In this document: positions 1 through 64,000 of the stretch, piece by piece
Layout: each line of letters begins with the position of its first letter
Numbering within the stretch: the stretch's first letter is position 1
Assembly: GCF_000165395.2 (NCBI RefSeq)
Contig: NW_026261571.1
Coordinates: 1,140,501-1,204,500 of the forward strand
Source of the DNA: Babesia bovis T2Bo
Lineage: Eukaryota; Apicomplexa; Aconoidasida; Piroplasmida; Babesiidae
Length of the DNA stretch: 64,000 bases
Direction: 5' to 3'
The notes under the pieces: generated by a model
Database searches by the model: none
Told to the model about the DNA's origin: nothing
Seen by the model: only the letters and a program-made list of their open reading frames with translations
Translations under genes and position numbers: made by a program

Positions 1-244
1 ACATATTACTTTTCATTGTTAAGATGAATATTATGTTGACATGTTGGTTTAACAAATGTGTACGCTGTGAGATGCGTTGTTACGTTTCGTACATCCGTGA
101 CTATCAATCGTAGGTAAAGCATTGCCATTCAACCATATTTGGCGTGGTATATTTTTGATAACATGATAATGCTAATACACAACAGTTATAACAAAGAATT
201 AATTAGAATAGCTGTATAGTTCCTAGCGAAATTGTAATTTCAAG

Positions 245-1784
245 TTAAACCATGTTGATGGCATCTCTGAAATGCTTCCAAATGGGATGGTTCGTATCCA
301 TATCTTTTATTTTTAGCTTTACTTTCGTTAATCTACATCGATATATTGACAAGATTAAATATACATACCTTACAACCTCAGTATACATGTCAGCATATTC
401 GTGAAAGTTATTATAATGTATAATTTTTCCGGTGGCCAAATAGTATTTGATGATATTTTCATCATCTCTTAAATAATGCGCCCACGTTCCTATATGTTGA
501 ATTAGGTAAGAGCTTTCCACAGCTTACCTTTTTCGGTGAAGAGCACTTTTGCTCTCTTTAGATCTGTTTCAAACAGATCGTCAACAATAATTAGCATTTC
601 TGGTGATTGCTAAAACCGAATCGAACGAGCTTACCATTTAATGGTCTTTCAGTAAGTAGGTGATATAACAGCCGTTCCCAGTTAACAATGTCATTAGGCT
701 CCACAATCTAATACAGTTATATGTATAACAAAATTTTCATACCGTTTTATCGAATAGCAGGAGTATAAGTTGCCTAGTATCAAGTGATTTTTTCCGCTTC
801 ATGGCGAAGTGCATACTAGGTTTATCCATAGCTGAGTTGTACGCATGCATTGTTATGTCTTCTTTCTACAACGGCGTGATAGAATCTCCTATTAACTTAC
901 TTTAGGCTTCCTATCTGACAACATCGCCCTGTACTTTCTCAAGTAATTCACATTAGGGTAAAGTTCAATGAATTCATCTAACACTTCCTTTGATTTCAGT
1001 GTATCCGTGGTATTCGCTTCAATATATAATCTAAACAATGCTTCATTTGGCAGTGACTTCAACTCCGCATATGACTTGAGAATATGTTCCAATTCCACAC
1101 TGGAGAATAGTTCAACATACAATAAAACTTACATATAGCTGTTTGATAATGTAGCGTCATAGTTAGTTAATGTCTCCGCATGATTCACAATCCACTTGTA
1201 ATATTGTGCTAGATAATGTTTCTCAAGATTCCACTCGGCGCAATTCCTGGTGGATGTATAACGATGATTTAATGGTGGTACCTTTTGATTTGATGCATCA
1301 TTTCATATATATTTCCATTTGATGCCTTTATACGTGTAGCATGTGTCATGATTAATGGTCTCTGAGTGCTATGTGTCTTATAAGTAAGACATACAAGGAA
1401 CGGTGATGTACTTCCGGATATGGAGAGGAATTTGTGAAACATATCATCATGTGCGCTATCATACGGTTTTTTATCATCTAAACATGACTTATGGTCCCTC
1501 TGTAGTAGATGTATAAATGCAAGCATGAGATCTTCTGCGATATGGCCTAATGGCGGTATGCTTCTAAGTTGTATTAAAATGATTTTTAGTGCCTCATTAT
1601 GTGCCCAAACTGTATTTTCGCATATCATGCGTTTTGCCAAATGTATCAGTTTAGCATTTGTTAGCTGTTTAATGTGTCTGTAAATCAACCCGGAAGGTCT
1701 AAAGGCCGTAAAACCAGATTCCTTCGTTTGTGTTTCTTCTTTCTCCGTGACGCAACCTTCATCTTCCGAGGGTGAAAGGATCAT
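245..1784 (-). CDS. Conserved hypothetical protein, 8 exons, ~430 aa
   Basis: Not recognised. Joining eight exons on the minus strand (1282-1784, 1133-1246, 901-1099, 743-865, 635-707, 528-599, 369-489, 245-332) gives one continuous 430-residue frame, with seven GT-AG introns of 33-38 nt that all splice in phase. This strongly argues for one real gene. The start at 1784 is the first ATG of the open frame; the stop is TAA at 245-247. The protein starts with an acidic, Ser/Thr/Glu-rich stretch (MILSPSEDEGCVTEKEE) and is otherwise mostly amphipathic helix with no signal peptide, membrane segment or metal-binding cluster. The helical character would fit a repeat-type scaffold or RNA-binding protein, but no family motif is clear. 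It diverges from the PDI-like gene, with 194 bp between the two starts. Confidence 0.75.
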
Positions 1785-1978
1785 TTTGTAGAGCGAATTT
1801 TCAATTTATAGTGGCATTGACAGCTACAGCGAAGATTCTTCGTGGATAAGATCCCTTCTGCATCAACCTTATACACACCCATAACCATGGCATTTCTTTA
1901 GATCTTCTACGACTAGATATTTTCGTTCCATTCTATAAAAAATACTTAACAGCTGTATTAACGTAGTGTAATGATATA

Positions 1979-3306
1979 ATGTATTCCATGCGTGTTTTCC
2001 TATTGGCCACGGCCTTCTTCCTCTCAGGGGCTCGTGGTAACTATGGCGATAGCTCTAGTCCCGTTAAAGTATTATACGCTTCTTCTTTCGACAATGCAGT
2101 TGCTAACGACGGAGTATCTTTAGTCCAATTTCTCGATGATACGTTTGTTTTATGATACATATGAATGACATATTGCAGTTTTGACAGTAGTAATTTTTAC
2201 CGTCAATATGAGACTGTCGCTACTTGCATGAAGGATGTGGTCAATGTTTATGCTGTCAAGGATTCATCCGTCATGGCTCGATTTGGGATATCTTCCTTTC
2301 CTTCATTTAAGGTATTCCTAGGTCGTGGTATGTGATTGTATAATTTCTTTTAGATATTTTAGGACCTTCTGCTAAGCCTGATGTGGTTGATTACAATGGC
2401 AAATTGGCTGTGCCTGATCTTGTTACCTTCACTATGAAAAATGTCAACATACATGTTAATAAGAAGGTTCGGGCTTCTATTCAAAATGCTGGACCCACTG
2501 CTTCTACTGGCAAGGTGATATCTCTTACTGATGCTGAATTTGAACGCCTAGTTGTAAATGATAGATCGAACCAATGGTTGATTTTGTTTTACGCTCCTTG
2601 GTGCCGTCACTGCAAAGCTTTTCACCCCGAATGGGCTCGCATGGCCCAATCTTCGGGCAAGGTTAAAGTTGGTTCCATTGATGCCACTGTCTACACAGCA
2701 TTGGCTGCGCGTTACGGCGTGAAAGGCTTCCCTACTATATTCCTTTTCCCTCAGGGTGTGAAGAGTCCTACTACTGCGATTAGATACAAGGGACCTCGCA
2801 AAGCGGAAGACATATTGCAGTTTGCGAAGAGTTACTATCGTAACATGGGCCCACCGGTAAAGGTTGATAGCGTTTCTGATTTGAAACAGAGATGCAGCAG
2901 GCCTTTGTGCCTTCTATTCTTCATACCTGAGACTTCGATGGATGAACATTTATCTACTATATCTCTCGTCATGGAGAAGCATTCCAGTTTACCATTTGAA
3001 TTTTGCTATACTACAGGTTTGTTTCATATAACTTTGTTATATATTCCTACAGCCGGAAGACATCTTCAATGGGAACGAGTTTTGGGTGTTTACTCCACCC
3101 CTGCAGTTTTTGCGTTAAACCTCAGCAAGAACGTATACTCTGTTATGAGGAAAGAGAAGCTTACATTTGTAGGTTGATTCATTTATTCATAGACGTTTCA
3201 GGATAATGTTAAAACGTTCGTATCAGAGATTTTATCGGGCCAGTCTAGTGCTATAACACTGGCATTATCATTTGAGGACAACTCAGACAGTCGTAACGAA
3301 TTTTAA
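1979..3306 (+). CDS. Protein disulfide isomerase-like protein, two thioredoxin folds, one active
   Basis: Five exons (1979-2142, 2179-2327, 2363-3016, 3053-3168, 3202-3306) join to 395 residues. The N-terminus (MYSMRVFLLATAFFLSGARG) is a clear ER signal peptide. Two thioredoxin-like regions follow. The first, about residues 30-105, keeps the fold signature (the cis-proline segment SSFPSFKVF) but has no CxxC. The second carries the redox motif C185-R-H-C188 inside FYAPWCRHCKAFHPEW and a canonical GFPTIFLF cis-proline segment. It probably forms or isomerises disulfides in the ER. The C-terminus ends SRNEF, not a KDEL-type retrieval signal, so retention must work otherwise or the protein may move on. 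It converges with GMP synthetase. An a0-inactive/a-active domain layout is the best description; an exact PDI subfamily cannot be given. Confidence 0.88.
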
Positions 3307-3512
3307 CAGCTGTAGATTTAGCTGCATTTATCAGATTAGTTAGGATAGTGACTATGATTGCCCTAGCCCATATTTATACTGATATTCTAGAGTTTATTTT
3401 CAAGCATTAAATATTAAACTGCGCGTTTAAATCGAAAAACTATTCAGAATGTAGAACTGCATAGATGACGGAAGAGTGGTTTTTTGTTTGTAGCGGTAAT
3501 AATTTTGTTAAT

Positions 3513-5099
3513 TTACTCCCATTCAATGGTGGCTGGGGGTTTGTCAGTAATGTCATAGCATACCCTGTTAACTTCAGGGATATTTTCAGTGATCTTGCGC
3601 GAGATTGCGGCCAAGCACTCCATATCGATATGCCTTGCGAATTTGGCGGTAACGAAATCGACGGTCATAATGATACGCACAACTACGACCATACCGTAAA
3701 CTCTGGCTGAATTTCTCAAACCAGTTGAGCGGGTGTTGGGAAGAAGTACACAGGCGCATTGGGACACCTTGTCAACCAAACCCCTGGCTTCAAGCTCTTC
3801 AAACATGTATCTGTCAGCTTGTCTGGCAATTTCTACACGTTCTGGAGTGAGTTCTCCCAAAACCCTGGCACCGAGACCGGGTCCTGGGAATGGGTGTCTC
3901 TTGAAGGTGGTTTCAGAGAGACCTAATAGTCTACCCAAATCCCTGACTTCCTCCTTGAACAGCAAGCGCACGGGTTCAATGAGTTCGAATTTCAAGTTTT
4001 CAGGAAGACCTCCAACGTTGTGGTGTGACTTAACTGGGAGTTTGCTCCTTCTGTTAAGGTCAGACTCGAGGATATCAGGGTAGATGGTACCCTGTAGCAA
4101 CAGGCAGTTGTCGTGGTTGTAACCAAGCTCCTTCATGGCCTTTTCGAATTCCTCGATGTACACGCGTCCAATGACCTTACGTTTGTTTTCGGGGTCATGC
4201 ACGCCCTTAAGTTCCTTGAAGAATACGGCTGATGAATCACGGATGGTAAGCTGGATACCCGGGATTTCAGCCTTAAGTCTGTCGTAGCACTTTTGTGTTT
4301 CCTGGTACCTCATCAAACCGGTGTTAATCATGATACCGTGGAACCTTTCCTTGATGGCCTCGTGTACAATGGCGGCACAGACGGTGCTGTCCACACCACC
4401 AGAGAGCCCTGCAACGACGAATTTCTTGGAACCACACTGCTTGATAACGTCCTTCTTAGTTTGTTCGTGGTAGCTGCGCATATCCCATGTCTTTTCACAG
4501 CGGCTAAGTTCGAAGCAGAATTTCTTCATGATCATATCAGCCTTTCCTTCTTCAACCTCTTGTGGGTGGAAGCAGAATGCTCTGACATTAGACTGTGAGT
4601 TAACAATACCAGCTACGTTTCCATGTGCATCTTTCATGGATACTTTGAAGCCAGTTGGGATGGAGTCGATTTTATCGAGGTGGCATCCGTGTGCAACGAA
4701 GCTGGAAGGTACGCCTTCAAGGATGGAGTCTGATCCAGCTTCTACGTGTACATTTTCCTTACGGTATTCACTTTCCTGTGGGCCCAGCTTGGTGACTTTG
4801 CCTCCCAAGGTTTCGCAAAGAGCGTACATGGCGTAAGCCAATGCGAGGACTGGGACATGTTTAGAGGCACAGATTTCCAAAATCTTCTTGTCTATCTTGA
4901 TAGAATCCGCATCCTTTACACTTTCTGATCCACCGCTAAGTATAACTGCTGCTGGGACACGTCCGGAAAGAGTTTCAACAGCCTTCTCCACTGGGAATAG
5001 TTCGCATGTTATTCCCAGTCCACGAAGGAAGCGTACCATAGACCCGGATTGGTGTGACCCGAAGTCAAAGATGAAGATAATGTTTTTATCAGTCGTCAT
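3513..5099 (-). CDS. GMPS: GMP synthetase with degenerate glutaminase domain
   Basis: An intronless 528-residue enzyme converting XMP to GMP in purine nucleotide synthesis. The synthetase half is intact: the ATP-pyrophosphatase P-loop SGGVDST (about residue 235), FPGPGLGARVLG, and the C-terminal dimerisation segment ending ITDKPPATIEWE. The N-terminal class-I glutamine amidotransferase domain keeps its fold (FDFGSHQ near residue 11; ILSGGSES) but not its chemistry. The nucleophile motif that normally reads G-x-C-x-G is LALAYAM, with alanine at residue 88 where cysteine is expected. The His-Pro-Glu motif reads H178-P-Q180. As read, the enzyme cannot use glutamine by the normal mechanism and would depend on free ammonia or a partner. 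The plain-strand read gives GCT at the position, not a cysteine codon. Confidence 0.96.
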   Translation of the reverse strand: MTTDKNIIFIFDFGSHQSGSMVRFLRGLGITCELFPVEKAVETLSGRVPAAVILSGGSESVKDADSIKIDKKILEICASKHVPVLALAYAMYALCETLGGKVTKLGPQESEYRKENVHVEAGSDSILEGVPSSFVAHGCHLDKIDSIPTGFKVSMKDAHGNVAGIVNSQSNVRAFCFHPQEVEEGKADMIMKKFCFELSRCEKTWDMRSYHEQTKKDVIKQCGSKKFVVAGLSGGVDSTVCAAIVHEAIKERFHGIMINTGLMRYQETQKCYDRLKAEIPGIQLTIRDSSAVFFKELKGVHDPENKRKVIGRVYIEEFEKAMKELGYNHDNCLLLQGTIYPDILESDLNRRSKLPVKSHHNVGGLPENLKFELIEPVRLLFKEEVRDLGRLLGLSETTFKRHPFPGPGLGARVLGELTPERVEIARQADRYMFEELEARGLVDKVSQCACVLLPNTRSTGLRNSARVYGMVVVVRIIMTVDFVTAKFARHIDMECLAAISRKITENIPEVNRVCYDITDKPPATIEWE

Positions 5100-5538
5100 T
5101 TTGATTATGATGTTAAATATCCGGACCAGCTATATTGATAGTGGCGCCGTGTGAACAACGTCGATGTGTGTCGGGCAATACAATTTACACCATAATACGA
5201 CGTAACCATGCACCATAGATTAACTGGAATCCTGAATTATGAAGCTAGTTATATTACGTTCTACATAGTTTATGGAAGCATGGGTTAAGTGACGGTTGAC
5301 GAGTGTGTAAGTTGTCTACTTTAGTATTCATTGTTGACCGGTGGTCACTTCGTCGGTGTCATACCACCTCCCACGTCCTTCTACCGATATTTGTCCTTAT
5401 TCTGATCCAATTTTATTCTAAAACCGTATTTTAGGTCGTTAGGCTTCTGATATCACTTTAAAGTGGAGATGTGTGCAACATCACGCTATCTTATATAAAC
5501 CATCCACATGTCGTGGCACAGCAATTCGCTTTGTGTAT
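5100..5538. other. Intergenic gap upstream of GMPS
   Basis: About 440 bp between the GMPS start and the end of the bc1 subunit 7 gene. No supported coding exon, tRNA or repeat was seen. It should contain the GMPS promoter and 5'UTR and the 3'UTR of the downstream neighbour. Confidence 0.5.
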
Positions 5539-6381
5539 TTATTTCTTTTTCATGTTTCCCATACCCGCACCGTATAGGTTGGGAAGCGATGTAAGGAAGT
5601 GCATCCCAGGCTCCATATCACCAAATCCGGTTGTTCCACCTGCATGTGATTAGACAGAATGAACACAAACCATGCCAATGTTGCATTATAAACCACACCA
5701 ACGTACGTTGTCAGGTTATAATATCACTGTATTGCATATACCAAAAACAACGTACCGCAAAAAACACGTCTATCTTGTGGGTGGTATCCGAGCAGTTCTT
5801 CTTCTTCTTGCAGTTGGAACTTTGCTTCTTCAATATATGGTGCCAGGTATGGCACGAAAGGGTCGTAGTTTTGCTCTTCCAGAGGGGGGTACATCCTTAG
5901 TGTGGATATGTGCATACCTCTAGCTATCCTTCTGAATCTTGCAGTTTTCAAATCTTCTGGTAGCATTTCTAAAGCTCGTTCAACGATAGGCTCTCTCTCG
6001 CTCATGAGGTCGTCATACAAAAGACCTGTACATGATTTCACAATACACGGGGTGGACGCCAGTTTATAGTGGAATAATCATGATTTATATAAGCAGTGTT
6101 TATGTAATCTAAATGAACTCAGACGATACATATTGTATAGATACATATATATACCTACCATGCTCTCTGAGATAACGAGTAAGGCATGCCTGGGACCAGC
6201 GTTCAAGGGGTCCCGTGAACATACGGAATACCCATGGTCCTATGAAGGTTTGGTAAATATTTGTTAAAGGTCCAGGTCCACTTTGAAGCTTGCGCATAGC
6301 AGGTGTTGACCTAAGGGAGGCCTCCTTTGTGCGTCTGGCCGTAGCCGCCGCAATTTTACCTAGAGTCCTGTTGATTAGCAT
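5539..6381 (-). CDS. QCR7: Cytochrome bc1 complex subunit 7 (UQCRB/QCR7)
   Basis: Three exons (6159-6381, 5756-6025, 5539-5639) join in phase to 197 residues. The core (GLLYDDLMSEREPIVERAL, then MLPEDLKTARFRRIARG, then FVPYLAPYIEEAKFQLQEE) matches the UQCRB/QCR7 family signature, a matrix-side helical subunit needed to assemble mitochondrial complex III. The protein is longer than the roughly 110-130 residue fungal and animal forms: it has an ~70-residue basic N-terminal extension and a Gly-rich C-terminal tail ending GNMKKK. The start was placed at the methionine of MLINRTLGKIAAATARR, a basic presequence-like segment; an upstream in-frame methionine exists at 6477. It lies head-to-tail 211 bp upstream of the Pth2 gene's stop. 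Confidence 0.85.
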
Positions 6382-6592
6382 TTCTACTAAGTTACATTGT
6401 ATTAACAATTGCACGGTGACTATACCGGCTATGTAAGTCAGTTTTATGCTATGATTTCTTCTGTGGATGTAGGGCACACATTACGTCAAAAACAGTTGTA
6501 TAAATGTGTTACTATAATTGATCAATACTGTTTATAGTAATTTTAAGTGTCCGGTTATTTTGTTTACTACATTTTCGGGTGCTGAATTAGTG

Positions 6593-7226
6593 TCACTTGT
6601 ATGTAATTCGCCTACCTGGACCTATGGCGATAACTGTGTATGATCCTGCTGGTATTTGGGTTCTACCCTGTGTAACTTTCAGTTAGTTATATTTAAACGT
6701 ACTGCATCACACGTAATATGGTAGTTGATGTGAGCGGCAGCAGCGCTTCGTTTAAGTTCAGCCATATCTTCTTTGCTCTGTGCGTTATTGGAATCTTTTT
6801 TTGGAGAGATACTACCTTAACTTTGAGCACCACTTTCTTCTGTCCTTGGTTCATCCATTCATTGAGGTATGGATTTTTGCGATTTATTGAATCGATGTAT
6901 GCTCCTAGAGCGGCATGCCCACACTGTGCTGCTATTTTTCCCTTTCCCATTTCCAAGTCTGTATAGGATGGGTACCTACTATCTGGGTCTATTTCCATAC
7001 CTGTTCTGACGCATAGCACCAACTTTATATCACTATCATCGTCACTTTCATATTCCGTTACGGTTTCGCCTCTTTTTCGCATACTGCAACAAGATATGCT
7101 TGCGATATAACTTAGTTTGCTACATATTTGAATAATGTACTTTCCTAATGGCCAGCATATAAGTCCACACAGCCATGAAATAGCACATAGCAAATACACA
7201 CTATTTCCAACTATACGTATATCCAT
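6593..7226 (-). CDS. PTH2: Peptidyl-tRNA hydrolase 2, membrane-anchored
   Basis: Four exons (7001-7226, 6816-6958, 6703-6777, 6593-6667) give 172 residues. The C-terminal ~110 residues are a complete Pth2 fold: KLVLCVRTDLEMGKGKIAAQ, CGHAALGAY, GQKKVVLKV, the middle HINYHITCDAGRTQIPAGS and a closing IAIGPGRR. Pth2 cleaves peptidyl-tRNA released from stalled ribosomes. The N-terminus has two hydrophobic stretches within the first 40 residues (SVYLLCAISWLCGLICW, then IIQIC) followed by an acidic linker, the PTRH2 layout that anchors the enzyme to a membrane, often mitochondrial. Without removing the 42-nt intron at 6959-7000 the open frame continues, so a naive ORF call would insert 14 residues into the domain and lose the true C-terminus. 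Confidence 0.92.
6959..7000 (-). other. In-frame, stop-free 42-nt intron inside PTH2
   Basis: It starts GTATGG, ends ATACAG on the minus strand and is exactly 14 codons with no stop. Splicing it restores the family sequence VRT-DLEMGKGK; leaving it in adds 14 residues in the middle of strand 1/helix 1. Its length and signals match its neighbours. Confidence 0.8.
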
Positions 7227-7289
7227 GCCCGCTGTAGCTTTATTGAATTCTTAATCTGATTACAAGTATCCTTGCTTGGTGTTGTGCGT

Positions 7290-7496
7290 TTAAGGTGTTG
7301 TGTTTGCTCGGGCCCTATGCATTGGATGAACTATATATTCATTAGTGTCCCCAAAAGGCTGTATTAAGTTACACATTCGATTTGTATACGTTCTCTGTAT
7401 TTTTGTTATGCTATTCAAGTTTAGTGGATCTAATAGATGAGATGGGTAGTCTATATCATTGACGTTATATAATAACAGTTTAATGCGAGATTCCAT
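7290..7496 (-). CDS. Possible small ORF, 68 aa
   Basis: An unspliced 68-residue frame between the divergent PTH2 and zinc-ribbon genes. It has no recognised domain, signal peptide or membrane segment, and it lies in what may be simply a promoter region. It is kept only because it fills most of the gap and has an ordinary amino-acid mix; it may be a chance frame or one exon of a small gene. Confidence 0.2.
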   Translation of the reverse strand: MESRIKLLLYNVNDIDYPSHLLDPLNLNSITKIQRTYTNRMCNLIQPFGDTNEYIVHPMHRARANTTP

Positions 7497-7593
7497 GCTT
7501 GGGGACCGTTATTGTTATCATACACAGGTGTGTTTAGATATAGAGGGGCTGCGATATGATTGATTTTGCATAGTTAGTTTACAACTAATAACA

Positions 7594-8364
7594 ATGGAGG
7601 ATTCTGAGTTGGATATTCTACTTGCCGCCGCGGAGAGTGGGAAGAACGTATTGATTCCCGTTACCGACCCTCGCTTCAACAGTAGTATAGCAAAAATAAA
7701 CGTTAAGGAGGCTATGGATATGGCTCAGTATTTATATGCTGAAAGCGGATTTGATGCTGAGGGTCGTGTGGTTACTAACAATTTTAAATACCAGATTCAT
7801 TCATCTAAGGTTAATCCGAATGTACTTAATTTAGTGGAGCGCAAGGATCATGTTAGTTACGACTATTTGATTGCTCTGGGCTGTCTTCGATGTAAGACAT
7901 CTGTTAACTTTAAATCACCGCATTCGTTTTTTGATAGTGATTCATCTATCCGTCAGGAGCTACGTTGTCAAACATGCAACGAGGTTATCGCACCTATATT
8001 TAGTTCAAATTGCACGGACGTTCTTGTCGACAGTTTGGAAAAGCGTGCTACATTTGGCCGAGGCAATGAGGGAGAGAAGGCCTATATATATGGTTATCGT
8101 CAGAGTTGTGAGTTTGACCGTTCCAGTAAGAAATGGTGGATGGATTCACTTAAGGATGACGGTGAAAGGGCTGGCGACGACAATACCTTATTCATGGCAA
8201 AGAATGCCAACAAGAGCAGTCGTGAGGTAGTGAAGCAATTGTGTGACAACTGCGGTTTTGAAGAGGCTTATTATTCAACATTCCAAGCTCGTTCTGCTGA
8301 TGAGGGTATGACTGTGATGTATGAGTGCAAGCGGTGTAAGAATCGCACTGTTGTCAATACTTGA
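7594..8364 (+). CDS. TFIIS-type zinc-ribbon transcription factor/RNA polymerase subunit-like
   Basis: An intronless 256-residue protein. The last ~40 residues form a TFIIS-like zinc ribbon: CDNCGFEEAYYSTFQ, then ARSADEGMTVMYECKRC. The family's invariant Gln...Arg-Ser-Ala-Asp-Glu hairpin, which reaches into the polymerase active site to stimulate RNA cleavage, is intact. A second four-cysteine cluster in the middle (CLRC, then CQTC about 34 residues later) suggests a second ribbon, as in Pol I A12.2 and Pol III C11. Those subunits are only ~110-125 residues, and this one carries an extra ~95-residue N-terminal region. It could be an enlarged A12/C11-type subunit or a TFIIS relative; the sequence alone does not decide. 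Confidence 0.8.
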   Translation: MEDSELDILLAAAESGKNVLIPVTDPRFNSSIAKINVKEAMDMAQYLYAESGFDAEGRVVTNNFKYQIHSSKVNPNVLNLVERKDHVSYDYLIALGCLRCKTSVNFKSPHSFFDSDSSIRQELRCQTCNEVIAPIFSSNCTDVLVDSLEKRATFGRGNEGEKAYIYGYRQSCEFDRSSKKWWMDSLKDDGERAGDDNTLFMAKNANKSSREVVKQLCDNCGFEEAYYSTFQARSADEGMTVMYECKRCKNRTVVNT

Positions 8365-8731
8365 TTTGACTCATACTCTAGACACCATAGCAGGATCATA
8401 TAATCGATATTCGAACAGTGATCAATTTTCTCATGTATCCGTTAATATAAGTCATTACATATTTACTCATATATCCCTACATGCTGCCATCTATATGGCA
8501 TCGCTATTAAGTTATTGTAGATATTGCAGATTCTAGACAAATACCATACCGATTATGTACAGAAAGGAATTGCTATATTCCATCTGTAATTATACATGAT
8601 ACAGTACCGCAATACAACAAAATGTACAGAATAGTATTACAAGCAAATCATGCATTCCTGGAAAAATACCACTGAGTATATAAGTACTATTACACTGTGT
8701 TACCTATAACACATGGATATAACTCATTAAA
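8365..8731. other. Convergent intergenic gap
   Basis: About 370 bp of AT-rich sequence between two convergent 3' ends. No supported gene or clear repeat was seen; it presumably holds both 3'UTRs. Confidence 0.5.
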
Positions 8732-9094
8732 TCATTTAGTTTCATTGTAAGTCGTCGAATACCCATTAAATTTAACATCAGATGATATACGTTGTAGATT
8801 CTGTTCTCTTTTTTTACGTTTTTCTATATTCCTTAGTTTATTTTTCACTTTGCCTCCTCTATGTCTTCTTAGAAGCATCCCTTCAATATCTAGATCAGAA
8901 GACAAAATATATTCATTTTTCGATGATGTGTCCAAATCTATATCCCTTGGCACATTAGAGCGCCATGATAACCCATATATACCAGCGTAAGTTACACTGC
9001 TGTTTAGGTTACAATTTATGCCATTTAGTGTAAGGTTATGCGATATGGTATTAAAGCACCTCCTAAACTGGAACAAAGATCTTAAATTTATCAT
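8732..9094 (-). CDS. Small basic protein, probably mitochondrial
   Basis: An unspliced 120-residue frame. The N-terminus (MINLRSLFQFRRCFNTIS) is rich in Arg, Phe and Ser without acidic residues, like a mitochondrial presequence. The C-terminal half has a strongly basic helix (LLRRHRGGKVKNKLRNIEKR) followed by KKREQNLQR, a pattern common in small organellar ribosomal proteins. No specific ribosomal family is recognised; mitoribosome membership is an inference. It diverges from NAF1, the starts being 184 bp apart. Confidence 0.5.
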   Translation of the reverse strand: MINLRSLFQFRRCFNTISHNLTLNGINCNLNSSVTYAGIYGLSWRSNVPRDIDLDTSSKNEYILSSDLDIEGMLLRRHRGGKVKNKLRNIEKRKKREQNLQRISSDVKFNGYSTTYNETK

Positions 9095-9278
9095 GATTGT
9101 CTTGGATATGTATCCATCGTGTGAATATCACTTAATTGGAATGTTCCGGAATATTTACAGTTTACACATTGGTTACCGTGTGGTAGTAATGGGTGGAAAA
9201 CATCGCACATATTATTAATATCACCTTGTTTTTTGCTAGTTAAATATTTCAATTATTATCGCATATATTTCAGCAATA

Positions 9279-10241
9279 ATGGAGTCGGTCAATGGGATAG
9301 TCATCGATGGCAAGAACGAAATTGATGACCTTGCTTTGGTTATGCACATTGCTAATGTAGGTAACGCAATCGATTCGTTGACAAAATATATTGTTTGGCA
9401 GTATTGATTCCATTTTGAATAACATACATAACATTGTTTCTTTTAACTCTATGTCCCATTATCCTGGAAGGATTCCATCTTGAGGTGTTGCTTTTTTATA
9501 TATATCTGTGCAGAAAGAGAATGAACGACTGTCCGCATTAGAAGCATTGAATCGGGATAAGCCTCGTGTCTTTTACAGGTGGGTTTTCTATTTTCCAATA
9601 GATACTTCATAGAGATCTTGGCGAGGCCAGCAGCAGTTCTGATTCTGACGAGTCGGTTGTAGACCTATCTGATAATCGCAACTACTATAACATTGGGTAG
9701 GTTTGTATATAGTTTTGGCAATGTTTGTAGTAATTCCTATCGTGACGCTGGAGATGATAAGGAATATAACCCGGTGGTAGATCCTGATTTCCCTGTGGAC
9801 AACATCAGGCTTGTTGATACTGTGGATCTTCCCAAAAGAGTTGAAGATCATTTTCCTATTGCTTTAGTTGGTCGATGTACATCAATTTTGGGTCGTATCG
9901 TTGTGCTTCGGTGCACGGATCCGAATCGTGTATTAGATTTAGGCTCTATTGTTTGTTTGGGTGACAGACGTATTATAGGCACTGTGAGTGACACTTTTGG
10001 CAGTACTGTTGAGCCATTTCACATGGTAATTTGTTCGGATTCTAGCATGTTACGTCCGGACGACGAGATATACTACGACGTGAAGCACAGTACCTTGGTC
10101 TCTGACATGCACGTGGTAGAAACTGCGTCTAGTGTATGTAGTGACGGCAGCAGTGATGACGACTGTAACCCTAAGGAGCCTGACCACAACCGTAAGGCCG
10201 TTAAGCTCAAGCAATACTATAGGGACCTTGAGGTTGAATAG
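9279..10241 (+). CDS. NAF1: H/ACA ribonucleoprotein assembly factor Naf1
   Basis: Four exons (9279-9356, 9514-9578, 9613-9696, 9731-10241) give 245 residues. The core is a Gar1/Naf1 beta-barrel: ALVGRCTSILGRIVVLRC, LDLGSIVCLGDRRIIGTVSD, FGSTVEPFHMVICS and IYYDVKHSTLV. Naf1 holds the dyskerin-Nop10-Nhp2 core during H/ACA snoRNP biogenesis and is later replaced by Gar1. Acidic/serine stretches flank the domain (ASSSSDSDESVVDLSD before it, DGSSDDDCNPKEP after it), as in other Naf1 proteins and unlike the Gly/Arg-rich Gar1. The second and third introns are 34 nt; the first is 157 nt. Splice choices at exons 1-3 were fixed by reading-frame continuity, since the other nearby AG acceptors give early stops. 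Confidence 0.85.
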
Positions 10242-10514
10242 TTCATTTGTGACTGGACCGCGCTATTAATGTAGTTTATAAATTCTAGCATAGTAATAGT
10301 GTACCTGTAGACCCTTTGACGCTAGGGTATTGCAATATAATCATTTATTACGCACATTTTAGTGCTTCTTAGACGTTGTTTGTCTAGATATAATATAGTG
10401 TGTGGCATCTAGTGAAGATATTCCAATGAATTGGGGTATGTGCAACGGGTGTCTGTGGAGTGCCGCAGTGGGCCTTCTAATGAATCTAGCTTCAGTAGGC
10501 ATCTTATAAAAACA

Positions 10515-11312
10515 ATGTGGGATAATACAGCGTTGCCTCAGGGTACTTCGGCATCATCTAGGGTCCATAGTGGCTCGACGCCATTTGTTAAATCACGTCG
10601 TCAGCAATATAGTTACAATCCTAACGATGTGTACGATCCTATGTATCCCAATGATTACGAGCATCTTTCTAGAGAGTTTGCTCGTCGTGCTACAGCTCAA
10701 ACAACGCGTGTTGAGTTGAAGATTAAGAAGGTAGAGGGCCCTAAGCTATCTGCGGAGGAGGCCTACGAGCGTCGCATGAAGCTTTTGGATTCTGCTGATA
10801 ACACTGTGACTCAAGATGCCACCGATACATCTAAGGGCGTTGGTATGCGTATAATGCAGAAATTGGGTTGGACCGAGGGTAAGGGTCTTGGTGCCAATGA
10901 ACAAGGTATAGTTGCACCATTGGTAGCTAAAAACACAGGTAAACACGTTGGTGTCATTGTACAAGGAGCAAAGCTTGGTGCTAATCCTGCGCATTCAACA
11001 AGCCAATCTACGGTACCACGTGACAGAGTCACTGCCTCCGCTGGCGGAATGGCTGCTACGCGCGTGTTGAAACTTACTTTTGAGTGCACCATTGATGACA
11101 CTGATCGTTTACAGGAAGAGTTGGAGGAGTCTTTATCGCAATACGGGTCACTGATTGAAGTCGTGGTCCATCGCAGTGACACTACTATATCATATTGTGA
11201 GTTTGAGGACGACAGTCAAGCCCTGAGAGCCATGAATAATGTGGACAAGGTTTTACCACAGTATCGCAAAACCGCTACATTCGCCACTGAGGAGGAATAC
11301 AACAACCTTTGA
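10515..11312 (+). CDS. RBM17: Splicing factor 45 (SPF45/RBM17)
   Basis: 265 residues from the ATG at 10515, which sits in an AAAACA context. The open frame continues upstream without a methionine, so a further 5' exon is possible. Order of parts: a polar N-terminus with YNPNDVYDPMYPNDYEHLSR; a G-patch at about residues 110-155 (GVGMRIMQKLGWTEGKGLG, then GIVAPLVAKNTGKHVGVI); and a C-terminal U2AF-homology RRM (RVLKLTFECTI, then LSQYGSLIEVVVHR, then CEFEDDSQALRAMNNV). G-patch followed by UHM is the SPF45 layout. The protein helps choose 3' splice sites and bridges to SF3B1/U2AF. In a genome with introns of only ~35 nt such factors are of special interest. Confidence 0.9.
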   Translation: MWDNTALPQGTSASSRVHSGSTPFVKSRRQQYSYNPNDVYDPMYPNDYEHLSREFARRATAQTTRVELKIKKVEGPKLSAEEAYERRMKLLDSADNTVTQDATDTSKGVGMRIMQKLGWTEGKGLGANEQGIVAPLVAKNTGKHVGVIVQGAKLGANPAHSTSQSTVPRDRVTASAGGMAATRVLKLTFECTIDDTDRLQEELEESLSQYGSLIEVVVHRSDTTISYCEFEDDSQALRAMNNVDKVLPQYRKTATFATEEEYNNL

Positions 11313-11852
11313 ATTGATTTTTGAAAGATTCCACATATTCTTCCTTGCACCAGAGCCTATCGCAGATATAGAAGGTACCCTGGAGTCTGCCAGACCAAAG
11401 AATTAATACATCGGAATATACATCCTTGGCACCGAGAGTTATGGTTGTATATATAATATATCTAAGCTATTAAATCAGATATGTAAACCCATTCAGTGTA
11501 CGAATCCATTTGATTATGAACAATGTATATAACACAATTCTATGAACTAGAACAATACATCTCCAAACTGATGTTTGTAACCAAATTAACAACCCCTGGG
11601 CCAGAAATATGTTTAACAATATAACAGATGCCAAATAGGTATGAAAAAAATACACGGTATCAATACAGAGGTCTAATCAGTCATCGCGCGTCTAATGCAT
11701 TACGCGTCCTGAATTGTGTAGCAAGGTGCAAACCTTCCTGGGTCCATATTACGGCGTTGAAAAGATAGCGTGTATATTATTCAATATATAATACATATCT
11801 ATTATATCGGAATTTGGGCTGTTTGTAACATTTGCTCATATTATGCAGCAAG
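11313..11852. other. Intergenic gap
   Basis: About 540 bp between SPF45 and the secreted lectin-like gene on the same strand. A 61-codon minus-strand frame at 11470-11655 is hydrophobic but has no start context or homology and looks like chance. It likely contains the promoter of the secreted protein. Confidence 0.5.
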
Positions 11853-12699
11853 ATGTATCGTATGAAGATTCCTAATGCCCTGGTTGTTGTTGCAACCTTT
11901 TTTGCCTTTTTAGGTCGTTTGGATACAGTTTCCGCTGGCGGTATGTTTTTTGTTAAATTGTAACACTATGTATACAGTCGGGAGTGTTGCAAAATGCAGC
12001 GGTCAGCAAGGTGAGTCTATATTGTAGTATTTAGTTCGCTATTTTAGTCTTAAAAGTCGAATATGTTATGCCAGTGACCTTGAATGCGATGTAATAAATT
12101 TATGTGCAGTGATTTACATTGAGGATGAAGGTCCTCTGGAGATAAAATGCACGAAGGACCAAAACCTCCATTTGGTTGATGCTTACGGCATCTGTACTGA
12201 AGAGTTCGTCAAACACAACCGTGATGCTACCAAATGCGATCGTAGTTATGAGCTCGATTATGGTTTTAAAAACTACTGCCAGACTGTTTTTGAGAAGGGT
12301 GAGCCCTGCGTGTTAGGCGTTAACCTCAAAGAATCCCATCCCAGTCGATTCGTCGTTGGTGAGAATTTGTACTGCAAGGAGGGTGTTGTCTTTGTTGGTC
12401 TTTACCACTGTTGTGACAAGGTTCGTACTGACATAGCCCCTGGTGAGGAGGTTACCTTAACCGAGAAGAAGCAAGGTAACATTACGCCTCGTTGCCCTCC
12501 TGGTAAGAAGATTAATGTAATCAACTCAGGTCAGCGCGGTAATATATTGTGCAACAAGGGTTTCGTCGCTTCTACTTTGTCAACTACATCCAGCATGTGC
12601 AACGGAAAGGAGATGTGCTCCGTTCCTTACAGCATCAAGCCTAGCCTTAAATGTGGTACCCAGGGTGCATCCCACTTTATTCGCTACACTTGTGTATGA
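11853..12699 (+). CDS. Secreted cysteine-rich protein with two SUEL-lectin-like domains
   Basis: Three exons (11853-11940, 11978-12010, 12110-12699) give 236 residues. A signal peptide (MKIPNALVVVATFFAFLG after a short MYR) ends near DTVSAG. No transmembrane segment or GPI-type tail follows, so secretion is likely. Two cysteine-rich modules resemble the galactose/rhamnose-binding (SUEL) lectin pattern. The first begins KCSGQQVIYIEDEGPLEIKC with DAYGIC downstream. The second runs from RCPPGKKINVI through MCNGKEMCSVPY and CGTQ to the terminal IRYTC. Spacing of the Cys, Gly and aromatic positions fits better in the second module. It may bind host or parasite glycans in a secretory organelle or at the cell surface; this is inference. 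The 99-nt second intron is set by phase. Confidence 0.75.
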
Positions 12700-12760
12700 A
12701 CACAAAGTCCAGCATTAACGCAGTCTTTCTATCGATGTGAAACACTCGTAAATATATATT

Positions 12761-13986
12761 CTAGACCTTTTCTTTTTCCGACCATAGTTCATCCAGCATA
12801 TATTGTATACGATCTCCAATTCTCTGTGTATCTCCTATTGTAGCGATGATTTCTCGTGCCTGATGCATTGTAGGTAACATTATTCTGGACATACTCTTGT
12901 TAGTGAAATCTCGGTAGCTACCTTATCTCCTAGGTAGTTATGGCAGCATGCTGCGAAATGTGCAATTGTCAATAACTGCGTACCTAGATTATAGTATAAC
13001 AAAGCTATCATTCGGTGGTTCGGGTCACCTCCGGTCGCAGTTAGTATGATTCTCACGGCGTCTTCATATATATCTGCTGCCTGTAGCTAATGAAGCGTAT
13101 TGAATTTGCACTCATGTCAATCACTGAGATTCTAGTACACCAGCTCAATAACGTATAGTAAAACCAGATAAAAAAAGTCATTTGGTATACATAATACAGT
13201 AACATACATCACATTAATTTACCCACTAACCTCTGCAGCATTTCCGCTTAAATGCTCGATACCGGCGAGGTTATTCAACGCAAGTACACTTGACAGTTGG
13301 CTCTCCGTTGTACCAATTTTATTGCTGGAAGCACTAAAGAGGTACATCAGCAAACATACTCAATTTCTATCGAATCTTTGAAGGCAGACTTTGCGGCAGT
13401 TAAGTCACCTAAATCCCGGAGGACTACCCCTATAAGGCAGAGCATATTGGCTACTTCTCTGCTTTGTGGACCTTTTAACTTAGTCCAGATGTCTAATGCC
13501 TTCATGTAATTCTCCTTGGATTCGTTTATAAATTGCACCGATTGGTGTTGCGCCATTGCGAGATCTGGGATGTATATATTCCTCGTAGACAGCATTACCT
13601 GTGAAGCTTTGTGCCATATCAGGGGTGTAGTAGCTTAACGTCATCAATTTTAGTTTAACTGTTTCCTTCAGTGCGTGGACATGTTTCTCCATTTCATCTT
13701 CCTTAATGGAGTATCTGGGTAATTATGAAGCCGAGTATCCCTGTAACTACCCGAGCATTAGTAAAGTGTCTTTTGGTCCTTGTGCTACAGGTCCTACATC
13801 TTCTGTATCAGCTGACTGTGTGTTCATATATCTTCTAGATGTAAGTTTTGCCGGAAGACGGCCTACTGTGTATATTGCGCGACGGTTGTACAAATTAGAG
13901 ATATATCGCTTGATCAGCGTGTTAGTACCAAATGTGTAAAACATGTTTGATGCGCATGGCAGTATATTACAAAATCGTGGAGTCAT
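12761..13986 (-). CDS. TPR-repeat protein, mitochondrial-type leader
   Basis: Six exons (13751-13986, 13599-13714, 13360-13564, 13231-13324, 12922-13080, 12761-12895) give 314 residues with all joins in phase. The first ~55 residues (basic, with LIKRYISNLYNRRAIYTVGR and no acidic residues) look like a mitochondrial presequence. The body is helical with TPR-like units: NYMKALDIWTKLKGPQS, then VANMLCLIGVVLRDLGDLTA with AKSAFKDSIEIE, then LALNNLAGIEHLSGN with AADIYEDAV. TPR arrays bind partner proteins; the partner is unknown. The 3' end converges within 61 bp of the secreted lectin-like gene. The last splice (26 nt) is the least certain join. Confidence 0.72.
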
Positions 13987-14396
13987 AATGGGATAAAGTG
14001 GATATATTTATACTAAAGTTACGGTGACGTAGAATTGCGTTGTGATGGCACGTAAACTACATTAGCAATCAGTTATCGTACATCGGTGTTGTTTATGGAT
14101 AATGTATTCATATTATCTTGGATGATGTTATTATAGAATACAATGTTTCCATAGCTACGACAATATCATCATGGTCCAGGTATATTTTGCGCGATCGGAT
14201 ATAGCGAATACGATGGCAATACAATATTCGCCAATAGTGGATACACAGGTATGTTTTATCGATTTATGAAATAAATCGCCAACTGTGTATTCAATGATCG
14301 CTTTCTTCTGGCAATGCCTGGTGTTATTTGTCGGGTGGTAGGCTACAATCCTAAGATATCCTAGACTCGCGTTGTTGTTTGATTTCATATTATAAT
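13987..14396. other. Divergent promoter region
   Basis: About 410 bp between the divergent TPR and eIF2-alpha starts. A minus-strand open frame at 14155-14406 overlaps the eIF2-alpha start codon and is most likely chance. No other feature was seen. Confidence 0.5.
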
Positions 14397-15591
14397 ATGA
14401 GCACAAAAAAGACTACTTTAGGTGATTGCCGTTTTTACGAGCAGAAGTTCCCCAACCCTGGGGACCTTCTTATGGTAAAGGTGAATCGTATTGAAGCTCA
14501 GGGTGTATACGTCTCTTTGCTTGAATACGATGACCGTGAGGGTTAGTACTATAATTTGTATGTTAATACTCCATAGGTTTAATTTTATTAAGCGAGCTTT
14601 CGAAGCGTCGTTACAGGAGTATTAACAAGCTGGTAAAAGTTGGCCGTCATGAGGTTGTGTTGGTACTTCGTGTAGACCCTGTAAAGGGCTACATCGATCT
14701 ATCAAAGCGCCGTGTATCACCTGAGGATATTGTTAAGTGTGAGGAGAAGTTTTCAAAGGCTAAGAAGGTTCACCAGACTGTGCGACACATAGCGCAGAAG
14801 CACGGCATGTCTGTTGAGGAGCTCAACCGTATATGTATTTGGCCGTTATATCAGCGTTATCCCAACGCTTTGGATGCGCTTAAGGAAGCTGCCATTAACA
14901 AAACTAACATTTTTAAGGATCTTCCCATAGCACCTGAAGTGATTGATTCCTTGATTGCTGACATCCAGTTACGGCTGACTCCTCAAGCCTTGAAGTTAAG
15001 GTTAGTTATAGCACTGATACAAAACCGATTGTTAATTTCGTCTGGTTTAGACCAGAGGAGCCGAAAATCGGGAGACTAATGGAAACCGTGTAACCAATAG
15101 TAGTCTACTCTTGGCAAGGGTGTTTCTTACAATATTTTATATTATATCTAATGACGCACAGGTGCATGATAGATGTTTGGTGCTTTGGCCCGGACGGTAT
15201 TGAGGCTGTCAAGAGTGCCTTGATGTTGGCTAAGGCCAATGAGGAGCATAATATTCAGGTTAAGCTCATCGCACCTCCTCAGTACGAGATAATGACCACA
15301 TGTCATGATAAGGACAAGGGTATGGACATTATAACTACGGCTTTGGAGGAGATTTCCAATAAGATTCGCTCGTACGCTGGTGGCGAGTTTAAGCAGCGTG
15401 GTGACATTATCATTGTGGGTGACGAGGACGAGCGTCACTTGTATAGTTTGTTGGAAGGCCAGGAGAGCAGTGAGGAGGAGGAGGACTCTTCCAGTTCTGA
15501 TGAGAGTGAGGAAGAGGATGAGGGTATGGGTCGTGTTGACGAGTCGATGCTACCTCCGGACGCTGTCGAGCCTGATGCAGATTCAGATTAG
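14397..15591 (+). CDS. SUI2: Translation initiation factor eIF2 alpha subunit
   Basis: Three exons (14397-14541, 14577-15000, 15162-15591) give 332 residues. An S1-type OB fold opens the protein (FPNPGDLLMVKVNRIEAQGV, then VSLLEYDD). It is followed by the regulatory loop LLSELSKRRYRSINKLVKVG: the serine before KRR is the conserved phosphorylation site (Ser51 of human eIF2-alpha), so stress-kinase control of translation should be possible. The helical domain (FSKAKKVHQTVRHIAQKHG) and the alpha-beta domain (CMIDVWCFGPDGIEAVK to QRGDIIIVGDED) complete the family. The tail is unusually acidic (EEEEDSSSSDESEEEDEG). The second intron is long for this region (161 nt); keeping it would truncate the protein before the third domain. 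Confidence 0.95.
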
Positions 15592-15699
15592 CTATTAGGG
15601 TCCTCTAGTCACGAATTCTGTTACCTTGTAACACAGTTCAACTAAAATATAGTTCTTATTCGTGCTCTAGTGTCATAATAGATGTAATTAGTACTGCTG

Positions 15700-18600
15700 T
15701 CACAGTGGTGTCACCTGGGCACCCATTTCTTCTAGGAACAGGGCGAGTATACGCCTGGTAGCGCGCAAAACACGCTTGTTATCCGATTCCAGGAGATCGA
15801 GTAGATACGGCATTGCGAGTGACACCAGCGGCCGCTTTTGTACAAACTTCAGGTATCGATGCTTCTTCATGTATGCGCTGTCAAAAATGAGTTCGTTGGG
15901 CAGCGTGCTGTTGGACTCCAACAGCTGCAGCGCGGCCAGAATGTCAATTTCCGAATCCGTACTGCGCAGGAACTGCCGAACATGCCACGATAGTACGAAG
16001 AAGAACCGCTTGGTTAAGAACGTACGTAAGCGTACTGCCTGGTCGGCCACTTCAGTATGTGCCGGTCCCAGCGACGGTATAAACGGTGATGACGCCGCAT
16101 CGCAAAGCCGTTGTAATGCGATTCGCCTCAGGACGGCACTTTGGCCGTCGGCGAAACTATCCAGTATCCGGGCTACCCAGCTGTATATGAATGGAGGTGC
16201 GATGCTGAACGGGTTAACCACCAAGGCACTGGCAGCATCAATCGCCACGGCATGTAGTATCCGTAGGTATTTGACCCGGGTTTCTAGTTCATCTGTGTAG
16301 TTCAACGCAGTGAAAAACTGGAACGTCGGGATTAACGATCGCCAGAATAAAAGTACGTTCCTATCCTGGTGTAGGTGGTCAACACCTATAAAATGCATGA
16401 CTACATAAAGGCCCAGATATACGTATTTCACGAGGTTAATGCAACTTTGATATAGCACTACGGCCACTGGCTGCAATGTGTGCTTGCTCAGGGTCGCTTT
16501 GATGACCTCAAATATCATGGGTACCATGGGTAGTATCGTCTGTATCAGCAGCCTGTATACCTTGGAGCCTGTAAACTTTGCCACGGCCTCATCACGTGTT
16601 AGTGCTTCGTTTACTTCAGTCAGGAACCTGACTAATATCTCACGAACTGATGCCACTAATCTGTCTACCAGCTGTAGCGCCAGGTCGACCTTAACACCAC
16701 TTCCAAATAGATACCGATTGATCAGCGCTCGCAGCAGCATGCTGTACACCCCCGGGCTCTTGATAGTTCCAAGGCACCTGAACAGCTTGGACACGGGGCT
16801 GTAGGTTTCAATCAAGCTGAATAGTGGCGGCTCCTTGATGTGGGTCATGATATTGCCAATTACCGTAACCCGCTCCTCTAACGACAAGAGGGTGTACATA
16901 CTGGACCTTTGCGGTTTTTCTGTGTGATCTGCCCTGGGCACCTGTTTGGTTACATCCAGGGGCTTTATGCGATTAAGGGTATCCGTGCTGATCACCATTT
17001 GGGGGTTGTAGTGGAGCGACACTAGCTGTAGCAGCTGCATCTCCTGCAGTATACCCATGGAATTCTGGATCTTATCGCGCAGTGTAAATTTAACCTTGGG
17101 GTCATCAGCCAGCTTCAATGTTGCGTATATTGACAGGAAAGGCGATTTGGAAGTGGCGCTATCAGGTGCTGCCTCCTTCCTCGGGTGGTCACTGTACGTA
17201 TAAGGGCAATCTGACACTGGGAAGCTATCCCATTCCTGTTGTATCACAGGGTCTATATCGGAGTCATTCTCCATTACTGGCTCATATCCTGGGAATATCC
17301 AGGGAGGTATCACAGCACTTGCGGGATAATCTACACTGCATTCATCCGACGGTGTCAATTCAGCTTCATCACAAGGTTGATCTCCTAGTGACATCTTGAT
17401 GACTTGCATCAATTTATTCTCTACTCCATCCTCGCGCTCGCCAAGTGCTACAACGATATTACATACACTTTTGAAAAAATTCTGCCTTAGTATCTCAATA
17501 TCTCTTTCTTTTATTGTCTGCAACACTGATAAACACTTGTCCCATATAAAGTCGGACTGGCAGTAGTCAATAATGATGTTGGTAACTATACCAATCGCTA
17601 GGCTCAGTGATGAATTCAATTCGTTTGGCAGCATTAGCTTGTTGCCAATTGTGGCCTGCACTACCTTCTCGAGTCCTAGGATCAATTTTCCCATAATATC
17701 CTCGCACCGGTCGCGGTATAATCCAAGGCAGTCCTTGAAAGCTACGTAAAGCTCATCGCAGATGATATACACAGTTTGGTGCGACGATATGTGGTGCAGA
17801 GAGTCCAGGAGGCCATCGGCTAGCGGTATTAGCATCTTGTCACAGCACAGGATCCAGAGTTCCATATCAAACTTGTTCAACCTGCCTTTTATGAACAGAG
17901 ATAAAGACTTAATAGCGCATTGCCGTATTTCAGTATACTCCGAGCAGCCTAGGTCCTTCATCCCTGTGAATATCAGGGACCACAGCAGCTTTTCACGCTC
18001 CCGCGGAGCGTCACCAACACCGAAGTAGAAGCTTCTAGCAGCCATTTTCTCCGCAAAGTCAAGGCATAACGATATTGCACGGAACGCGGCGTTGCTATCA
18101 CTGGTGTAGGTACGGTTAGCCAGGATGAAGGCACACTCCACGAACTGTATACAGCCCTGGTCCTGTAGAAAATCCACTGAATCCTCAACCACTACTGCAA
18201 AGACATCTATCAACGCTATGGTGGACACCATGTCATCAGATTCAACCACATGCTTCGTGGCAAATGCAAGGCTATCCATGATACGGTTACTGGCTGCAAA
18301 TATCTGTGGCACAGTTGTTACAATCATCTTCATACCGTTAATCACGTCCATCGATAAAGTGGCATTGTCAGTAAGTACTTTGTACAACAGACACAAACCA
18401 GCATCGATAGAAGTATTGCTTGTACTGTGGCCCGCGAGGCACAGGCTAACGATATTACGACACACTGCTTGTACCATACCTTCTATGACACTACGTTCAG
18501 TGGTCAACTCCATCATGATACATGTAAACATCATCACTACATCCAGCTGCCGGGCGTGCGGGTACTCAATGATGGTGTTGAACACGCTGCGCAGGAACTC

Positions 18601-21165
18601 GGGATCCGATAACATCAGGATGGACTCATTATCAATGGAGTTGATAATCCCCTCGAGAAGACGGTCCCAATCGCGATCTCCATGTTGGAGCTTGTTTATA
18701 AAGCGTGCCTGCCAGTTTTCAAGCACCATTTTAATGGCTTCCAGCTTGTCACTGCGCTTTGGGCTATTTCCAGATTTCGCGAGCAGTGGCGTCACCACAT
18801 GGAATCCTAGATGTGTCATGAACCCATTAAGTACGTGTAAATCATGTACCCTAAGGCGGTCGAACACTTCGATTATCTCTGATAATGTCTTTTCCCAATC
18901 CTCGTGTAGGCTTTTATCTGCGGACAGCAGTTCATCTAGTTCGACTGGCACTAAATCCTTTAGGTGAGTGTTGGTACAGACGCCTAGTTTCCAGGAGATA
19001 TAGAAAAATGCAATCAGCCGCTCCATGAAGTCACTCCAAGCCACATCGTGCAGCTGCTTGGGGTAGTTGAGCAGGAGCGCATTGAGGCACCGTATGTGCA
19101 TAAGGTACATGGACCATGTTTCGGGCAAGCATTTGCTACGGTTGGCTGCAAACTGGCGCTCAACCAATATGACATACGTCATCAGCGCCTTTACGCAATG
19201 GTGGTACAGATCATCCCAGTGGAACACACTACAGACAACTAGCAGTGCTTGCAACACTGCTATAAGCGCATCCTGCATGACAGAGGACCGCATAACGTTC
19301 AACATGCGCTCGAATTGGTTCAGTAAAATTTCGCAGACTTCCTTCAGTAAAGGCCACTGTTCCGGTGCCTCATCGGTAGGTTCCGCAGCACTGTCATGTG
19401 GCTTGTGGAATAGCGGATCACTCGCCGCGACCTTGGGGTAAAATATACGATAAGGTGCAAAACAAGGCAGGTTACGATTCATTCCCATGGCGCTGCTGTA
19501 TAGCATATGCGCTGCCGTCAGCATGGTATCTATGGCGAGTGCGGATTCAACCAGCTCCAACTGCTGCATATCCATGGACTCAGTGGTCAATATTCTCGAT
19601 AGCTTGCCTATCACTCCGTTGGTCATGTTTGCAAAGTCCATGGCCACGGATCCTGGTACCAATTCAACAGCAAATATTGGAAGGAACTTAATGCACGTGT
19701 GTTGGAGTGGCCCAGTAGGCTCTATAAGGTCGATTTGGTCCGATAGTAGCTGGTGACCATCGCCATATTTATATATACCCTCGAAATAATGGTCTATCCG
19801 TTTATCATTTACCATACGGTGGCGCTTCACTACGAATTTCAGTATCTCCATTATCAGACTCCGTGTAGTTCTGTGGTGACACATGTCATCCAGCATTTCG
19901 TTTGACTGCATTATGGTTAGAAACCCGCGCATCCACGATATAACTCGCAGGAGCCCATCGGGACCCGTAGTTTCTATGAGCTCCATTTCGACAAAGTTGT
20001 ACAAACTTGCATACATGTCCAGTAGGGCCCTGTCTGGTGATTTCCCATAACTGCAGTAGTAGTACCCATGTTCCATGATCTTTGCTAATATCAGGGACCC
20101 CGTGTGTATAAACGATTGACCTGTGAGTATACTCCTCACGGTGCTGTAAAGCTCTTCTTTAGCAATCGGCTGCAGCCTTGGGTGATCAAATAGGACCCCC
20201 TTGGGCATGGACTCAATTGCTATTAACAGCACATCAGCCGAACTACCTGGCTTCAGATTGGACAGTAACTCAGTGGGTTGCGATAATATTGACAGACACA
20301 GGGCGTTAAGTATTTCCAGTACCAAGTCGATATGCACTATCTGCAGGGAATCAAATGAGCCAACCCGGTCTGGCATAACCTCGGCACTGGAGGACTTTGA
20401 ACTTGATAACGACTCGGAATGCAGGTGTTCCTTGTTATTAAACTTGCGACGGTGCCTTTTGGCAACCTTGGAATGACCCAGTATACATTGTACCAGCTGA
20501 CGGAACCCGCCCTCAACAATGGGATTCAAGGCACGGCTTTCTCCTGCCAACATCGAGTCCAAGAAGTACAAACTGCGCCTGCAAATATCCTCATAAAGAA
20601 GGATTAGCGAGTTGGATGAAAATGTTTGCAGCAGTGTTTGGACTGTGCGAAGGTGGACGGATTCATCAACTTTGGACAGCTTCGATATAGTTTCAAACAT
20701 CTTGAAAAGCATATCAATGTATATATACAACTCATTATTCTCCAATGGTATCCCGCTACTATCCTTCCGTTCGTGGTTTATCACGCTGCGGTGGTATAAA
20801 AAGTCAATAATGGTATACAGGTGGTGTATAGCAGAGATGTGGGTGACCAAGGGCTTCGTCTTGTTGTTGGCAAACGTTATTGCCTCCAGCAGGACGCAAC
20901 AGGACAACTTAGTGGGAAATGTTAGCAAAACCTTCTCGTCACCAGCCTTGGACAACGACTTTGTAAAATTGGTTATATTCTGCATCAATTCGTTGAACTT
21001 CGTGCGCATACCACTTCCAATTCTGGAACATTCTTTAGAACTCGCTTTTAGAGCGTCCAGTAATGCGGTACACCTCTGCTCCATTAATATCATGGTACCC
21101 TCTACGGTACTCGGCAATGGCTCCACCGTGGGTGGTTCCGTAGACTTGTTTTTAGACTTCTTCAT
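15700..21165 (-). CDS. MON2: Large Mon2-like ARM/HEAT-repeat trafficking protein
   Basis: An intronless 1,821-residue protein, the longest complete gene in the window. The N-terminus resembles the DCB domain of Mon2/BIG/GBF proteins (a helical segment around residues 80-115, then VHLRTVQTLLQTFSSNSL, DICRRSLYFLDSML, and PIVEGGFRQLVQCILG with the typical charged loop after it). The rest is alpha-helical ARM/HEAT-like material with no Sec7 catalytic segment (no FRLPGE-type motif), no kinase and no membrane span. The length is close to that of Mon2 (about 1,700), which acts at the trans-Golgi/endosome with Dop1 and P4-ATPases. The assignment rests on the N-terminal pattern, domain layout and length; another HEAT-repeat giant cannot be excluded. 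Codon usage is more GC-rich than in most neighbours. Confidence 0.58.
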   Translation of the reverse strand: MKKSKNKSTEPPTVEPLPSTVEGTMILMEQRCTALLDALKASSKECSRIGSGMRTKFNELMQNITNFTKSLSKAGDEKVLLTFPTKLSCCVLLEAITFANNKTKPLVTHISAIHHLYTIIDFLYHRSVINHERKDSSGIPLENNELYIYIDMLFKMFETISKLSKVDESVHLRTVQTLLQTFSSNSLILLYEDICRRSLYFLDSMLAGESRALNPIVEGGFRQLVQCILGHSKVAKRHRRKFNNKEHLHSESLSSSKSSSAEVMPDRVGSFDSLQIVHIDLVLEILNALCLSILSQPTELLSNLKPGSSADVLLIAIESMPKGVLFDHPRLQPIAKEELYSTVRSILTGQSFIHTGSLILAKIMEHGYYYCSYGKSPDRALLDMYASLYNFVEMELIETTGPDGLLRVISWMRGFLTIMQSNEMLDDMCHHRTTRSLIMEILKFVVKRHRMVNDKRIDHYFEGIYKYGDGHQLLSDQIDLIEPTGPLQHTCIKFLPIFAVELVPGSVAMDFANMTNGVIGKLSRILTTESMDMQQLELVESALAIDTMLTAAHMLYSSAMGMNRNLPCFAPYRIFYPKVAASDPLFHKPHDSAAEPTDEAPEQWPLLKEVCEILLNQFERMLNVMRSSVMQDALIAVLQALLVVCSVFHWDDLYHHCVKALMTYVILVERQFAANRSKCLPETWSMYLMHIRCLNALLLNYPKQLHDVAWSDFMERLIAFFYISWKLGVCTNTHLKDLVPVELDELLSADKSLHEDWEKTLSEIIEVFDRLRVHDLHVLNGFMTHLGFHVVTPLLAKSGNSPKRSDKLEAIKMVLENWQARFINKLQHGDRDWDRLLEGIINSIDNESILMLSDPEFLRSVFNTIIEYPHARQLDVVMMFTCIMMELTTERSVIEGMVQAVCRNIVSLCLAGHSTSNTSIDAGLCLLYKVLTDNATLSMDVINGMKMIVTTVPQIFAASNRIMDSLAFATKHVVESDDMVSTIALIDVFAVVVEDSVDFLQDQGCIQFVECAFILANRTYTSDSNAAFRAISLCLDFAEKMAARSFYFGVGDAPREREKLLWSLIFTGMKDLGCSEYTEIRQCAIKSLSLFIKGRLNKFDMELWILCCDKMLIPLADGLLDSLHHISSHQTVYIICDELYVAFKDCLGLYRDRCEDIMGKLILGLEKVVQATIGNKLMLPNELNSSLSLAIGIVTNIIIDYCQSDFIWDKCLSVLQTIKERDIEILRQNFFKSVCNIVVALGEREDGVENKLMQVIKMSLGDQPCDEAELTPSDECSVDYPASAVIPPWIFPGYEPVMENDSDIDPVIQQEWDSFPVSDCPYTYSDHPRKEAAPDSATSKSPFLSIYATLKLADDPKVKFTLRDKIQNSMGILQEMQLLQLVSLHYNPQMVISTDTLNRIKPLDVTKQVPRADHTEKPQRSSMYTLLSLEERVTVIGNIMTHIKEPPLFSLIETYSPVSKLFRCLGTIKSPGVYSMLLRALINRYLFGSGVKVDLALQLVDRLVASVREILVRFLTEVNEALTRDEAVAKFTGSKVYRLLIQTILPMVPMIFEVIKATLSKHTLQPVAVVLYQSCINLVKYVYLGLYVVMHFIGVDHLHQDRNVLLFWRSLIPTFQFFTALNYTDELETRVKYLRILHAVAIDAASALVVNPFSIAPPFIYSWVARILDSFADGQSAVLRRIALQRLCDAASSPFIPSLGPAHTEVADQAVRLRTFLTKRFFFVLSWHVRQFLRSTDSEIDILAALQLLESNSTLPNELIFDSAYMKKHRYLKFVQKRPLVSLAMPYLLDLLESDNKRVLRATRRILALFLEEMGAQVTPL

Positions 21166-21832
21166 TATGTCTAAATTTTGTCGTATCCACCATCATAGAG
21201 TGCACGAATTGACAGGCGTTGCCATTGCAACAGCTTTATTTTGGGGGAAATAGATGCATAAAATGCTAATCGTGTATCAATGTTGATTTATCTCCCGTAA
21301 TAGAACGCAGAAGGTCGTTCACCTTTGTAATGGTTTAACCTGTACAGAATAATGAAACTGCATAGAGCAACTACGACTACATCTTTTATGTACTACACGA
21401 TATTACACAGATCAATATAACTTATTCATTTGGTTGGATAATTACCATGTATATGTAAACAATATTATATAGATAAACATACCATAAAGCAATCACTAGT
21501 GGAATTATCGTTGTATTTAATTTCTCTTCATATACACCGCGGTTTCCAGTGATTATATAAAGACAAGATCTCAAGAACGTGAACAACATCAACGCTAATA
21601 TGCCACGGTACCTATATTAGACATTACCATGGGTATTCACAAGCACATCACAGGTACATTTGCTGTATGTGGAATTAATAGGTAGATAGTGTATTATTAT
21701 ACAGGATATTATGGTCTTATTTTAGGATGAGCACTTGCGCGTCATTGTTGGTGTGGCCTAACATGACATATGCCCAGACTCTGTATTAATAAATATTATT
21801 GCCTAAAGATGTTGCCTTTGTAATTCACTAAG
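21166..21832. other. Divergent intergenic gap
   Basis: About 670 bp between the Mon2-like and SRP54 starts. The only coding hint is a tiny two-exon frame beginning at ATG 21629 (MGIHKHIT, then GYYGLILG after a possible intron), too short to support. No RNA gene was recognised. Confidence 0.45.
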
Positions 21833-23559
21833 ATGGTGTTGGCTGAATTAAGCGAGCAGATAACTCAGGCGTTCCGCAAGTTACACGCGCGGACTATTAT
21901 CACCGAGGAGGTAGGTTGTCAGGGCATCTGTTCATGAATTCCCAGGTCATTGACGAAGTTATCGGTGATATTGTTCGGGCGCTCCTATCTGCTGATGTTA
22001 ATGTTAAGTTAGTTAGGCAACTGCGTGAAAATGTTAAGCTTCAAGTGCGTCTCCATGCCGACGCGCTGGGAGCGAATAAACGCAAGTTCATCCAAAAGGT
22101 AATTTTTAGTACATCCATTGGCTTGTAACTTCCTAGAACAACTGTTTCTTGCACGCGTGGTTGGTATATGCATGATCTGGTGTTATTTTATAGATTATTG
22201 TTGTATTCTCGGGAATATATGCTACATATTCATATAAGTGTGGTTACAGTAATCTCTATCGTATGTTGCTTACCGTTTAACTTTTATTAGGCTGTTATTG
22301 AAGAATTCATTAACATGCTAAGCAGCGATCGTAAACCGTATGTTCCTAAAAAAGGTCACGCAAACATTATTATGTTTGTCGGTTTGCAGGGTGCTGGTAA
22401 AACTACTACGTGTACTAAATTCGCGTATCACTATCAAAAGAAGGGCTGGCGTACAGCATTGATCTGTGCAGATACATTCCGTGCTGGTGCCTTCGACCAG
22501 TTAAAGCAAAATGCGGCTAAGGTTAAAATACCATTTTTCGGTAGCTACTCCGAGGCCAATGCCGTGCGAGTTGCTGCCGAGGGTGTAGCTAAATTCAAAG
22601 AAGAGAAGTACGACATCATTATCGTAGACACCTCAGGTCGTCATAAACAAGAGGAGTCTCTTTTCGAGGAGATGCGCCTCATCCACGAAGCAGTGAAGCC
22701 AGATGACGTTATCTTCGTTATGGACAGTCACATTGGTCAGGCGTGCTACGACCAAGCGGCGGCTTTCAACAAGGTGGTTGACGTCGGTAGTGTTATCATC
22801 ACTAAACTTGATGGTCACGCCAAAGGTGGCGGCGCCCTCGCCGCCGTTGCTGCTACCAATTCACCTATTATTTTCATCGGTACTGGTGAGCATTTCGACA
22901 ACTTCGAGAAGTTCGACGCCAAGTCGTTCGTGTCTCGTATGCTGGGCATGGGTGATATCAATGGATTGATTAATACCATCCAGGAGATAGTTGGGATGAA
23001 CACCAACAAGGAAATGGTAGATCGCATATCATCTGGGATTTATACACTTAGGGACATGTATGAGCAAATCACGAATATACTCAAAATGGGTCCCCTGAGT
23101 CAAGTGGTATCCATGTTCCCGGGAATGTTCCCCGGGGTATTCGACTCCAATAGTGAACAGGTTGGTGTAGCGAATATCAAGAAGTTCCTGTGCATAATGG
23201 ACTCAATGACCTCCGATGAGTTGGATTGCGACAAGCCGTTATCCGAGTCGCGCATCGTACGTATCGCACGTGGATCAGGATCCACTATAGGAGAGATCAA
23301 CCAGTTGATGGAGCACTATAAGGTGCTGCAGAAACTGGTTGGAAAGTTAGGGAAGTCGTCCCTAAGCAAGGAAAACGTAAATCAGACCCTGATGCGCAAC
23401 CCACAGCAAATGATGTCGCGCTTGCAGCAAACCATTGACCCCAAACTGCTAAGCCGTATGGGCGGAGCCACCAACGTCATGAAGTTCATGAAGGAGTTCT
23501 CGCAAATGGACGGCTCCGCCGCCATGATGAAACAAATGGGTGCTGGATTGAAACGATGA
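21833..23559 (+). CDS. SRP54: Signal recognition particle 54 kDa protein
   Basis: Three exons (21833-21910, 21946-22098, 22291-23559) give 499 residues, the usual size. Order of parts: N-domain helices (MVLAELSEQITQAFRKLH); the SRP GTPase G-domain with G1 FVGLQGAGKTTTCTKFAYHY, the DTFRAGAFDQLK insertion box, G3 IIIVDTSGRHKQE and G4 TKLDGHAKGGG; and a C-terminal methionine-rich M-domain (MLGMGDINGLI onward, later LMRNPQQMMSRLQQ and MKFMKEFSQMDGSAAMM) that binds signal sequences and SRP RNA. It targets ribosomes with secretory nascent chains to the ER. All key GTPase residues are present. The second intron is 192 nt. Its 3' end converges with the KH protein gene. Confidence 0.98.
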
Positions 23560-23736
23560 GCACCGCTTCTAATAATCGTATGTGTACTACAGTTATGCCT
23601 GATCTAGTTGCATAAAGTATTCATAGTTATATCACGCAATACAGTGTCAAGTATTAATAATGCCAAAATATTGGGTATACTTTCCAGTGGTTAATTGCTC
23701 CATACAAGTGATTCATTAACGCTGGGTTCATTATTA

Positions 23737-24822
23737 TCACGAAAATGCGTTTTCCGGTACGGCTAAAGTGTACTTGGGATAATCAATGAAGGCGAAATCA
23801 CGCGATAGAACAGCAGGGGATTCCTGTATGAATACACCCAACCACTCGCAAGCTTTCTCTACGTTCTCGGCGAATCCATATAGCGTCACTATAGTCTCCT
23901 TTATGTTCCCCCATTCGTAGTTCTGCTTACCGGCAATTATACCAACCCCGGATAGTTGGCGTAAGCGGTTGCACCGGACGCCTTCCTCCTGCATTAGAAG
24001 TTTCTTACGGTCCAGTGGTATGATAACATCCAGCTCAAACTTGACGTTGAGCACCCTCCCGGATACTATTCGCTGTGATTCCTTGTCTAAAGTGAGCACC
24101 TCGTTTTGGATAATCCTGTACAGAGGCCTAAGAGCCATTAGTATGTCAACAAGAGTGCCCTCGAATAACAGAGCAGTGTTCGTACGATGACATGGGTACC
24201 CAACACCGGTAAAATCGCCACGGCTGCCCCTGCCGGATTGAGTTAACCCGAAGTTAAGAGTAGACTGTAAACGCTTTAGATTCGTACCGTGTTTGCCAAT
24301 ATAGAGTCCAGCAACTGTATGGTTAAGAGCTATTTTAAACAACGAATTTGATGTCAACCTAGATGCTAAGGGGAACTTGTATATCGGTGCCTTACTAGGA
24401 GATATCAAAGGTTCCTGATGACTGCAGTGATCCCATGCATTGTCCTTATGAACACCATTGTGAAATGGAAAAGGGGAATATATATCCAGTGGGAAGTCAT
24501 TTGTGTATTTATACTGCTGTGGAAACCAGTCTGATGGGCTATTATACATCCCTGTGGTCTGCAGTTCATTTGATTTCATACCTAGCCAATCGAAATTGGA
24601 ATTAAATCTAGACTTTAAATCGGTGGTGTCCATTTCAGTTTGTAAAGTGGAAAACATTTGGCCCGTGTATGGCAATTCTGAATTATTTTTGGAACCAGCT
24701 GATATGCTTGTATTTTCACTACTGTCATTGTAGTACTCCATGTCCCCAGGCAAACATTCCGTGTCATCCAATGTGACAGGGTTGCGTTTTTGGTATTCAA
24801 TGAGAAACCTTCCAAGATCCAT
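23737..24822 (-). CDS. KH-domain RNA-binding protein
   Basis: An intronless 361-residue protein. The N-terminal ~150 residues are polar and low in predicted structure, rich in Asn, Ser, Tyr and Asp. At about residue 165 a KH motif appears: ALNHTVAGLYIGKHGTNLKR, with the RNA-gripping loop I-G-K-H-G. Two further alpha-beta segments (TNTALLFEGTLVDILMALRP and the C-terminal GIIAGKQ region) may be more divergent KH-like folds. Likely a cytoplasmic or nuclear RNA regulator; the target is unknown. It lies at the left edge of the 1.36-kb gene-free gap. Confidence 0.72.
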   Translation of the reverse strand: MDLGRFLIEYQKRNPVTLDDTECLPGDMEYYNDSSENTSISAGSKNNSELPYTGQMFSTLQTEMDTTDLKSRFNSNFDWLGMKSNELQTTGMYNSPSDWFPQQYKYTNDFPLDIYSPFPFHNGVHKDNAWDHCSHQEPLISPSKAPIYKFPLASRLTSNSLFKIALNHTVAGLYIGKHGTNLKRLQSTLNFGLTQSGRGSRGDFTGVGYPCHRTNTALLFEGTLVDILMALRPLYRIIQNEVLTLDKESQRIVSGRVLNVKFELDVIIPLDRKKLLMQEEGVRCNRLRQLSGVGIIAGKQNYEWGNIKETIVTLYGFAENVEKACEWLGVFIQESPAVLSRDFAFIDYPKYTLAVPENAFS

Positions 24823-26182
24823 TGTAGTGTAGTTAATAGACTGTTAATTTAATGACATACGTGACCCATGCCAGCGATATCACCGAACCTGTGACACTTA
24901 TATATCTTGAAGTATTACAAGTTAACCTTATGTGTACGATGGTACTAATTCTACATTGAAGTCTATAATGTAGTTCAATATATCCACCAGATTCATAAAG
25001 CATGTTACTAACCTAGGTAATAACAGTTCCAGACTCTTATTTACCTACGATACTCCGTAGTGTTGCTAATGTTAATTTCAGATTTACTTAAACCGACAGT
25101 TATATCCCTTTGATAACTAATGCTTGAAAATAGAGTCATAAATAAGTATGCTTCAGAGGCGTCCTGTCGATAGTAAAACTAGCTTTATATTACTTCATTG
25201 AAAATATATCACTTGAAGATTAACTGTATAGATGCCCACGTCACTATTAAGATATATTAAACCATCAAATCTACATACCACCTCCCGAATTTATTAACAC
25301 AAGATAATTTCAGTAGTAGTACTGAAATGTATACTTCCTTAGAAACTCAACATTTAGTATAGTCGCAATAAGTCAATGTCAATATTTTTTGAGATGGTAA
25401 ATGTCGTTTTTTAGATAAGATATTGACGCATTAATTTTACTGTTTCTTACTTAGTAGCGCTATACTTAGCTCTGTAGACCAGCTGATATACAGAATAGTG
25501 TTCTGCGTCTACGATTCTATGAGTGGACACTAAAAAGTCTGCATTATTAGATACAAGTTGTAAACATCGAGGCTCAAATGCACCACAAGCAACGAAAAAA
25601 TATTGACAGCACAAGCGTATATTTTTTATGTAGTCCACCTCATCATTAGAGCATATGTGACTGTCCCTTCAAATGTTAACGCAGAGAAAATTTTTTCCCC
25701 GATGCAGTGACTAGCCAACTGGTACAATAAAGCATGGATTGGACTAATTAAAGATATACACGGAAGTACCTAACAACTTTATATCTCAATGAATCCACAA
25801 ATAGGTATCCATAGATTATAGGTAACCGTATATATTCATAGGTCAACAAAAGGAAGTATATAAAATCGATACCAAAAGATTGTTACATTCCCAGATGTTC
25901 GTCACAGAAGGCATATTCATACTATTGCATTCATGCGAGCAAATGAGTTACTAGAATCATACGATATCTATGCATTTTCCTGTGTATAAAGCTGGTGTCT
26001 AATAACCGTTCCCAGGTATTTCCCAGTTATATATCCATAAGGATAGATAATAACGACTGAATAACAACTGAAATCGTACATGTGTATGATTTACGACAGT
26101 TTATATATTATGTGTAACGTGATGTGTATGAAGTAAATGGCACTTTTCCTCCCTGGAAAATGTTATCAATACCTGATTTTCA
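24823..26182. other. Longest gene-free gap (1.36 kb), AT-rich
   Basis: No supported gene. The best coding hint is a 63-codon minus-strand frame at 25447-25638 (with FFVACGAFEPRCLQLVSNN) that extends a little upstream in frame, but I find no convincing partner exons. The gap is AT-rich and lies between divergent genes, so it must hold two promoters. It also coincides with a change in third-codon-base preference between the two sides of the window. Confidence 0.45.
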
Positions 26183-27337
26183 ATGGGTGTCAATGGACTT
26201 ATTAAATTTATCAAGTATAGATTCCCTGAAATAATCGTACCAGCACCGAATTTTGAAGTATTCGGAGGAAGGCGAATATTCATAGATTGCGCAATCCTAC
26301 TACAACGTAGCATTCATGCAGCAACGACAGCGATTTTACGGAGAAGACGAAGTGACTATAAGAAGGGTATATCACCAGTTTACCAAACAACAGATTCACA
26401 GGAAACAACAACACATATATAGATGTCCACGCTATACGTAATGAAATTTGCAACCATGCGATTAAACCGCTGTTGCGCATGAACCAACAATTACGAGAAG
26501 TGCGTACTGGAGGTGGCATAGACGCTACTTTTGTCCTGGGCTCATCGCTTACCGTTAAGGACCTTTACATCGCAAGTCGTAACACAAGTGATGACAATGC
26601 AATAAACGTACTAGATTGCAAAAACCCGCAGTTAAGGGATTCACTGCGATTGTTTTTTGAAAACTCCAGCGTCAGACTCTATGCTGCGCCCAGCGAGCGT
26701 GATATGCTGCAGTTCGCCCAGAGGCTGTCGGATGCATTCGCCTGTGTAGAAGTGAGGCAGCCAAATATCGTAAGGCGATGCGTGGAGTTCTGCGACAGAG
26801 AAACTGACTGCGTTTTATCAGATGATACCAACGCCATCGCACTAGGGTAGGTCCTGTATACACCCCTACAATCCAACAGAGCACCTAATGTAATAAGGGA
26901 CTACTGCGGCAAGAATGTCAGCACTACGATCAATCATATCGCATTGTTGGATGCTATGGGTAGGTTATATGTTTTGAGGATACATTTCAAAGGATTCTCA
27001 CGTGATCAGTTCGTGGACTTCTGCGTATTATGCGGGACGGATGGTATACCGCTAATACCGCATATAGGTTTGTTTGAGTCTTTAAGTAATCAGCTTTCGC
27101 AGGACCTGAAAGAGCTTATCGTATTGTATCTAGTTTTAACTCCCTAGAAGCGTTCATTCATTCAGAAACGCTAGACAACTTCCTACGTGTACCAAACGTA
27201 CACAAAACACTGCAAAAGGTATAGTCATACACTGTTGTCAATATATCACCCAGCGAAATGTAAACTTGGATGAATTCAAAAATTCACTTATGGATGTAAA
27301 ATCACTAAGAAACACCCTAATTGACATAAACGTATGA
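26183..27337 (+). CDS. FEN1/XPG-family nuclease homologue with partly degenerate active site
   Basis: Six exons (26183-26366, 26402-26846, 26880-26959, 26993-27067, 27103-27218, 27254-27337) join to 327 residues, with five introns of 33-35 nt. Family marks: the N-region MGVNGLIKFIKYRFPE with GGRRIFIDCAILLQ (Asp35); the I-region APSE160-R-D162 and CVLSDD203-T-N205-AIALG; and VDFCVLCGTD253 with the helix-two-turn-helix HIGPERAYRIV. Of the seven acidic metal ligands of FEN1, the one in FVFDG is lost (FVLGS here), the second Asp of the EDMD motif is Asn205, and one Glu is Asp162. Cleavage is therefore probably weakened or absent, and a DNA/RNA-binding role like that of other pseudo-XPG proteins is possible. 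There is no PCNA-box C-terminus. Confidence 0.82.
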
Positions 27338-27470
27338 AATGGAGATATTTAATGTCAAAGGACGTAGAACATTACCATCCAAAAAACAGATCAAATTGTG
27401 AACACCCTGTATGTACTATAATCGGGAAAGAAGTACAATTGAACATTTAGGAATTAGTAATTCTATTATT

Positions 27471-27535
27471 ATAAAGTGAGACTATACATGGAGTCCATAT
27501 CAGTACCCTGAAGAGGACGTGTAGTGTCACTTTAT
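27471..27535. repeat. 14-bp inverted repeat between convergent genes
   Basis: ATAAAGTGAGACTA at 27471-27484 and TAGTGTCACTTTAT at 27522-27535 are reverse complements at 13 of 14 positions, with a 37-nt spacer that itself contains the small palindrome ATGGAGTCCAT. It sits between the 3' ends of the FEN-like and IF-3 genes, so it may form an RNA hairpin in either transcript. Confidence 0.6.
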
Positions 27536-27582
27536 AGTGTAATATTATAGGAACAGAATATAACAACACGATTGAATGTTAG

Positions 27583-28330
27583 TTATATGGGCCAAAATTT
27601 CAATTGCAACTGACGTTGCCTAAGGTCTACCTTGCTACGTAATGTAAAAGGACGACCCACGTCGGCCAACTGAGCGTATATGTACTCAACACGCTGTATC
27701 AGCGGATTCTCCAAAGAAAACGATAAAGGGAGTGTACTGTCAGCAGGTGGCGATATCGATGCAGATTGCTTGCGATTGGATTTAGTAAACACCACCAACT
27801 CAACACGATTGCCTGATTCTAAAAATTTTCGAGCTGATTGAATCTTGCGTTTAAAGTCATTCTCAGCGCAATGGGCCGATATTTGCACTACTTTTACCTT
27901 AAGACTAGGATCAAAGCGAAATACAGCATTGGAATCCTGCGAACCTGTCTCCACAGGCTTTGGCTTATGCTGCTCAATAAAATCCTCATACTTAGCCAAG
28001 ACGCAAATTGGCGGAGTAGATGACGGGCGGAATAGTATTAAATTGACACCTTCCCGTTTAGCAACGCTTAATGCCTCAGGAGTGTCAAAATCACCAACAA
28101 ACTTCCCGTCACGTAAAACACGAACACGAGGAGCTGTAATCTGGTCATCCAGCGGTAGCTGTAGGTATTAGTAGATAACTATGCTAACATACCTTCGGAC
28201 TACCGTCAGATAGCGTGCGATATGACCTAGGAGGACCAAGCGACTGACATCGAGACTCAATAGTTACACACTCACAAGTAGGAGCACACACCCTAGCGTA
28301 GATCCTCTTAAAGACGTTATTAAAGTACAT
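27583..28330 (-). CDS. Translation initiation factor IF-3, organellar
   Basis: Two exons (28193-28330, 27583-28158; 34-nt intron) give 237 residues. The bacterial-type IF-3 N-domain is seen in LPLDDQITAPRVRVL, FVGDFDTPEALSVAKREG and PICVLAKYEDF. The C-domain is in FDPSLKVKVVQISAHCAEN, then DFKRKIQSARKFLESGNRVE. IF-3 keeps the small ribosomal subunit free and checks the start codon, so a nuclear copy must serve the mitochondrion or apicoplast. The first 45 residues (MYFNNVFKRIYARVCAPTC onward) are basic but lack a hydrophobic signal peptide, which favours the mitochondrion if this start is right. The ATG at 28330 overlaps the last 11 bases of the upstream mTERF gene. Confidence 0.88.
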
Positions 28331-30656
28331 CTGTGGGTAAAGGAATCTTTAGGGCGTCTTCCTTGCCCTGAATCAAGTCGCGATAAGATAAATTGAAGTG
28401 TTGCTGAAACAGAGCATCATCATACTTAATGAGGATTTCAAAAGTTATATCGCTGTTAACCTGATCATATACAGCCATGTACTTGGAATGGTCAGGTGGT
28501 AGTATGTCAGGGATACGCTCATCCGTTACAGTCTGCCCGTAACCTTTATAAAAGCCAGATTCAAATAAGAATCGATAGACTTTCAAAAACTGGCCCTTGT
28601 ATATCTTGTTCATGACAGCTATGTGCCGAGGAATGATCCTGTCGTACAACGAGTAACTCAGGCATTTGGGAAAGTCTATTATATCACCTATAGAACGGCG
28701 CATCACACGACGGTAATAACGAATCTTCGGGCGCACAGTTCTAGGGACATTGAAAGTTAATACATTAGGGTATTTGTGGACAATATTGATTATATCACCA
28801 AATGTAAATCCCTCATCACTGTCATATAACTCTAGACAACGGTTGTAGAAGTTACCGTAACGCAGCACCTGAGGACGGGTCCTCCCAATCCACAAAATAT
28901 CCTCAAAACTGAATCCTAAGTCACAGTGAAGTCTCCTCATACGGTCAATTATAGTCGAGGGCTTAGATAAACCGATCTTGTGCATCCTTCTTAACATTTC
29001 CTTCACCTCATCCACGCTCCACGGAATTTTGCTACCGCGGGATACATCCCGAGCTGGCGGCTCCTGGTTTTCCGTATCTTTATCCCTAGATACTGTAGAA
29101 GTACTCTTGATGGCCTCAGAAGGTGGTAACATGGGTTCACTTAAGTATTGAGACATTTCCTTGGAAAATGATACCACCACCGGGTAGTCAATGCGATTGA
29201 CACTCTCCTTGGTACTGTACTCCGGCATTGTATCCTTGAAATTGTCCGAAAAGTTGCGATCCATGACTGCATCAAAGTCATATTCACTATTCGCAAGACG
29301 ATGGTTAATTAAGGAGTCGCAGGCGTCCAGGAAGCGCTTAAACACGCTGTTCCTGTTGTGCTCAAAAATGGGAAATGGCTCCCTTATGGTATCAGGCCTA
29401 GAACTGCGAACTTTAAGCAAGTGGTCTGCAAAAGGATCGTTCCGTATACGACCGATGCGAGCATATATCATTGGACGATAACGCTTTTGTGTTTTATCTG
29501 GCAGATCAGTTAGCAGTGGTATGTCACCTGAGTAGTCCATGTTGAATCTTGATACTGTCAATAAAAAGTCAACAGTACTCTCGAAAATGTTAGGCTTAGA
29601 CATGAAAAGCATGGAATCCCTTAATAGCCTCAACATCTCGTAATTACGCAATGCCAGTAAATGAGGTAAGCGGATGCGTTCCACCATATGGACCAAACGG
29701 CGCTGTGGCAGGGTCAAGAGTATTAATATGTTACTGTCCTCACTACTGTTGTCAAAACCCACTACAGTGCGCTTGACCTGAATGCGACTTTTATTCAAAT
29801 TGCGCTCACGCGGAGTCAGCTTCTGCAACTTGCCGTCAACGACCCTTTGCTTTATCTCAGGGCGTAACTCAGTGTACTCACGACGAACCACACGGTTGCA
29901 GTACTTCAAATCGTGCTTCATCTTCACAAGATTGTAGAATCGTAACGATTGTTGTGACGGCTCCGCAAAATACTTGTGCCAAAACCTACGGCCACGAGCC
30001 ATACGCTTTAAAAACCAATCCTCCTTGGGAGAAGGAGGCCTAGTCATGTCTCCGTCCTCCGGAGGTACGCCGTCGTCGACATCATAGTCCTCATTCTCAG
30101 GGGCAAGAGGTAACCCGGAGTCGTCATTCTCGTCAGTTATATTGTCATACTTCCTATTCAACTCCAATCGGTGGTCGTATTCAGCATCGGTAAATACCTT
30201 ATTGACAGATCCGAAAAATGAGCGTAATGCGAAATGGCGTGGTTTGTCCTTTGCATATAACCTTATATGTGATTGGAGCGGATGATCATCCGTTCCATGA
30301 TACTTGTCACTAGCATTAAGGTACCCAGATGACAAAGAAACAGCATAAATTACACCACTCCTACCGTGGCATAACGATCTATCACCTTTTATAAGTGTAG
30401 TAGAAGCACTATTGATGCCCGGGGTAAGAGTTCGTCCTACCTGGGTACATCTAAGTGGATCGAAGGCAACATGCCGAATGGGTTGCGAAATAAATGACAG
30501 ATTCCAGGTAATGCCACTCGGTACACGATGTGACAAGATATTTCCATGCCCGTTTCGATGCCTTGGGTCGTTTTTAACAATCACCCCGCGCATAGACAGA
30601 CATAGCTCCAGTGGCTCCAAGCAAAAAAGCAAAAAGAACACATGCCACAGCCACAT
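28320..30656 (-). CDS. mTERF-family protein with signal peptide (probably apicoplast)
   Basis: An intronless 778-residue protein. The N-terminus MWLWHVFFLLFCLEPLELCL is a strong signal peptide. It is followed by a long basic, Arg/His/Asn-rich stretch, the bipartite leader expected for an apicoplast protein. The C-terminal ~250 residues hold mTERF-type repeats: GFSFEDILWIGRTRPQVLRY, then GFTFGDIINIVHKYPNVLTF, and RRSIGDIIDFPKCLSYSLYD with RIIPRH, matching the recurring I-x-x-x-P-x-x-L-x-x-S pattern. mTERF proteins bind organellar nucleic acids and affect transcription, splicing or ribosome assembly. The middle is charged and of unknown fold. It overlaps the IF-3 gene, a possible functional pairing in organelle gene expression. 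Confidence 0.76.
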   Translation of the reverse strand: MWLWHVFFLLFCLEPLELCLSMRGVIVKNDPRHRNGHGNILSHRVPSGITWNLSFISQPIRHVAFDPLRCTQVGRTLTPGINSASTTLIKGDRSLCHGRSGVIYAVSLSSGYLNASDKYHGTDDHPLQSHIRLYAKDKPRHFALRSFFGSVNKVFTDAEYDHRLELNRKYDNITDENDDSGLPLAPENEDYDVDDGVPPEDGDMTRPPSPKEDWFLKRMARGRRFWHKYFAEPSQQSLRFYNLVKMKHDLKYCNRVVRREYTELRPEIKQRVVDGKLQKLTPRERNLNKSRIQVKRTVVGFDNSSEDSNILILLTLPQRRLVHMVERIRLPHLLALRNYEMLRLLRDSMLFMSKPNIFESTVDFLLTVSRFNMDYSGDIPLLTDLPDKTQKRYRPMIYARIGRIRNDPFADHLLKVRSSRPDTIREPFPIFEHNRNSVFKRFLDACDSLINHRLANSEYDFDAVMDRNFSDNFKDTMPEYSTKESVNRIDYPVVVSFSKEMSQYLSEPMLPPSEAIKSTSTVSRDKDTENQEPPARDVSRGSKIPWSVDEVKEMLRRMHKIGLSKPSTIIDRMRRLHCDLGFSFEDILWIGRTRPQVLRYGNFYNRCLELYDSDEGFTFGDIINIVHKYPNVLTFNVPRTVRPKIRYYRRVMRRSIGDIIDFPKCLSYSLYDRIIPRHIAVMNKIYKGQFLKVYRFLFESGFYKGYGQTVTDERIPDILPPDHSKYMAVYDQVNSDITFEILIKYDDALFQQHFNLSYRDLIQGKEDALKIPLPTDVL

Positions 30657-30801
30657 TTTTCGTCATAGTGCCAATATAGATGCCTTAACGCACACATTGA
30701 CACATTATAGAAATAATAAATCGCAATGTGTATCTCCCTAGTGTGTACCCATCCCAGATTCCACACTAGAATATATCGATTATTGGCAATATAAATATAT
30801 T

Positions 30802-33800
30802 ATGGATATACCGCCAATAGTGAGGTGTGTCCTAAATAGAATAGATGGTAGTAATTTAGGGCGGTTTTCTAGAACAATACCCAAAGAAGCTTTCACAACT
30901 AAGGAGTGTACCACAACAGAGGATAATACAAAGCCAAAGGGGTGCTCTGGTAACTCCAATGGAGCCCCTAGGGATCTTAAAGGGCATAAGAAACCGTCTT
31001 TAAATGTAAATAGTGAACCGTGGACTTTAGCGGAGGCTCCTGGAGCTTCTACACCAAAGATAGAGAAGGGTGAAGTATTAACAAAGCCTAACAAAGAAGC
31101 AAGGAGGAAATCTCTTACTTTTAAACCTTTAACCTTGTCCAAGTTGATAGAAGCTGATATAGCAGAGACAGCAACCCTTATAAAGTCACTGGTGATAACT
31201 CCAGGAGCATCTTGTGAGATACATGATTGCTTTGATCGTAACATAGAAACATTGGCACAAACATCATTGCATCGACCGATAAATCTCAGTAAAAAGGTTT
31301 TAAAAGTTGTAATCGCACGTGTGAATAGTATATTAGACCTCTTCTCCTTTACGGATTCAACCAAGTTAATATTCGCATTGGCTCACCTGGATACAAGGCT
31401 TATACCAATATATCAGCCACTCATCACGCACTATATATATTGCTTGAACAATCTAGTCGATGGGACGTCAAAACTTGCGCCACAGATAGAAAATGGAATT
31501 CGATATGTATCCAAATCAGTGGGAAGTAACACCTCGGATATATCAGATGATGCTAGTGATGTATCGTTAAACAGTATCAATAACAAATGCGTTGCATTAC
31601 ACTGTAATAAAGTGGTACCATTGACTCAGTTACCAAACAATATCGTAGAATCCATTGCCGTGGTGATTACTAGTGTCGAAATATTAGCTAGAAACATTTT
31701 ACAAATTAGACCTACTAAACCTCAGGATGTGGGTATTAGGACCAATGCATTGGATGTATTCAAAAACGATGATATATCAGATAAGGGAAATGTATCGATT
31801 AGAGACCGTATGGATCCCACTTCACTTGACGGTGGCAGCCGAAACAAGTCTACAAACGGCCCGGCTAATGGAACTCAAGAGAATAGTATAGCCAAAACTG
31901 ATAGCCCATACATGATATCCATGGATCATTGTTTCTTTGGAAGCATTGAAGATCTAACAAGACAATGGACTACAAATGAAACTCTAGGGAGTACTTTTAA
32001 CAGCTCAGTTATTGAAGCACCAGACATATCAGATTCAGATCTGTCTAGTATGTTCAAATGGCTACAAACTTGTGCGATCCAGTTGTCATCAACGTTAGAA
32101 CGATACTTGCAAATGATAGGAACACGTGATAATACCTATTTACTGCCTATAGCACAACTTATGGGAACTATTACACTCCAATTGCCAACTATGTGCGAAT
32201 ATGTTTTTAGCAACGTGAATCTTGATGTTATGGACGGGACTGAGCTACATGATTTCATACATGCCTGTGCATTATCGATGAACATACATCAGGTAGATCT
32301 AAGCAACGTGATAAAGGTAAATATATATTGTTGCATTATATCGTCCAGAAATGCATGAACAAGCTGATGGATAGGAGTTATATGCCGGAATCCGCCAAGG
32401 GCGTATCTAAGGTTTTTCATAGCCTGTACCTCACAGGGAAAATGGATACCGAATTAATGACGGCCGTAACAAATCATATGATAGAACATAATATGGAATT
32501 TAGAAATTATACTGAATTCTACAGAATTGGGATACCAATAGCAATTGCAGGCTTGATTGTCGAGTAGGTTACGTTTTGCTTTGACATATCCACGCAGTCA
32601 ACGGATATGCCAATGGATTCTCAGCCATATGGCATCGAATGCCCAAGAGTTCGCCAAAGTAAAATCGCACTACCTATTTCTATTAACCGCTATCGCAAAC
32701 AACATAGATGTCAAGTATAAACCCGTTGAAAAAATAGGATTACAAGTAGTCTCTATGGAAACGGATATATACGAGAAAGCTGAAGTGCACCTCAGACAAC
32801 ATGATGGAGATAAAGCATGCTTCCCGAACACCCGAGCAGCAGTGGTACATCTTATAGACATGGCTAACGGATTCATAGAGTCAAGCTCACACGATGAATT
32901 AATACAGGTGAGAATACGTCCATGCTATTTGGTTTTTTGCTATATTAATAGAACTATGTTAGAACTCGAATGGCTACTATAGTCATCACGTCGATGCAGT
33001 AGACACTAGTCTAACTTCAACGTGAGAATTGAATCATTCGCGATCATAAAATCCTATTGAATACAATGCTACTCTGGTATATAAATACAGCTCATCCTCT
33101 ACAGATACTGCTCCTAAACTGTGTCAAAAGGTTTAAACCTAATGCAAGAATCAAGTTCGCATTACTAAAAGAAGCGAAGCGACGTGTAAATGAAATGCAT
33201 TGTGGTGGTATAACGCACGTGATGCAGACATTATTCACACTCTTTAGCCCTAATTCGCCAGAGCTTATCGATGTTATGACAATGTACCTAGATCGTGTAG
33301 TGGCGGAAATAACACAATACAACACCGGAGAAATCGCACAAATTGAAGCACCGGGACTATTTAGTATAACATTGTTTCAAGACGTCAATATACTGGCCAA
33401 CATGCTGTCAATATTCGATAGGTGCAACCTTAACAGAGGAGACCTTGCAACCCAAGTGGTAACACTGCTGGAGCGACATAAGTACCAACAGGTGGGTCCA
33501 AGCGGTCTCCAATTGTAATGTTTGGCAGCTGGAAAACGCTCACTGTCAAAGCCTTATAGATATCATACACTTCCTCGCATTCTCACTGGATCAGCATGAA
33601 GCAATTGATATAATCGCAATTTTATTGCACCAAAGGATTGAAAGTGTTGAATTAACAGCAGGACAACTAGCAGCAATTGCTGAATGCTTTATCGCAGCAC
33701 CAATGGCATTGAATCCAATGAAACATCCCGCACTTATAACGTCAATCAAACTAAAGGTATGTACACATCCAATGTATTATGCATACCACAGGCTAAAACT

Positions 33801-33869
33801 GCAAAGGGTGAAGTGAAAATACTTGAGAAAGTATTAAAGAAACTTGATAACCCATCCACTTCAATGTGA
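30802..33869 (+). CDS. Large alpha-helical protein, ~910 aa, unknown function
   Basis: Six exons (30802-32316, 32349-32563, 32598-32907, 33105-33491, 33529-33756, 33792-33869) join in phase to about 910 residues. Four introns are 32-37 nt; the third is 197 nt and its boundaries are less certain. The first ~150 residues are polar. The body is a succession of hydrophobic-amphipathic helices of roughly 35-40 residues (for example STKLIFALAHLDTRLIPIYQ and AKGVSKVFHSLYLTGKMDTE), reminiscent of the helical-repeat RNA-binding proteins (PPR/OPR/HPR-like, often with a RAP domain) abundant in apicomplexan organelles. I see no RAP domain or clear motif, so this is only a structural impression. Confidence 0.65.
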
Positions 33870-33942
33870 ATTCAGCAAACCCACTTTACTCCCAACATAG
33901 CAAAACATAAACGAATTCAAACAAAATTGTTTTCATATAAAT

Positions 33943-35307
33943 ATGAAAAAATCACACACATATAACGATGAATCACTTTTCTATGTCGATGTGGAAGGAG
34001 AAGGATTCGTTCCCGCAGTTGAGGAAGAGTTCGCCGACTGTGCTATTAATGTGAAAGACACACAGAAGAAAGGTAAAAACAGCATTGAAAAAACAATAAA
34101 ACTGCATCTACCACGTGTAGCTCATACTGGAAATCTGTCAATGATCCGGAGAAGCCTCACTCCAAGTGAAACAGCTCTACACAAAGAAACTGTCCTAAGA
34201 ATCAGGAAGTTCATATACAATTCTATCGCCGTAGAAGATTTTTGTATATCTTTCGACGTTGAACGCAATTCTAAGAAAACGGAAGATGATTTATCGGAAA
34301 TTTCCGATGTGTCGTCAGTGCAATCAGACAGTGATATACCTGATGCGTTGACAAACTCGTCACCATCAAGATATGCACGTTGCAGCGGACCTGCTGGGCC
34401 AAGGAAAGTACCTAGAACAGATAATGCCGCATATATGAACAAAGATTTCCAGTCGAATTCTAGAATAGATAGACAGCACGATCTATCGGTGGCGCAAAAC
34501 CATATCGATGATGTCACCATGACAGATAATAGTGATACCCGTCCTAAGACTAAATCACTAGATATACCACAACTTTGCGGTATTACCAGGAAATTAAAAA
34601 ATTGCGCCGATGTCATGGCTGATGAGCCTGCAACAATGGATATATGCGGTAACGATGGTATCCAACTGCAACTTGATATGCAAAAGTTAACGAATACAGT
34701 AACAGATATCGAACACGTACAAATGTGCTCATCAGTGCCATTCAGAAGGTTATTCAGGATATCAAAGGAAAATCTGTCACAAGGACTCCTCAACGCAGGA
34801 AAACGTTACTTCCTCTCAGGAGATGGTAAAAAGACATTCACCGCAAAACCATCACATAAGGCATATCTGGCACACCTCTATCGACGTAAACGCAGTGTAT
34901 GCTTCTTTTGTGGATTCTTGACGTGTCCACGAACGGAAAACTCAAAACAACGTTGTGAAGCAATGCGTTGCACCAACTGCTCTTTCAAACATAAGGGTGG
35001 TAGAAATGGATGTAAAGATAAACGGAATATGGTAGAATACTACCACCGAACTAATGATTGGCGTTCAAAACGTACGAATCCTTGGTTTAATATGTCCAAG
35101 CAAATCAAAATGCACTTAAGGTGTTTCAATTGCAATAAGCCAGGAGAAGCCAATATGGCTTGCAGAGGGGTATCATGCCCCAAAGGCATTGATACACTAG
35201 ACTACCGCTGCCTCGAGTTGCTAGGTAAACAGAGCTTACATACGCTTGTCAGGCAAAAGCCACAAATGTTCAAGCATCTAAGAGATAGGCACTTTGAATT
35301 TAACTAA
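33943..35307 (+). CDS. Zinc-knuckle-like cysteine-rich protein
   Basis: An intronless 454-residue protein. The first ~290 residues are acidic/serine-rich and low in structure (EDDLSEISDVSSVQSDSD). The C-terminal third has cysteine clusters: CFFCGFLTCPRTENSKQRC, then MRCTNCSFKHKGGRNGC, and RCFNCNKPGEANMACRG with VSCP. The last resembles a CCHC knuckle in which the usual His position is occupied differently. The basic context suggests binding of single-stranded RNA, as in Air1/ZCCHC-type proteins. Not assigned to a family. Its start is 73 bp after the helical protein's stop. Confidence 0.7.
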   Translation: MKKSHTYNDESLFYVDVEGEGFVPAVEEEFADCAINVKDTQKKGKNSIEKTIKLHLPRVAHTGNLSMIRRSLTPSETALHKETVLRIRKFIYNSIAVEDFCISFDVERNSKKTEDDLSEISDVSSVQSDSDIPDALTNSSPSRYARCSGPAGPRKVPRTDNAAYMNKDFQSNSRIDRQHDLSVAQNHIDDVTMTDNSDTRPKTKSLDIPQLCGITRKLKNCADVMADEPATMDICGNDGIQLQLDMQKLTNTVTDIEHVQMCSSVPFRRLFRISKENLSQGLLNAGKRYFLSGDGKKTFTAKPSHKAYLAHLYRRKRSVCFFCGFLTCPRTENSKQRCEAMRCTNCSFKHKGGRNGCKDKRNMVEYYHRTNDWRSKRTNPWFNMSKQIKMHLRCFNCNKPGEANMACRGVSCPKGIDTLDYRCLELLGKQSLHTLVRQKPQMFKHLRDRHFEFN

Positions 35308-35616
35308 CATACTGTTCAGTAATCGCTCGTTGTACATAGTTGTATTATAGACTATCCCTGATAGACAAAATCTAGAAGCCTTGTTTCTATAGATGTTAAT
35401 AGATTCCTGGATATTCACTTCATGGTGCATATGGATCTCCATGAAGCCACACGGTTAACTACCGGCGCACTCAAGATGGTACTATGGCTTTATCTAGTCC
35501 ATTCTATAGAACCGTAACTGAAATGATACTAAGCGATTAACATTTAGTCGAGTTTATCAATGTACATTGTAATCCACTGTTTAGTGTGGCCTATTTGGGC
35601 TGCACAGTCAACGACA
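35308..35616. other. Convergent intergenic gap
   Basis: About 310 bp between the zinc-knuckle and SNARE 3' ends. Nothing beyond presumed 3'UTRs was seen. Confidence 0.5.
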
Positions 35617-36448
35617 TTATAATAAAATGATAAACAGCAGAAGAACTATAGAAATCAAAAAAAGGGTGATCACCAAACGAAGCAACGAAGGGTTCTTGGT
35701 GTCAAGAAAAACAGCCATACGCTTAGTCAATGCGTTCAAGCGTAAATTAGTCTCATCAAATGCATCCCCAACCTCCGAAATCAAAGCGTTCTGATTAGTG
35801 ACCTCCACATTTATAGCACGAGCATTCTGGTGTAAATTTTGAGCAGATGCATTGAGAACAATTATGTGCGCGTCTTGCTGGTCAAGCATATCCTAAGGAT
35901 AATGTGCTTTGTAGAGATAACATACCTTCTGACTCATTAGCTGGTGTTGCGCAAATGAGGAACTGCATATGGCAGGTTGGGGGTTGTCAGGAGTAGTAGC
36001 CTACAGACCATTGTCATCTCGATAATAAAAATACCTGTCGGTTGCGATCATGGACGCCCTTTATCTTAGAGCGAAATTCGTCAATATTAGACTGACGTTG
36101 AGCAATAATCTTCTTAGTGATGCGGTAACGCTCACGGTTGTTACTAATAGTATCAATCACCTTCTGCAACTCTGAAATGTCACGCTCGATGGCGCTACAA
36201 ACATTCAACAGCTCGCTACCCTTACTAGTTGATGTCAACGGAGTGTTTGGAGGCATAGTACTGCAATAAAAAATAAAGGCATAATAAACATATTACACAC
36301 CGTAACTCCTCAAGCACTTGCGATTGAAGCAATATTAGCTTGCGGATATTCTTGCGTACAGTGCTGAAGCACATGTATAGTAATACAGAAACACATACTT
36401 CTCTGCTTCATCGTAAGGATCACGCATCGCCATGTCAGTTGTCGCCAT
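35617..36448 (-). CDS. Qc-SNARE, syntaxin-6/10 (Tlg1)-like
   Basis: Five exons (36399-36448, 36301-36363, 36035-36260, 35926-36000, 35617-35892) give 229 residues. The N-terminus DPYDEAEKTVRKNIRKL resembles the syntaxin-6 N-terminal helix. The SNARE helix runs from QDAHIIVLNASAQNLHQNAR through VTNQNALISEVGDAFDE to NLRLNALTKRM, with glutamine at the ionic zero layer. A single C-terminal membrane anchor follows (LLRLVITLFLISIVLLLFII), so it is tail-anchored. Expected role: fusion at the trans-Golgi/endosomal system, which in these parasites also feeds secretory organelles. The assignment to syntaxin-6 rather than syntaxin-8 rests on the N-terminal helix. Confidence 0.85.
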
Positions 36449-37166
36449 CTTAGTGTCAGCGGCGCAGTTGCACTAAAGTCATCAATCGACAGTCAAAGCT
36501 GCCTTAAAAACTATAACATTTGCATGTATAAGAAAATATTGTCGTAATTTATGCAATAACACAATGCTGAGTTCATAAATACATGTCCGCCATGCGCCTA
36601 CAAGTTCCCGGTGCCACACGACATCGATACGTCACAAAAGCTTTATGACACCAAAAAGTACTTTAATAATTAATGATTTAATATATACTATGTTGTATAT
36701 CGTCGTTACCCATTAGGTGTAAGGAAGCTGTGCCACCTACATACCAGATCATGTAACGCCGAACACATATGACCTGAAGTATACACAACATTTATACAGT
36801 ATGCCCTTATCCACTAACACACAGTGTGTTAACACAGAATTTCTATCGACCACAGGAGCAAGTCTCTAATGCAATGTGTAACTTCCAGTATAACCTCCGC
36901 ACCGTAGAATCCAAAGGTAAATAGTATGTTAGGTGTAGTCTGTAATGGATTAGTACATTGCAGTAAAGTTGGATCTAGTACTCAGGGTACGTGTATGTCA
37001 CCCTGCCTGTAACTAAGTGGCACTAGGTGAAGTCCATTTTATGCTTAGGGCAATATTTGAACTCTTTATGTTTATGTATCACGAGGGATTTATTGTTGAT
37101 TTTCATTACAGAAGATGGGAATTGTGGCACCTAATGTACAATTTCAAAGAGATTAGTGGGATGTTA
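36449..37166. other. Intergenic gap
   Basis: About 720 bp between the SNARE start and the Rpt2 stop. A plus-strand frame at 37017-37205 overlaps the Rpt2 3' end and is not supported. No RNA gene or repeat was recognised. Confidence 0.45.
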
Positions 37167-38819
37167 CTAGCAGTACATGCTCTCCGGAATATTGCCCTTC
37201 TTTAACTGAAGAGCCTTCTCACGAGCCTTGCGCAAATCAGCCTGGGTAATCTGCATACGCCGTTCACGAAGAGCTAACAACCCAGCCTCAGTGCAAATGG
37301 CCTTGATATCCGCGCCACAGAGGTCGTCCTTAGTGTTCACAAATTCTTCAAGGTCCACATCCGATGACATGGTCATCTTAGATGTATGGATCTCAAAGAT
37401 CTTACGTTTAGTCTTGGTATCTGGATTGGGTAACTGTATCTTACGGTCTATACGACCGGGCCTGATAAGAGCAGGATCTAATGATTCGATGCGGTTAGTA
37501 GCCATGATAACCTTCACATCAGCCTGAGGATCGAAACCATCCAGCTGGTTTAATAACTCCAACATAGTCCTTTGAATCTCCTTCTCACCACCACTGGTAG
37601 CGTCATAACGCTTAGTACCGATAGCGTCGATTTCGTCAATGAAAATAATAGATGGCGCGTTTTCCTCCGCAACACGGAACATCTCACGAACTAGTTTAGG
37701 TCCCTCACCAAGGTACTTTTGAATGAGCTCGGAACCCACAACACGTAAAAATGTAGCACAGGTCTCGTTAGCAACAGCCTTAGCTAACAATGTCTTCCCA
37801 GTACCTACAAATGTATAATCTAGAATAAATCAACATACCTGGGGGACCATACAAAATTACACCTTTCGGAGGACGAATGCCAACCTCCTCATACAACTCA
37901 GGGTGAGTTAAAGGCAACTCAACAGCTTCCTTAATCTCCTGGATCTGGTCTTCCAAACCCCCGATATCAGAGTAAGACTCTAAAGGAGCACGCTCAACCT
38001 TCATCAAGGAAACCAAAGGGTCAATTGCATCCAGCAATATACCCACCACGCTGTTGGTCTTGTTGTGTAACAATACGGAACAACCAGGCTCAAGTAGTGT
38101 TTTGTCAACAAAAGATAAAATGTTGACGTAGTACTCAGGGCCCATGGAACTAGTTACGATAGCGTGATTGTCATCAATCATCTCCTCCATGGTGCCAACA
38201 CTCATTGGACTGCCACGAAGGTCCTCTAAACGAAGTAAATCGTCCTGATTCTTGTTTTTAGTAGGATTCAAACGAATTTTATTAGCGACATATTCCTCTT
38301 CCAAAAGCAAATAGTCCTTTATTCGCTCCAACTTCAACAGCCGTAACCGGCATTTTGCACTAGGAGTGACTGCAACAATATGATGGAATGAATAGTAAAC
38401 GATAACACGTTAATGCCACTACATGATAACCACAAATGACGCAGTGTTTACGCCAGAAGATATAGTATCATCTATGTTGCAATCACTTAGATGTAACATA
38501 TACCAGCCATAACATATCCACGTGTTGTATCCACGTTAAACTGTAATGTGTACCCTCAAATGGCAAGTGTTATTTAGGGGAACTAAGACACATAGTTAGA
38601 AACACACCTGTTGGAATCCGAACTGGAGCAAACTGGCGTTGCTGCTTCTTCTTATGTTTGCCAAAAACTGGAGGTGGAGGCTTCTCACGAGGTGTGCTGT
38701 CTTCATTTTTCTTGCTCTCTGTATACAGGTTACAACTGAGATGACCGATGCTGTGGAATAGCAACAGATACACAACACATACCTTGGTTATTATTTAAAT
38801 CCCCCTGAGCGTTACCCAT
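37167..38819 (-). CDS. RPT2: 26S proteasome regulatory ATPase subunit 4 (Rpt2)
   Basis: Four exons (38783-38819, 38608-38718, 37839-38369, 37167-37804) give 438 residues, matching the ~440 of the family. The N-terminus MGNAQGD carries an N-myristoylation-type glycine, as in other Rpt2 proteins. A lysine-rich linker and a coiled-coil ([20 protein letters not shown]) follow, then an OB fold. The AAA domain has Walker A GPPGTGKT (spanning a splice junction), Walker [16 protein letters not shown], and the second region of homology [20 protein letters not shown]. The C-terminus is M-Y-C: the hydrophobic-Tyr-X gate-opening motif survives although the last residue is unusual. It unfolds substrates and opens the 20S gate. 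Confidence 0.97.
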
Positions 38820-38911
38820 TGCTATAAAATGTAAATAGGTACTAATTCATCTATCGATGCACGGCGTCCCCACTCATTAGTACACCTATAACCAAGTACT
38901 ACGCAAATATC

Positions 38912-39442
38912 TTAGTTTAAAGGATTCAGACTAAGTTCACGCAATCGCTCTGGATTGCTCACCAGAAGCTCCGCAGCTTCCGCATCTAATGGCTCGATAG
39001 GTTGTGGTTCCACAAGCAAATTAAGCAAACCTAACGCTGCTGTTCCGACAGTATACACGGGACGCCAGTCCTCACGAACAATATTTAGACAAACAGCTCC
39101 AGCACACTTAGGAGCGTTCGCGCCCAGGATGTTAGGATGACGAATCTGCAGTATTTGACACCTAAATAAACACACGTACCGAACTTAAACATTTGACCCT
39201 TAGACGCTCATGAGGGTATCCCTCAGGTATTACACACTGAAATTTTATAGGAATCCCTTGCCAAATGCCTTCCGATGCCGTTACAGTTAACTCCAGACGG
39301 GAGAGATCGTCAAGGTCAAATGGACGCAACTCAATGTTCTCTGGTAAATCCAAACTAGATAACTCTAGAAATAATATAATAAGTTTTTAATAAATTAACC
39401 ACGTTGAAGTCGTAACAATGAAGGTAATGAAAGACTAGGCAT
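38912..39442 (-). CDS. UBC12: Ubiquitin-conjugating E2, UBC12 (NEDD8)-like
   Basis: Three exons (39400-39442, 39180-39364, 38912-39145) give 153 residues. A full E2 fold: LRLQRELSSLDLPENIELR, CVIPEGYPHERLRVKC, IRHPNI, and the active-site segment GAVCLNIVREDWRPVYT, followed by LLNLLVEPQPIEPLDAEAA. The CLNI-REDW-P-V catalytic region is typical of UBC12, which loads NEDD8 onto cullins. It lacks most of the N-terminal extension that human UBE2M uses to dock on its E1, and it has a small insertion (GANAPKCAGA) before the active cysteine. Its ATG overlaps the upstream gene's stop by 8 bp. Confidence 0.88.
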
Positions 39443-40426
39443 CCTGCGAAAGACTCAGCCGCAATGACTCTGCCCCGCGTAATAACTGCAGTATACTGTT
39501 AGTGTTGCGTTCAATATTAGCCTGAATTTCGTTGCGCTCCTCATCAGATAACAATGGCAACGGTGAATCGGAATTCGACTCACGCTGACGGTAATACGTT
39601 TGAGACTCTGTGCGGATACTCTCCATGGTGTCCTGACAATCCTTGATTTTACGCAACCATGAGTCAACAGTGAATTCAGAAGCAGCTTGCGATAAACAGG
39701 CAGAATGTATGTCATCAGCAACCTTGTCACGGACACAAACACCCAGCATTGTAGCAGTCTCTGTAACAAAACATTAAACCATAGAATACGATACATACCG
39801 TCGATTAACGATGATACCTGCACTTGCTTGTAAAATATATGTTGACTCTGGTCACGTAAACTGCGCAACATCTTGCGCATATGCTCAGAATTGTCCAACA
39901 GACGCTTGCAGTTATCCATCAAATTCTCATATGCCTTGTTCATGTTTTCCTGCTCCTGTAATGTCTGCGTAATCCGAGAACCCAACTCCTCAACACCAAA
40001 TATTGGGACTATAGCGATTTTAGAAGGATCGGGATTTTCACGCTTCGCACGCTCAAAACGCTCGTAGCACTCCTCAGCCTCACGAACGATGGTTTCCAGA
40101 TTCCGCAGACGAGTTTTCGAAAATCTATTATTAGGTTCCTCTCCATATAGACGATAATGCGCCAACTGTTTATGTGCGTCAAGCAATACGCTATCCAGGT
40201 AATCCTCAAGCATACGGTTAAACTCCTGGCAGTGATCAGGACTAGAAGAATACGAAAAACATAGTAAATCTAAACTGAGCTTCTCCAAAACACGGACACA
40301 CTCATCCTTGCGATTGGCAATCTCTTCAAGTGATATTTCACCTGGTTACCAATGAAATTATCAAAATAAGCGAAACATACCCTGAATGGCTGACTCGCCC
40401 GGTACCGTAGATTTAGAATCCTCCAT
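39435..40426 (-). CDS. Coiled-coil protein of unknown function
   Basis: Three exons (40381-40426, 39799-40341, 39435-39760) give 304 residues. It is almost entirely helical, with long heptad-like stretches (LRNLETIVREAEECYERFER; TQTLQEQENMNKAYENLMDN; CKRLLDNSEHMRKMLRSL). No signal peptide, membrane span or enzyme motif is present. Its style fits subunits of tethering, nuclear-pore or kinetochore complexes but no family is recognised. Its TAG stop lies inside the first codons of the UBC12-like gene. Confidence 0.72.
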
Positions 40427-41073
40427 AGCTAATAAGCCAAGATTCCCCTACAGGTGTCATAAGACATACGGAATAACTCCAGAAAGCTTTTAATAACAAG
40501 ATTTCTGGACAGTGGACCTAATTACAATACTCTACGCGACACACGTATCATATGGGTGTAACAACGCTGTGCTGTGCTTTATGTAATAAAATATCATTTG
40601 TATAATAATATAAATTATTTTTACATCTTCAAAATTTTAATGCACAATCAAATAATGACTACAGTCCTGTCTACGCGCTATACCCTGCAAAGGCAATATA
40701 ACATCGTGCTTAGTCGTATTTTGCCGTTCAGTGCCTTCATGTAAATAATAAACGCCTTTTCTATGTTAAAACCTAGAGTAATAGCGCTAGGAAATACATG
40801 GAATCATAATGTTCTAGAGCAATCTAGATGCGACACACTGATGTTCTCTTTAGTAATATTGTGTTGTGATATTGTGATACCACGCGTTACAGTAAATATG
40901 CTTTTTTGTAGCCTCCCAGGAAGTACGATCAATGGCCAATATATCATGTTGATGCCTCCGCGGCACATAATAGATACATTCCATGGAAATTCAACAAAAA
41001 TGTGAAATGTGTAGATTGAATAACTCATACGATTGAGATGTAACTATAATGCAACCCGTAGGAATCGGAATGT
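40427..41073. other. Divergent promoter region
   Basis: About 650 bp, AT-rich, between the coiled-coil gene and the XRN gene. Small opposing frames at 40763-41028 are mirror shadows without support. No other element was seen. Confidence 0.5.
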
Positions 41074-43230
41074 ATGCAGATGTTTTTAATCGTAGAGCTG
41101 CTTGCTCTCGTGATAGCAATATGTCAAGCAATAAGTATATCAAGCCGAAATGTAAATGCCGTTAACGAAACGAAACATAGAAAGGCATATGCATTGTCTT
41201 TTATTACACCTTCATCATGCTCAAGACAGAATGGTGCCATTATACCCAAACGCTGGGATGGAACAAGATGCAGGGATGTTAAAGTAAGTCACTTTTGCAA
41301 CGTACATATGTACAGTGCTATGGAGTTCCACGAATGTTCTACTGGCTGCTGGATAACTTCGGCTCTTTTAAGTCCGGCTTAGAGAAAGTAATTGAAAGTA
41401 GGTAGTTATCTAGTGACACAATATAATATAGGACGGCCAGTGGATCATCTATACATGGATATGAACGCAGTTATACATGTCGCCACCCATGGTAACATAT
41501 CACCCGTAGTTCAAATGGCAAATGAACAAAGATTAAGAAGAATTACATCAGCCATAGAAATGATGTTCGATATAGTCAGACCAAGGAAAATGCTCTATAT
41601 GGCAGTAGATGGAGTGTGCCCAACCGCAAAAATCAATCAACAACGTGGAAGAAGGTTTCTTACGTCAAAAAACGTTGACCCTTTAGTAAGTAAATTGACT
41701 TCAAACCATAATCTATAGGCTGATATATGCAGCGCAGTGTCAGCAGAAGATGGATATACATATATAGCGAAAAGGTTGCCTTTCGACGAATATGATAATG
41801 TATCGTTCAATCCAAATTACATTTCTCCAGGTACCGATTTTATGAAAATTGTCGATAGCGAAATTTCAAACTGGCTAGCATTAAAAACAGAAGAAGGCTT
41901 CTTTGGAAAATGCATGGTGACGTATAATGGCGTTACAGTGCCTGGAGAAGGAGAACATAAGATATTCCAGTGTATACGGAAAATGAATAAGGTATGTAAA
42001 AGATCCAGAAAGGATGTCCACCTAGTTTATGGCTTGGATGCTGACCTCATGATGCTTTCTATGGCAGTGAAAATGCCAAATATCAAAGTACTCAGAGAAG
42101 AACGGAACTACGCACCACATGTAGTCTCAAAAAAGAAAGGTGAACCGTACTTCTCAACCGATACAGGTATAGTACACCTACATAAATGGGACTTTATTGA
42201 CCTCAAAAAAACACATTTCGAAGTTGCTTCGTTGCATTCGCTCAGGAAACGTATGTATGAAAGATGCTGGGGGTATATCATGAGGAAATACGGACCATCT
42301 AGTTCCTCATTCCTCAACAGACCTGAAGCGCCATATCGCATTACTGATGATTTTGTGCTATTGTCTTTCCTAGCAGGTTCGTGGTATAATCACAAATCTC
42401 ATTCACCCGCTAGGTAACGATTTCTTGCCAAGATTGCCTACAGTAGACCTTGCAAATGACAGCTTCAAACAGATGCTGGTCACCTACTATGGACTCATGC
42501 ACAAGTGGCAAGGATTCTTGACCGACGGATCTAAAATACATGTACCAAGGCTGCAAACGTTATTCAAGTCCTTGGCAAAGCACGAAATGGAGTGGTTCAA
42601 AGAGAAGGGGATAATCGAAGGAGTTCCCGAATATAGCGACCGAAAACTATACGCTGATTACTACCATGAAAACAAATGTCAAGTAGATTCAAAAGCAAAC
42701 GTAAAGAAAATGTGTATAGACTATATTAAGGTACGTCACTTTGAATGTAGTTGTTATCTATGGACAGGGACTTTTCTGGATACTTATCTACTACCACCAT
42801 GACTGCCCAAGCTGGGATTGGTAGGTCGAAAAGATCGCATCTTACACACCTACAGGAGTTACCGATACCACTATGCCCCGTTGGTGTCCGATCTCGCAGA
42901 AGTACCTAACATAGAGGTTACATTTAATAAAGGAGGGCCTATAACACCATTGGAGCATCTTCTGGCAGTATCCCCGCCAAATAACACTGAACTCCTCCCT
43001 CCATCATACAGGTAATACAGACAAATGGCGCAAAATGTCGATATAGGAAACTATCTGCGTCGACAGGAGAGTTGCGACAGTACTTCCCTACGGAATTTGA
43101 AATAAATGAAGATGGCAGAATTCACGAATGGGAGCATGTGGTAAAATTGCCATTCGTAAACACACAGAAGCTTGTGAAAGCAGCTCAAAAGGCTAACCCG
43201 GGATTGAAATACAGCTCCCTATATAAGTAG
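41074..43230 (+). CDS. XRN-family 5'-3' exoribonuclease with ER/apicoplast-type leader
   Basis: Eight exons (41074-41283, 41316-41397, 41432-41685, 41719-42376, 42414-42730, 42768-42820, 42856-43011, 43047-43230) join to 637 residues, with seven introns of 32-37 nt. Conserved XRN blocks: GVPRMFYWLLDNFG, LYMDMNAVIHVATH, AVDGVCPTAKINQQRGRRF, YISPGTDFM, VPGEGEHKIFQC, YGLDADLMMLSM, GNDFLPRLP, and a C-terminal YHYAPLVSDL with a D-W-E-type end. The acidic active site is intact. XRN proteins normally begin MGVPR; here that block is preceded by about 70 residues encoded by exon 1, starting MQMFLIVELLALVIAICQAI (signal peptide) followed by a basic, Asn/Lys/Arg-containing stretch. There is no in-frame methionine directly before GVPR, so the leader is needed. 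It is much shorter than XRN1 and XRN2. Confidence 0.88.
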
Positions 43231-43757
43231 GTCCAATCCATACATTATAACAAAACCATAGGAACAAAAAAGGGCATGTGTATGTATACCAGAAATTGCC
43301 ATAAGATACATTGTCTGATGTTCAAACGGACGGTATCTGATACCGCAATCTTAAGGTCAATTTACCAGGTACACTAACACACAACCCGTACTGTGTGAGA
43401 GCATAGCAGAAAACTTCAAACTTCCATCTAATTATATCACAACTATTGGCTTTAGAAAAGGATTAGTGTCATATGACATCTGACTTTTATCTATTCATCA
43501 AAGAATCTAACGCTTATTGGATACTAATACCTTGCGTTACACATTGACAATAAACTTTCACTTCAGGTCACACCTTTCACTAGAATGTTTTCTGTTGAAT
43601 CAATAATCATAGATACAACAATAAGACACATTAGTAACACATATCAGCATTATGTAGAACCATCAATGCCGCGCTATAACAATTAGGACTATATTTGAAC
43701 CTCAGATTAACATTTGAATGTATTTAAAAGTTTAAAACTGTAAAGATATACAATCGT
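43231..43757. other. Intergenic gap
   Basis: About 530 bp between two plus-strand genes, AT-rich. Nothing coding, structured or repeated was recognised. Confidence 0.5.
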
Positions 43758-46749
43758 ATGCACATGGTGTATCCTGATGGACACAGTGGATGGAGCGTCG
43801 AGTTCAACCTCGATCGCAGCAATGATGCACATCCAAAAGATGAATCTTCGGAACAGGCGTACACCAATGGCTTGGACGATGAAAAGAAAGTGATGACAGT
43901 CACCCCGGGATTACATTGCGGTCCAGCAGGACGGAGAACATTGATCAAGTGGATAGAAGGTAGGTTATAGTATACTAGTTACTATGATTGCAGACAATTA
44001 TAAAATGCGGAAGAAGGCGCATCATGTTAACCCAGGCGTGCGGGCTTGCAAGCTTTGGCAAGATTCACAAGGATTCTCCGAACCTGTATGTCAATGTCTT
44101 CCATTTACCTACGTTGCAGATAGCAAAAGCTATAGTTGAATTGTTAAGGCTAAACGGTGTCACAGCTAATGTAACATATAAAGATGTTTTTGAAAACCAT
44201 CTCTGCAAATTATTTTCAACGCTCATCAAGAAGTCGCCGGACGATAGAGAAAGGCATGTCATATTACGCAAAATATAAACATCTCAGATTGATCACGCTA
44301 ACAGAAAAAATGATGTCAATGTTTCAAGTAACACAAATACAACCTCTTATCTGTGATGTATTGGTTAAATTAGACGAAATACCACAGTTCGCCATGATAA
44401 AACTACTTGACAAAACGTCATCAGCAGAAAATTTCTTCAAGGTATGGTTTATAAGGTTATCCCAGAATTATGTCTATACAGATTGCACCAATGACTGTGA
44501 AAAGGAAAATATTGGCGGCTTCACCAGAAAGGTTGTATGACATCGTGTCACCGCTTATAGAAGATGCATTATTTCTCCTAGATCTCGGGGTAACTGATGT
44601 GGCATCATTCTTATACAATATATAGATCCTAGAAGATGATATGAAAGAAACGAAATTGTATACGGGATATCATAAGAAATATACCCATATAATAGAAACA
44701 ATAGTAGAACTTATTGGGCCGCCCAAAACACAATGCTCCAAGACAATATACTTTTTAGTTCAACAGATCATAAGGGTGATGTTCATGAGAAGCGTGCTTA
44801 CTGCAAAATCTTCAAGAAATAAAATAAAAGATATAGAATACGAAATCGGGTTTGAACATGTGGTCTTTGATTCTGTCAAATTCCATATGATCAACAATGA
44901 GGACGATGATCCGTATGCTGTATACAGGAGATATGCAGAAATGTCTGTATGCATAGTCTACAATCTAGAGAAAAACGCAGATGAAACCGTTAGAAGCGTT
45001 AGTGAGATCAAATGTCCAGGCAACGGAGCATGGAATCTGAGTGCCATTCGACATTCAATAACGGTGACATACCAAGAAAAGTATATGTTACAACCAAACG
45101 AAATAATGGCTTTAGAACCACTGACTTCGGCTATCCAACTAGTTACTACAATAACAGATGGGTCAACGGGAAAACTTCCAACGGAATTGTTTCACAGAAT
45201 GACTAAACAAAAAGGTCAAAATTTGAAGATTAAGGTGGGTATAAACTTTTATGTTAATTATTAACAGAATGATATGGAACTGTTCGACCTTACATTTATG
45301 TTAAGCCACCCGCTAGTGGCCAACTGTATCTTGGCATATGCAATAGGAATGATAAAAGATACAAGCGACGCCATCATATCTCTAAGAGCAGGAATGGATG
45401 AGTGGTTAGCATTGTTAGCACTGGGTAGTTTTAATTGTATATCAAAGATAACATATCAGGGCTATCTTCACATTATATAGCGGCATTTAAGTACTTTGTA
45501 GAAGCGGAGCTTCATCTAACTGGTATATTCATGATCCTCTGTTTTAAGTGCGTTCAGGTGACATATGCTGTACAAAATCATTTCTGAAGCCATTGAAAAG
45601 CGAGGGTAAACCGGTGTCCTTGTCGAAATTGGTTTCATATGTATATCCTTTGGATAAGGGTACCAAACACGGAGGGAATGATTTGCCGCCATTCCTAACA
45701 AATATCACGATACAAAAAACCTCAAAACAAGGAAATGCCAAAGATGAAAACATGGATTCGCATCTGAGTTTCCATGAATTACTACTTATGTATATGCCAA
45801 GGATAGATATATCGGCGTTAAAGAAGTTTATGGCTGTCTGCGACGATTTCTATCTAATAAGAGAAACTACTAATGATATAAAAGGTGTGTTTTATAAAAT
45901 GGTTTTTATAACACGCAGCCGATGGTACCCAGTTGTTAAGGAGCATACTGGAAGCTTATCAGGAGCCTAACCTAGATCCTAGGGGCCTTATACAAAAGAT
46001 GTCTACCGCTGTAGAAAACCATAGAGATACTGCGTCACAGAAGTATATATTAGCATTAGAAAAACTTCATGGAAAATTCAAGTTTATCAACAGCAGCGTA
46101 ATGGGAATATTGACGAACACATCCAATATCACAAAGCTATTCCAGAAAATGGTAAGTGAACATATATATAACCTGTATGGCATATAGGTTGGTCTAAAAA
46201 TCATCGCAAAGGGAGTAACACACAAAATGTCAAGACCTGTGATTAAGCCCGTTTTGTACGAAGAAATCAAAAAGTATGTAAACCACTTATAGAACATATG
46301 TAGCATCATGCAGGATAAATCTAGTACACCTCAGAAAACCGGCGGATTATCTATGCCTATGTCTTATTAGGCTAGGATTCTCAGCAATGAACTTGGTGGA
46401 ATTCGACTCACTCGCGGAATTCATTGCCAACATAACTATTCAAGGACAACTTGCAGCGTTCATCCCGCTATATGCATTAGCAGCCAAGCGTGGAAGTTCA
46501 CAGGAAATAGAACGCCATATAAACAACATATATGGGTAAACGTATTTATGAACCTCAACAAATGTGTACAGCCTAGGGAATCAACTCTTTAATAACCAAG
46601 AGGACTATCGCAAAAAGGAGTTGTATACAGCAGCTTTCACTCATATCCAAGGATTATACGATATCCAAGAAACACATAGCACGATGCACCCACGTGAACA
46701 AACCACAGAACATCTCGAAGATCCATATAAAGAAAACATAATAAAATAA
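43758..46749 (+). CDS. Multi-exon helical protein, unknown function
   Basis: A train of plus-strand open segments separated by short GT-AG introns. The first joins are clear (43758-43959, 43994-44085, then from 44120); another clear one removes ~41 nt after AENFFK near 44440 and continues IAPMTVKRKILAASPERLYD. Later segments include 44641-45240, 45274-45440, 45548-45880, 45933-46150 and the end at 46564-46749. Exons between 44170 and 44290, and several after 45400, could not be fixed, so the span is approximate and may hold more than one gene. The product is helix-rich with no recognised motif, similar in style to the 910-residue helical protein and to apicomplexan organellar RNA-binding repeat proteins. 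The tail is acidic and polar (THSTMHPREQTTEHLEDPYK). Confidence 0.5.
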
Positions 46750-46770
46750 ATATATTATATCATTATACCG

Positions 46771-46850
46771 TAATAGTGTAAGGGGGGCTGCCTTCTTTAG
46801 GGTGACACACCCCAAGGAAGGATACCACACGTGGCCTACCGACACTATTA
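46771..46850. ncRNA. Strong intergenic stem-loop, candidate structured RNA
   Basis: An 80-nt segment with nested inverted repeats. Outer arms TAATAGTGT (46771-46779) and ACACTATTA (46842-46850) pair perfectly. The inner arms CCTTCTTTAGGGTG (46791-46804) and CACCCCAAGGAAGG (46808-46821) pair at 13 of 14 positions, counting one G-T, around an ACA triloop. GC-rich for an intergenic region. The strand is not determinable. It could be a small non-coding RNA or a 3'-end/termination structure of the preceding gene, whose stop is 22 bp away. It matches no RNA family I recognise. Confidence 0.45.
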
Positions 46851-46874
46851 TATATATGTGAGACATTACTCTAG

Positions 46875-47418
46875 ATGGTTGCTTTGGGATTCGTGGACCG
46901 AATAAAGTCGGTGTTCACCGGAAACACTCAGGAAGGCGCCGAAGAGTTCAAGGACCTACGTAAATATGAGCGACTCCTGGAAGAGGAACGAAAGGTAAAA
47001 GAGGGTAAGTCAACAATACAGCTATTATATCGATGTAGATAACATAGAATACAACCTCAATAGAGAAGCCAACACTGCACTCAATTTCGCAAAGGCGTAC
47101 GGTGAATGTTATGACCAGTGTGCCGGATTGGCTCTGCGACAGGAGCTGAAGGCAGCATCACTGGAATCACTCATACCCAAAGACGTGGTAACCGTAGCTT
47201 CGAAAGATATACTTACGTTCAAAAAGAACCCTGGAGAAGCTGCAGTAACTGATTTGGTGGGAGAAATACTGGGTGAGGATATGTCAGAAGGGCCGAAACC
47301 AACGGCCGAACATATAATAAAGCAACAACTAAACGAAGATATCAGACGCAATATACGTATATATGAGTTGCAGTGTGAAGCCAAGTGTGCAAAAGAGTTC
47401 ATTCATCTTATGAAGTGA
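46875..47418 (+). CDS. Small twin-CX3C protein, 160 aa
   Basis: Two exons (46875-47004, 47066-47418; 61-nt intron) give 160 residues. It contains exactly four cysteines, arranged as two CX3C motifs (GECYDQCAG and QCEAKCAKE), each inside a predicted helix and about 85 residues apart. Twin CX3C is the hallmark of small TIM chaperones and other Mia40 substrates of the mitochondrial intermembrane space, but those have 11-16 residues between the pairs. There is no signal peptide, and the N-terminal MVALGFVDRIKSVFTGN is an amphipathic helix. It may be a lineage-specific intermembrane-space protein or a respiratory-complex subunit; function unknown. The start was chosen as the first ATG after the stem-loop. 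Confidence 0.78.
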
Positions 47419-47527
47419 GGATACCGTAGTAATACCTCGGTTATTATGAACAATATTATCATAATCGAAAACGAAACATCGAACATACATACGTCTACAT
47501 AATCTCTTTCTCTAATTCATTACCACG

Positions 47528-49399
47528 ATGAAAGTTATTGTGGTATATGCAAGCGAAACCGGATGTGGCGAGGCCCTGGCTTACACTACGTACATCGAAC
47601 TGTATAAAAGAGGGATAGATGTCAAGGTTAGGTCTGCTTGTATGGTCACACTGAGGTACCTCGTTGCATTTGATAGATGTATCTTTATAGTTTCAACCGC
47701 TGCTTTTGGGGAATTCCCTCACAACATACATCCGTTAGTTGACGCATTAAGGAAAAGGAAGGCTTGCCTTTCGTTAAGTTACACAATATTCGGTCTGGGA
47801 GATTCAAAATATCCGTTGTATAACTACGCTGCAAGGAGGTTAATATCCGTATTGAATAACTTTGGTGGTACTTGCTTTTATCCACCGGGATACGGAGATG
47901 ACCAACATCCACTTGGTCACCTGGGAGAGTTTATTGCGTGGTTACCCGGCTTGTGTAAATGGTGGAATGCAGAAGTGATTTATGAACCAATGCCCATGAA
48001 ATTTGCGCTCAAAGTTGTTGGCCTTGATAAACGAATAAAGGAAGGTAGGATAGATATCAAGGTCAATATGGGTACCATAAAATCAAACGAACTCATCACG
48101 CCTGAAGTTTACTTCAGTCCTGTCAGAAACATATTGGTTGATTTTTATGGGCAACTTTATGATATAGGGGATGTATGTAGGTTGTACCCTACAGGTAACG
48201 CTGATGAGGTTGCTGAGGATCTTAAATCCCTTGGATATGATCCCGATGAAGTTGTTTTGATAAAACGAATGCCAGATGGCTTTGAATTTAACAGGGATTT
48301 GGAAATCCTAGTTGAAGGAAATAATTTTGATAACGATAATCCAAATCGCTTACCATTCGAGGGTATACCGATTAAACTACAAAGACTTTTCACTGAGTTT
48401 CTCTGTCTGAGGAATGTATGCACACAATGGCAAATGTACATTATGGCTGCATTCGCTAGGCAGGAAATTCATAAAAACAAATTGTTAGAGATGTCGGCAT
48501 TTACAATTGATGCATGTGTTCAGTATAATAATTACTGCAAAGATGAAAAAAGAACCTTAATAGAGGTGCTTAAAGACTTCCATATGACTAATCTCCCATT
48601 GAATGTCCTTGTAAACATTGCTACGCCGTACTATCCAAGATTCCTTTCGATTGCTTCATTAGGAAGCACCATCGGAATTGGGAAATTCTTCGATAATCCC
48701 TTGAGCCCTTCGCTAGGATCGATTTCATATCGTTGCTTCAAAAAGTTCTTGAATCAATCAATGGCTAATACCGGAATCATGGAATTGTACGTTGGTGAAG
48801 TCGTACACCGCACACCCAACGGCCGTATAATTAAGGGGCAGGCTTCTGAAATGCTTTATAAAGGTGTCCCAGGTAACCGGTTCAGGTTCGATTTTGTAAA
48901 CCATGGACTAGCAAGGAGGATATTGAATATAAACAAACCAGTGTTGTTCATTTCCACAGGTACAGGTCTTGCCGCCTGTAAACCTTTACTTGAAAGCAGA
49001 ATACAGATGCAAATAACAATGTGGAAAGAACACTTCACACGTCCGAAGTTCAGGGATCTTGCTTTCTTTGGTTACAGAAACCGGAAAGTAGATCAACTGT
49101 ATGTGTCTAACTTTAAGCTACTTAATCTCTGGTGTGATGTTCACATACTGTACTCAAGAGGAAGCAAACAAAAGGTTTATGTCCAAGACGGCGTAGCCAA
49201 GTACCCACATAGGGTACTGAACATTCTGATGAACGGAACAGTAATTGTTACCGGCAGATCAAACCCTATGCCAAAGGAAGTTATGCAAACCCTTAAGAAT
49301 ATACTAGTTGAACACGCGGGTTTTGAAACGAAAGCAGCTGAAGAGTACATCGAAGATGCAATATTAGGAGGTAGGATTGTCTTAGAAACATGGGGATGA
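47528..49399 (+). CDS. TAH18: NADPH-dependent diflavin reductase (TAH18/NDOR1)
   Basis: An intronless 623-residue protein. Flavodoxin-like FMN domain: VVYASETGCGEALAY, STAAFGEFPHNIHP, and FGLGDSKYPLYNYAARRL. FAD domain: YYPRFLSIASLGST. NADPH domain: FISTGTGLAACKPLLESRIQ and a C-terminus GGRIVLETWG that matches the family's terminal aromatic residue near the FAD. Length and ending fit TAH18/NDOR1, which passes electrons from NADPH to Dre2/CIAPIN1 for cytosolic iron-sulfur protein assembly, rather than cytochrome P450 reductase, which would have an N-terminal membrane anchor. The FMN loops are somewhat divergent. Confidence 0.9.
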   Translation: MKVIVVYASETGCGEALAYTTYIELYKRGIDVKVRSACMVTLRYLVAFDRCIFIVSTAAFGEFPHNIHPLVDALRKRKACLSLSYTIFGLGDSKYPLYNYAARRLISVLNNFGGTCFYPPGYGDDQHPLGHLGEFIAWLPGLCKWWNAEVIYEPMPMKFALKVVGLDKRIKEGRIDIKVNMGTIKSNELITPEVYFSPVRNILVDFYGQLYDIGDVCRLYPTGNADEVAEDLKSLGYDPDEVVLIKRMPDGFEFNRDLEILVEGNNFDNDNPNRLPFEGIPIKLQRLFTEFLCLRNVCTQWQMYIMAAFARQEIHKNKLLEMSAFTIDACVQYNNYCKDEKRTLIEVLKDFHMTNLPLNVLVNIATPYYPRFLSIASLGSTIGIGKFFDNPLSPSLGSISYRCFKKFLNQSMANTGIMELYVGEVVHRTPNGRIIKGQASEMLYKGVPGNRFRFDFVNHGLARRILNINKPVLFISTGTGLAACKPLLESRIQMQITMWKEHFTRPKFRDLAFFGYRNRKVDQLYVSNFKLLNLWCDVHILYSRGSKQKVYVQDGVAKYPHRVLNILMNGTVIVTGRSNPMPKEVMQTLKNILVEHAGFETKAAEEYIEDAILGGRIVLETWG

Positions 49400-49433
49400 G
49401 ACATTAAGAACTGAATTTAGTAGTATATTGAAT

Positions 49434-52400
49434 TTAGCCTAGTGCTGGAAACTCAGAGTCTAGCAACACGAACTTGGACGAATTCCGCACATTTAATGCT
49501 TGTGCATAGTTCCTTCTTGTCTTATGCAACTGTGGAGCATTTCCATTGCCCAAAACGGGAAAATCATCATCGTTCTTGAGTTCCACGGCGGTAGTCTTAG
49601 CATTCAAATAGTAGTCAATGATCTCAAGGTGTTCCACACGACATCTGCGGAGGGCATACGTGCAACGTGAACTCCAAATCTTAGCTAAAGAGTCGATGTC
49701 GGAATGCTTTGACTCTTTCACGAGGCGATGGAACTCCGGTTCCAGCGCTTGTAAAGATTCAAGCACCTGCATAGGTACAAATTCTGATAATATGGTGAAC
49801 CTCCGAGGACCATCCATTACCAATTGGTCTAGTTTAAGACGAGTTGTAACACGCAATCGATAATCCGTTGATGATGCTTTGTACTTTACTGCGTTTCCCC
49901 CTAAAGCACTCTTAATCACTTTAATCATAACAGTCAAAAAGTCGGAATTCAAACTTTGCTTGAAACAGTCTTCAACAGACATTACATAGCACTCGTTGTC
50001 CAAAGATAAAGACGTGTTGCCGTCTGTGAGCTCAGTAGGACACTCTACTGGTTCCTTGTCTTCAGCTTCTGGGAGACGTGGCTCAACCTTGCCCCAAGCA
50101 GATGGCCTGCGTTCTTGGTGTGGTAGCAGCCTTTGCTGACGGCGCTGCTGATTCTGCCGATCCACCATATGCGCTATGCTACGACCTTTTTCTAAGACAT
50201 CAAGAGATATTTTTTTCTTGTTTTTGGGTTTTACCATTGCGGATAATGAAGCAGGTGATGTTTTCTTCTCAGAGGCACGGGCAATCGACTCTTTGAGAGC
50301 ATTCAACAGCCAATCAAATGATTGTTTTACTACAATCCTGTTGGTGCATTCTATCATATCCCCCAAAGTGTTAAATAACAGCAAACCATTGGGTGAGACA
50401 CGATGTTCCTCAGATATAACCCTAAATGAACGAGGTAATTTCACATCTTCGTATAAGTCAATACTGTACAGGAATACAACAGACGGTGTCAAAAACTTTT
50501 TTACAACGTTAAGTAAACTTGGTTTCTGTTCCGCAGTCGCTTCTCCTGAAAGAGATGATTCGATAGCGGCCTCATATTCAGTACGGAGTGTCATCACATA
50601 TTCATCTAATTGGCGTTGAAAATCTGCAGGTAAATGCTCTAAAATCGAAGAACGAGGGGGCAATTTACCAATTTTCAAAATATCCACGACGCGATGTAAA
50701 TCACTAACAACGCGAATAGCACATCTTACGTTAAACATGTCATAGTCATACTCCTTAATTGCAATATCGGACTTCAAATTTATCAGCGTTCCAGCAAAAG
50801 CGTCCAATATATCAGTAATATTATCTACCTTTGTTAGACTAAAATCTTTCAAATGAGGGTGCTTTAGTAACCAAGCTTCAAATTCTTTGGAAAGCTTGGG
50901 AGTCTCCGGAGGAGCGCTAGATTCATCGCATTTGACAGTACAGTCCTTTATAATTCGTATGTTACCATCCCACAGTAACGTTGTAGAGTTTATCTGGCAT
51001 ACATATTGCGAAGGCCTAGTATCAATTGTCCGAGCCTCGTTGTTTGGCGGTGGCGGTTTTGGTTTTCTAGCCGTTGATGATCGTTGACGATGTGGATGTT
51101 TTGACATGTAATGAAGGTGTAACTGGAGGTCATCAGGGAAAACAACAAACATGCAATCTGGCTCTTCACATGGATAATGATACGTTTTATAATGATCATA
51201 TAGCATGGCATAATCCGTGTAAATATCGAACGTATACCCATCCGAATCACATATATTGCAATAGAAATGGTCCGTTTTTGCATGGTTCTTCAGTTCAGTA
51301 AGGTCCCATTGATAACGGTTGCAAGCAACGCAAAGCATATGAGGGGGAACAGCAGGTACAGAATCAGGATCACCATGTTTTATGTGTAATTTGATATCTG
51401 TTTGTCGATATAACGGCATTTCACAAATGTACTTCTTCAAGCGAAAGTAACCTTGACATATGTCACAGATAACCAAACCATGAGTAGACTTCAAGTGCTT
51501 ATTCAACGAACCAAAAGAGGTAAATTGTTTAGACTGAAGATTCACTATTGCTTTCTCCATTGCATCTTTCGTTTTAGGAAAAGATGGCGGCAGCCATGTT
51601 GCCTTGCAGTCAGAAGACCAGCATAAAGCAGTGCTGACAGCCCTAAAAAGCATGTATATACTAAAGTTCTCAAACAACATGCGATGTGCAGGAACAAATA
51701 TCATCTCACCATGGAAATGCGGACGTGGATGACGAATGTTGTAGACATCGTGAAAAGGATCACGTTGCTCACGTTTTTCTAGAGATAACTGCTGTGTCTT
51801 TTGTATAATGTCTTGCATACTTTTGTCGGAAGGTTTCCTTATACCCTTGATCATATCACGTGAAGATGACAAAAACGTGTTGTGCAAGTCCTTTATGTTT
51901 ATCTGATCCTGCGATAAGTAAGTGCGATTTTTAGAAGTGTCTACACCAAGAATGGTCAAAAGTTTCTCCAAACCAGATAAATCCAATTCTGGTGTTAAGT
52001 CTTGAGTATACAGTCTTAAATCAAAACAGGCATGAGTAAAAAATGGATTTGTACAAATAACCAATATTTCAGATACCTGTTTGCAGTAGGGACATTCAAA
52101 TATATTACAATCATCGTAGAAGTTCTTTAAACGCATCATACAAAGAAAACACATCACATGGTCACAAGTTCCAACAGCACAAATTAAAGCATTTTCGTAA
52201 CATATTGAACAGCATAAATAGCCATGAAAGTGCTCAGATACCGGATGTTGTCTAATAGCCTCCAGCTGATCACGAGATATACCATGCCTACGCGAAACTT
52301 TGCTCTGTAAATAAGCATCAAACATAAGATCATATAGGCTATCTTTAAACAACGTATACGGAGATGTTGCGTTATACGGGGTGGGTGTGTTATTACGAGG

Positions 52401-52457
52401 ACCGCCGCCGTGCCCTCCGGAACCACCCTTAGGTGGAAAGCGACGCCCTCCACCCAT
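49434..52457 (-). CDS. ZNF598: ZNF598/Hel2-like RING E3 ubiquitin ligase
   Basis: An intronless 1,007-residue protein. After a Gly-rich start (GGGRRFPPKGGSGGHGGG), a RING domain appears at about residues 80-125: CCSICYENALICAVGTCDH, VMCFLCMMRLKNFY and ECPYCKQ. C2H2/C2HC fingers follow (VICDICQGYF; HFYCNICDSD; PCEEPDCMFVVFPDDL with LHLHYMSKH), the layout of ZNF598/Hel2. This ligase marks collided ribosomes by ubiquitinating small-subunit proteins, starting ribosome quality control. The C-terminal half is helical and ends in short motifs (NDDDFPVLG, then LDSEFPALG), similar to the repeated F-P-x-L motifs near the end of ZNF598 relatives. It converges with TAH18. Confidence 0.9.
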   Translation of the reverse strand: MGGGRRFPPKGGSGGHGGGPRNNTPTPYNATSPYTLFKDSLYDLMFDAYLQSKVSRRHGISRDQLEAIRQHPVSEHFHGYLCCSICYENALICAVGTCDHVMCFLCMMRLKNFYDDCNIFECPYCKQVSEILVICTNPFFTHACFDLRLYTQDLTPELDLSGLEKLLTILGVDTSKNRTYLSQDQINIKDLHNTFLSSSRDMIKGIRKPSDKSMQDIIQKTQQLSLEKREQRDPFHDVYNIRHPRPHFHGEMIFVPAHRMLFENFSIYMLFRAVSTALCWSSDCKATWLPPSFPKTKDAMEKAIVNLQSKQFTSFGSLNKHLKSTHGLVICDICQGYFRLKKYICEMPLYRQTDIKLHIKHGDPDSVPAVPPHMLCVACNRYQWDLTELKNHAKTDHFYCNICDSDGYTFDIYTDYAMLYDHYKTYHYPCEEPDCMFVVFPDDLQLHLHYMSKHPHRQRSSTARKPKPPPPNNEARTIDTRPSQYVCQINSTTLLWDGNIRIIKDCTVKCDESSAPPETPKLSKEFEAWLLKHPHLKDFSLTKVDNITDILDAFAGTLINLKSDIAIKEYDYDMFNVRCAIRVVSDLHRVVDILKIGKLPPRSSILEHLPADFQRQLDEYVMTLRTEYEAAIESSLSGEATAEQKPSLLNVVKKFLTPSVVFLYSIDLYEDVKLPRSFRVISEEHRVSPNGLLLFNTLGDMIECTNRIVVKQSFDWLLNALKESIARASEKKTSPASLSAMVKPKNKKKISLDVLEKGRSIAHMVDRQNQQRRQQRLLPHQERRPSAWGKVEPRLPEAEDKEPVECPTELTDGNTSLSLDNECYVMSVEDCFKQSLNSDFLTVMIKVIKSALGGNAVKYKASSTDYRLRVTTRLKLDQLVMDGPRRFTILSEFVPMQVLESLQALEPEFHRLVKESKHSDIDSLAKIWSSRCTYALRRCRVEHLEIIDYYLNAKTTAVELKNDDDFPVLGNGNAPQLHKTRRNYAQALNVRNSSKFVLLDSEFPALG

Positions 52458-52584
52458 ATGTATTAATAAAGTGTATGTTTATTATGTTATGGAACTCTAG
52501 GAAGCGGGAAGTGTTACATAGACACCACCGCACAACATGCCGTTACTAACACACTAGTGCCAATTTCAATGTAACAACAATTAA

Positions 52585-55500
52585 CTAATTAATGTTATCA
52601 AAACCAAATGCATTCCAATCTAGGAACAGACATTTAACCTAAAGCATTTTATATGTCAAAAGATATAAAACCAACCTCTCCAGGGCTTGCCTGTTGCGGA
52701 CACATAGGACATCTGAAATGTATCTTCCTACGGCTATTGGCAAAGCTGTCATTGCATATGCTGCAGATAACGTGACCGCATGGTAACATGACTGGCAAAT
52801 TGGTGGTAGATGTTTGATCTTTGGATATAGGACAAGAAAAGTAACTGTGGAAGCAAAACGCCTGTCCAAGGTCTGCTTCTATAGGCAGTTGCTTAGATGA
52901 ACGCATGAAAGATCCGAAATCACCTGTAATGCCCTCCGTTGGCTTGTTATTTCCCGATAGGTTGAGAAGACGAGGAAACAATAGATAACCAGCAGAAATA
53001 AGAACAGACAATGGGCTGAACGGTCGTTGGCAATGTAGTATTCATACTAACCTCTCATACGGTAAAAAAACCTTATGGTAACCACCAACATCTCCACACT
53101 CGTATGCAGTAGTGAAGTTTAGTCTTTTATTTGGCAATTTCGATGGTATGCTCGATGTATTTTCCGAAATACCTGGCACTGTATCTCGTGACTGAATGTT
53201 CCCCGTTTGTGTCAAAGCATTGGGATCAGACAGCAGGCGGACCACGGCTTCTGCATTTTGCAAAGAGTAACCCGGTATACCATGTACCACTAGACGGAAA
53301 ATGCTCTGCATATAATGCTTATACGAAAATATTTACTTACTCTAACGTTAATATTTGCAGGTTCCCCTGATGCAGAAAGGTTCCCAAGCTCAGAGGCAAG
53401 TAATGGTGAATTGGCATTAACAAAGCCAGAATCTGTCTCATGAGATCTCAAACGGATAAATCGGCTAACACTACGTCGCCCATGAGAAGGTGGTGTATCG
53501 CTCGACTCTGGCCTATTGGGGAATGTTATCCTGATACGTCCTCCACGTGCAGAACTTGATCGTCTATGGGCCTCCGTTCTATTTTCTGGCGACTCCGACA
53601 CAGTGTCATGAACAGCCGGTGAACCGGCGTATAATGTCAAGGAAACAGTTGGTTGAGCATCTGTATGACTTTCCGATATAGCCGATTGCGCACGCTGCCT
53701 TTCTACATATTGGCGGAGAAGTTGTCGATTATGTTGCAGCAATTGTTGACCAAAGCGGCGGTAATCAGAAAGCATCGCCATGTGCCGTATGTTCGAAGCA
53801 TTAAATTGAGTTTCATCCCGAATATCTGTCGTTGCCAGTTCAAGGGCTTCAGGAGGTGATACTTCATGAATTTCTTGAAGCGCAGCAACATTTGTTATAG
53901 GGCTACCCTCTATGATATTTAATGGTTCACATTCACAGAAAGAACTGCTGTCATCTGTTGTTGTGGATTGTGGAATAATCTGGCGACAGGCAGTTTCCGG
54001 ATCCGACGCCATAGCGTACAACGTAGCAATCTGATATGGTTGACGCGGCATTTCATTCTTGCATATTAAGGATTGTTTTATCATTCGAATATTAACTCCC
54101 CTTGATAATGCAGGCGATTCCAATCTGAAAGAAGACAGTCGCGGAAAACGCAAAACTTTCTCAGCGCCCTCTTCAATAGATTTCAACCACCTTGGTTCCA
54201 AATATCTGCGTTTGGTACTTAACATATAGTTATCGCATTTGGTGGCATTATCGTTTTCAACTACAAACGCATTTACATGAATATCAGGAGTATCCAGGAG
54301 GTTAAGCCACGGACTAACAGAACGATCCTTCTTTGTGGTGGCTTTTATTGGTGTCCTTATAGCATAATCCGATTTGTTGTAATGGTTATTTAACGCTTCG
54401 TCAGTGTCCTTGTTTACATGTCGCTTGCACGAAGCAGCCACCCGTCCTAAAGTTGACTGTTGTTGAACATTCGAATGAGCCACAGTAGCGCAATGAACCT
54501 GTGCTGTCTTCGTAGATTTCTTCACACGAAAACCACTCTCGCAAAACAGTCGAACAAATGCTTTCTCCGTATGATCTCGCAAATTCAGAAATTCAGATAC
54601 AGAAGGTATATTGTCATCGAGTAAAGCCTGAGTCATCAATTTACCAACCTCTGAACTGTGAATTTTCCACATTTTAGAGAGATCGCTGTTCCTGATTTCC
54701 ATAATACGCTGTGATGTTAATGTACAATCGCTTTTTTGTAACTCTCCATTTTGGAAAGTGTAATGATGACTCAAAAGTTGGACCTCATAAAGCTTCAATA
54801 AAACAGCGTTGAAACGCTCTGCATATAAATGAGAAAAACTACGCTCCTCATTTAGCCAATCAATGAGGGGCTGTACTTTGTTTTCACGCAATTGCTGTTT
54901 CAGCCCATGGAGCAAACGGTATGCACCAACCACAGCGTCGGATATAAGAAAACGATTCGTCGCTCCCCATCGCTCATAAGCTTCGGACTGTAGAGTTGAA
55001 AAGACGTCAAATAAACCATCGTGAAGTAAGTCAATGGAAATCAGCTTGACCATTACTTGTTCGTCGAACACTATTTGAGGTAATACATCGAGATCTTTAG
55101 GGTCAGATTTAAATAAGTCCTTGCTGAATTTTAGCAGGCTTGTTTTGAACTGTCTGTACCCTTTTAAACCAGCTCTTCGCATATCCATACACCTTATTGA
55201 TTCTGCAAGGTTGTTAAGTGGTGCCTTGAAATCTACATCGAAATGTTCAGCATCTACTGAATCTCCAGCAGGCTCCTGGCTTATATCGCCAGTGTCATCA
55301 ATACGAATGACGGGATTGTGCAAATATAGCGTAACTGAAGCATCGTCTTTAGCACATAAGGTTACATCCGAATCATTCAATGCAGTGCTTTTTGTATGCG
55401 ATGAATCGCCACCTTTGCCACGATTTCCTACGTTAGCAGCAGTTTCCTGTTTAAATAATGTAAAAATAAAGAAACTACTAATACCTCAATAAGCGTCCTA

Positions 55501-55673
55501 AGAGATTCTATTTGCGAATAAAGTTTCGTAAATAGTACCTTCTGGCGCTTCCTTAGGGTAATTGCATCTTGGATTAAAAAACCCATTGCATCTTCATAAG
55601 GTCTTTTTATTGGTTGTTGAACAATCGACGCTATGTATAATTGTGATGTGTAACAATAGAATGACCTACGCAT
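52585..55673 (-). CDS. RMND5: RMND5/GID2-like subunit of the GID/CTLH ubiquitin ligase, enlarged
   Basis: Five exons (55485-55673, 53341-55446, 53052-53305, 52676-53015, 52585-52638) give about 980 residues. N-terminal third: a helical region resembling the LisH-CTLH part (LISIDLLHDGLFDVFSTLQ, then ENKVQPLIDWLNEERSF and YEVQLLSHHY). C-terminus: SPLSVLISAGYLLFPRLLNL and the degenerate RMND5 RING (YFSCPISKDQTS, VMLPCGHVICSICNDSF, HFRCPMCPQ), with serine where a zinc cysteine is usual in RINGs, as is normal for this family. Between them lies an insert of some 500 residues, Ser/Arg/Gln-rich, making the protein more than twice the usual ~390 residues. Confidence 0.82.
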
Positions 55674-56547
55674 ATTAAATCTTCGAAATTTTTATGGAAG
55701 ATAGACAGATAGGCAGTTACCTACGACAGACATTGTAACATTCGAAACTAATGTTACAATGACAAACAATGGTTTAATAAGAGTTAAATATTCATTTTCC
55801 GGTAATTGTGGTTGCTTTTTGTATTATAACCCGCTATGTGTGGTATTTAATGATTGCCGTGTTTACCTGTACTGTATAACGTATAAACTCGTATTTGTTA
55901 TGCTATTGCAAATCAATGGTATTAATTTGATTCATTTAATTAGAAATTTGTATAATAGATTAAAGTGAAACGTGGTATAAGATGTAAACGGTGCAATAAA
56001 AATCTCTCTTGTCTAGTGTCGCGATAATTCGATAGCCAACTGTGCCATTCCTAGATGCATTTTATTGATGGCAATTTGATGATTTGAATAGATACAGTCA
56101 ATTTGAATTTTGTAGAATTTGTAACTGATATAGTATTTTTCTGGTTCGACATTGTTCTATGTGTAATCAATAGATCAAAAAGTATTTTACATATAAACTA
56201 TATGTATACATTCATACACAAGGTGACTTGTGAAGCACATGTTCTATTAAATTTTGATATGAATCACCGTAAAAGTGACAAATGTGCAAATGAGGACCGT
56301 TGTTCCCCGTGGCACTAAGACTTAACTTTCTAACATAGATGAGAATGTCATCATTGAACATTGGATCTCCATTGCGTTTGAAATATTTTTACAATGAACT
56401 GTTTTAGCAGTTCAATTGCGTTTTTATATAGTTCTACCACACTCTTTTCAATGTATAGTAACAATCTCATTAAGTTTGATACATGGCAATAAATGTTAGG
56501 GTAAACTATGCTTGAATGTTTACCGAACCTGCTAACGTTATCTCATT
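55674..56547. other. Divergent intergenic gap
   Basis: About 870 bp, AT-rich, between the RMND5 and dynein starts. Small plus-strand frames (55759-55968, 56103-56318) lack homology, good start context or plausible splice partners. It likely contains both promoters. Confidence 0.5.
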
Positions 56548-59500
56548 ATGAATTACAAACAAGAGGATAATGCCATTATCAATGACACAATAGTAGGGCA
56601 CGTAAAATATACAGATTATGTAAAATTCATTTCTCAAGTTGCTTCATTATACCTTGGTGTGAGCCAGCATTCTGTATGTGAGAGTTTGCTTAATAATCAA
56701 ACGTTCGTTAAAAATGCACTGTTAGATAGCAAAGGGGGTAAACCTTTATTGGTTTCGGCGGACGCTCTCAGCACTGAAAATGAAAAATGGGATATTCGAA
56801 CTCACAGAGGATGGGACGACCTGTTTGGCACAGATAGAAAAGCTGTGGCATTTATAGGCTTAACATGTTACGGTGAAAAGGTAATCCAAGAAGACGATGG
56901 ATTGAGTAAGACTATGTTACCTCTGTTTTGGAATTGTAATCTTTCCCCATGCAAATTATCGTTGCAATTGTTGGAAGACATCATTAATCCAATACTAATG
57001 AATGAAAAGTATAAATATTGTGGTGACAATAAAAGGCACGATTTGGTTAACGATGCATTAAATTCGATAATGCGCACAATAAATATATTTCGACAGATTG
57101 ATTCGAAGTCATCGATCGAACCTCCGTATTTTGTTATAGGGGAATCTCTAAGTAGGGTAGTCACATATGGCGGCCCCAATGCTAAAAGGTGGGATATTCA
57201 AATTCCAAGTGAAGCTATGTTGGAAGACATCAAACAAAATGTTGTGCAATGGTCTGTTGAAGTCGCACGTATACTCGGATTATACCATAAAATGTTAAAT
57301 AATGAGTTGTCATCTGCAACGTCAAGTGTCAATGACGTAGTAGATGGAGACATAATATCCTCAGAGACAATAACTAGCGATAGTTCTTCTGACACGTATT
57401 CTTCTTTTAGCGACTCAGATCAATTTGAAAACTCACAAAGGATAGATATGTTCGATGGGGATGCCAATGTAGAAGATAGTTCAACAAAACTTTCCATGGG
57501 ATTCCACATCGAAAAGCCCATAAACGTCGAGGAAGAAACTACATTCTGGCTGCACTATGAAATGGCTTTGATGGATCTCCACGAGCAATTGTGTTCTCCA
57601 CTGGTAGAAAATACAATTAGTCTATTGGAATACAACAACGTAGATGTAAAATCTATATACTCTTTTGATGACGCCATGGAAACAACCTCACGTATGCTTG
57701 ATTGGGTTGAAAATATCAATATTATTATGAGAAGCTTTCCTGTGGGTTATTTAAAAGGAGTGGGAGACGTTGGTGTTTTAAAGGACGGAATATACATTGT
57801 TTTAAAGCACTTGTCAAAGGCAAGGTTTTTAAAGCATTACAGTTCTAACAAATTGTCTGACATAATATTAGGGCTCACTGTGGAAATGCTAGCATCGTGC
57901 GCAGCCATTATAGGCGATGGTATCAATAAAGCAATCGATGTGGAATTAAGTAGAGATTTATTCAAGTCTATTGAAGAAATAATGACCATCTGGAACCATG
58001 GGGTAGAGGCCTTGAAAGCTGATCTAGACATAGATGGCAATTCAACTGTTACATTCTTCACTGGGGAATGTAACAATCGCATCAGTGAAGCACGGGATGT
58101 TTTGCAAGCGATCGAGCAATCCATTCACAGATATTTGTCCATATATGCAGATGCGGCAATTATTGTGGAAATGAAAATAGTTTTCAATGGGAATCTTCAA
58201 CATGAAAATATAAAATATTGTGAAAAGATCGTTGATGTTATAAATCAATCCAATTCACTTTGTAAAAGCATGTTGGATTCATATTCTTTAAATATAAAAA
58301 ATAAAATCCAAGTGAATGAATCATTCGATTTTAACGACATCCTACCATGTGTTCATACGTTCAACTTTGCTTTGACACAAATCGAAAATACTATTATGAC
58401 AACGTTTAGATCATGTATATCTGATATTAGCAACTTGGATAGTATACCTCAAGTGTTGTATTACGTTACACAGTTCTCCTCTTGTGAAGGGGGGTATTTG
58501 ACCGACGTTTTTGAGAATGTGGTCAATATTATTGCCGACGAAGTTGAAGCACTAGAAACTATCACAACGATGCCCAACGTCAATAACGTAAACCCTGTGT
58601 ATTACATCACGATAAGTGATTCAGGGGCAGAGGCGCATAACATTGCAAGGATAAAAGGGAAACTAATGGTAAGAAATATAAGATATCTATATATATTGCA
58701 GGTTCTAGAAAAGATAGTGAAAAGATTAGGTCTTGTTGTGGGTTCAGAAACCATAAAGAATTTAATTAACAAGATGGGGAAGCTTCATGAGAATGTTAAC
58801 ACCTTGATATTACAGTGCTCCACGGAATGCGGCCTTCAAATGTGCCGAAAGATGATTGACATCACTAAAGGTGATGTAGAAGAAATGCAATGTGTTATCT
58901 TATATCCATTTGACAATTCTTTAGACAACTTAGGAAAATGGATGTATATGGCTTATTTCGGTATGTCGGTTGACTATGAATCTACAGCAGAAATGCACAC
59001 TATTCTATCTATAGTTCTGATTGTGAGACATATATTTAGATCATTTAATGAAATAGGGGAGTTGAAAGCAATATATGATAAACAGAACAGTACTAATGCG
59101 TTGTACCTTCCCGAGCCCTTCTCATTGGCCATACAAAACATGACATGGGAAAACCTCATGATTCCTGACACACTTGAAACTGTCTACAATATCGTGCACT
59201 CTGAATTCCTAGACACTTCTCGGTCTGTGGCTCTGATAGGGTTTCTGGAGGATATTAAACCAATCATATCAACTCTTACAGCTACACAACTCTTATTAAC
59301 CATTCTTTCCTATGTAAAATCAATTAAATCGTCCGAAGAAACGCATGTAGACTATGAAGAATCTTGTGATACGAAATACATTATAGATATGGTACTTTTA
59401 AGCATCAAAACATGGTAGGTAAAATCCTCTTATTTCATATTAAGTTTAAGGAACGAAACGAAGGCAAACAACATAACTATGCAATTAGAACACGAATTGT

Positions 59501-62500
59501 ATAATAATTCCCGTATTACTGTGACATTCAAAGAGGAAGACAGTTTGTTGCATATGGACCCTACAATTGAAACGTTGAAGGGTGATTTATATAATGATAT
59601 AGCGCCAAAAATTAACGCCCCGATGTATTTACTTAATGAATTGTCCGCACTTTGTAATGTTGTGGACAGAGAATTGGAAAATCTATTCGACTGTCTCATT
59701 GACACCATTAAAAGAAAAATAGATTCAATATTGACAAACTTAGACAATGATTTTCAACGCCACAAAAATTTCATAAACCATTGGGAAACACATTTTATAA
59801 TGTTATCGAACGAGAATGCAACAACTAGAAGATTGGTCGAAGAATTAGACAAATTAGAACAGGGGCTGTTAACAAATGACAACCCGGTCGGACCTGCCAA
59901 CATGCTGATACCCGAAAGAATAAAATACCAACAAGTAAAAAGGTTGGAAATGAATTTATTTCAAATTGTATGCAATCATGCATTGAAGGAAAGCCGAAAT
60001 ATTTTACAACAATTATCTGACATTGGAATGCAAAGAGATATTTCACCATCGAATAAAACGGAAACAAATTTGGACAAATGGCAGTTTGAGGTTAGCATCC
60101 AGTTACCAATGAAACATACCAGTAGTCATTGGCAAATAGAAGATCTCATTAAATCAGATGAATTTAAAAAATTGCTGGCATGTATGACTGAACAACCATT
60201 TGAGCCGACTGATGCAAAATCAATTCTCAACACATACGTTGATTATTGCATACGTTTAGATCCATTTCTCATCTCACTGTATAATGCGTTTGCCAAAAAC
60301 GACAAATTGACATCACAACAAGCCGCATGGACATCCCATGCTGATGCAATTTCTACGTTAGAAAATATATGTAAAGAGAAGTCATTAGATCCACCGAATG
60401 GTTGGATATATTCAGCAACAATAAAAGAAAACGTTGAATTATTATTCGATAATGCCGATCAGCATCTGGATGAAGTGATGTTAGAAGATTTAAAGCCTAT
60501 ATCGCAACTTCCCGTTGTTTATGAAAAGCTTGAACATCTTCTTGATTTGACATGGCAGAAAACCAAAGACAAAATTGACCAAGGATATATTGACCACAAT
60601 GACATTTTATGTACAATTGAGCATATTGCAGAAACGGAAAACCTGTTGGGACGGCAAGATTTGGCTGTCAGAGAACTCCTAGTCCAATTTTCTTTTGAAT
60701 TGCACCTAACTACTAATACGGAGCGTTTCATTCAGCTTAGTGATTACAAAACACAATGGGGGAATGCAAAAGTGTTCTTAAACGAATATGATAAGATATT
60801 AGAACAAGACACAAAAACAACCACAAAACAAAACATCGTGGATAGATTAACCTATGTTGATGAAGGTTTAAATAAATTAAACTCAGTATGCAAAGTCATG
60901 AAAAATAAAGTAAACAAAATATACTCATTGTTGAATGGTACAATAGGAACCTATTTAAACAATGATGATTTCATATTACGTCTCAAAGATTATTTGAGCA
61001 ATTTCAAATCACCAGATATAAAACTCGAGGAGAGTATCACAATCAACCAATGGTTGCTTATACATGATACATGTTCAGAAGCTGTTAACTTTGTATTAAA
61101 ATCATACGAATTTAATAAAATGGTTAGAGATTGGATTGAAACGCTAAGTGAAAAATATGATACGATGGAATTACCTTGCATTGAAAACACTATTCCTTTA
61201 TGGGATGTACCACATGATGGGAGCATCGAAATACCTCATTGGAAGAATATAAATAGCACTTCAATAATGTACGCCATAGACGATTCTTTAGCAATTCTAA
61301 ATACATACATCAGTTCAATATATGCGGAAGAATTAAAAGGTGACATAAACGAATGGATAACCACTTTGTCGGGTGCTAAAATAGAGATAGAAAGATGGAA
61401 GAATACTGAAACACAATTACAATATTTGTACAATTTGTTTAGGTCTTCAACCGTACGAAAGAAATTGGCTAATGAAGCACAATTACTTAACTGTATTTTA
61501 AAAGAATACAATATGATAACCGTTAGTCTAACATATGTAAATGACTTGTCTCGCTGTGAAGAAAAACTCTCAGAAATTGCAAATTCTATAAAAGACCTAG
61601 AAGATCGACTGGGGATTTATTTAGATGAGCAACGCTTTATTTGCCCTAGGTACTTTTTCCTAAGGGATGATGAATTGTTTCACATTATCGGAATGGTTAA
61701 CATCGATGAGATGAAGTCGAACATATCAAAGATGTTTCCTGGCATATTTGCATTGGAATGCAATGATGGATCTATAACTGGTATTAAATCGAAGGATGGC
61801 GACAGTCTACCTTTGGACGAAAATATTATCTACGAAACCGTCGAGCCTTACAAAGTTCTGATGGACATGCATACTTCTATTAAAAATAGCATACGCTCAC
61901 AAATTTTGAGATGCCACGAAGAATTTACTCCTATATATTGTAACGAAAAAATGAATCCAGATGCATTTTGGGGATGCTTTAGTCGTTACGTTTCACAAGC
62001 ATTGGTGGTATCTTTATCCGTCAGTTGGACACGATGTATGGAATCAACAAAAAGCTCCAACGAGGCAACAAATCTGCATATTCTGTTAAATAAGATGATA
62101 GATATCTTATCAAAACCTCCCCAAACCTATATTTCGCAACGTAAAAAAATGGAAAAGATATCTATAGTGCTTATATATCAATTGCAAAAATCTAAACTTC
62201 TTCCATTGCAAAATTTAGAGAGCTGGGATTGGCAACGTTGCATACGGTATTACATCAACAGGAAAAACGATGTAGAGCTTCATATTGGTCACAAAGTACA
62301 CATTTATGGATATGAGTTCATGGGAGTAGGCCCTCCTATGATAATCACTCCATTAACAGAAACTTGCTTAATTTCCATATCGGAGGCCATGGATAACTGT
62401 TTGATTCCAAACCCTCAAGGCCCTGCAGGAACAGGAAAAACAGAAAGTATTAAGGTTTTGGCTGAATTGTGCGGACATCCATTTTGGATTTTCAATTGCA

Positions 62501-64000
62501 GCGAAGGTTTCGATTCTATTTCTATGGAAAGAATATTCGCTGGATTATGTCAGATGGGAGCATGGGGCATATTTGATGAGTTCAATAGGCTGATCGATGG
62601 AGTTTTGTCTTCTATTGCTGAGAAAATACAGCAGATGATCAAGTGCAAAAAAGGGAATATAGGCGATATAACATTGGTAAATCGAAAAATCTTGTTAGAT
62701 AAAAATGTTGGAATATTCATTACTATAAATCCTGGATATATCAGCCGTAGACAGTTTCCATTGAACTTGAGAAAGTTATGTAGACCCATCATTATGGAAA
62801 ATGTCGATCTTAAACAAATAATTCATGCAATGTTAATGTTGAACGGTATATCGGACTCATCACTTGTTTCCAAAACACTTTGGGATATCCTCCATTGCTG
62901 TAGAATATGTTTTGGTGAACTTATATATGATTTCGGCTTAAGATGTTCCAAAAGCATCCTACTACATATCAGTATGAATCTGCACCGGGATAATAACAAG
63001 AATCCATATAGCGTATATTCTATTATTGACTACTTAAAGACTGCATTGTCAACAGTAATTTTACCGCGTTTGCTCTCAAACGAAAAATGCGTCCTAAACA
63101 CCGTAGTTGTGGGTTGCTTACCCAAACATATTGCGCAACCTGATCTGATCCATCAAACATCTGATGATCAACATGATGCGTTCGTAAAATTATTCGACTC
63201 ACAATATGAGACTCTTTCTGAGGTGCCCAATTTAAAAGAAAAGTGTAGCACGTTGTTTAGCCTTATGAAACTTACGAAAGGCATCATTTTGTATGGTCCA
63301 TCAGGATCAGGCAAAACATTATGTTTGAGTGCTACAGTGAATATAATGAGACAAATAAATGGTGGCAATTATGATGTAATTAGGTTTGATCCCAATGCAA
63401 TAGATCCCAATGAATTGTATGGGAACGATAATAATGGATCGTGGCAAGAAGGACTGTTTTCCTACACATTACGGCAGTACAGCTGCTCACCAAGAAATTT
63501 AATAATTATATTTGATGGAGATATATATTCATCATGGGTGGAAAATATGAATTCACTACTTGACGACAACCTGGTATTAACATTAACCAATGGCCATCGT
63601 ATTCCTTTGACTCCAAATGTAACAATTCTTTTTGAAACACACAGTTTACAACACGTAACGCTAGCTACAACGTCACGATGCTCTCTTATAAGATTTGAAA
63701 TTAAGGAATCCTACTTGTGTATACCAGAATACAAATCTTATTTTGATTTTCTTGATACAGACATTCGATTACATAGGTACCACTTATTTAAGGCTCTATA
63801 CCTAAGCTCTCATGATTATGTAAATTTCATATTCTCTTTTGCTTTGTCATATGGATCATATATGGGAAAATTAGAATGGCAAAGCTTTCTAGATAAAATT
63901 GATGATATAAGCAAACCAAACGAACAGCGAATAGTATACACGGCAGCAGCGGGACAAATAGTAGGCGAAAGTAACAATAGTGAGTTGCATATCATTGTCA
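56548..64000 (+). CDS. Cytoplasmic dynein heavy chain, 5' part (runs off the window)
   Basis: Starts at ATG 56548. Introns at 58669-58701 (33 nt, in frame) and 59415-59450 (36 nt; an alternative acceptor 6 nt earlier also keeps frame); after that it is open to the right edge, about 2,450 residues. The first ~1,900 residues are the helical tail and linker. AAA1 begins near residue 1,935 with Walker A GPAGTGKTESIK, Walker B WGIFDEFNRL and the arginine-finger region MERIFAGLCQMGAWG. AAA2 follows with ILYGPSGSGKTLCL and LIIIFDGDIYSSWVENMNSL. The AAA1 position fits cytoplasmic dynein 1 rather than the shorter-tailed ciliary dynein 2. Expected role: minus-end transport and spindle or nuclear positioning. 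It is truncated only by the window edge; AAA3-6 and the microtubule-binding stalk are not seen. Confidence 0.93.
58669..58701 (+). other. Probable in-frame, stop-free 33-nt intron in dynein
   Basis: It begins GTAAGA, ends ATTGCAG and is exactly 11 codons with no stop, so it is invisible to ORF finding. Removing it joins KGKLM directly to VLEKIVKRLG. Its length and splice signals equal those of neighbouring introns. Confidence 0.65.

What the first reader, a model, noticed from the sequence alone, without database searches (positions are those of the whole stretch)
41074..43230. 5'-3' exoribonuclease of the XRN family carrying a secretory/apicoplast-style leader
The canonical XRN N-terminus (GVPR) is not preceded by a methionine but by an exon encoding a hydrophobic signal peptide and a basic segment, spliced in phase through a 32-nt intron. 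All catalytic acidic motifs are retained and the C-terminus is short. XRN enzymes are normally nuclear or cytosolic. An organelle-directed copy would be a eukaryotic RNA-decay enzyme working on apicoplast (bacterial-type) transcripts, or within the ER. Neighbouring organellar genes (IF-3, mTERF) make this more interesting.
Basis: partly seen in the sequence, partly recalled or inferred. Interest (0 to 1): 0.8.

Follow-up and report, generated by a model that had tools for sequence, protein, structure and literature searches.

The report
Plastid-bound RNA-degrading enzyme in Babesia
A cattle parasite's third copy of a eukaryotic RNA-shredding enzyme carries an address tag like those that send proteins into plastids, and enzymes of the same make in diatoms and related algae carry one too, which suggests that plastids of red-algal descent use a eukaryotic rather than a bacterial enzyme to destroy RNA from its front end.

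Summary
The gene is a third XRN beside XRN1- and XRN2-like genes. A spliced-in leader exon (hydrophobic core, then a basic stretch) precedes GVPR, with no Met there. I add a probable ninth exon: 41074-43304, 650 aa. Of 54 candidate first-exon models, 2 have a donor like the gene's others and a short intron; both are this exon.

Leaders of similar length and build occur in Babesia and Theileria orthologues. The best-scoring XRNs outside piroplasms include Vitrella, red algae and ochrophytes. Of 108 leader-bearing non-piroplasm XRNs in hand, 98 have a hydrophobic core and 81 an ASAFAP-like F..P motif, against 14 when shuffled. The tree unites piroplasms, Vitrella and ochrophyte types (97/98.9) and rejects pairing with B. 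bovis XRN2 or XRN1, but AU does not reject nearby placements. Family searches found no RNase J, RNase E/G or PNPase domain.

Best reading: a plastid-targeted XRN, probably stromal, degrading 5'-monophosphate RNA. Localisation and activity are inferred.

The parts
41074..41283 (+). exon 1: whole leader up to residue 70 (hydrophobic core residues 4-14, then basic stretch with YALSFITP)
41284..41315 (+). intron 1, 32 nt, GTAAGT..ACAG, phase 0
41316..41397 (+). exon 2: CYGVPR and start of the XRN core
41432..41685 (+). exon 3: LYMDMN, AVDG...KINQQRGRRF (acids and 5'-phosphate pocket, roles recalled)
41719..42376 (+). exon 4: PGEGEH, GLDADL
42414..42730 (+). exon 5: NDFLP (its G codon split by intron 4) and short linker
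42768..42820 (+). exon 6: GLFWILIYYHHDCPSWDW
42856..43011 (+). exon 7: SYRYHYAPLVSDL...; missing from the annotated model P0001
43047..43226 (+). exon 8, ending inside ...SLYK
43262..43304 (+). probable exon 9: NKKGHVYVYQKLP and stop
   Evidence: by comparison with P0002, P0004, P0005, P0006

Best explanation
A nuclear-encoded, compact XRN-type 5'-3' exoribonuclease addressed to the apicoplast. A signal peptide takes it into the ER; the exposed basic transit peptide carries it through the inner membranes; removal of the leader frees an N-terminus at or near YGVPR. In the stroma it would degrade or trim RNAs with a 5' monophosphate, such as the downstream products of endonucleolytic cuts in polycistronic and antisense transcripts. 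It probably belongs to one subfamily with the leader-bearing XRNs of ochrophytes, related to a compact XRN of red algae, and may fill the place that RNase J holds in plant chloroplasts (plant role recalled). Shown here: gene, leader, sequence kinship. Inferred: import, cleavage, stromal site, RNA substrates.
For: Leader exon is the only first exon with a native-like donor and short intron (2 of 54 models). Leader length 71-87 in 8 of 9 piroplasm leaders (35 in B. microti), hydrophobic core of at least 1.8 in 8 of 9. AlphaFold model of the Babesia sp. Xinjiang orthologue: N-terminal helix 3-21, residues 21-76 under pLDDT 50, 373 of 639 residues at 90 or more; fold = XRN1/XRN2. Among 108 leader-bearing non-piroplasm XRNs, 98 have the core and 81 an F..P motif after it (shuffled mean 14.3, maximum 25 of 200 shuffles); 0 of 118 XRNs that start MGxP have the core. 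Tree: piroplasm+Vitrella+ochrophyte types against the rest 97/98.9; pairing with B. bovis XRN2 or XRN1 rejected (p-AU 2.6e-5 and 0.011). No RNase J, E/G or PNPase domain found.
Against: No localisation or activity data. AU does not reject piroplasms next to the XRN1/XRN2 group or next to the red algal group (p 0.28 each; 0.24 each): the stem is long (2.41). Vitrella's annotated protein starts MGIPK with no leader, and one ochrophyte-type tree row (P0204) has none either. B. microti's leader is short and uncharged, that of T. orientalis weakly hydrophobic (1.55), and K+R:D+E over the stretch after the core reaches 5:3 in only 5 of 9. The T. equi model is fused to another gene, so its leader cannot be read. 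27 of the 108 algal-type leaders lack the F..P motif by my rule. No row of the best 120 is named as Plasmodium, Toxoplasma or Cryptosporidium, so it is not a general apicoplast enzyme, or I missed it.
Confidence: 0.78

Rival explanations
1. It enters the ER by the same leader but works elsewhere in the secretory system (ER lumen, periplastid space, or secreted), for instance on foreign RNA.
For: A signal peptide alone would do; the charge rule is met in only 5 of 9 leaders; B. microti has almost no transit region.
Against: 81 of 108 leader-bearing relatives outside piroplasms have the F-type motif after the hydrophobic core, which passages of PMC4329603 tie to plastid import; leader length is conserved well beyond a signal peptide in 8 of 9; grouping with ochrophyte types.
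Confidence: 0.1
2. The leader is a mitochondrial presequence or the protein is dual-targeted.
For: A basic stretch in B. bovis with few acids; both organelles have polycistronic RNA (recalled for mitochondria).
Against: The N-terminus is a hydrophobic core, not an amphipathic basic helix; most leader-bearing relatives carry plastid-type leaders.
Confidence: 0.06
3. It is a recent duplicate of the parasite's own nuclear or cytosolic XRN that picked up a leader.
For: AU does not reject piroplasms standing next to the whole XRN1/XRN2 group (p 0.28).
Against: Grouping with B. bovis XRN2 (p-AU 2.6e-5) or XRN1 (0.011) is rejected; compact linker of 104-106 residues as in the red algal group (105-110), against 131-274 in 14 of 15 XRN1/XRN2 rows and 106 in one plant row; YYH in place of YYY in 7 of 9 piroplasm rows, the other two being YYN and YYY.
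Confidence: 0.08
4. The leader exon is a gene-model artefact; the real protein starts elsewhere.
For: The annotated model starts at MFYW, inside the XRN core (P0001).
Against: An MFYW start would drop the invariant G and P of GVP; no in-frame Met or other native-like first exon; similar leaders in other species.
Confidence: 0.03

Closest known systems
XRN1 / Pacman (cytosolic 5'-3' exoribonuclease)
   Same: XRN_N and XRN_M domains, acids, 5'-phosphate pocket, overall fold
   Different: leader in place of an MGVP start; compact linker; Pfam finds only XRN_N and XRN_M, none of the further domains that the XRN1-like row P0294 carries
XRN2 / Rat1 / plant XRN4
   Same: same core domains and fold
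   Different: no long linker and YYH in place of YYY in most piroplasm rows, not paired with B. bovis XRN2, leader
Chloroplast RNase J
   Same: proposed role: 5'-3' decay of plastid RNA (plant role recalled)
   Different: different fold (MBL/beta-CASP); none found in B. bovis by family search
Plasmodium apicoplast exonuclease/FEN (PMC11260460, search listing and start of abstract only)
   Same: apicoplast-targeted nuclease
   Different: a FEN-type DNA enzyme by its title, not XRN

Membership tests
XRN 5'-3' exoribonuclease family | XRN_N plus XRN_M domains | tested here: met
   207 and 204 bits against cut-offs of 22.9 and 23.8
XRN 5'-3' exoribonuclease family | catalytic acids and K/Q/R/R 5'-monophosphate pocket (roles recalled) | tested here: met
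   positions in B. bovis; invariant in the 41 rows
XRN 5'-3' exoribonuclease family | protein begins at MGVP/MGIP | tested here: not met
   leader upstream, no Met; 118 of 312 proteins in hand start MGxP
XRN 5'-3' exoribonuclease family | processive 5'-3' RNase activity | not testable with these tools
   needs enzyme assay
XRN1 | C-terminal XRN1 domains | tested here: not met
   one search finds only XRN_N and XRN_M, up to residue 630 of 637
XRN2/Rat1 | groups with XRN2 proteins | tested here: not met
   rejects pairing with B. bovis XRN2; but AU does not reject a place beside the XRN1/XRN2 group as a whole
Apicoplast-targeted proteins | N-terminal signal peptide | tested here: met
   by hydropathy only, (3.06 over 11 residues); no SignalP here
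Apicoplast-targeted proteins | basic, acid-poor transit stretch (5:3 rule quoted in PMC3344922, passages) | tested here: met
   B. bovis K+R 10, D+E 3 over the whole stretch; met in only 5 of 9 piroplasm leaders
Apicoplast-targeted proteins | location in the apicoplast | not testable with these tools
   needs microscopy or proximity proteomics
[quoted passage not shown]
   F..P motif in 81 of 108 leader-bearing non-piroplasm XRNs; in five Babesia an (A/S)F(L/I)xP motif lies further downstream
RNase J | MBL, beta-CASP, RMMBL | tested here: not met
   the genome's two RMMBL loci are one CPSF73-type gene and one fragment with no RNase J match

The most novel reading that the evidence does not exclude
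The red algal endosymbiont's own XRN was transferred to the host nucleus and then sent inward, into the bacterial-type plastid stroma, where it took over from RNase J as the 5'-3' exoribonuclease. Ochrophytes, Vitrella and piroplasms still carry this plastid XRN, so red-lineage complex plastids, including the piroplasm apicoplast, run RNA decay with a eukaryotic core enzyme.
Probability: 0.4. Interest if true: 0.82.

Novelty: new variant of a known kind. Interest (0 to 1): 0.7.

Why it matters
How apicoplast and complex-plastid RNA is degraded looks open: the words 'exonuclease' and 'degradation' do not occur in a review of apicoplast transcription (PMC5404108, term search), and B. bovis shows no RNase J, RNase E/G or PNPase domain by family search. 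An XRN with plastid-type leaders in relatives of both parasites and diatoms gives a concrete candidate. It would be a eukaryotic decay enzyme at work on uncapped bacterial-type RNA, a possible trace of the red algal cytosol, and a parasite protein unlike canonical XRN1/XRN2 in linker and targeting. None of the titles listed by my ten paper searches is about a plastid XRN; the lists were capped and the library is open-access only.

Tried and rejected
Rejected: recent duplicate of the parasite's own XRN2 or XRN1; RNase J hidden in the genome (the best RMMBL locus has CPSF73-100_C; the second, L005, is a fragment with RMMBL only); link to mTERF/IF-3 neighbours (12-13 kb off). My first regex for the linker missed rows and was replaced by an alignment-based count.

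Led nowhere: search for Plasmodium, Toxoplasma, Cryptosporidium orthologues (searches list only the best 120 of 2115, 7987 and 1730 hits; presence or absence stays open); Rfam and tRNA scans of the window (none).

Limits of counts: the query alignment was built from leader-bearing rows, so 108 is not a prevalence; of 312 proteins, 68 had no recognisable GxP start and 9 a short extension, and these were not counted. Tree rows were hand-picked from the hits (67 rows; 15 long-branch or near-duplicate rows dropped to 52; 19 dropped to 48). The group that I call red algal has 9 rows, of which 5 bear a red algal name (P0018, P0020, P0231, P0234, P0236); of the 18 ochrophyte-type rows in the 52-row tree, 5 bear a name that I could read (P0016, P0160, P0201, P0244, P0248); the rest are unnamed metagenome or transcriptome rows placed by sequence. 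Of the 23 ochrophyte-type rows, 22 have 33 or more residues before GIP (2 of these with a Met there) and 1 (P0204) has none. One unnamed red-type row outside the tree, P0025, has an N-terminal extension ending in Met.

Full report
Setting. The window lies in an 8.23-Mb genome in 8 contigs; its contig C4 is 1,797,577 bases, the N50 printed for B. bovis in PMC9258201 (passages). The B. bovis entry XP_001610853.1 is the best hit of the gene. The genome has three XRN_N places: two with MGVP starts, one XRN2-like (L001) and one XRN1-like (L002), and this one.

Gene. Nine exons, 41074-43304, 650 aa. Introns are 32-37 nt, each GT..AG. XRN_N covers residues 73-310 of the 637-aa form, and XRN_M follows. 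All 14 PDB sequences matched are Xrn1, Xrn2 or Rat1-type exoribonucleases (one bears only a clone name, LD22664P, which entry 2y35 shows to be Xrn1).

Leader. Upstream, 54 ATG-to-donor models (intron 20-400 nt) splice in phase before GVPR; 2 have a donor like the gene's own and an intron of at most 100 nt, and both are the same exon with ATG at 41074 or 41080. There is no in-frame Met between the upstream stop (41280) and GVPR. Residues 4-14 average 3.06 on the Kyte-Doolittle scale; 10 K/R against 3 D/E follow.

Piroplasms. Of 15 orthologue entries in hand (P0001-P0014, P0227), 9 have 25 or more residues before GVPR with no Met (one, T. equi P0010, fused to another gene), 1 has 17, and 5 are cut models without GVPR. 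Eight of these plus B. bovis were compared: lengths 71-87 except B. microti (35); core of at least 1.8 in 8 of 9 (T. orientalis 1.55). B. bovis, Babesia sp. Xinjiang, B. bigemina, B. gibsoni and B. divergens share (A/S)F(L/I)xP; B. microti has no K, R, D or E after the core. K+R:D+E over the whole stretch reaches 5:3 in 5 of 9. An AlphaFold model of the Xinjiang orthologue shows a helix at 3-21, residues 21-76 under pLDDT 50, and 373 of 639 residues at 90 or more, with a further low loop at 186-211; Foldseek matches it to human XRN1 and to Rat1/XRN2. A model of a diatom-type relative (P0063) is poorer (mean pLDDT 67.8) but has the same plan: helix 19-33, low confidence to 95, then the core.

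Outside piroplasms. The best scores belong to Vitrella (388 bits), unnamed metagenome proteins, red algae and ochrophytes. Leader-bearing rows with a name include Stephanopyxis turris (name from its taxid), Pseudo-nitzschia pungens, Cyclotella, Thalassiosira, Skeletonema, Nitzschia, Cylindrotheca, Mayamaea, Seminavis, a pelagophyte and Chrysoparadoxa. A typical leader reads core-NAFAPP...STALFGIPKMFRWL. Of 312 proteins in hand, 118 start MGxP, 112 have a leader with no Met at GxP (9 of them piroplasm), 5 have a leader with a Met there, 9 a short extension and 68 no recognisable start. Of the 108 non-piroplasm leaders, 98 have the core and 81 the F..P motif within 22 residues from its end, against 14.3 +/- 3.5 (maximum 25) in 200 shuffles; 0 of 118 MGxP starts have such a core. 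Most of these rows came from a query built on leader-bearing sequences, so this describes the subfamily and not its frequency. The 9 red algal-type rows in the tree (5 of them named red algae) start MG(I/V)P with no leader; one unnamed red-type protein outside the tree, P0025, has an extension.

Tree. With 52 rows, piroplasms+Vitrella group+ochrophyte types stand against red algal types+XRN1/XRN2 at 97/98.9; with 48 rows 98/96.4, and these plus red algal types against 8 XRN2 rows 100/100. The stem of piroplasms is long (2.41). AU does not reject piroplasms beside the XRN1/XRN2 group (0.283) or beside the red algal group (0.285) (0.239 and 0.24). It does reject pairing with B. bovis XRN2 (2.6e-5) or XRN1 (0.011). 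Piroplasms+Vitrella is weak (61/83.8). Independent of the tree, the GNDF-to-GLxW linker is 104-106 in 9 of 9 piroplasm rows, 105-106 in the 3 Vitrella-group rows, 105-110 in 9 red algal-type rows, 103-196 in 23 ochrophyte-type rows, and 131-274 in 14 of 15 XRN1/XRN2 rows, one plant row (P0115) being 106.

Other RNases. By family search B. bovis has no RNase E/G and no PNPase domain, only a 25.7-bit partial hit to the RNase J model (cut-off 400), in a gene with a CPSF73-100_C domain, a second RMMBL fragment, and RNB matches at two loci. Searches ran in six frames without introns, so a split gene could be missed.

Mechanism. The 5'-phosphate pocket residues are present (roles recalled). Apicoplast transcripts are polycistronic, cut at specific sites often at tRNA ends, with antisense RNA (PMC5404108, passages). 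I infer that the enzyme removes 5'-monophosphate products of such cuts. I recall that the first residues of XRN proteins pack near the active site; if so, the leader must be cleaved off for activity.

Literature. In ten searches no listed title is about a plastid XRN; I did not open most listed papers, among them the two that hold 'xrn', 'plastid-targeted' and 'diatom' together. 'xrn' with 'apicoplast' gave 4 papers; I read passages of two, which speak of the Plasmodium XRN1 homologue PF3D7_1106300. In PMC5462543 (ancient ochrophyte plastid proteome) the terms exonuclease, ribonuclease, RNA degradation, Xrn and RNase do not occur in the main text; its supplements were not seen and could hold it.

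Verdict. Observation confirmed and extended; the organelle reading is well supported by comparison and not shown by experiment. A new variant of a known enzyme family with a clear, testable role.

Noticed in passing
P0001, P0010, P0011, P0012, P0227: Public gene models of this orthologue are often wrong: B. bovis XP_001610853.1 lacks the leader and two exons, T. equi is fused upstream, T. annulata P0011 and T. orientalis P0012 lack the GLFWxLSYY part, and B. duncani is fused downstream.
   Followed up: partly
window 43728-43967 and P0227: The downstream gene (GLHCGPAGRRTLIKWIEG..., read from memory as a gamma-tubulin complex component) matches residues 674-723 of the B. duncani fusion model (50% of 60, E 3e-14), so the gene order is largely shared; that model also carries a tRNA-intron endonuclease domain (PF01974) that I did not look for in B. 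bovis.
   Followed up: partly
window 28320-30662 (-) and 27784-27900 (-): The one mTERF-domain match found in this genome and an IF-3 C-terminal-like match below cut-off lie close to each other.
   Followed up: partly
L008:319-3270: One of two RNB loci begins MLLGSGTARAFFNVYANYLLYARRRC, a possible organelle leader; candidate 3'-5' partner for organellar RNA decay.
   Followed up: no
P0050, P0061, P0064, P0067, P0072 and similar: A compact XRN group of about 550 aa (MGVPKFFRWLSERYPL(I/V)NQ) from unnamed jgi, ena, lgn and mmetsp sources; the rows tried group with red algal types in the tree; organism not identified.
   Followed up: no
P0121, P0132: Two long Cannabis sativa entries (1314 and 1248 aa) score very high against the leader-clade profile; possibly duplicated XRN domains.
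   Followed up: no
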